Virus record (IMG/VR): IMGVR_UViG_3300003690_000045
Coordinates: 1 to 28,947 of that record
Source of the DNA: a virus
DNA length: 28,947 nt
Direction: 5' to 3' (one strand)
In this document: in pieces, positions 1-28,947 of the stretch
Layout of the letters: each line of letters starts with the position of its first letter
Position numbering within the stretch: position 1 is the stretch's first letter
Notes under the pieces: model-generated
Seen by the model: only the letters and a program-made list of their open reading frames with translations
Told to the model about the DNA's origin: nothing
Databases searched by the model: none
Position numbers and translations under genes: made by a program

Positions 1-9
1 ATCTGCATA

Positions 10-813
10 TTACTTTGTCCTCCAATATCTATGGCCCCATACCCCATTTTCCATTCTAAATTTTTGAATGATTTTGCGTCTGGGGTATGCTTTTCTAAAG
101 AGGCTTAAGCCCACGTAAAGAGGGAGTTTTCCAGACTCACTCGGTATAAAAAAGCTCTGATCCACTTTTAAATCCACAAAAGGGGACTTAATTACTGCTC
201 GTGGTGGAGGGATAGGAATATTATCCTCAATAGTGAGTGTTTCGATAATAGATTCAATATTCCGTTGTGGCTTGGAATTTTTTCGTGGTTTAGTTGTTTG
301 GGTTTCCTTAGTTTTAAGCCATTCTTCTACCTCCTCTACTTTCCACCGCCTGAGTGATCCACCACGTTGTGTAGGGGTTCTCGGTAGTGGGTGAGAAGGG
401 GGGAACTGTTTCCTTTTTATTAACTTATACATTTTTGTACGAGCCATATCGCATAGCTCAGTAACTTCGTCTAGTGACAACCACTCACTCCCAATGTGTT
501 GACCTAGGGCGACCCCGTCGGTGGAGGTGGGTTTAGGGGGCGAGGGTTTAAAGAATCTTTCAGGCACAGTGCCTCCATTTTTTGCGTGGTCAATTAGATC
601 GCTACATTCGCCTCTTGTAAGTGTTCCTTCTTTTTGTTCCTTCCAAACTTTTTTGAAAACTTCTTGATAGACCTTTGGATCTTTTTTTCCTGCTCTTGAT
701 CGCTCTATTTCCTGACAAGCATACGCAAACGCCTTACACTGTCGGAAGGTTGCGGGTTCGGAAAAGTTTTTTTCAAATACTTTTTTGTCAATTACTTTTT
801 TGTCGATAGCCAT
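10..813 (-). CDS. AlpA-like HTH DNA-binding protein with extra N- and C-terminal phage domains
   Basis: Predicted DNA-binding regulator of 267 aa in three parts. Residues about 19-80 resemble a small phage module with an 'ATxxQ' start and an 'LTRGECSDLID' end. Residues 111-170 (WLSLDEVTEL ... RRWKVEEVEEWLK) look like the MerR/AlpA-type winged HTH found in phage excisionases and regulators, with the usual basic wing followed by 'W..EEV..W'. Residues 210-267 form a compact domain ending GHRYWRTK that is repeated in the 87-aa protein at 1529-1792. The ATG has GGAGG nine bases upstream. The gene follows a strong hairpin at 851-878, so it may be read at reduced level from the promoter at 1251-1279. 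A role as transcription regulator is inferred from the HTH; excisionase is possible, but no integrase is seen. Confidence 0.7.
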   Translation of the reverse strand: MAIDKKVIDKKVFEKNFSEPATFRQCKAFAYACQEIERSRAGKKDPKVYQEVFKKVWKEQKEGTLTRGECSDLIDHAKNGGTVPERFFKPSPPKPTSTDGVALGQHIGSEWLSLDEVTELCDMARTKMYKLIKRKQFPPSHPLPRTPTQRGGSLRRWKVEEVEEWLKTKETQTTKPRKNSKPQRNIESIIETLTIEDNIPIPPPRAVIKSPFVDLKVDQSFFIPSESGKLPLYVGLSLFRKAYPRRKIIQKFRMENGVWGHRYWRTK

Positions 814-850
814 TATTAAAGCCTCCCTTAACTAATGTGGTTTAGAAAGA

Positions 851-878
851 GAGCGCCCTTGAACCTGCAAGGGCGCTC
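851..878 (-). terminator. Hairpin terminator between two early genes
   Basis: A perfect 11-bp GC-rich inverted repeat (GAGCGCCCTTG at 851-861 and its complement at 868-878) encloses a 6-nt loop. On the minus strand it is followed by TCTTTCT. It lies just after the stop of the 102-aa gene and before the 267-aa gene, so it probably acts as a rho-independent terminator or attenuator. The T-run is interrupted, so termination may be partial. Confidence 0.75.
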
Positions 879-888
879 AAGGTTGGCA

Positions 889-1197
889 CTAAACCTTAGA
901 AAAGTACCCTTCCTCAGTCAGCCTTTTCGCATAGAACCTAAAGATTCTTAGCGGGTCCTGCCGCGTTGACAAAGCACCTTTCTTAACAGCCAAAGCAACC
1001 AAGTCCTGTGATGTAAAGGCATCGGATGCTAATTCATCCTTATTAGCTTCCATCACAGTAGTAATCAACGCCTTCATCTGCGGTGTCTTACACTCGGGGG
1101 CATTTTCGCTACCATTGAACTTGTACAAAGTCCTTACTGCACTTTTACCTGTTTTCGTAGGCTTTGGCACAGTTAACGTTACAACTTTATTTGTCAT
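889..1197 (-). CDS. Small early phage protein, unknown function
   Basis: A 102-aa protein I do not recognise. The N-terminal 35 residues are basic (VPKPTKTGKSAVRTLYKF). The C-terminal half (about 50-102) is predicted helical and ends AKRLTEEGYFSKV, which is reminiscent of a small winged-helix fold; this is a guess from the pattern only. The ATG is preceded by AGAAAGGAG at 1204-1212, the ribosome-binding site used all over this genome, and by a good promoter at 1251-1279. It is the first gene of its transcript and is followed by the hairpin at 851-878, so it may be strongly expressed early in infection. Confidence 0.75.
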   Translation of the reverse strand: MTNKVVTLTVPKPTKTGKSAVRTLYKFNGSENAPECKTPQMKALITTVMEANKDELASDAFTSQDLVALAVKKGALSTRQDPLRIFRFYAKRLTEEGYFSKV

Positions 1198-1250
1198 AAC
1201 TTTCTCCTTTCTTACTTGAAAAAATCTACCTTGTGGTAGAGCCAGCCTTT

Positions 1251-1279
1251 AATATACCTAAGAGTAACCCGAAAGTAAA
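1251..1279 (-). promoter_or_regulatory. Promoter P1 (TTTACTTT-type)
   Basis: Minus-strand -35 TTTACT (1274-1279) and -10 TATATT (1251-1256) are separated by 17 nt. The -35 continues as TTTACTTTC, the extended form shared with the sites at 3095-3123, 9498-9527 and 14866-14894. It drives the 102-aa gene. Confidence 0.7.
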
Positions 1280-1297
1280 CCAGTACCCCGAAACGGT

Positions 1298-1513
1298 TCA
1301 GCCTTGGTCTACGTAACTACGGGTAGGTCCATAAAGCAATTCATTAGCTTTATTTACAGTTTCCCATAAATCTTCTGTTCCTTGCTCTTGAGGCACGTTT
1401 TTCTCTACATAGGCTACAAGTTTTCCGAGTATTTTCTGACTCTTGGAAAACTCAATCACATACCCTTCCAAGTTTTTGATATAGAGGTCTTTGTCTAGTA
1501 CTTTACCACTCAT
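1298..1513 (-). CDS. Small hypothetical phage protein (71 aa)
   Basis: A 71-aa, probably helical, soluble protein with no motif I can name (starts MSGKVLDKDLYIKNLEG). It is the last gene of the block that begins with DUF932 at 3053. It follows the 87-aa gene after about 15 nt and ends just before promoter P1. No signal peptide or membrane segment is visible. It is called a gene because it fits the gapless same-strand arrangement and has phage-like composition; function unknown. Confidence 0.6.
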   Translation of the reverse strand: MSGKVLDKDLYIKNLEGYVIEFSKSQKILGKLVAYVEKNVPQEQGTEDLWETVNKANELLYGPTRSYVDQG

Positions 1514-1528
1514 GACTAGTTTCCTCTA

Positions 1529-1792
1529 TTAATCTTTTCGCCAAACTCTGACACCTGACACTTCATTCTCTAACCGATAGCGGATTAAAAAATGTCGTTC
1601 TGGTGTTTTCTTTTTACCATAAGTTCGAGTAGCCTGTGCTAACCGATTTTTCATACGGGTAGCATTGTCTTCCTCTTCTAATGGAAAAAAGAGCGAGTCG
1701 CCTACCTCCATTTCGGAGAAAACGGGGTATTTCATTCCCCCGCGTATGTCAGTAGGAAAAGGTATCCCTTTTTCGATTACTGGTGCTTCCAT
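1529..1792 (-). CDS. Stand-alone copy of the C-terminal domain of the AlpA-like regulator
   Basis: An 87-aa protein whose residues about 22-86 (YPVFSEMEVGDSLFFP ... IRYRLENEVSGVRVWRKD) follow the same pattern as residues 210-267 of the 267-aa regulator: an F/V pair, an acidic 'VGDS/VDQS' turn, 'FFxP', a basic helix, then a closing strand ending in RVWR/RYWR. This small domain is common in phage genomes as I remember it; its function is not known to me. Its start overlaps the stop of the upstream gene by one base (TAATG), so it is translationally coupled within the DUF932 block. Confidence 0.65.
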   Translation of the reverse strand: MEAPVIEKGIPFPTDIRGGMKYPVFSEMEVGDSLFFPLEEEDNATRMKNRLAQATRTYGKKKTPERHFLIRYRLENEVSGVRVWRKD

Positions 1793-2025
1793 TAGTGGAC
1801 CTCCTTTATATCAGTAAAGGTAACTATGTCGTTTTCCTCTAAGTAGTTTTTCCAAAACATTATAATTAGCTCTGGATCATCCACCCCTGTCAGTTCTTGA
1901 CATCCCTGTGCAATCATGGTGTCCGACACAACACGAGCCAGCTCCTCGTTAGCTGACTCGTGAAGTGAAGCCCAAATCATACCCAAGACTTCTGCGTCTA
2001 TTTTGTATACTTTGGGATTTTTCAT
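1792..2025 (-). CDS. Small acidic hypothetical phage protein (77 aa)
   Basis: A 77-aa acidic protein (MKNPKVYKIDAEVLGMIWAS...) with a helical look and no recognisable motif. Both ends are coupled by one-base TAATG overlaps: its ATG uses the last base of the DUF932 stop at 2025, and its stop overlaps the ATG of the 87-aa gene at 1792. That strict coupling supports it as a real gene made together with its neighbours. Function unknown. Confidence 0.65.
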   Translation of the reverse strand: MKNPKVYKIDAEVLGMIWASLHESANEELARVVSDTMIAQGCQELTGVDDPELIIMFWKNYLEENDIVTFTDIKEVH

Positions 2026-3053
2026 TAGGCTGCTCTTTTTAGAGCAAGCTCCAACGCTTTGCCCTTACGATTAGCTGCTGCGCCGAACCATGAACTATGT
2101 AGAGCATTACCTTCGTTTTGTGACTCACGCAGATGGTCTTCTACATAAGTAACTGCGTTTAATGCCCCCCACCATGTGCCTTTAGCAGATTTCAAGTTTG
2201 CTCCTGGACTGTATTCCATAGCATCCACTACTAACGAAGGAAACTTATTCAGTTTGTCCTTCAAAGGCTCCTGTATACCAATAGCCTTACCTTCTTCACG
2301 TAGGCGTTGCTCGTTACGGTACTCAGCGATCATTATAGGCTGGTATATTTCACCTACATAATCAAGCACTTCGGAGTGTTTGGCTTTCTTATTAGAAAGT
2401 AGCGTTGCAGCTTCTTTAAACTTAGTCATTTGTTCTGCGGAGAGACCTAAGGCTTCTTCTGCAGCTTCAATAACTTCGTCACCAAACTCTCTAACGTGAG
2501 GCATCCGGAAAGATGTTGTTCCATCTTGTCGTAGAGCCATTGTCATTGTGTTATTGCACACAACTCTAACAGGGGTTACCTTGATGGTCATAGACCTACC
2601 AACAATATGCGGTTGGTCAATTAAAAGATAACCTTTAATTAGGTCGCCACCCACTAACTCGAAATCCTCCGAGATTTTGGCTAACCCCCAAATTTCACCG
2701 CCATTCTTTAAGCTTCCTGCAGTTTCCATAGTCATATGGCCTGCTTCGGTAAAGCGTTTGAAAAACTTAAAGATGTCTGAGTTTTGAATAGGTATATAGT
2801 CCCTACCGCAATGGCTCAGTATTCGGTTATCAGAATCACGAACGATGTGGAAAGTATTCTCCGCTTGGATAAGACCTACATCTTCGCTCCACTCAGGCGC
2901 GTCTAAGGTATAGCTTGGACGTTTACTAACAGTCCAATTTAACTTAGCAGCTTCCTGCATTTCTAATGGTGTTAGGTTGGGATCAACTTCGACACCTAGT
3001 CCATGCCAAGGTTTTTCTCCAGCCCAAGCTATTGTTTCAACTTCGTGGGACAC
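2025..3053 (-). CDS. DUF932 phage/plasmid-like protein
   Basis: A 342-aa member of the DUF932 family (phage/plasmid-like protein). The diagnostic start is visible: residues 16-20 are WHGLG after an AWAGEKP segment, followed by the LNWTVSKRPSY strand and the conserved middle VTPVRVVCNNTMTMAL. The family is widespread in phages and plasmids; its biochemical role is not established, and it is often placed near recombination and replication genes. The start is GTG at 3053, chosen because AGAAAGGAG (3060-3068) lies six bases upstream and no better start is nearby. It is the first gene of a block driven by promoter P2 (3095-3123), with three small coupled genes after it. Confidence 0.88.
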   Translation of the reverse strand: MSHEVETIAWAGEKPWHGLGVEVDPNLTPLEMQEAAKLNWTVSKRPSYTLDAPEWSEDVGLIQAENTFHIVRDSDNRILSHCGRDYIPIQNSDIFKFFKRFTEAGHMTMETAGSLKNGGEIWGLAKISEDFELVGGDLIKGYLLIDQPHIVGRSMTIKVTPVRVVCNNTMTMALRQDGTTSFRMPHVREFGDEVIEAAEEALGLSAEQMTKFKEAATLLSNKKAKHSEVLDYVGEIYQPIMIAEYRNEQRLREEGKAIGIQEPLKDKLNKFPSLVVDAMEYSPGANLKSAKGTWWGALNAVTYVEDHLRESQNEGNALHSSWFGAAANRKGKALELALKRAA

Positions 3054-3059
3054 CTAGTT

Positions 3060-3068
3060 CTCCTTTCT
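3060..3068 (-). promoter_or_regulatory. Ribosome-binding site fixing a GTG start
   Basis: AGAAAGGAG six bases before the GTG at 3053. The same nine bases occur exactly at 1204-1212, 5941-5949, 6537-6545, 13148-13156, 14518-14526 and 14838-14846, so it is the genome's standard strong site. Confidence 0.8.
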
Positions 3069-3070
3069 AT

Positions 3071-3091
3071 CGTAGTAAAATTACTACTACG
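3071..3091 (-). promoter_or_regulatory. Inverted repeat at the P2 transcription start
   Basis: CGTAGTA (3071-3077) and TACTACG (3085-3091) form a 7-bp inverted repeat; an alternative pairing GTAGTA/TACTAC leaves a 4-nt loop. It sits immediately downstream of the P2 -10 box, where an operator or a 5'-UTR hairpin would be, just before the ribosome-binding site of the DUF932 gene. Which of the two it is cannot be told from sequence. Confidence 0.5.
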
Positions 3092-3094
3092 GCC

Positions 3095-3123
3095 ATTATA
3101 AAGTTCAAACTTACGAAAGTAAA
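3095..3123 (-). promoter_or_regulatory. Promoter P2 (TTTACTTT-type)
   Basis: Minus-strand -35 TTTACT (3118-3123), 17-nt spacer, -10 TATAAT (3095-3100), a perfect -10. The -35 lies inside the last codons of the VRR-NUC gene. It drives the DUF932 block. Confidence 0.75.
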
Positions 3124-3500
3124 GCAGTAGCCAGAGCTTTCCAGTCGTAGGGAATGGCCAATGTTAGAAGAGCATTAGAGCTATAGCCCCCCTTGACCAG
3201 ATCTTTTATCCCTGTGAGACTGTCTATATGGAAAAGTTTAATCTCATTGTTTTTTCTGACCATTACAAATACTTGCCCACCGTGTGAGGCTCGTTTAGCT
3301 AACCATGAGATTTGCATGGGGCGTAGAGTCAGTTTATTTCCTGAGTGTATTTCTTTTAGTTCTATCCAGAATTCTTTGCCCTTACTACACCCGTTAACAT
3401 CAGGAATTCCTGCACCTGTCATTCCTGTTTCAATCCTTTGGAGATGTATGTTGGGTAGATTTTCCCTTAACAGTAACCACAGATTCTTTTCTTTTGCCAT
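3111..3500 (-). CDS. VRR-NUC-like nuclease (PD-(D/E)XK fold)
   Basis: A 129-aa predicted endonuclease of the VRR-NUC type within the restriction-endonuclease fold. The catalytic signature is in order: GIPDV with Asp34, then WIELK with Glu47 and Lys49, then Gln63 in the 'LRPMQISW' helix, followed by the GGQVFVMVR strand typical of the family. Phage members are short stand-alone versions and probably cut branched or damaged DNA during replication, recombination or packaging. The ATG has only a weak ribosome-binding site (ATCCTTAAAAC), unlike its neighbours, and is preceded by a 198-base gap. The last codons overlap promoter P2. Confidence 0.85.
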   Translation of the reverse strand: MAKEKNLWLLLRENLPNIHLQRIETGMTGAGIPDVNGCSKGKEFWIELKEIHSGNKLTLRPMQISWLAKRASHGGQVFVMVRKNNEIKLFHIDSLTGIKDLVKGGYSSNALLTLAIPYDWKALATALLS

Positions 3501-3698
3501 GTTTTAAGGATCGAAATTAGTTTCGAGGAGCTATATCACTTGTTTGGGAGTAAAATCGAACAAATCCCGTATAAGCTAATCTATAAGCGTCTCTGGGGTT
3601 TTATATAAATCCGAACCCTTACCCTTACCTACTAGTTGATCGTTTAACCTGCAGCGTCTGGTAAAGCGTATTCCTTGAAAAATCTATATTTTTATAGT
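3501..3698. other. Non-coding gap upstream of the VRR-NUC gene
   Basis: A 198-base gap, unusual in this compact half. It holds a short inverted repeat CGAAA/TTTCG (3512-3525) and the terminator-like hairpin at 3684-3697. I see no convincing promoter of the TTTACTTT type and no tRNA: GTTCGA-like T-arm words occur but have no matching stems. It could contain a promoter for the VRR-NUC gene or a small RNA, but I cannot show either. Confidence 0.5.
3684..3697 (-). terminator. AT-rich hairpin with T-run at the end of the polymerase operon
   Basis: On the minus strand CTATA-AAAA-TATAG is followed by ATTTTT, right after the stop of the 112-aa HTH gene. The stem is only 5 bp and AT-rich, so it is a weak rho-independent terminator candidate, but its position at the end of a long same-strand block fits. 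Confidence 0.45.
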
Positions 3699-4037
3699 TT
3701 ACCAGTCCCATCCTGTGTGCGGAGCTGTTTTTTGATTATTTGAGATTAATTTGATCTCATTCTCACCCAACCATTCATTAAACGCTCTTTGTGTTTGATT
3801 AACATCGGAGTAGAGTTCCTTGAACTCTGACCATTTATTACGAGCTTTTTGCACTCCGTAGTAATAATCACCACTACCCAGTTTGCAACGTGTAATTATT
3901 TGCCACATACGTTGCTTGGTAACATCGTATTCTTTTCCGAGTTGTTCCAGTGTGGTGTTTGAATCACTCCATTGACTATACATGGCTCTATATCTAATGG
4001 AGTTTTCTTTTGCTTTTTGTTGAGAAATTCCTTTCAT
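3699..4037 (-). CDS. HTH protein resembling sigma region 4
   Basis: A 112-aa protein with a clear helix-turn-helix at about residues 28-52 (TTLEQLGKEYDVTKQRMWQI), close to the pattern of sigma-70 region 4 and related HTHs ('tLeelG..ygvsr.Rv.QI'). Flanks are basic and the C-terminus is Trp-rich (GWDW). It probably binds DNA as a small regulator; a sigma-like role is possible but there is no region 2 here. Its ATG overlaps the DNA polymerase stop in ATGA (4034-4037), so it is made together with polymerase, and it is the last gene of that operon. Confidence 0.7.
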   Translation of the reverse strand: MKGISQQKAKENSIRYRAMYSQWSDSNTTLEQLGKEYDVTKQRMWQIITRCKLGSGDYYYGVQKARNKWSEFKELYSDVNQTQRAFNEWLGENEIKLISNNQKTAPHTGWDW

Positions 4038-5902
4038 GTCTTTACTTCCTTTATTTCACCCCAAGACGCTCCTAGTTCTTGATCCACCAATAGAGGGATA
4101 GCAAGTTTGACACAATTCTCCATTATTCTTTTTACTGTGTTAGCTTGTTCTGTACTTTCTATTGAAATATCAACTTCATCATGAACCTGTAAATGAGGGA
4201 CTATTCCCTCCTTCCACAAATCTATCATCGCTATCTTGGTCATATCAGCAGCTGACCCTTGTATCAGACGATTGAGTGCTTTATATGTGTATGACCTTTT
4301 CAGACCATTTCCATATTTTTCTTTCGCCTCTTTTAATGGTAAAGGGGGAGACCTTTCGTATCTACTCTCCCATAGATTAAAACGACACCGTCTACCCGCA
4401 AATGTTTTAATGTAGCCACGCTCCATAGCTACTCGTGCACACTGATCTTGTAGAGCTCGAATAAAGGGAACTTTAGCGTGGTATTGTTCAAATAGTTCTT
4501 CTGCTTCATTATCCTTTAGCCCTAATTCTTTAATCAGTTTTTCCTTGCCCATTCCATAGCTTAATCCTAAGTTAATCGTTTTAGCTTGTTTGCGTGGGAT
4601 ATTTGCCATATCTGCAACAATTTGATGAAAGTCAGCTGCGTCCTCAGTGTAGAGAGCTACGGCTTCTTTTGCTCCGGTAAGGTTCATTTGATGAGCGTAA
4701 TGAACTATGAGTCTGGGTTCTTGTTGAGAGTAATCGAATACTCCCCATTGGCAACCTTCCTCTGGAATAAATAAGGATCGAATTAGATTACCTATTTCTG
4801 GGTCACGTGCAGGAACTTGTTGTAGATTAGGGTTGCTATAACTAAACCGACCACTAACTGTTCCCCCACGATCATTACGCATGGGGTGAGCTTCAGCGTG
4901 AATTCTACCATTAAAAGTATGGTTCATTATCATTTTATCAATGAACGTAGTTCTAGCCTTATTAAGTTTTCTTGCTCGTACAATCAACTGAGGAAGCTCA
5001 TGTTCCTGTTTCTCTAGCCAATCCCTTTGAAAACTAGCCATACCTTTCTCGGTCCTTGGGAACCATAGATTATTCTTCTCAAAAATCTTTTGTAGAGAAG
5101 CGTTAGCCCATAGATTCACATCATTGCCATACTTACGCTTTATCTCCACCTGTATTTTTTGTTCTTCCGTAGATAATTGTTTACTAACCACCTCTGCTTT
5201 TTCTTCATCTACTCTAACCCCTCTCCATCGCATCTCTAATAGGAGAGGTATTAACTCAGATTCCATTTCAAGTATTTTTTCTAGACCCTGTTCCGCTATT
5301 TCTAGCTTCAACTTATTCCATAGCTTTAACGTTAATGCTGCATCTTGCTCACCATAAGGTCCAACATATTTGGCGTGGAGCTTATACATTTCAGACTTCG
5401 GATTGATACCAAAAGCCAAAGCTGCATCTTGTAATAAAGATTCATCCTTCTTTTCATCACAATAAACAAGCCCTAAATTATCAAGTGAATAAGAGAACCT
5501 ATTTTCATTGATTAAAGGAGCAGCAATGATGGTATCGAGTATTTTGCCCTTGACAGTGATCCCTTCTCTCCGCAACCATCCTACGTCATAGAGTGCGTTA
5601 TGGAATATAACGTCTCGTTTTGTAGAGCTAAGTAGATTAGTTAGCCAACGTAAAACCATGCCTTCATCTAAGTTACCTCCCCCTTCATGACGAATAGGAA
5701 AATAACCAGTCCAGTCTTTTGTTGCTACTCCTACGCCAACCACATGACCACGACTTGTAGCCCATCCTGGACCACAAGTCGTGAGATAAGGGTCATAAGT
5801 TTCCAAGTCTATAGCTATAGTTTCTGTCTCAGAAAACTGAGGAAAAACGTCAGGTACCGACCAAGAACTTTTGGGAGCAAACAAGGTGTTTTGTAGGCTC
5901 AT
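4034..5902 (-). CDS. Family A DNA polymerase with 3'-5' exonuclease domain
   Basis: Phage replicative DNA polymerase, 622 aa, lacking the 5'-3' exonuclease of bacterial Pol I. Exonuclease domain: Exo I DLE (Asp32, Glu34), Exo II HNALYD (Asp106), Exo III YGEQD (Tyr183, Asp187). Polymerase domain: TVSGRFSYSNPNLQQVP near 348-364, motif A DYSQQE (Asp390, Glu395), motif B RKQAKTINLGLSYG (437-450), motif C VHDEV (His574-Glu576). The motif B residue equivalent to E. coli Phe762 is Leu445. The ATG has no Shine-Dalgarno of its own; the nearest AGAAAGGAG serves a 10-codon leader (5899-5931) whose stop overlaps the polymerase ATG. The stop overlaps the next gene (ATGA). Confidence 0.97.
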   Translation of the reverse strand: MSLQNTLFAPKSSWSVPDVFPQFSETETIAIDLETYDPYLTTCGPGWATSRGHVVGVGVATKDWTGYFPIRHEGGGNLDEGMVLRWLTNLLSSTKRDVIFHNALYDVGWLRREGITVKGKILDTIIAAPLINENRFSYSLDNLGLVYCDEKKDESLLQDAALAFGINPKSEMYKLHAKYVGPYGEQDAALTLKLWNKLKLEIAEQGLEKILEMESELIPLLLEMRWRGVRVDEEKAEVVSKQLSTEEQKIQVEIKRKYGNDVNLWANASLQKIFEKNNLWFPRTEKGMASFQRDWLEKQEHELPQLIVRARKLNKARTTFIDKMIMNHTFNGRIHAEAHPMRNDRGGTVSGRFSYSNPNLQQVPARDPEIGNLIRSLFIPEEGCQWGVFDYSQQEPRLIVHYAHQMNLTGAKEAVALYTEDAADFHQIVADMANIPRKQAKTINLGLSYGMGKEKLIKELGLKDNEAEELFEQYHAKVPFIRALQDQCARVAMERGYIKTFAGRRCRFNLWESRYERSPPLPLKEAKEKYGNGLKRSYTYKALNRLIQGSAADMTKIAMIDLWKEGIVPHLQVHDEVDISIESTEQANTVKRIMENCVKLAIPLLVDQELGASWGEIKEVKT

Positions 5903-5931
5903 CTTTTCTTTTTGTTTTTGATGTAGTACAT
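5899..5931 (-). CDS. 10-aa leader peptide coupled to DNA polymerase
   Basis: A tiny reading frame, ATG at 5931 to TGA at 5899, encoding MYYIKNKKKR. It has the standard AGAAAGGAG (5941-5949) nine bases upstream, while the polymerase ATG at 5902 has none and lies more than 35 bases from that site. The leader's TGA overlaps the polymerase ATG as ATGA, the same coupling used by true neighbouring genes here. Ribosomes therefore most likely reach the polymerase by re-initiating after the leader, which would set its level low. The peptide is very basic. No expression evidence can be seen from sequence. Confidence 0.55.
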   Translation of the reverse strand: MYYIKNKKKR

Positions 5932-5947
5932 CTTTATATTCTCCTTT

Positions 5948-6193
5948 CTATGGCCTTATGTGCCTATATTTCGGCTTTTTGTTTTTTGTGCTTTTACCTT
6001 TTGGTTTTTTCGTAGATTTCTTTTTAGCAGGCTTCTCAACAGTTACCACACCACGCTCAACAGCATCGTCAAGAGACTTTAAAGAGACCGCTGCTTTCTC
6101 CATTTCTTCTTCAAGAATTTTCTCCTTGCTTTTGACATACGTTACCTCATCGACTTTATTAAAGAGTTTAGTTAACTTTTTCCACCAGCCCAT
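5948..6193 (-). CDS. Small lysine-rich protein, unknown function
   Basis: An 81-aa protein with an amphipathic, charged N-terminal half (MGWWKKLTKLFNKVDEV...) and a C-terminal tail of about 30 residues made mostly of Lys, Pro, Ser and Thr (KPAKKKSTKKPKGK). The tail suggests nucleic-acid binding or a disordered linker; no family is recognised. It begins a few bases after the DUF1599-like gene stop and ends right at the ribosome-binding site of the polymerase leader. Co-expression with the polymerase suggests an accessory replication role, which is inference only. Confidence 0.65.
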   Translation of the reverse strand: MGWWKKLTKLFNKVDEVTYVKSKEKILEEEMEKAAVSLKSLDDAVERGVVTVEKPAKKKSTKKPKGKSTKNKKPKYRHIRP

Positions 6194-6194
6194 A

Positions 6195-6530
6195 TCAGTC
6201 CTCCTCTCTTTCTATGTTAGATAGTTCATCTTCAATTTCTGCAGCAGTGTTGGTTAAGATAAAATCCTCTACCAATAGTAGGTATCTACGTAAGTCTCTG
6301 ATATCATCGAGTAGACCGGCTTCGCCTTTGTAGACTTCACCAGCTTCAAATACATTCCAACCATGTTTCTCAGATTGATGTTCAATCCTATCAAACTTAC
6401 GTGCTAACATCATGAAGGCTCCAATACCTCCACGACGCCTCCAAGAGTCCCCATAAGACGATTGGGCTCGACTAAGCGCCTCTAAGTCTTTCTGAGCGAT
6501 CCCTTTTATGTTTTCCCAGTTAGATACCAT
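6195..6530 (-). CDS. DUF1599/Nmad1-like nucleotide-modification-associated protein
   Basis: A 111-aa protein starting at ATG 6530, chosen because AGAAAGGAG (6537-6545) lies six bases upstream; an earlier in-frame start would lengthen the overlap with the preceding gene. Residues 25-50 (SSYGDSWRRRGGIGAF, then ARKFDRIE) match the 'YG.sW...g....K..Ri' layout of small phage proteins of the DUF1599 (nucleotide modification associated domain 1) type, and 70-84 (EAGLLDDIRDLRRYL) is a conserved helix. The family has been linked by context to base modification; the activity is unknown. It overlaps the thymidylate-synthase homologue by 11 bases. Assignment to DUF1599 is from pattern memory and moderate. 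Confidence 0.6.
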   Translation of the reverse strand: MVSNWENIKGIAQKDLEALSRAQSSYGDSWRRRGGIGAFMMLARKFDRIEHQSEKHGWNVFEAGEVYKGEAGLLDDIRDLRRYLLLVEDFILTNTAAEIEDELSNIEREED

Positions 6531-7596
6531 GAGTTTCTCCTTTCTCCGTTTTGTTAATAAATGACTTTTCTCTTTTGTGGATCCAATCAAGACAAGCCGT
6601 TTTCCAATCTATTGCTTTAATTAAATCAAGCATCCTGTATGAATTACTGAAATCTTTTTCTTTGTAATAAGCGTAGGCTCCCATCATCGGCACTGCTATA
6701 TTTTTGAGTGCTGGATTTTCCCATCCTTCTGTGAAGGCAAAATAATTGGGATGAAGTGTGCCTCCAGATAACCATCTATTTATACTAAAAAATCTATCTA
6801 GTTCCCATTTCAAGATATCGGGGTTGGTAAATAAATCTAAATGTTCATAGGGAGTTTCAAATGTATCGTATGGGTTTTTTAACATCTTGAAGGAATGGGG
6901 GTCTATCTTTATGTCCTTAACTTTATCCCAAACAGCGTTTAGATACACATGAAAACTATCGCTGATTTGCCTATAAACCCCTATCTCAACACCTATGGCG
7001 GAAGCCATATATTCCTGTAGTATTGACATATGGACAACGTTAGCGCCATAGGCCCCCCACAACATATCGTTAGACCTGTTACAGACAGTCATATTTAGCT
7101 TGTTATCTCGTACCTTGAAGTAAATGTTCGTGTTGCAAGGAACATCTTTCCCTTGTCTATTTAAATCTTTCACTGGATCCCACATTTGTAGAACAGCTCG
7201 TCTATCTTCAGGGTTTTCTTTTAGTATCTTAATGATTATGTTTATTTGGTCTCTTGAGAAATAACTACTCCACCGCCAACCGTAAGCCCCCCATAAAATT
7301 TCTCCATCATCTGAAAAATCCTCCATGGTTTTAACCAACTGGGTTAATGGTTTTAGATCATTACGACCCGCTAACATCCAAAGGCTTTCTATAAAATGGA
7401 AGAAGGGATTAGCGTCTCTTTGTTTTATTAAGCACACTCTCTCAAGAGGATTTTTATAAACAGTTGTTACAGGCTCCAATGCTTCGTAGGTTGTTCCATT
7501 TCGGCTTTCTTGTACTCTATAGTTTCCCTTGAATTGAAATAAATCAAGCCCTAATAGTAGAGCGTCATTTACATTTCGTGCATTAATTACTTTCAT
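6520..7596 (-). CDS. Thymidylate synthase homologue, likely dUMP hydroxymethyltransferase
   Basis: A 358-aa protein of the thymidylate synthase/dNMP hydroxymethylase family, acting on dUMP with methylene-tetrahydrofolate. Visible landmarks: RR (132-133) before VLQMWDP, nucleophile Cys154 in VPCNTNIYF, RSND (Arg174, Ser175, Asp177), Asn186 in GAYGANVVHMS and His216/Tyr218 in SFHVYLN. Asn at the base-recognition position points to uracil, not cytosine. It is longer than bacterial ThyA (264 aa), with an extended C-terminus, as in phage enzymes that make 5-hydroxymethyl-dUMP. Next to a 5-hmdU-kinase-helical-domain protein the hydroxymethylase role is more likely than dTMP synthesis, but sequence alone cannot separate them. 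It overlaps its upstream neighbour by 14 bases. Confidence 0.88.
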   Translation of the reverse strand: MKVINARNVNDALLLGLDLFQFKGNYRVQESRNGTTYEALEPVTTVYKNPLERVCLIKQRDANPFFHFIESLWMLAGRNDLKPLTQLVKTMEDFSDDGEILWGAYGWRWSSYFSRDQINIIIKILKENPEDRRAVLQMWDPVKDLNRQGKDVPCNTNIYFKVRDNKLNMTVCNRSNDMLWGAYGANVVHMSILQEYMASAIGVEIGVYRQISDSFHVYLNAVWDKVKDIKIDPHSFKMLKNPYDTFETPYEHLDLFTNPDILKWELDRFFSINRWLSGGTLHPNYFAFTEGWENPALKNIAVPMMGAYAYYKEKDFSNSYRMLDLIKAIDWKTACLDWIHKREKSFINKTEKGETHGI

Positions 7597-8563
7597 GAGG
7601 GTTTCTACCGTATATAGGGTCGAACAACCCTTCCACTAAAGGATACTTATTTTGTTTATATACAGAACGTGTTCTTCCTTCTCCCTTAACCATCCTAGAG
7701 TATTTATCAAATTCACAAAGCCCTCCCTCTATTTCACGCATCTCATACTTCATGGAGCTTCTGTGTAAGGGGGCGTATGGAGCTTTATCAGTCCGTAGGT
7801 ATCTACGCAAGTCTCTAATATCATCATTTAGTCCAGCTTCAGTCACTTTTGAGAATAGAGCATTCATTTCCCCATTCCAATCATGACTACGTTTAGAGAA
7901 ACCTAACTCTCTGCCCGTGAGCCTGTTCAGCCCTCTCATTGCTCCTGGACCAGCATTAGCCCATGTTAATTTATCATTAGCATTTTCTAATAAGTACGTA
8001 TGTCTTAAATCAGTCACTACCTCATACGCCATGAAGGGTCCCATGTAAGGGTAGTCCTTAAGCATTTTCCACGTTTCCTTTAGGTTCATGTTCTGGGTGA
8101 GTATTTTATTAACAATAGCCCACCTATCCCCCCACATATGGGAAATACATTCAGCCACGCCTGTAACCTTATCCATACCATTAGGTGTTTTGATAATATA
8201 AGAACCTGTAACCCATTTATCTTGTTTGGTAATTTCTTCAATAGCCTTTTTTCTATTCCACTTTAGGTGAAGGTCATGCTTTATTAAAGTTCTACCTGTG
8301 TCGATGAAATTAAACCATCGAAAAATAACCGTAGCCATAAGTACGCTCGGGTCATGTCCTAGGGGAGCTCTAATGTATTCTCTAAACCACCTAGTAGTTC
8401 TATCATCCTCTCGAAACACTTGACAAAACTTAAAATCTTGCAAGATAGGATCATCTGTCCAGGGGGCAGGAAGCCCATGTTCTTCTTTTTTGATCCTAAT
8501 ACTCTCTCGTTCGGTTTGCCAATAACAGTAACGGCGGAGTTCTTCTTCAAGGAAATCTACCAT
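7583..8563 (-). CDS. 5-hmdU DNA kinase helical-domain / aGPT-PPlase-like DNA hypermodification protein
   Basis: A 326-aa protein that I recognise as the all-helical family described by Iyer, Aravind and colleagues as alpha-glutamyl/putrescinyl-thymine pyrophosphorylase-like (DNA-glycosylase-related), also found as the helical domain of 5-hmdU DNA kinases. Hallmarks: PWTDDPIL (34-41), FKFCQVFREDDR (44-55), FRWFN (81-85), MGPFMAYEVVTDL (174-186), GPGAMRGLNRL (205-215) and a C-terminal GLCEFDKYSR. The presumed role is to alter 5-hydroxymethyl-dU in phage DNA; no P-loop kinase domain is attached here. Residues 242-256 carry a helix nearly identical to one in the 111-aa neighbour. The ATG at 8563 forms TAATG with the upstream stop, so I prefer it to the upstream TTG at 8590. 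Confidence 0.82.
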   Translation of the reverse strand: MVDFLEEELRRYCYWQTERESIRIKKEEHGLPAPWTDDPILQDFKFCQVFREDDRTTRWFREYIRAPLGHDPSVLMATVIFRWFNFIDTGRTLIKHDLHLKWNRKKAIEEITKQDKWVTGSYIIKTPNGMDKVTGVAECISHMWGDRWAIVNKILTQNMNLKETWKMLKDYPYMGPFMAYEVVTDLRHTYLLENANDKLTWANAGPGAMRGLNRLTGRELGFSKRSHDWNGEMNALFSKVTEAGLNDDIRDLRRYLRTDKAPYAPLHRSSMKYEMREIEGGLCEFDKYSRMVKGEGRTRSVYKQNKYPLVEGLFDPIYGRNPHESN

Positions 8564-9474
8564 TACTTTTTCCTTAATACCCAAGAACAATTGTTAGAGT
8601 ACTCAGGGTAAGGAGCTGCTGCAACCACACGTAGAAACTGTCTACCGTATCTAGACTGGATCATTTCTAACTGCTCATCTGACCATGATCTAGGGAATCT
8701 TTTAACATTACTGTATATTGGGATTTCGTCAATGGTAGGTTCTTTCTGTTCTCGCATGGCTTTTCTTAAATTTGGCAGCTGTATGAAGGTTCCTGTAACA
8801 TCTTCAATAATGAAGTTTCTTTCCAGCTCCTGTTTAAGTTCTTCGAACCCCCACTCATACACATGGTCTTCAGGGAGTTTGTCTCTAGAGCCATCGTGAT
8901 TAGGACAGGAGACAAAAGCTAATGCGTTGGGTCTCATTGCTCTAGCTGCATCTTCTAGCCATGGGCCAACAAATTCCCTACCCATATGTTCAATAACTTC
9001 GGTAGTCCAGAAAAAATCTTTGCTTTCATCAGGAATATCAAAAACTTGCTTAGGATTTTTAGGGTCTCTTATAAGGGTTACGTCTTGTATCCTTATTTCA
9101 CCATTGAAATTCTTAAACCACGTTGATTCTTCTAAAGAACCTCCTCCATTAGACCAGAATGGGTTTTCTAATTCACAAGCGGGGTCTATGTCGTAACCAA
9201 TATAGGAAGAAATAACATCGGATTTCTTTATGACATAGGCTTTGTACAGGTTCCTTAGCACCCAACATCCCCCACAGCCTACCTCAAGAGTTTCCAATGG
9301 TCTGTCTAACCGTTTAGCTTCTTCTATACACATAGAAGCAATCTTGTCGTAACGACTGATATGAGCTAGTTCATCAGGTCTCCAGTTTGCTAATACTCCT
9401 GCACTAGCTATGTCCATTCTAGTGTTTTTACTGTCGTTTTCGTTGACAGTTAATTTCTTTCTAATAGATGACAT
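8563..9474 (-). CDS. Class I SAM-dependent methyltransferase-like protein
   Basis: A 303-aa protein with a Rossmann-type SAM-binding core: motif I LEVGCGGC (about 63-70), the acidic end of the second strand in YIGYDIDP, motif IV DFFWTTEVIEHM, and a following strand ALAFVSCPN. It resembles small-molecule or nucleotide methyltransferases ('EVIEHM' type) more than DNA adenine or cytosine-5 methylases; no DPPY or PC-ENV motif is present. It is the first gene of the P3 operon, coupled by TAATG to the hypermodification protein and followed by the dUMP hydroxymethylase homologue, so it may further modify a thymidine derivative. The substrate is unknown. The ribosome-binding site is AGAAAGGAT, one base off the genome standard. 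Confidence 0.82.
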   Translation of the reverse strand: MSSIRKKLTVNENDSKNTRMDIASAGVLANWRPDELAHISRYDKIASMCIEEAKRLDRPLETLEVGCGGCWVLRNLYKAYVIKKSDVISSYIGYDIDPACELENPFWSNGGGSLEESTWFKNFNGEIRIQDVTLIRDPKNPKQVFDIPDESKDFFWTTEVIEHMGREFVGPWLEDAARAMRPNALAFVSCPNHDGSRDKLPEDHVYEWGFEELKQELERNFIIEDVTGTFIQLPNLRKAMREQKEPTIDEIPIYSNVKRFPRSWSDEQLEMIQSRYGRQFLRVVAAAPYPEYSNNCSWVLRKK

Positions 9475-9497
9475 TATTTTATCCTTTCTTACTGCTT

Positions 9498-9527
9498 AAT
9501 ATACTTTACTTCTATATACAAAGTAAA
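9498..9527 (-). promoter_or_regulatory. Promoter P3 (TTTACTTT-type)
   Basis: Minus-strand -35 TTTACT (9522-9527), 18-nt spacer, -10 TATATT (9498-9503). The spacer contains AAGTAAAG, which forms an inverted repeat with the -35 sequence CTTTACTT and could be a protein-binding site. It drives the modification and polymerase operon from 9474 down to 3699. Confidence 0.72.
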
Positions 9528-9530
9528 GGA

Positions 9531-9546
9531 CTATCATAATTGATAG
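9531..9546 (-). terminator. Short hairpin at the end of the helicase gene
   Basis: CTATCA/TGATAG, a perfect 6-bp stem with a 4-nt loop, overlaps the helicase stop codon and is followed on the minus strand by TCCTTTACTTTG, which is also promoter P3. It may stop or stabilise the upstream transcript; it lacks a real T-run, so termination is uncertain. Confidence 0.4.
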
Positions 9547-11030
9547 CAGCGAGTTGACTTAGGTTCAATTAAATATAAATTTTCTTTGGTTCTTGTTATC
9601 CCAACATAAAACACTCTGTTTTCATCATCAGGGTTTTGTTGATAGTTTTTATACACTCGAGTTGTGATGTCGGTTAGTAATACAACATTGGTTGCTTCAC
9701 CGCCCTTAGCAGCATGAATAGTGGACAGACGTATTCTGGGTTGTTTAGTTATCTTCTCTCCTCTACGCAGCATTGCTCTTATGTAACTAATTTCACTAGG
9801 ATTCAATAAAGTAAAAACGTCATACCAATAACCATCTGGTAGATCAGGGAAATGACTTTTTAAGTCTTGGTATTGGAGTAACAGAGTAGAGTCTAATAAA
9901 TCTAATTTCTTAGGGTTATTGACTTTTATGTGTTTCAATATATTAGCGCACTCAGTTAAAGTGACTGTTTCTCCATTTCTTAGTCGTTCCCAAAAAATAA
10001 CAGCCCTAACCTTTGCTTCCGAGATACTTGGCCTACCTTTTACTTCAAAAAACCATCCTTCATTTCTGCAATACTCATCAATGTCTTCTAGTAGATAATT
10101 TGTCCTAGCCAGAACTAGCCAATCTCCTTTTTCCATATTTACTAGCTCGATGGTAGGCTCCCAACGCACTAGTCCTTCTTCTTTTCTAGGTGTCCATTCT
10201 TTATATATCCTGGATCGAACCTGTCCTATACATTGGATAGCTAATTCATGAACTGCCGATGGCACTCGATAAGACTGTTTTAATACCATGGCATTTTTAG
10301 AATTATCTATTAGGTAGTCAACGTCAGCTCCTGCCCACTTATAAATAGCTTGGTCATCGTCTCCTGCCACATAGATTTTCTTAGCTTTCTCTGCGAGTTT
10401 TCGAACCACGGCCCACTGTAAGGGAGACAAGTCTTGAGCTTCGTCTACGAACATAACATCGAGTGAAGGAACATCCCCTTCGTTTAGAAACTTACAGAGC
10501 ATGTCCGTATAGTCCACGAGCAGTCTGTCTTTTTTAAATAATCTTAAACCTCTGGCAAATCGCTCTAATTCAAACCATCCTACAGCATCCTCTACCTCAT
10601 GCCATTGCTGCTTTAATGGCACATTACGCATCCTAGCAAGATTTTCTATGAACGCTAGTCGATCATCATGAGTCATGCCAAATAAATGTCCATCGTTCGA
10701 GGTGGTTCTACCTGTTAGTCTTATATTGAGCTTTTCATTCAAATCTTTTATATCTGCATGACCTACTACGCTTTCCCTCGTGAGCCCTAACTGCCTAAAC
10801 GCTAATGAGTGTAATGTTCTGAAGAAGGGCAAGCTTTTGTCACTAATATTGAATTTATTTATAGCTCTTTGTTTTCCTTCTTTTACTGCTTTTCTGGTGA
10901 ATGTAAAAAAACCAATATTCTCAGGTTCTGTTCCACTTTCCAACTCATCCTCTATGAGACTAAGCAACGTGCTGGTCTTGCCTGTTCCAGGGGGGCCAAG
11001 AATAACTTGTGTGTGACTAGGTAAGGTCAT
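9534..11030 (-). CDS. UvrD/Rep-like superfamily 1 DNA helicase
   Basis: A 498-aa ATP-dependent helicase. All core motifs are present in order: motif I GPPGTGKTS (12-20), a GFFTFTRKAV segment as Ia, motif II FVDEAQDLSPLQW, motif III YVAGDDDQAIYKWAGAD, motif IV LKQSYRVP, motif V STIHAAKGGEA, motif VI VFYVGITRTKENL. It is shorter than UvrD (about 720 aa), with reduced 1B/2B insertions, as in T4 Dda-like phage helicases. Likely role: replication start, recombination or clearing proteins from DNA. Its ATG overlaps the AlkB-like stop (ATGA, 11027-11030), so it is coupled to the primase operon driven by P4. Confidence 0.95.
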   Translation of the reverse strand: MTLPSHTQVILGPPGTGKTSTLLSLIEDELESGTEPENIGFFTFTRKAVKEGKQRAINKFNISDKSLPFFRTLHSLAFRQLGLTRESVVGHADIKDLNEKLNIRLTGRTTSNDGHLFGMTHDDRLAFIENLARMRNVPLKQQWHEVEDAVGWFELERFARGLRLFKKDRLLVDYTDMLCKFLNEGDVPSLDVMFVDEAQDLSPLQWAVVRKLAEKAKKIYVAGDDDQAIYKWAGADVDYLIDNSKNAMVLKQSYRVPSAVHELAIQCIGQVRSRIYKEWTPRKEEGLVRWEPTIELVNMEKGDWLVLARTNYLLEDIDEYCRNEGWFFEVKGRPSISEAKVRAVIFWERLRNGETVTLTECANILKHIKVNNPKKLDLLDSTLLLQYQDLKSHFPDLPDGYWYDVFTLLNPSEISYIRAMLRRGEKITKQPRIRLSTIHAAKGGEATNVVLLTDITTRVYKNYQQNPDDENRVFYVGITRTKENLYLIEPKSTRCYQL

Positions 11031-11620
11031 AGACCACTTCTAAAGGTTAAGCTAATTCGACTCCTACACCCGAAATTCCTCAAAGAAGGAATCGAATGAG
11101 TAGAGGTCATTTGAGAGTAGCCATCAAACATATACACGTCCCCTTCTTCTAACAAGAAACGGGTTGTTTCCTGATCTTCTTTCTCTAAGAGACTTTTATA
11201 CACTTCACTAGTGTTAGTGTCTGCTTTTATAGTAAAGGGGTACTCATTCCACTCGAGAATTCTCGTACCTCCAAATGAAATACCTAAAACAACGTCATCT
11301 AATGTAGGGACAGTATCAGAATGGTGAGGAACCCATGCCTCCCCTGTCTCATATAAACCACATAAACAGAAAGTAAATTCGATTGGCCTCTTCATTACTT
11401 CAGAAGCCCATCTTTCAGCCTTATCTTTAATTTGCTTCATCGACAGTGTCCAAGGCTCAGGATTGTATAGTTTTCCTGCATAATTAAACTTAGAAACTCC
11501 ATAGCCTTTTGTTGGTCTACCGTAAACTGTTTTACCATCAAATGATCTGATCGTTGGATGATCCCAAGTAGTGATGTTGGGGGCATCATCTTGAAATACT
11601 TTCTTAGCAAAAATCTTCAT
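11027..11620 (-). CDS. AlkB-like 2-oxoglutarate/Fe(II) dioxygenase
   Basis: A 197-aa AlkB-family dioxygenase. The iron ligands and 2-oxoglutarate contacts are visible: HSD (His100, Asp102), the distal His175 in MTSTHSIP, and RISLTFR (Arg188, Arg194), matching the R-x-(N/S)-x-T-F-R of AlkB. The FTFCLCGLYETG segment before the HxD motif and the GDVYMFDG turn also fit. AlkB proteins remove alkyl groups from DNA bases by oxidation; a phage copy could repair its own DNA or act on a modified base. It is coupled to the helicase (ATGA) and to the primase upstream (stop and start overlap at 11617-11620). Confidence 0.87.
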   Translation of the reverse strand: MKIFAKKVFQDDAPNITTWDHPTIRSFDGKTVYGRPTKGYGVSKFNYAGKLYNPEPWTLSMKQIKDKAERWASEVMKRPIEFTFCLCGLYETGEAWVPHHSDTVPTLDDVVLGISFGGTRILEWNEYPFTIKADTNTSEVYKSLLEKEDQETTRFLLEEGDVYMFDGYSQMTSTHSIPSLRNFGCRSRISLTFRSGL

Positions 11621-13140
11621 AATAAATTATCGTTAAACTCTGGTAAGTCATGAGATTCTTCTTGTGCCTTAAACTCCTCTATGAACCAAACATTCACCCC
11701 TTTGCCTTTTATGTTGAAAAAGTGAGGTTTTCCTTGTAGTTGTTTTAATTTAGAAGTTAGTTTGTTTCTTGGGTATTCTTTAAAGTTGTTTCTATGTAGG
11801 TACTCCATTAAATCCATTAACCTAAAATAAGTTTTGCCGTTGTGGGTCCATGGTTTATGTAGTAGTAGCTCGTCTTTTTCTCTGGCAGGTCGTTCAGTAC
11901 AATAAGATTCTAACAGCTCCATAAAATGGCCCTCTGTAGAACTTTCTTTCGGCACCTCAACCACGGTTAACGTATCAAGCAACTGCTGTATTATCTGTCG
12001 CCAAACATTTTCTTTTACTTTGGGAGGTATTTTGTTTAAGGCATCCATGCACTTACGTTGAAATCTATTTTGGTTTAATAGGTCATCGGTCTCTAGCTCT
12101 AATCGACCGCCTTCCACATCCAGGAACCAAATGGGGGGGTCACTGTCTTGTTTTGTAAGATTACTAAACAGAGGGGTCCCCCCATTAGCTCCAATGCCAA
12201 ACTTACGAGTCCTACATAAGGGGCTATTACAATGGCTAGCTATGGGTTGGTCATTACACTTATAAAAATAATCTTTTCTTTGTAATTGTTTCCCAACTGT
12301 TAGAACTTCTTGAGCTCCTAATGGAGGCTGCATATGCTTTATGTTGACGTCCTCTAACTTTTTCTCCCAATCATCAGGGTATTTCTTTCTTAAAAAGACG
12401 CCTACATTAAATAGACCAGAGTTTCTTGATCCTTTAGGAAATCCTTGAACAGCTAAGTGTTGTATACAGGGAGGGGCTTGGTCTAACCAGCCTAATGTTT
12501 CATTTAAAGGACTCGCCTCTAAACGCTCTAATGCACTAGAGCTTAGTTCTAATTCTTTGGCATAGTTTAAAAATTCTTGTGGACTCAGTACTTCCCCATC
12601 TTTACCGTAAGCGTATCGAGTAGAATGTTCCCCCCCGAAATAAGGCATATTGAGGGTACTGCCTCTATCCCCACGATCTAGCAGTAACTGTGTTTGTTTA
12701 GGAAAGATCTCTGTTTGTCCGTAACCTATAGCCGCAGCAATCTGTCTTAGTTTTCTCTGTAACATCGAAGCTGCTACAGGTTCAACTAAGAATATATAAA
12801 GATGTGCTCCGCCACTTTTACTACGACATAAGATTAAGGGTAATTTTTGTTTAGCAACTTTAATCGCTAGATCTTTTAGATCTATGTCATACTCGTCAAC
12901 GTCAATAGCTCCCCAGACACAACTATTGTTCTCATCAATAGCCACAAGACCTACGCTTTGATGACCAGACAAATGGTCTTCCCACAACTTCAATAAGTCG
13001 TTATCAGACAACTCCTTAGATATAGTAATGTTTTTACCACTTGCCTTTCCATCTTCTCTTGTTTCGTTGTTAGCTGTGAAAGTTCCATACGCTTGACGTA
13101 ATCCAGCATAGCGTACAGCAAATTCCTCTGCCAACGACAT
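11617..13140 (-). CDS. Archaeo-eukaryotic-type primase with PriL-like cysteine domain
   Basis: A 507-aa primase or primase-polymerase. The AEP catalytic part is at about 60-175: DxD in WGAIDVDEYD (Asp80, Asp82), CRSKSGGAHLYIF with His113, then EIFPKQ (Glu144) and STLNMPYFGG. A following region has Cys225 in PPCI, Cys295, His303, Cys304 and Cys309 (YKCNDQPIASHCNSPLC), the spacing expected of a PriL-like Fe-S or zinc domain. The C-terminal 150 residues look like a winged-helix tail. It would make primers for the phage polymerase. The ATG has AGAAAGGAG (13148-13156) seven bases upstream. No replicative DnaB-type helicase domain is attached. Confidence 0.85.
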   Translation of the reverse strand: MSLAEEFAVRYAGLRQAYGTFTANNETREDGKASGKNITISKELSDNDLLKLWEDHLSGHQSVGLVAIDENNSCVWGAIDVDEYDIDLKDLAIKVAKQKLPLILCRSKSGGAHLYIFLVEPVAASMLQRKLRQIAAAIGYGQTEIFPKQTQLLLDRGDRGSTLNMPYFGGEHSTRYAYGKDGEVLSPQEFLNYAKELELSSSALERLEASPLNETLGWLDQAPPCIQHLAVQGFPKGSRNSGLFNVGVFLRKKYPDDWEKKLEDVNIKHMQPPLGAQEVLTVGKQLQRKDYFYKCNDQPIASHCNSPLCRTRKFGIGANGGTPLFSNLTKQDSDPPIWFLDVEGGRLELETDDLLNQNRFQRKCMDALNKIPPKVKENVWRQIIQQLLDTLTVVEVPKESSTEGHFMELLESYCTERPAREKDELLLHKPWTHNGKTYFRLMDLMEYLHRNNFKEYPRNKLTSKLKQLQGKPHFFNIKGKGVNVWFIEEFKAQEESHDLPEFNDNLL

Positions 13141-13154
13141 ACAGTATCTCCTTT

Positions 13155-13928
13155 CTAGATAATGTCATTAGCAATATCACTTTGCTGTTCTTGCTTTACC
13201 TCAACGCTTCCAGACCTAGCAGCCGACATAAAGTCCCTAGCCAACATGGCATGATTTATGTCTGTTGGGTCTTCTTGGTTAATACTGTAAGAGTTCCAAC
13301 TACCTTTGTCGTTAGACATTACAGTGGAAGTGAGCCTATAGGTGTAAGCAAACATAGGAGCTTCCACAGAATTCCCTGCAGAGTTTTGTACTCTAGCCAT
13401 TCTCAACATCGTTAACCATTTCCTAGAAACACCTAACTGTGTAGAGGTTAAAGCAAGTACCGCTTGCTGAGGAACGCCTTCAGAAACCACGAGAATAAAA
13501 AACTGAGCCGTTTCCACAATCTCATTGCCTTCAACAGTGTGCCATTTTCGACTTTCTGGATCCCTTGTGCATTCACTTAGGATAGAGATGTCGTGGTTAG
13601 CGTTAACCAATCCTCCACCTTTTTCTCTAGGAATCCACTCAATGTACTTTTTATTATAAGCACAGGGAACTACTAGAATTCCTTTCTCTCCATCGTGGAC
13701 TTTCCCTGTAACGGTATTATAGAGGTCTCCTGCACTAGCATTCTCCACATAACTTCCGTTTTGTTTTTGTAGTTGTGGGGATAGAGGCTGTAAAACTCTA
13801 ATAAAAGGAATTGCAAAATCCTCTGCGGTTGCGTCCTCCAGCCCTGTACCACTTGACAATAAATAATCATCAAACGTGGTTAGTGCTGTGGTGTTGGTTT
13901 TAGTTATTTCATGTTGATTTTTTGCCAT
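13155..13928 (-). CDS. Conserved phage protein, possible ssDNA-binding protein
   Basis: A 257-aa protein of a type I associate with marine phage replication clusters. The N-terminal 40 residues are polar. The core (about 40-225) is beta-rich, with 'AIPFIRVLQPLSPQ', 'GILVVPCAYNKKYIEWIP' and 'FAYTYRLTSTVMSN' segments consistent with an OB-like fold. The tail is polar and slightly acidic (EVKQEQQSD). Position just before the primase supports an ssDNA-binding role, but I see no diagnostic motif, so this stays a suggestion. Its stop overlaps the primase ribosome-binding site. Confidence 0.6.
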   Translation of the reverse strand: MAKNQHEITKTNTTALTTFDDYLLSSGTGLEDATAEDFAIPFIRVLQPLSPQLQKQNGSYVENASAGDLYNTVTGKVHDGEKGILVVPCAYNKKYIEWIPREKGGGLVNANHDISILSECTRDPESRKWHTVEGNEIVETAQFFILVVSEGVPQQAVLALTSTQLGVSRKWLTMLRMARVQNSAGNSVEAPMFAYTYRLTSTVMSNDKGSWNSYSINQEDPTDINHAMLARDFMSAARSGSVEVKQEQQSDIANDII

Positions 13929-13932
13929 GATA

Positions 13933-14511
13933 TTAGTCCTTCTTAATAGTAGCTTTAGTACCTATGTAGATACCAAAAGGTTCAGTTGGTATGTCATTCC
14001 CCGAAGTAAACTGCTCTTTAACAAAAGCCTTCAGTGTACTTGGGTGAATACTTTGACGTATTTCGGGGGATAGTCCTCTGGCTTGTAAAACTGAAACAGT
14101 CTCATTAACTACCTCAACTTCTTCACGTCCAAACTTTAGAAGAACCTCATTCTTTATAAGTCCTTCATGCCCATTAGACACTAACCACTCATACGCTTTT
14201 TCTTGGTTTGCTTTAGAAATATGCGCGCTATAAAACTCATTAATAGAGATTTTCTCTCCTGTACTGAGTGTTATTTGAGTGAGCCCTACGGACTGCATCG
14301 CATCAGGCAGCTCTTGCTCCGAAGTCAAACGAAATTCTTCTTTCTTAGCTTTTAACTTAGCCTCTAACTCTGATACTTGCACAGAGAGTTCTAGTTGTTT
14401 ATTAGCTAAATTAGAAACCTTAGAGAGTTCTCCATCAGAAACATTATTAGTCCATTCCTGAACGTCATTTGTGCCGACTAAGTCCTCAAAGGTGGGCTTT
14501 TTCTGATCCAT
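13933..14511 (-). CDS. Conserved phage protein with coiled coil, unknown function
   Basis: A 192-aa protein with a predicted coiled coil at about 33-65 (NKQLELSVQVSELEAKLKAK), then a conserved body with 'LPDAMQSVGLTQITLSTGEKI', 'WLVSNGHEGLIKNEV', 'FGREEVEV' and 'IHPSTLKAFVKEQ'. This arrangement (a small glycine turn, a WL..nG..liK helix, then 'vHp.TLkA.v.E') recurs in many phage genomes as I remember it; the function is not known. The ATG has AGAAAGGAG (14518-14526) six bases upstream and overlaps the end of the upstream gene by 26 bases. It is co-transcribed with the replication genes. Confidence 0.72.
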   Translation of the reverse strand: MDQKKPTFEDLVGTNDVQEWTNNVSDGELSKVSNLANKQLELSVQVSELEAKLKAKKEEFRLTSEQELPDAMQSVGLTQITLSTGEKISINEFYSAHISKANQEKAYEWLVSNGHEGLIKNEVLLKFGREEVEVVNETVSVLQARGLSPEIRQSIHPSTLKAFVKEQFTSGNDIPTEPFGIYIGTKATIKKD

Positions 14512-14830
14512 CTATTTCTCCTTTCTGGTATAAATCAATATCGACAGGATAATAAATACCCTCCTGCCTGTCCCATTTCAACACACTATATTTGCCTCTG
14601 TTATAAAATGCAGCAAGAGAGCATGCCACACCTATAGCAGCAGGATCACCTATTAATAATAGATAATCCCCTTCTTTATAGTCATGTAAGAGACTTTTCA
14701 TTCTACGAACTGAAGGTGACGCACTCAACATAATTTGAGCGTTAGAAGGTAACAGAACTTCTAAATCCCCATATTGTCTTGCAGACGCAATGTTTCGTCC
14801 TGGAACTTCCTGTACAACATATACTGTCAA
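14486..14830 (-). CDS. Small conserved phage protein (TTG start)
   Basis: A 114-aa protein, first gene of the P4 replication operon. The segment DYLLLIGDPAAIGVACSLAA (about 55-74), followed by 'YSVLKWDRQEGIYYPVDIDL', is a pattern I know from many phage genomes; it has no assigned function. It is not a membrane protein despite the hydrophobic stretch, which looks like a buried strand-helix pair. The start is TTG at 14830, chosen because AGAAAGGAG (14838-14846) lies exactly seven bases upstream and the reading frame has no suitable ATG near it. Confidence 0.72.
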   Translation of the reverse strand: MTVYVVQEVPGRNIASARQYGDLEVLLPSNAQIMLSASPSVRRMKSLLHDYKEGDYLLLIGDPAAIGVACSLAAFYNRGKYSVLKWDRQEGIYYPVDIDLYQKGEIDGSEKAHL

Positions 14831-14837
14831 CTTTTTT

Positions 14838-14846
14838 CTCCTTTCT
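14838..14846 (-). promoter_or_regulatory. Ribosome-binding site fixing a TTG start
   Basis: AGAAAGGAG seven bases before TTG at 14830. Without this site the rare start codon would not be chosen. Confidence 0.75.
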
Positions 14847-14865
14847 TATTTCTAGGAAGGTTAAT

Positions 14866-14894
14866 ACTATATATATGACCTAAGGCAAAGTAAA
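14866..14894 (-). promoter_or_regulatory. Promoter P4 (TTTACTTT-type)
   Basis: Minus-strand -35 TTTACT (14889-14894), 17-nt spacer, -10 TATAGT (14866-14871). It has the extended TTTACTTTG form like P1-P3. It drives the replication operon 14830-9534. A small inverted repeat CCTAT/ATAGG (14897-14913) lies just upstream. Confidence 0.72.
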
Positions 14895-15112
14895 GCCCTA
14901 TTACCGATATAGGATATTTTAGAATTAAAAAAGTTTTCCAGAAAAATTTTTGAGAGCTCCCAATAATACTAATAAAGTAATACTGATTACGATAAAACAC
15001 AGAGTTCTAGAGGAGGTAACACTATTAGAGGGCATGAGCAATCTATTATCTTGGGCTATAAGTTAAGTAGTTTGTAATATATAATCTCACTTAGAAATTA
15101 GAAAGGGTTAGT

Positions 15113-16555
15113 ATGAAACACAAATTTAAGACAAAGCCATACAAGCATCAGCTCTTGGCATTATCTAAATCATGGAATAAACGTGAGTATGCTTATTTCA
15201 TGGAAATGGGGACTGGTAAGTCAAAAGTCCTTATAGATAATATAGCCCTCCTATATGATCGAGGAGGGATTAATGCTGCAATAATCATTGCTCCCAAAGG
15301 GGTATACCGAAACTGGTCTGAGAAAGAAATACCAATTCACATGCCGGATCATGTGGAAAAGCGAATTGTGGTGTGGAATCCAGCACCTAATAAGAAACAA
15401 AAGAAAGCATTACTTGATTTATTTGAAGTAGGGGCTGATTTAAAAATATTGGTTATTAACGTTGATGCATTTAGCACGAAGAAAGGAGTAAATTTTGTAG
15501 AAAAATTTATTAGGTGCAATGATGTGTTAATGGCGGTTGATGAATCCACCACTATTAAAAACCCCAAAGCCCAACGCACCAAGAATTTGTTAAAGCTTGG
15601 CGTTAATGCCAAGTATCGTAGAATCTTGACAGGATGCCCTATTGCTCAGTCTCCTTTAGATTTATATAGTCAAAGTGCCTTTCTATCTAAGGAATTACTT
15701 GGTTACGATTCTTTTTATTCCTTTCAAAATCGTTACGCGAAACTATTTAATAGAAAGATAGGACAACGAACCTTTAGGCAAGTAACAGGGTATCAGAACC
15801 TTGAAGAACTAACCACTCGTCTTAGTGATTTTTCTTACAGGATTTTGAAAAAAGAATGCTTAGACCTACCTGATAAGGTTTATCAAAAAAGAGAAGTTAT
15901 CCTGACTCCTGAGCAAAAGAGGATTTACAAGGAATTAAAAGACTATGCAATAGCTGAACTAGAGTCTCACGAAACGGTGAGTGTTTCTTCTATACTCACA
16001 CAGATTTTAAGATTACATCAGGTGGTTTGTGGGTTTGTAAAGCATGATAATAATGAAGAAGTGGAGATTAAAAACAATCGGCTAGATGCTTTACTGGATG
16101 TTTTGGCAGAAACACAAGGCAAAACAATTATTTGGGCGAACTATCGTTACGACATTAAACGCATATTAAAGACTCTACAAAACACAGTAGGGGCGGATAG
16201 TGTTGCCACTTATTATGGTGATACGCCTGATGATGAAAGGCAAAAGGTAATCACTAGGTTTCAAGACCCGGACTCACCTTTACAATACTTAGTTAGTAAC
16301 GTGCAAACCGGTGGGTACGGTATCACGTTAACGCAAGCCAGTAATGTTATTTATTATTCTAACAACTATGACCTAGAGAAACGATTACAGTCCGAGGATC
16401 GTGCTCATCGAATAGGGCAAACCAATAAAGTCACCTACATAGACCTTGTTTCTAAGGGCACAGTCGATGAAAAGATTGTAAAAGCCTTGCGCAATAAATT
16501 AAATTTAGCCCAAGAAGTCTTAGGTGATGAAAAATGGAAAGACTGGATAGGCTAA
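15113..16555 (+). CDS. SNF2-like superfamily 2 helicase/translocase
   Basis: A 480-aa ATP-driven DNA translocase, the only plus-strand gene. Motif I is MGTGKS (32-37), motif Ia region IIIAPKGVYRNW, motif II AVDESTTIKNP (Asp143, Glu144), motif III ILTGCPIAQSPLDLY. The second RecA domain has TIIWANYR, the long GGYGITLTQASNVIYYSNNY, and motif VI QSEDRAHRIGQ, the SNF2 signature. Length matches compact phage SNF2 proteins with no extra domains. Role: replication-fork or recombination remodelling. It has a GAAAGGG ribosome-binding site. Its stop overlaps the stop of the convergent virion gene at 16552-16555, with no terminator between. Confidence 0.94.
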   Translation: MKHKFKTKPYKHQLLALSKSWNKREYAYFMEMGTGKSKVLIDNIALLYDRGGINAAIIIAPKGVYRNWSEKEIPIHMPDHVEKRIVVWNPAPNKKQKKALLDLFEVGADLKILVINVDAFSTKKGVNFVEKFIRCNDVLMAVDESTTIKNPKAQRTKNLLKLGVNAKYRRILTGCPIAQSPLDLYSQSAFLSKELLGYDSFYSFQNRYAKLFNRKIGQRTFRQVTGYQNLEELTTRLSDFSYRILKKECLDLPDKVYQKREVILTPEQKRIYKELKDYAIAELESHETVSVSSILTQILRLHQVVCGFVKHDNNEEVEIKNNRLDALLDVLAETQGKTIIWANYRYDIKRILKTLQNTVGADSVATYYGDTPDDERQKVITRFQDPDSPLQYLVSNVQTGGYGITLTQASNVIYYSNNYDLEKRLQSEDRAHRIGQTNKVTYIDLVSKGTVDEKIVKALRNKLNLAQEVLGDEKWKDWIG

Positions 16556-17352
16556 GAGCTTCTATACTTCATTAAACGTTTTAACGCTCTATCCTTATCA
16601 GAAGGCGCTCTACCTGTTTGACCCGTATCCCTATCAGAAGGCGCTCTACCTGTTTGACCTTGACCTATCATATCTAAGAGAGAAGCTAAGTCTTTATCAG
16701 ATAAGGTTCTACCTGTTTGACCTTGACCTAGCGCCTTCCTTAGCATTTCTGAATGAAAAGCTACACCCCTATCAGAAGGCGCTCTACCTTCTTGTAAGTT
16801 GCCCATAACCATCTGTCTTAGTATATCGGATTCAGACATCCCACCGCCGTGTTCACGATACAGTGGCCCACCGCCCCTCCTCATGAGAGGTCTACCATAG
16901 GCTGCTTGCATAGGCGGACCCCCCATTCCACCTGGAGGTGGACCACCCATAGGCGGACCACCCATTCCATTCATTGGTGGTTGCTCAGCACTAGCAACTA
17001 GCATAGCTTTAGCGGTATCCAAAACAGCAATAGCTTGGCCTATATCTCCTTGTGCTCTCTCAACCACAGCTTCCGCTAACATGGCAGAGTCTTGTTCTAT
17101 ATCTGCGGGAGGCCCCCCCATCGGAGATCCCCCTGCCACTGCCATCTCACCTATTCCAGGGCCCATCGGAGGTCCCCCCATTCCACCTGGCGGAGGTCCA
17201 CCCATTCCAGGGTCCATCGGAGGTCCCCCCATACCACCTGGCGGAGGTCCACCCACTCCACCTGGAGGAGGACCACCCATTCCACCTGGCGGAGGCACAT
17301 CACCTCTCCCACCTGCCATCATTATATTTGTTAAATCCTCTATACCTGCCAT
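16552..17352 (-). CDS. Gly/Pro-rich repeat virion protein
   Basis: A 266-aa low-complexity protein, last of the virion operon. Residues about 15-70 and 130-150 are built of GGPPPGGMGGPP-type repeats; between them is a helix (DIEQDSAMLAEAVVERAQGD). The C-terminal third has four copies of a short module (Q)TGR(A/T)(P/L)SD(K/R)D, two of them followed by 'LDMIG'-like helices. The same module occurs once in the 561-aa protein at 21878-23563. A virion or assembly role follows from its place in the operon and shared modules; the activity is unknown. The ATG overlaps the upstream stop (TAATG), with AGGAG six bases before. In-frame repeat changes could alter its length easily. Confidence 0.7.
   Translation of the reverse strand: MAGIEDLTNIMMAGGRGDVPPPGGMGGPPPGGVGGPPPGGMGGPPMDPGMGGPPPGGMGGPPMGPGIGEMAVAGGSPMGGPPADIEQDSAMLAEAVVERAQGDIGQAIAVLDTAKAMLVASAEQPPMNGMGGPPMGGPPPGGMGGPPMQAAYGRPLMRRGGGPLYREHGGGMSESDILRQMVMGNLQEGRAPSDRGVAFHSEMLRKALGQGQTGRTLSDKDLASLLDMIGQGQTGRAPSDRDTGQTGRAPSDKDRALKRLMKYRSS
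16596..16659 (-). repeat. Two exact 28-bp direct repeats (36-bp period)
   Basis: The 28 bases at 16596-16623 recur exactly at 16632-16659. They encode GQTGRAPSD-type modules near the C-terminus of the Gly/Pro-rich protein. More divergent copies are at about 16696-16723 and 16771-16796. Confidence 0.85.
16685..16713 (-). repeat. 29-bp repeat shared with 22326-22354
   Basis: An exact 29-base match to 22326-22354, encoding TGRTLSDKDLA-type sequence in both genes and in the same reading frame. This links the 266-aa and 561-aa virion proteins. Confidence 0.85.
16905..17312 (-). repeat. Gly-Pro-Met coding repeat tracts
   Basis: Tandem, imperfect copies of a 12-30 base unit coding for GGPPPGGMGGPP and relatives, in two blocks (about 16905-16970 and 17155-17312) around a non-repetitive helix. 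A 24-base piece (17169-17192) recurs exactly at 23652-23675 in another gene and another frame. Confidence 0.8.
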
Positions 17353-18410
17353 TACTTTCTCCTGTGGGGACGGAATCCGCTTTGGAAAACCTGCGTTGTA
17401 AGTGTATCACCTTGCCCATTCATCGGCAACATTGAAATACCTTGGTTTAAAACATCATTAAAATCTGCAACTTGACTTCCTTGAATAGGAGCTATGTCCC
17501 CCATTGCAAACCCTGGAGTTTGCCCAAACTGTCCGGGAGTCATTTTCCTTGTTAAAGGTGCTGCTCCACTAGCCGTTGAATAGGGGGTGTAGGGGTTTCT
17601 AACTGGTTGCCCTGTGTAATAGTTTATAGGGGGAGGGTCGTAAGGTACCCCTGGATCAGGTTGCGGTACAGGCATCGTTTGATCGGGGGGCGGTTGCGGC
17701 TGTGTAAAAGGCGATGGAGTCCCCCACTCTTCCTCCCAATCCCTTAAATCGCCCCTATAGTCCCATTTAGCCGACTCATCATCAGAATCGTAATCACTTC
17801 TTCTTGGTCTCTTGGGTCGTTCTGCAGCTATTTCATGCGTGTACGAAGGTTTGTATGGGATTGAATTAATACCCCCAGAGACAGCGGGTACTTGTGATAG
17901 ATCTGATATCCCAGGAAGTGAAGCAATTCCTTGCTCTAGCTCAGTTGCTTGAGAGTCCTTAAAAAGAGCAATATCCGCTTCGTATTGGTCTGTAGCCGTA
18001 TTAGCAGCTTCATTAGCTTCTTGTCTTGCTTGCCATGCTCTCAGCGCATCCCTATACTCAATATGACCGCCTTCGTCACTAGAGCCAAAGCTACCTCTGC
18101 TTGGTCTAGAGGCTCCATTAGGGTCTAAATTTAAAACAGTTCTGTATGGGTTAGCTGGTGGTTGCGTAGGTTGTGGCTGTGGAGGCTGCTGAGACAATCC
18201 ACTGGCATTCATTATCCAATCCTCTGGATTCCATGGCCCCAGCACTGCCGCCCTGTCCTCTGGAGATAGTGCTGGTGGCTGCATTACCGGCGTTTGAGGC
18301 GCAGGTCTGTTTTGCTCAGCTTGCCACTCCCTTAGAGCATCCCTGTAGTCATAGTGCCCGCCTTCATCACGAGATCCAAAATCACTTCTGCTTGGTCTGG
18401 CTAACGGCAT
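17352..18410 (-). CDS. Virion-operon protein with three 29-aa repeats
   Basis: A 352-aa Pro/Gln/Asp-rich protein. Residues 5-33, 102-130 and 201-229 are copies of one unit: RP(S/R)RSDFGSxDEGGHxxYRDALRxWQxxQ. The repeats are spaced 97 and 99 residues apart; the third is the most diverged (YDSDDESAKWDYRGDLRDW). Linkers are proline-rich. Near the C-terminus IAPIQGSQVADF (306-317) matches IAPVEGSQVQEF in the 362-aa protein at 25038-26126, suggesting both dock onto the same partner. The ATG directly follows the upstream stop (TAAATG). Probably a virion or scaffold protein; no enzyme motif is seen. Confidence 0.7.
   Translation of the reverse strand: MPLARPSRSDFGSRDEGGHYDYRDALREWQAEQNRPAPQTPVMQPPALSPEDRAAVLGPWNPEDWIMNASGLSQQPPQPQPTQPPANPYRTVLNLDPNGASRPSRGSFGSSDEGGHIEYRDALRAWQARQEANEAANTATDQYEADIALFKDSQATELEQGIASLPGISDLSQVPAVSGGINSIPYKPSYTHEIAAERPKRPRRSDYDSDDESAKWDYRGDLRDWEEEWGTPSPFTQPQPPPDQTMPVPQPDPGVPYDPPPINYYTGQPVRNPYTPYSTASGAAPLTRKMTPGQFGQTPGFAMGDIAPIQGSQVADFNDVLNQGISMLPMNGQGDTLTTQVFQSGFRPHRRK
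17724..18398 (-). repeat. Three dispersed 87-bp coding repeats
   Basis: Units at 18312-18398, 18021-18107 and 17724-17810 encode the 29-aa acidic/aromatic repeat of the 352-aa protein at a near-regular spacing of about 294 bases. Confidence 0.75.
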
Positions 18411-21400
18411 TTAATCTGGCTCCCCATACCAAAGGTCTAATAATCTATTAGGATAGTCTAATGATCTTCCAGTCATCTCAGCACCTAACCCTATAAAATC
18501 CTCGAATGTGGTTCGAGATGGTGGAGTTTTTTGTACTTTTTCCTCTGTATCGTAATACTTCAATTCATTGCCTAAATCTTGAGCGGCAACAAAATGGTGA
18601 GCAGATAAATATCTTATAAAGTTTTGCCTACTTACCCTACCTTGTGCATACCGCATTGTCTTATTGAATAACTCTTCATCTAACAACATGTGACCTATAA
18701 AGGTACGTGCACGATCTGCAGCTCTAGTTGTAAGAGCTGTTGCTCTTCTTCCAAGTTGTGTTAGCGGTTTAATCAGCATTTTCATTATAATTCTAGCGCC
18801 CTCTATAGGACTGCCTGGACCAAATTCTCCCCTAGAGAAAGGACTTCCTAATATATCTAAACTTTCCGCTCCTGCCTCTCTTTGAGCTAGACTATTTAAA
18901 ACTTCCAAATTCCTTATGAACTCTGGTCCTATTTCATCACCTAACAAAGGTGTTATGAAATTCTCAAAAGTTAATTTATCACCTGTAATTTGGATAGGTC
19001 CAAAACCTTTATTAAGTAAGTCATCTAATCTCTGAATGTTTAGAGTAGAACCTCCCCCTCGCCTACTTGTTACTATATCTTGGATTATAAATCGTTTAGT
19101 AACTTGAGAGATTTGTGCTTGTAATTCTGGATAATCTTTTACGAGGTTGGTAAGATACCCAATATCCTCTAAAATGCTCCCAGATTGTTGAGCTGTTTTA
19201 CCTGCAGTTAAGATACTTTCAACGATATTGGTTACTTCATTACCTTCCGCTCCTGCCAAATTAAACTGGTCTTTTAGTCTCTTTATAACAACTTCTCTTC
19301 TTTGTAACTCCTCAATCACATTTTCTTGAAATTTTCTTGGGCCTCTATTAAAACGCCGTGCGTACTCTTCTTCACCAAAAACAGATTTTAACACTCCCTC
19401 ATGTTCTTTTACAAACTTTCCAAAATTTATAGCTTTTCTTCGAGTAGTTAAACCAGGGGCGTCAAATATTACTCTTTGTATATAGGCTGCAAGCCCCTCT
19501 TGTAATGGTATTATTTCATTAGCGCCTTCCTGTCTTAATAAAATCATTAGCTGTTCAACAGGTGTATTTACTGCACTGCCTTTAACTGAAGTATCGAATA
19601 GATAAGCAGCAACAGCTTCAGGGCGTTCTTGTTGTAATAGAGATTTTATTGCTGCAGTATTACCAAGTTGATACGCTTCTTTTTGAGCAGTCCACGCGTC
19701 TATTAAATCGGTTCCCCATTGATTATCTTCTATCCATTTATTTAGGTCAGTTTTTCTTGCAGGAGTTAGAGGAATTCCTGACGATTCAGAAGCACTTTGT
19801 TTCACCAACGTATGCATTTGTTCTTCTATTCCCGACATCAAATCTAGTGCATGCTTTCGTGCGGTTTGATTAGTAGTTTCACCAGCAAAGGTGTTTAAGG
19901 AAACTCTCATTGAATTTAATTCTGCTAAAGAAAATTCAGGACTTTCAAACCTACCTCCCGTAATTCCAGGTTTACCAGTTTTTGGATCTATATTTCCTTC
20001 ACGGGCAAGACCTTGTAACCTTCTTAGGGTTTCATTACTCCCTCCTAGACGTTGCTGATATAATAAGGAAACTGCTTCATCAGTCTCAGCTGAAGCAAGT
20101 AAAGCCTTAGCTTCGCCTTCTCTCGCTTTTATCCAGGCTTCGGCTGGCTCTCGTGTTTGCCCTGAACCTGTTGCTGTATTTGCATAACGAGGGTTTCCTA
20201 GAGCTTTATTCCAATTAGCATTAACCGGTTCTAGATATGCATCTCTTATCTCTCTAATCTTTCTTTGCACTCTTGGAAATAAAGTACCACTAGCCTCGTC
20301 ATCAGCAACGTCTCTAATTATACTTCCAGCAACAGCTGCATCAGCTCCTTGCCCCTGGAGAGCTTGTGTTCTTACTTTATCAAGTATCCCATCCATTTGA
20401 TTTATAAGATCATCAAGATCTTTTTGAGCTAACGATTGAAGACCCTTTGAAAGCTCTGCACTTGTTACGCTATCGATTCCACTAATAGCTGGTCCAACTT
20501 TTTCTCGTAATACATCTAAGAATTCCTGTATAACTATTTGATTACCTTCTTTAATTTCCCTATACAGCTCCATTAATTTAGGATCATCAGCATTTTTTAA
20601 AAACGTAAGTTCTAAATCAGTGGCTTCTGGTGTTGCTGCTCTTGCTCCTATTGTGGGGTTCCACCCTGGAGGTTTTCCTTCTTGATTAAATAACACCCCG
20701 TACCGATCAGTCAATTCCTGAATTTGGTCTCTTATTCGTTGTACTGATACAGGATCTCCATAAAGTAAACGAGGAACAGTTGCAGACTCAGGAGAGGCGG
20801 CTGCTGCACGAGCGGCGCTTATTCTTTCAAAAAATGCTGGTGGTACATCTGTTCCAGTCATTAGTCTCCAAACTTTAGGAATAGCGCGTTGAGCAAGATC
20901 AATAGTGCCTGTTCCTGCAAAAGCCCACGCACCAATCATCCCGGATTCTTTTAGAATTTCCATAAGATCTCTATCATGAGCTCCTATAACCTTCCCCGCT
21001 GTTAATCGTAAAAAATCTCCTCCCGCAGCGCCCACTGCAGCCAGTCCTGACATAGTTAATGTTTTTGCTGCTTGAGCAAAAATTGTACCCGTTATTCCGG
21101 TTGGAGAACTAAACTTAGAAGCCCCGTAAATAGTTAAAGCTATATCCCCCGCTGCTGCAGGAAATTCTTGTAGTAAAAAGTTATAAACATCTTCCTCATT
21201 AAATCCACCAGTGTTAATTAACTGGATATCATCCTCTCCCTCAGGTATAAACCCGACTCCTAAAGAAGGGAATGTTGGGTCAAGGTAAACATATTCTCCT
21301 TCTCCAAGATATTCTTTACCTGCATGTTCAACATCTCTTAGGATGCTGTTACGTGGACTAAGAGCAAGTTTTAATTTAAACAAATTTCTATCTGCTAGAT

Positions 21401-21875
21401 TATCAATTTGCACTCCCTTACGGGGATCAATACCACGTCGAGTTAGTTGTTCTGACCTTTCTAGACCAAAAGGAGAGGGCATATCAGGGAGGAAAGCATC
21501 TTCTGGAAATCCACGGGCCGACCTCAGAGTCTCCTGATTTGCTTTCCACTCCCTCTGTTGTTCTGCCCAACCAGGAAAAAATACCTCCATGTCGTGTTCA
21601 ATCGGGGGTTTGTTGTACCGACTTACCCTATTTTCCCAGTCGATAGACTCTACTACCCGATTAATATCGGCCATTTCTTCCGCATTAAATAATGCTTCCG
21701 CCCTCGTCCTGACTTCACTTTCTTCCCAATCGTAAACTGCGTATTTTCTTTCTAAGAAAGATAAGTAATTCCGAATCGGAAGGTTAGGGTTGGCTGGTAA
21801 CGTAGCGTCTCCAAGCTTCTCAGCTTCTGCGTCCCTATACGCGAAAAATTCTTCTTGTTCTGGAGTGTATGCCAT
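18411..21875 (-). CDS. Large virion-associated protein (1154 aa), probable internal/ejected protein
   Basis: The longest gene in the window. The N-terminal 250 residues are charged and mixed. Residues about 240-330 contain the only strongly hydrophobic, Ala/Gly-rich stretch (FPAAAGDIALTIYGASKF, TMSGLAAVGAAGGDFLRL), which could insert into or cross a membrane. The remaining 800 residues are long, mostly helical and charged, with coiled-coil-like segments. This resembles podovirus internal virion proteins that are ejected into the cell with the DNA; I see no lysozyme, peptidase or other enzyme motif. It lies in the same operon between two other virion proteins and ends exactly where the next gene starts. 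The assignment is by size, composition and context. Confidence 0.62.
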   Translation of the reverse strand: MAYTPEQEEFFAYRDAEAEKLGDATLPANPNLPIRNYLSFLERKYAVYDWEESEVRTRAEALFNAEEMADINRVVESIDWENRVSRYNKPPIEHDMEVFFPGWAEQQREWKANQETLRSARGFPEDAFLPDMPSPFGLERSEQLTRRGIDPRKGVQIDNLADRNLFKLKLALSPRNSILRDVEHAGKEYLGEGEYVYLDPTFPSLGVGFIPEGEDDIQLINTGGFNEEDVYNFLLQEFPAAAGDIALTIYGASKFSSPTGITGTIFAQAAKTLTMSGLAAVGAAGGDFLRLTAGKVIGAHDRDLMEILKESGMIGAWAFAGTGTIDLAQRAIPKVWRLMTGTDVPPAFFERISAARAAAASPESATVPRLLYGDPVSVQRIRDQIQELTDRYGVLFNQEGKPPGWNPTIGARAATPEATDLELTFLKNADDPKLMELYREIKEGNQIVIQEFLDVLREKVGPAISGIDSVTSAELSKGLQSLAQKDLDDLINQMDGILDKVRTQALQGQGADAAVAGSIIRDVADDEASGTLFPRVQRKIREIRDAYLEPVNANWNKALGNPRYANTATGSGQTREPAEAWIKAREGEAKALLASAETDEAVSLLYQQRLGGSNETLRRLQGLAREGNIDPKTGKPGITGGRFESPEFSLAELNSMRVSLNTFAGETTNQTARKHALDLMSGIEEQMHTLVKQSASESSGIPLTPARKTDLNKWIEDNQWGTDLIDAWTAQKEAYQLGNTAAIKSLLQQERPEAVAAYLFDTSVKGSAVNTPVEQLMILLRQEGANEIIPLQEGLAAYIQRVIFDAPGLTTRRKAINFGKFVKEHEGVLKSVFGEEEYARRFNRGPRKFQENVIEELQRREVVIKRLKDQFNLAGAEGNEVTNIVESILTAGKTAQQSGSILEDIGYLTNLVKDYPELQAQISQVTKRFIIQDIVTSRRGGGSTLNIQRLDDLLNKGFGPIQITGDKLTFENFITPLLGDEIGPEFIRNLEVLNSLAQREAGAESLDILGSPFSRGEFGPGSPIEGARIIMKMLIKPLTQLGRRATALTTRAADRARTFIGHMLLDEELFNKTMRYAQGRVSRQNFIRYLSAHHFVAAQDLGNELKYYDTEEKVQKTPPSRTTFEDFIGLGAEMTGRSLDYPNRLLDLWYGEPD

Positions 21876-21877
21876 GA

Positions 21878-23563
21878 TTAAGGAACTAGGGAGGGGTCAA
21901 TTTTTCGGTTTATTGAGTCTATACCCTGAGCATCAGCTGCTGTATCAGTCGATATAACCCCTGTTCCTGTTCCTGTTCCAACCTCCGCTTGCCCTGGAGG
22001 TGGAATTCTGCCATGCACTCTCCACTTCTTAACAGCAGGCATGTTACCGTGGCGGCTGTAAAAAGTTCTGAAGTCAGCTGAACCCCAATCATGAACAATT
22101 TGTCCTTCTTCATTTTCTATGGTATCTGGAATCCAATATCCCGAGAGAATAGCAGTAAAATTATCGTCATCTGTCGGCCAAATCCTTCCCATTCTATGCT
22201 TAGAAATACTTCCTTGTATTAGAGTATCCGATGAATCGATTACAGTATCTATAAAAGATATCAAATTATGTCTAGCTGTTGCCGGTTTTTGTGTAGAGCC
22301 AAAACCCACCATATCTAAGTGGAACGCTAAGTCTTTATCAGATAAGGTTCTACCCGTTTGTTGGTTAGCCGCTGCTGCCATATAAGCTAACTGCAACATA
22401 ATCCCTCTAACTCTTACATTATTATACGCAACCTGCCCTAATTTATTTTCAAAACTGATTGCATTAGCTTCTTCAAAATTACTCATAGCGATATCAATTA
22501 GTTGTGGATTTCCTCCCTCCAGTGCTTTATATAATTCTCCTGCTAATACGCCAGACCCTCCCAGTTCACCGCTTCCAGTAGCATCTGCAAAGGCTGCTGC
22601 CGTATCCCCTCTTCCCATCCAACTCATCACTTGGTGTACGTTAGATGACACACTGTTCATTATGTTAGCTATATCGGCTACTGTGGTAAGTGGGTTTTGT
22701 GTATCATCTCTAACAGCTTGATCCAGGAAAGCGATAAGTTCGTTTGCTGCATCAAGCATCCCCAATGATGCTGAATCTTTAGTAGCAGCCGCTTTATCTA
22801 GCTCTCTTAGTTGAACAAGATCTGGGTTTTTTAACTGCTCAGTTAGGGTTGCTCCTTCATATTTTTGTTCTATCCAGTTTCCTGCCAAGTCTTTTATGTT
22901 AACGTACCCTGTTCTATCGTTATTCATTACATAAGCTTCGCCTCTGGGATCACTAAATCCACTGCGACGATCATCAACACCAAGAGCAGCTGCGTCTGCG
23001 TCTTCGAATACCTTATAAGTCAGGTTATCTACTTCCTCAAGGGCTTTGTTTAAGTAAGTTCCTCTGCCCGTTTGAGTAGCTAATCTGGCAGTTTCTTCAG
23101 CTTTTTTAATAGCAAAATAGGTGCTAGCATAATCTTCTGCTCCTCTACCCATTTGACTAGCAGCAACAATATGGGCTATATCACCTAAACCAAAGGTTTC
23201 TCTTTCTGTACGCTCTCCGTAAAGTTCATAAGCATCCGCTCGAGCTTCTTGCTTTTGATTATATAATACCTTCTGTAAAGTTAGAGCCCCGTCCTCTTCT
23301 GCCTTTTTAAGTCCTCCGATCTTTTCTAGGTAAGCTTCTCTAGTCAGTTTCTCAGGTTCATCTTGAAACAGCCCCATAATGCCCTCAGTAACTAAAGGTA
23401 AAAAGGGAGCTATTGTTTCTATTGGATCAGGCTCAGGTACTTTTTGTCTAGGAGTATAACTAGTCGAAGGAAACCGCATCGCTGATGCAGGAAGTTGTAC
23501 AGCAGTAATACCACTGCCCTGTTGTTGACCACCAAAGGTTGGAAAAGGTAAATAATCAGCCAT
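21878..23563 (-). CDS. Virion-operon protein with a TGRTLSDKD module
   Basis: A 561-aa protein. A Pro-rich N-terminus (PRQKVPEPDPIETIAPFLPL) is followed by a mainly helical body that contains QTGRGTYLNKALEEV near 167 and, near 400, QQTGRTLSDKDLAFHLDMVGFG, the same module that is multiplied in the 266-aa protein; 29 bases are identical at DNA level. The tail is rich in Gly and Thr (GTGTGTG). It probably belongs to the internal or tail part of the virion. The ATG follows the upstream stop after a few bases with only a weak ribosome-binding site, so it depends on coupling. No enzyme motif was found. Confidence 0.62.
   Translation of the reverse strand: MADYLPFPTFGGQQQGSGITAVQLPASAMRFPSTSYTPRQKVPEPDPIETIAPFLPLVTEGIMGLFQDEPEKLTREAYLEKIGGLKKAEEDGALTLQKVLYNQKQEARADAYELYGERTERETFGLGDIAHIVAASQMGRGAEDYASTYFAIKKAEETARLATQTGRGTYLNKALEEVDNLTYKVFEDADAAALGVDDRRSGFSDPRGEAYVMNNDRTGYVNIKDLAGNWIEQKYEGATLTEQLKNPDLVQLRELDKAAATKDSASLGMLDAANELIAFLDQAVRDDTQNPLTTVADIANIMNSVSSNVHQVMSWMGRGDTAAAFADATGSGELGGSGVLAGELYKALEGGNPQLIDIAMSNFEEANAISFENKLGQVAYNNVRVRGIMLQLAYMAAAANQQTGRTLSDKDLAFHLDMVGFGSTQKPATARHNLISFIDTVIDSSDTLIQGSISKHRMGRIWPTDDDNFTAILSGYWIPDTIENEEGQIVHDWGSADFRTFYSRHGNMPAVKKWRVHGRIPPPGQAEVGTGTGTGVISTDTAADAQGIDSINRKIDPSLVP
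22326..22354 (-). repeat. 29-bp repeat shared with 16685-16713
   Basis: An exact 29-base copy of 16685-16713, here inside the 561-aa virion gene in the same frame (TGRTLSDKDLA). Confidence 0.85.
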
Positions 23564-23569
23564 ATTAAG

Positions 23570-25045
23570 TTACCACGCCCCCGCATTACCGCTATAAAGC
23601 GACGGAATTCCAGGCTGTGCTGCTTGTGGTTGCAACCCTCCAGCCCCGCTAGAGGTCCCCCCATTCCACCTGGCGATTGAAGGTACCGCCGAGCCCATCG
23701 CTGGACCAGTCGGTCCTTGCCCTTGCGGTGGTTGCAACCCTGGACCAATCGGTCCTGTCGGAGCATAGTTCATGTTTGTTGTAGGACTTCCACCCGCATA
23801 ACCGTAACCTCCCGCCATTGGTCCAAGAGAAGCAGTAAGCGCACCAACGTTTTGTAAGGTTTGCATGGGTAAGTTGTATTGGCCAACAAAGTTTTGGTAA
23901 TTGAGATCCATCAAGGATTGTTCTCTGCCTCTGCCTAGCCCCCCCATGCCCATCATTCCTTGAATATCTTGCTGTTGCAGTGTTGGAAGGGCTTGAGCCA
24001 TTCCAGCGTATTGTTGACCTATTTGTCCTAATCCTTGTGCGCCTGAATAACCTAAACCTGCCAACCCTTGTCCACCTTGTAGTCCCATGCCAAACTGTTG
24101 TTGCCCAAATTGCCCTAGTTGTTGTCCTCTTTGCATAGCGTTGTTAACCGCCATTTGTTCAGATTGGTTTAATGCTTCTCCTCTGGCTAATTTGGCTTGA
24201 GCTTCAGCGCCTGCCAAACCTCCTTCCATCTCCGCTAATTGAGATTGCAAACCTCCCAACCCTGCCATTCTGCCTTGTTGTGCTTCAAATGCTTGTTGCG
24301 CTCTACCCGCAGCATCTCGATAGCCCCCTGAACGTATTCCACCAATCGCTTCTGCTGCTCCTCGAGCAACATCTCCTGCTAATTCCCCACGTCGTAATCG
24401 AGAACGCGCACCACCAAAAGCACCGCTGCTTACGGCTTCATCTCTAAGTGCCATATCACCCTTAGACAATCCCTCTCTTACATCTGTCAAGGTTTGTTGA
24501 ACCACATCTTCTTCAAAAGGATCATAAAAACGGCCAATACCTCTGGGGTCAAAGCCCCTAGTAGAACGATAACCGCTTCGTTCTGCTCTGCCTAAACCAC
24601 CTCTTGCACCACCATATTCAGGCAAAGACCCCTGAAAATCACCTAATCCTGGTTGGGTAAACTGAGCCCCTCTTGTTAAACCTGTCGCTTCTCCTGTTAA
24701 TCCACGTCCTCTTCCTAAACCACGGGTTATTTCTCTTACCCCTCTACCCATTCCTCCTTTGGTAAAGCGTGCTGCTTCATCCAATAAACCCGCTTGTTGC
24801 CCTAAATAAGGTCTATAACTGCCAATCGCTTGATCAGCAAGTTGCATACCATATTGTTCCCTTGGATCAAAACCAGCGACTCTTTGTCCTGTATAGGTAA
24901 ACGGACTAGAATCCGCTTGCCCGTAGTTTTGGAACTGTTGTTGTAAAAACTGTTGGGCATAGGGGAATATACCCTTTTGTAGAAACTGCCCTATATACGG
25001 GGCAGGAGCTTGACTGGAATATTCTTGCTCTTCTCTACTAGCCAT
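23570..25045 (-). CDS. Gly/Gln/Arg-rich virion protein
   Basis: A 491-aa protein starting with a conserved-looking segment (QAPAPYIGQFLQKGIFPYAQ) typical of structural proteins in marine phages as I remember them. A long middle follows, rich in Gly, Gln, Arg and Ala (GRGRGLTGEATGLTRG, QLGQFGQQQFGMGLQGG), possibly a fibrous or surface-layered part. It contains 'YDPFEEDVVQQTL..VREGLSKGDMALRDEAVSSGAFGGARSRL', a helical pattern often seen in such proteins. The C-terminus is Gly/Pro-rich and includes an out-of-frame copy of the 24-bp repeat (23652-23675). It overlaps the upstream gene by 8 bases. Function in the particle unknown. Confidence 0.65.
   Translation of the reverse strand: MASREEQEYSSQAPAPYIGQFLQKGIFPYAQQFLQQQFQNYGQADSSPFTYTGQRVAGFDPREQYGMQLADQAIGSYRPYLGQQAGLLDEAARFTKGGMGRGVREITRGLGRGRGLTGEATGLTRGAQFTQPGLGDFQGSLPEYGGARGGLGRAERSGYRSTRGFDPRGIGRFYDPFEEDVVQQTLTDVREGLSKGDMALRDEAVSSGAFGGARSRLRRGELAGDVARGAAEAIGGIRSGGYRDAAGRAQQAFEAQQGRMAGLGGLQSQLAEMEGGLAGAEAQAKLARGEALNQSEQMAVNNAMQRGQQLGQFGQQQFGMGLQGGQGLAGLGYSGAQGLGQIGQQYAGMAQALPTLQQQDIQGMMGMGGLGRGREQSLMDLNYQNFVGQYNLPMQTLQNVGALTASLGPMAGGYGYAGGSPTTNMNYAPTGPIGPGLQPPQGQGPTGPAMGSAVPSIARWNGGTSSGAGGLQPQAAQPGIPSLYSGNAGAW
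23652..23675 (-). repeat. 24-bp copy of the Gly/Pro repeat in a different frame
   Basis: These 24 bases equal 17169-17192 exactly. There they read PGGMGGP; here, in the 491-aa gene, they read ARWNGGT. The frame change shows copying at DNA level and not selection on a shared peptide. Confidence 0.8.
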
Positions 25046-26126
25046 ATCTCATATTCCCCATTTTATTAAAAGTGTCTAGTCGTGCTATCCCTTGTGCATG
25101 ACTTCCGTCGCCTGCTGCATCAACCGCTGCTTTAGAAAGCATATACTCGCCGTTACTCGCCATAACAGGTATTAGATCATCTTTTGAACTTCCTGGACCG
25201 TACATAGCGCCTCCAGAGGGCATGAACATTGGTCTTTTTAAGACTGAACCTCCGTCAGCAAAAGAAACGGAAGAACCAACAATTGGTTTATAAGCTGCCC
25301 TTCTTCTATTTGAGTTTCCAGCAGGAAGTGTTTGGGTTTTAACCCTGCTGCCTTTAGGTTCTTCATCGTCACCGAATAATCTATTAAAGATGGCGGTACC
25401 TACGCTACCTAAACCCTTATAAATTGCATCAGAAACCATAGGGTCTTGACTATCTACCCAAGCCTGCGTTTTTTCGAGCATATTAGGTTCGGGGGCTTCG
25501 AATGTCCCTGGGGGATGAACCGTAGGCGTTACATTGTAGTCACGAAACTGTAGTTGACTTGTCAGAGGCCCTAGTTCAGGAGCTTCAGGAGGAGCTCCTT
25601 GAAAATCAGCGAACATTGATTTTTCAAATAAATCTTCAGGCTTAGGTTGTTCTATTTCCGAAAAATCTACTTCAAGAATATCTGAGGTTATTTCAGGTTT
25701 ATCTCCAGCAATAATCCCATGCTTTCTTAGAAAGTCAAGAAGGTCTTCATCCGCACCTTTTTCACTTAGTAAGGATAAAAGCCCTCCACCATTAGCCCTG
25801 CTTAAATAACCCCCCAAATGCATCCCTGCTATTCCATACTCACTTAAAATATTTGGATCTATTCCTGCTTCAGCTAAAACTTGTAAAATATACTCTGCTT
25901 CTGCTGAAGACTCAGGCTCACTCATATTGTCCAGTGTAAAGTCCCCAAACTCTTGGACTTGACTCCCCTCAACAGGAGCTATTTCCATAATTGGTCCAGG
26001 ACTTATAGAAGGAGAAGTACCCGCAGGAATCGCTCGTTTTTGTTCTTTTGCCGGTGAGATCTTGCTGCTTATAGCACCACTTGCTACATTAATAGCTACG
26101 GCTGTTGCTATTGACGCCATAGTCAT
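25038..26126 (-). CDS. Virion protein with C-terminal phage 'GPGSSKDDLIPVMASNGEYM' domain
   Basis: A 362-aa protein. The N-terminus is weakly hydrophobic (ASIATAVAINVASGAIS), followed by EIAPVEGSQVQEF (48-60), shared with the 352-aa protein. The centre is acidic and Pro-rich. The C-terminal 80 residues contain GPGSSKDDLIPVMASNGEYMLSKAAVDA, a module I know from many phage tail and injection-related proteins ('GPGt.tsD.ipa.lS.GEfV..a.av'). The ATG overlaps the upstream stop as ATGA; an in-frame ATG two codons later is an alternative. Likely part of the tail or internal virion complex. Confidence 0.68.
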   Translation of the reverse strand: MTMASIATAVAINVASGAISSKISPAKEQKRAIPAGTSPSISPGPIMEIAPVEGSQVQEFGDFTLDNMSEPESSAEAEYILQVLAEAGIDPNILSEYGIAGMHLGGYLSRANGGGLLSLLSEKGADEDLLDFLRKHGIIAGDKPEITSDILEVDFSEIEQPKPEDLFEKSMFADFQGAPPEAPELGPLTSQLQFRDYNVTPTVHPPGTFEAPEPNMLEKTQAWVDSQDPMVSDAIYKGLGSVGTAIFNRLFGDDEEPKGSRVKTQTLPAGNSNRRRAAYKPIVGSSVSFADGGSVLKRPMFMPSGGAMYGPGSSKDDLIPVMASNGEYMLSKAAVDAAGDGSHAQGIARLDTFNKMGNMRYG

Positions 26127-26674
26127 GTTATTTGTTCCATAATGTCGTCTATTTGTTTTGTATCTATTCCTGTTAGTTTTAACTCACAAAAATCGTCTAC
26201 AGTAACTTCATTAAGAACGTCTTCCACTGTTAAACAGTCTGTTCTGTGTACTGTTATAAAAGTACATTCTTCATGTATATATAATACTCTTTTTGTCCCT
26301 GCTTCTGTTATTCCATGAAAAGGTGCTTTTATACGTTCTACACCGTTAGCACTATAAATAGACGCCTCACCTTTCATAATAAAAAAAGGATGATTCTTAG
26401 TGTGAATTTTAGTTGAGACTACTAAATCTTTAGGCATAACTATTTGTCTTATGTACTGTCCGTCTGCAAAGTTATGCGTAACAGCGCCTTCAGTCTGGCC
26501 TGTCATTTGGCTGTTTAATTCTTGGTGATTGTTTTCTTCACAGTATTTAGTAATCGCTGCTTCAAACTGTTGAATTTTGTTTTGGAATTTTATTTTGTGT
26601 TCTTTATAATCAAAAAATTCGCAAGCTTCCTGATACGATAGTGCAGGATTTTTAACTAATGAAACGCTCACCAT
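26123..26674 (-). CDS. Cupin-like phage protein
   Basis: A 183-aa protein whose residues about 68-145 look like a single cupin (double-stranded beta-helix): VTHNFADGQYIRQIVMPKD, then IHTKNHPFFIMKGEASIYS, then APFHGITEAGTKRVLYIHEE and TFITVHRTD. The His/Gly pattern of cupin boxes is partly there (H.KNHP..I.KG), so metal binding is possible but not certain. The C-terminal 35 residues are acidic. Similar small cupin proteins occur near structural genes in phages. It is the first gene of the virion operon; the ATG has GGAG five bases upstream. Role unknown, perhaps a capsid decoration or assembly factor. Confidence 0.6.
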   Translation of the reverse strand: MVSVSLVKNPALSYQEACEFFDYKEHKIKFQNKIQQFEAAITKYCEENNHQELNSQMTGQTEGAVTHNFADGQYIRQIVMPKDLVVSTKIHTKNHPFFIMKGEASIYSANGVERIKAPFHGITEAGTKRVLYIHEECTFITVHRTDCLTVEDVLNEVTVDDFCELKLTGIDTKQIDDIMEQIT

Positions 26675-26759
26675 TGCTTCTCCGGAGTGTTTACACGTGT
26701 TTGCGAGTAAAGAGCTAACTTCGTAAACGGCAGCACAATGGCTGATTCCTGATTATATA
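26675..26759. other. Short gap between adenylate cyclase and virion operon
   Basis: Eighty-five bases between the cyclase stop and the cupin-like gene. A promoter for the virion operon is expected here. I see no TTTACTTT-17-TATAAT site; a TATAAT (minus strand, 26752-26757) has no usable -35. GTTTAC/GTAAAC words form a loose inverted repeat. No hairpin terminator or att-like sequence is obvious. This is the point to inspect for a phage/host junction. Confidence 0.45.
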
Positions 26760-28547
26760 TCAAAAAGTAAATATTTTTAAGGGTTTTTGCTTACCTTTCA
26801 CGTATATCGGCTCTAGTTCCCTTAATCGGTATCCGCACAAGCTTTTAGTACTTTCTCCAATTAGTATATCGGCTCCTGCTTCTTTAGTTGCTGACTCCAA
26901 CCTAGCCGCTGTGTTAACTGCATCCCCGATGGCCGTATAGTCAAATCTTGTGTCACTTCCCATATTACCAATCACAGCTTCTCCCGTATTAATACCAATA
27001 CCTATAGCTATGGGAGGCAACCCTTTAGCTTGTAGTTCTGTATTTAAATCCGACATGTTCTGCTGAATATCCTTAGCACAATCCACTGCTATATTAGGAT
27101 GATTTACTAGGTCTAGTGGTGCATTAAAAATGGCCATCATGGCATCGCCGATGTATTTGTCCACCATCCCGCCATGTTTCTGCACCGCTGCTTGTTGTGC
27201 AGTAAGAACTCTATTCATTATATAGGTCACTTGCTCAGGCGGTAAGCTCTCTGACATAGAAGTAAATCCTCTAACGTCAGTGAATAAGAAAGTGGCTGTT
27301 TTCTTTTCTCCCCCTAATTTTAATAAATCAGGACTATCTTGCAAACGCTTTACCTGTCTGGGGTCTAGGTAATGTTCAAACTGTTTCTTTATCTGTTGAC
27401 GCAGAAGATATTGCTCTCGGAAGTTAAACCAGAATTGTTCTCCAGATAACAATAGTAAACAAATAGCAGGCCAAGTAACATCAACTAATTGATTTTGTTC
27501 AATAAAATAAGTACCCGTACCATAAAGCCCAAGTAACATACCGCCTACAGTTACAGCTGACCATGTTACATTACACTTCTGCAGAGATGCTATAGTAATT
27601 GTACAGACTAATAAGAGAAGCCCAAGCTCATATAACAAACGATTGCCTGGAATGCTTGGACTATCTGCAATTAAAAGACTTTCAGCCAAGGCTGCCTGAA
27701 TGTAATGTGGATTTAGTAGCCCTACAGGAGTGGCTAATTGAGGCATTACACCTGCAGCACTTGTTCCTACAAAAACAAACTTATCCTCTACCTGGGGATC
27801 TTGGTATGACGTAGTAGGGGTATCTACCCAAGAGATCCACTTCCGTCCAAACCTATCTGTAGGGATTACTCCTAGAGCTGGAATTCTAATACTTTCGATC
27901 CCGTCTTCATTTGTACGAATTTGATAACTTCCTTCTCCACCGCTAATTGTAACTGTAAGGGCCTTTAATACTTGAGTGGCAAACGAAGCGATCCAACCAT
28001 CAGGAACCCTAGAAATAAGAGGTATTTGCCGTATAAGATTGTCTACATCCGTAGGCGCTGAGACCGCGCCTTGTAAAGCATATTCAGTAAGTTGCTCTAC
28101 ATTTACAAGGAAGCCGGGAGCGGAAGTGTAATATAAAGGATCTTCTCCAAGAATCACGGTTCTATCCACTTCTGGATATTGACCATTAGAATACTCAGAT
28201 ATTGCTAATACATTTATGCCCTGGCTAAGACTTGTAGCAAAAGCTTCATCCCCACCAAAGCGATCAGGCTGAGGAAACAATATTACCCATCCAACTCCCA
28301 GGGCCCCCTGTCCTATAAGTTTGTCTTGAAGAGAAGCCAACGTGTGCCTGGGAAAAGGCCAACCTCCTTCACGAGCTATGTCTTCCTCAGTAATATCAAG
28401 TATTACAAAGTGCCCTGAAGGGGTAGGTTGTGTAATAAAAGCATCAAAAGTTTTGAGACGAAGAATTTCTAACGCCGACCAATTTAATAGAAGAGGGAAG
28501 GTAAAAAGGACCGTGGTAACAAGACCTATTTTTGTACCAATTTTCAT
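26760..28547 (-). CDS. CHASE2-domain class III adenylate cyclase (membrane)
   Basis: A complete 595-aa sensor cyclase. Residues about 8-24 form an N-terminal membrane anchor. Residues about 28-300 are a periplasmic CHASE2-type sensor (FDAF, ILDITEEDIAREGGWPFPR, ILFPQPDRFGGDEAFA, FVFVGTSA). Then come three membrane spans (about 303-320, 330-348, 355-372), a linker helix, and a class III catalytic domain from about 415. Metal-binding Asp424 and Asp468, adenine-selecting Lys464 and Asp542, and Asn545/Arg549 are all present, so it should make cAMP from ATP as a homodimer. The usual Asp in the CHASE2 'fDvLF' strand is Val (GWVILF). It is coupled by TAATG to the curlin-like gene. Unusual beside phage genes. 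Confidence 0.93.
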   Translation of the reverse strand: MKIGTKIGLVTTVLFTFPLLLNWSALEILRLKTFDAFITQPTPSGHFVILDITEEDIAREGGWPFPRHTLASLQDKLIGQGALGVGWVILFPQPDRFGGDEAFATSLSQGINVLAISEYSNGQYPEVDRTVILGEDPLYYTSAPGFLVNVEQLTEYALQGAVSAPTDVDNLIRQIPLISRVPDGWIASFATQVLKALTVTISGGEGSYQIRTNEDGIESIRIPALGVIPTDRFGRKWISWVDTPTTSYQDPQVEDKFVFVGTSAAGVMPQLATPVGLLNPHYIQAALAESLLIADSPSIPGNRLLYELGLLLLVCTITIASLQKCNVTWSAVTVGGMLLGLYGTGTYFIEQNQLVDVTWPAICLLLLSGEQFWFNFREQYLLRQQIKKQFEHYLDPRQVKRLQDSPDLLKLGGEKKTATFLFTDVRGFTSMSESLPPEQVTYIMNRVLTAQQAAVQKHGGMVDKYIGDAMMAIFNAPLDLVNHPNIAVDCAKDIQQNMSDLNTELQAKGLPPIAIGIGINTGEAVIGNMGSDTRFDYTAIGDAVNTAARLESATKEAGADILIGESTKSLCGYRLRELEPIYVKGKQKPLKIFTF

Positions 28548-28947
28548 TAATCAAATTGATTTACTGTAACGGTTTTATTACAACTCGACGTACAATCTAA
28601 TATGACTGTGTAATTCTTCACGCTGGTTCCTGTCTGAGTTGCATTGACTGTGTAATCTCCTTGCTCCACTCGTATATTCCCAACGTGTGCGCCGTTACCT
28701 GATTGTGTCAGGTTGACCGTTGAGTTATCAGAGGGATTGTTCCTGAATTCAATATCCCCGTCTTTGTTCCCTGAACCACTCTGCGTGATGGTTGCATCGT
28801 TATTGTTACAGTTGCCACACGACTTTATATAGGCGTTGTGATTACCGCTGCCACTTTGCGTAGCCGTCCATGTGCTGTCATCACCAAAAGCATAAAATTT
28901 CGCGTAGTGGTTGCCCGTTCCTGACTGGCTAATTGTGTAGACGTTAT
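28547..28947 (-). CDS. Curlin-repeat (amyloid-type) protein, C-terminal part, runs off window
   Basis: The 3' part of a gene (132 codons, no start in the window) ending at TAA 28547-28549. The translation shows five repeats of about 21-27 residues with the curlin signature Q-x-G-x-(G)-N: TISQSGTGNHYAKF, TATQSGSGNHNAYI, TITQSGSGNKDGDI, NLTQSGNGAHVGNI, NATQTGTSVKNYTV, then VTVNQFD at the end. Two Cys pairs (CGNC; CTSSC) are unusual for curlins. Known curlin proteins are exported and form cross-beta amyloid fibres or beta-solenoids on cell surfaces; an alternative here is a beta-solenoid phage fibre. A signal peptide cannot be seen because the N-terminus is missing. The stop shares one base with the cyclase ATG (TAATG). 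Confidence 0.82.
   Translation of the reverse strand, partial: NVYTISQSGTGNHYAKFYAFGDDSTWTATQSGSGNHNAYIKSCGNCNNNDATITQSGSGNKDGDIEFRNNPSDNSTVNLTQSGNGAHVGNIRVEQGDYTVNATQTGTSVKNYTVILDCTSSCNKTVTVNQFD

Follow-up and report, generated by a model that had tools for sequence, protein, structure and literature searches.

A marine phage contig that ends inside a curli-type gene, probably within a curli cassette of which it holds the 3' part

Why does a viral contig end in a protein built of curlin-type repeats, and is this protein made for the surface of the infected cell or for the virion? The window, the whole stretch of 28,947 nucleotides that was analysed (IMG/VR virus record IMGVR_UViG_3300003690_000045), stops within an open frame for which a preliminary description, made from the letters alone, had claimed at least five consecutive QSGxGN-like repeats next to phage virion genes. 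The features that bear on the question are the following.

28547..28945, minus strand: curlin2, the C-terminal 132 aa of a curlin-repeat protein (Pfam Curlin_rpt, five Q[ST]G cores, 92% identity to the C-terminus of the full-length 260-aa protein of the relative L003)
26760..28547, minus strand: CHASE2 plus class III adenylate cyclase, 595 aa, the final gene of the cassette described below (CHASE2, E 7e-31; Guanylate_cyc, E 7e-20)
26123..26674, minus strand: short-tail-fibre or tail-fibre-adhesin-like protein, outside the cassette (phrog_12032, E 8.5e-23; phrog_24280, E 5.8e-22)
4034..5902, minus strand: DNA polymerase A, used for placement of the phage (53% identity to that of 023Pt_psg01, MW574966)

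The repeats are real. The curlin2 frame has five Q[ST]G cores, at residues 7, 30, 55, 81 and 104 (spacing 23, 25, 26 and 23 aa), a count that none of 100,000 residue shuffles equalled; the best shuffle reached four cores, once. A profile search, as the preliminary description had advised, placed the ORF in Pfam PF07012 (Curlin_rpt) with E 1.1e-6 over three stretches (28.9 bits against a cut-off of 20.7), and the same profile matched 33 of 33 relatives of the protein. A scan with the 132-aa query found relatives encoded on 77 viral contigs, mostly at 77-95% identity. The frame runs off the window edge, leaving the N-terminal half and the signal peptide past the contig end; full-length relatives are about 260 aa long and begin with a stretch like MRFIFISLLSLPVFA-ADN, which on hydropathy resembles a signal peptide. 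No PHROG phage structural family matched the ORF up to E 0.1. Judged by its sequence, the window ends within a genuine curlin-repeat gene of a marine phage, putatively for a curli-type amyloid fibre.

Structure prediction agreed with this assignment. AlphaFold2 gave the curlin2 of L003 a confident all-beta repeat fold (pLDDT 86, pTM 0.86), a predicted beta-solenoid, and gave an all-beta repeat fold also to the csgA/B-like protein found upstream in relatives (pLDDT 84, pTM 0.80). The curlin2 profile matches the solved curlins 8c50 (4e-18) and 8enq (5e-5); that of the csgA/B-like protein matches solved curlins only marginally, and 18 of its 39 members match Curlin_rpt at E<=0.01. A Foldseek search of the curlin2 model against the PDB returned no match at E<=0.001, and a second comparison returned generic beta-helices only, with no curlins among the structures listed, which is not evidence against a curlin. 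Since only such generic matches were obtained, fold comparison does not separate a curlin from other beta-helices.

The proposed proximity to virion genes stood in part. The immediate neighbour is the adenylate cyclase, whose ATG overlaps the curlin2 stop codon (TAATG); only then follow the short-tail-fibre-like gene and, beyond it, long proteins whose virion role is unclear. The cyclase, which could be aligned with the solved cyclases 6fht, 2w01 and 3r5g, has the motifs FTDVRGFT, DKYIGDAMM and AIGDAVNTAARLES at 422, 463 and 539, and with them what we take to be the metal-binding Asp pair and the Lys/Asp/Asn/Arg residues. Its domains are those of a CHASE2 class III adenylate cyclase, and its catalytic residues look intact.

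The polymerase A of the window is also 50% identical to that of HTVC023P and 49% to that of HTVC027P, and is adjoined by a thymidylate synthase and a phrog_2396 protein; therefore, we regard the phage as a distant relative of the HTVC023P-type marine podophages (GC 41% in the window vs 36.5% in 023Pt_psg01). Its nearest long relative is the sister phage G031/L081 (polymerase 84%, equally placed tail-fibre-like gene 74%, cyclase 61% identical). The record is probably a fragment. Rfam and tRNA scans of the whole window found nothing. Positions 16552-17352 encode a protein very rich in GGPPPGGMGGPP repeats, near a long 1154-aa protein, and a similar one is present in G031.

The window holds only the last two genes of a cassette; csgF and csgG would lie, with the curlin N-terminus, beyond the contig end. 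In relatives the order is one or two small membrane proteins, csgF, csgG, a csgA/B-like gene, fecR, curlin2 and the CHASE2-adenylate cyclase. The complete cassette of L003 gave Pfam matches to CsgF (3e-14), CsgG (2e-44), FecR (2e-11), Curlin_rpt (5e-13) and CHASE2 (2e-37). FecR lies directly upstream of the curlin in 39 of 40 curlin-baited relatives with room for it, and contigs that reach further carry csgF, csgG and the csgA/B-like gene upstream on the same strand. Using csgG as a second bait, so that loci were not picked by presence of a curlin, we found, where there was room, csgF in 73 of 73 loci (beside csgG, the pair that marks type VIII secretion when in one locus), the csgA/B-like gene in 66/67, fecR in 60/60, a second curlin in 43/48 and the cyclase in 37/37. 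Among the curlin-baited loci (L002-L078) with room, the cyclase follows the curlin in 27 of 27 at a GC of at least 0.40 vs 8 of 24 below 0.40, a split that may reflect lineage rather than function. Most long viral contigs that were read have one or two single-TM proteins of 80-98 aa directly before csgF (L309:2454-2995, L310:15411-15934 and equivalents in G011, G025 and G031); one such small protein is of 116 aa. No Pfam kinase domain was found in the four of these proteins tested, and they may be the 'histidine kinase' that PMC9599517 lists with the phage curli module.

Export genes, which the preliminary description had proposed to look for, are thus present in relatives as csgF and csgG, but not as csgE: none of 19 viral records matched PF10627, the E. 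coli control being positive. The CsgE gate is present in E. coli and is not universal. From this null result the pore gate is either missing or different in the phages. Viral CsgG aligns with E. coli CsgG structures at 4e-38; opposite what we take, by number and role, to be Tyr51, Asn55 and Phe56 of the E. coli protein, the first two residues are changed and the Phe is kept. In a tree, the viral CsgG sequences group in a single clade (SH-aLRT 99) that excludes nearly all those from cells.

Among close relatives, purifying selection falls most strongly on the C-terminus of curlin2. In the curlin-baited set its pN/pS is 0.15, compared to 0.31 for the N-terminal part of curlin and 0.28-0.32 for other genes; in a small csgG-baited close group (35 pairs) it is 0.13 vs 0.21-0.29. 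These are Nei-Gojobori proportions with pS saturated near 0.8, so that absolute values are rough and serve for gene-to-gene comparison only, and each set is biased towards its bait, curlin or CsgG respectively. In both sets curlin2 (0.13-0.15) lies below CsgG (0.21-0.32) at similar, saturated pS, which suggests that the fibre subunit, and not the pore alone, is being kept. By this measure curlin2 is the most constrained cassette protein among close relatives only. As the slowest gene everywhere it had to be rejected, because the order is reversed across all csgG-baited loci (median identity 52% for CsgG, 35% for curlin2).

The cassette occupies different sites in phages of 35-54% GC. It adjoins spanin-like and holin-like genes in G002, G012, G003 and G016, is flanked by portal-like and capsid-module genes in G015, and both in the window and in G031 precedes the tail-fibre-like gene (small proteins at cassette edges are labelled by their size, their order and the presence of a signal or membrane segment). 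Phage backbones with curlins 86-92% identical to that of the window have almost no other proteins in common with it: G012 shares at most one non-cassette protein, and G002, whose cyclase is just 39% identical, shares one, although sharing is underestimated since the window is a fragment. In G031, FecR and the cyclase overlap with no curlin between them, which suggests that gain or loss affects curlin2 alone.

Cassettes of this type also appear in bacterial assemblies. Hyphomonas sp. TMED17 (L237:8393-14416, NHBW01000006.1) encodes a phage-type series of csgF, csgG, a 504-aa curlin-like protein, FecR and CHASE2 cyclase on a contig of 705 kb, from a marine chromosome, where the genes around it are ordinary bacterial ones. 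Its CsgG nests inside the viral clade, on a long branch in a quick tree, and either a phage-to-bacterium transfer or a lineage near the donor could explain the locus. Phage-type FecR was found in 1 of 105 genomes searched of the Hyphomonas family; among 385 Alphaproteobacteria genomes only the Hyphomonas source was close, the others being 25-32% matches, mostly in much larger frames. L235, L236, L238 and L239 (Sphingobacteriales, Synechococcus and Saprospirales MAG bins) carry the phage curli cassette too and, as their CsgG groups with that of phages, are probably misbinned phage contigs.

We propose, with a probability of roughly 0.6, that the 3' part of a phage curli (type VIII secretion) cassette lies in the window and that the products of this cassette build a fibre on the surface of infected cells. 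From it the phage would produce an outer-membrane pore of CsgG lipoprotein and CsgF, perhaps late in infection, as the position of the cassette among late genes hints; the pore would export two beta-solenoid curlins, the csgA/B-like protein and curlin2, to assemble into a fibre on the cell surface, with the FecR-domain protein and the CHASE2 cyclase acting as sensors of the periplasmic or envelope state that adjust cAMP. The likely gain is that infected cells and their neighbours adhere or aggregate, or that a surface coat keeps rival phages out. Secretion, fibre formation, timing, signalling and benefit are here inferred from the identity and order of the genes, their signal-like N-termini, the predicted folds and the purifying selection. 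If the proposal holds, planktonic bacteria without curli of their own would gain a surface amyloid during infection, which in the ocean would have consequences for aggregation, superinfection and recombination. A further version, which we hold as no better than tentative, makes curlin2 an exchangeable subunit common to different ocean phages, near-fixed while pore and cyclase diverge, with its export sensed by the FecR-CHASE2 cyclase and fibre assembly thereby coupled to cAMP. The lack of csgF, csgG and a curlin N-terminus in the window itself, the missing CsgE match, the changes at the Tyr51 and Asn55 positions of CsgG and the lack of clumping in cultures of the Methylophilales phage Melnitz (PMC9004378) count against a curli fibre.

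Published accounts are divided between a phage system that makes fibres and an orphan pore. As proposed for Melnitz, CsgG and CsgF could be a gated pore or pinholin that times lysis, with accessory or vestigial curlins; the absence of clumping, the genes for spanin-like and holin-like lipoproteins or small membrane proteins beside four of the cassettes and the single-TM proteins before csgF fit such a role. However, among close relatives purifying selection acts more strongly on the curlin2 C-terminus than on CsgG, the csgA/B-like protein is almost always kept and the cassette of G015 lies away from lysis genes. Because the curlin is constrained and the second curlin-like protein nearly constant, we favour fibres and consider a lysis pore rather unlikely. 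The pore might instead take up large nutrients or siderophores, with FecR and the cyclase regulating host metabolism and fibres secondary (PMC9599517). The invariable FecR and cyclase of csgG-baited loci and the intact-looking cyclase residues speak for uptake, but 16 of 24 low-GC loci have no cyclase near the curlin, so that the cyclase is not essential to the module, and the FecR family of the cassette is not known to bind iron citrate; we judge this explanation improbable.

The preliminary description had left a choice between a host-made surface amyloid and a tail fibre. The predicted beta-solenoid does resemble tailspikes, among many other beta-helices, and the second gene downstream of the curlin is short-tail-fibre-like; yet the ORF matches no PHROG, csgF and csgG are linked to it across different phage types, T4-like included, full-length relatives start with signal-peptide-like N-termini, and G031 lacks such a curlin although it shares the tail-fibre-like gene. 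A virion part, very improbable in our estimate, was rejected on the PHROG result and the csg linkage across backbones; secreted curli are favoured over it because of the cassette linkage, the signal-peptide-like starts and the confident beta-solenoid. That the contig ends inside the curlin gene could also point to a bacterial chromosome beyond a phage end, which the preliminary description had named as the other threat to its proposal, or to an assembly artefact. We give this next to no weight: relatives are on 77 viral contigs, several of them long with phage genes on both sides, and these, together with the isolates HTVC008M and Melnitz, which have the same gene order, refute a chromosomal origin.

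The fibre-making cassette that we favour has known counterparts, so the earlier statement that no role had been described for a phage curlin does not stand: modules are published, with aggregation and a block of superinfection among the proposals (PMC7029224, PMC9004378, PMC9599517). In these open-literature papers we found no mention of the constraint on curlin2 or its gain and loss as a single gene, nor of the variation of cassette sites across phages of 35-54% GC or the Hyphomonas FecR-cyclase version. The genes csgF and csgG were reported in pelagimyophages, with capture of siblings as the proposed role (PMC7029224, 2020), and in Melnitz, said to lack csgA/csgB, with a role in lysis timing proposed and a complete fibre pathway doubted by the authors (PMC9004378, 2022). 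E. coli csgBAC/csgDEFG and alphaproteobacterial curli loci have CsgG, CsgF and curlin repeats in common with the phage cassette, which in contrast has no CsgE match and includes FecR and the CHASE2 cyclase in its operon; PMC9599517 likewise noted that CsgE is missing from phage modules, drawing a comparison with alphaproteobacterial ones, and that genes of the FecR-cyclase type are not within bacterial T8SS operons. The HTVC023P-type podophage module of that paper matches the cassette in content and order (csgF, csgG, csgA/B and FecR, frequently with a second curlin and an adenylate cyclase), although the window belongs to a more distant lineage of 41% GC and 023Pt_psg01 itself has no match to its curlin. 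The Pelagibacter phage HTVC008M (NC_020484; PMC7029224) has the order csgF-csgG-curlin-(FecR-like hypothetical)-curlin-cyclase, but is a T4-like phage of 147 kb whose curlin is 29% and cyclase 33% identical to those of the window. Melnitz (MZ577097; PMC9004378) has the same order too, its record annotating two curlin-associated repeat proteins, and both its curlin and its cyclase are 33% identical to those of the window. Since phage curli modules are published and the HTVC008M and Melnitz records share the gene order, the window is a fresh example of a described system rather than a new kind.
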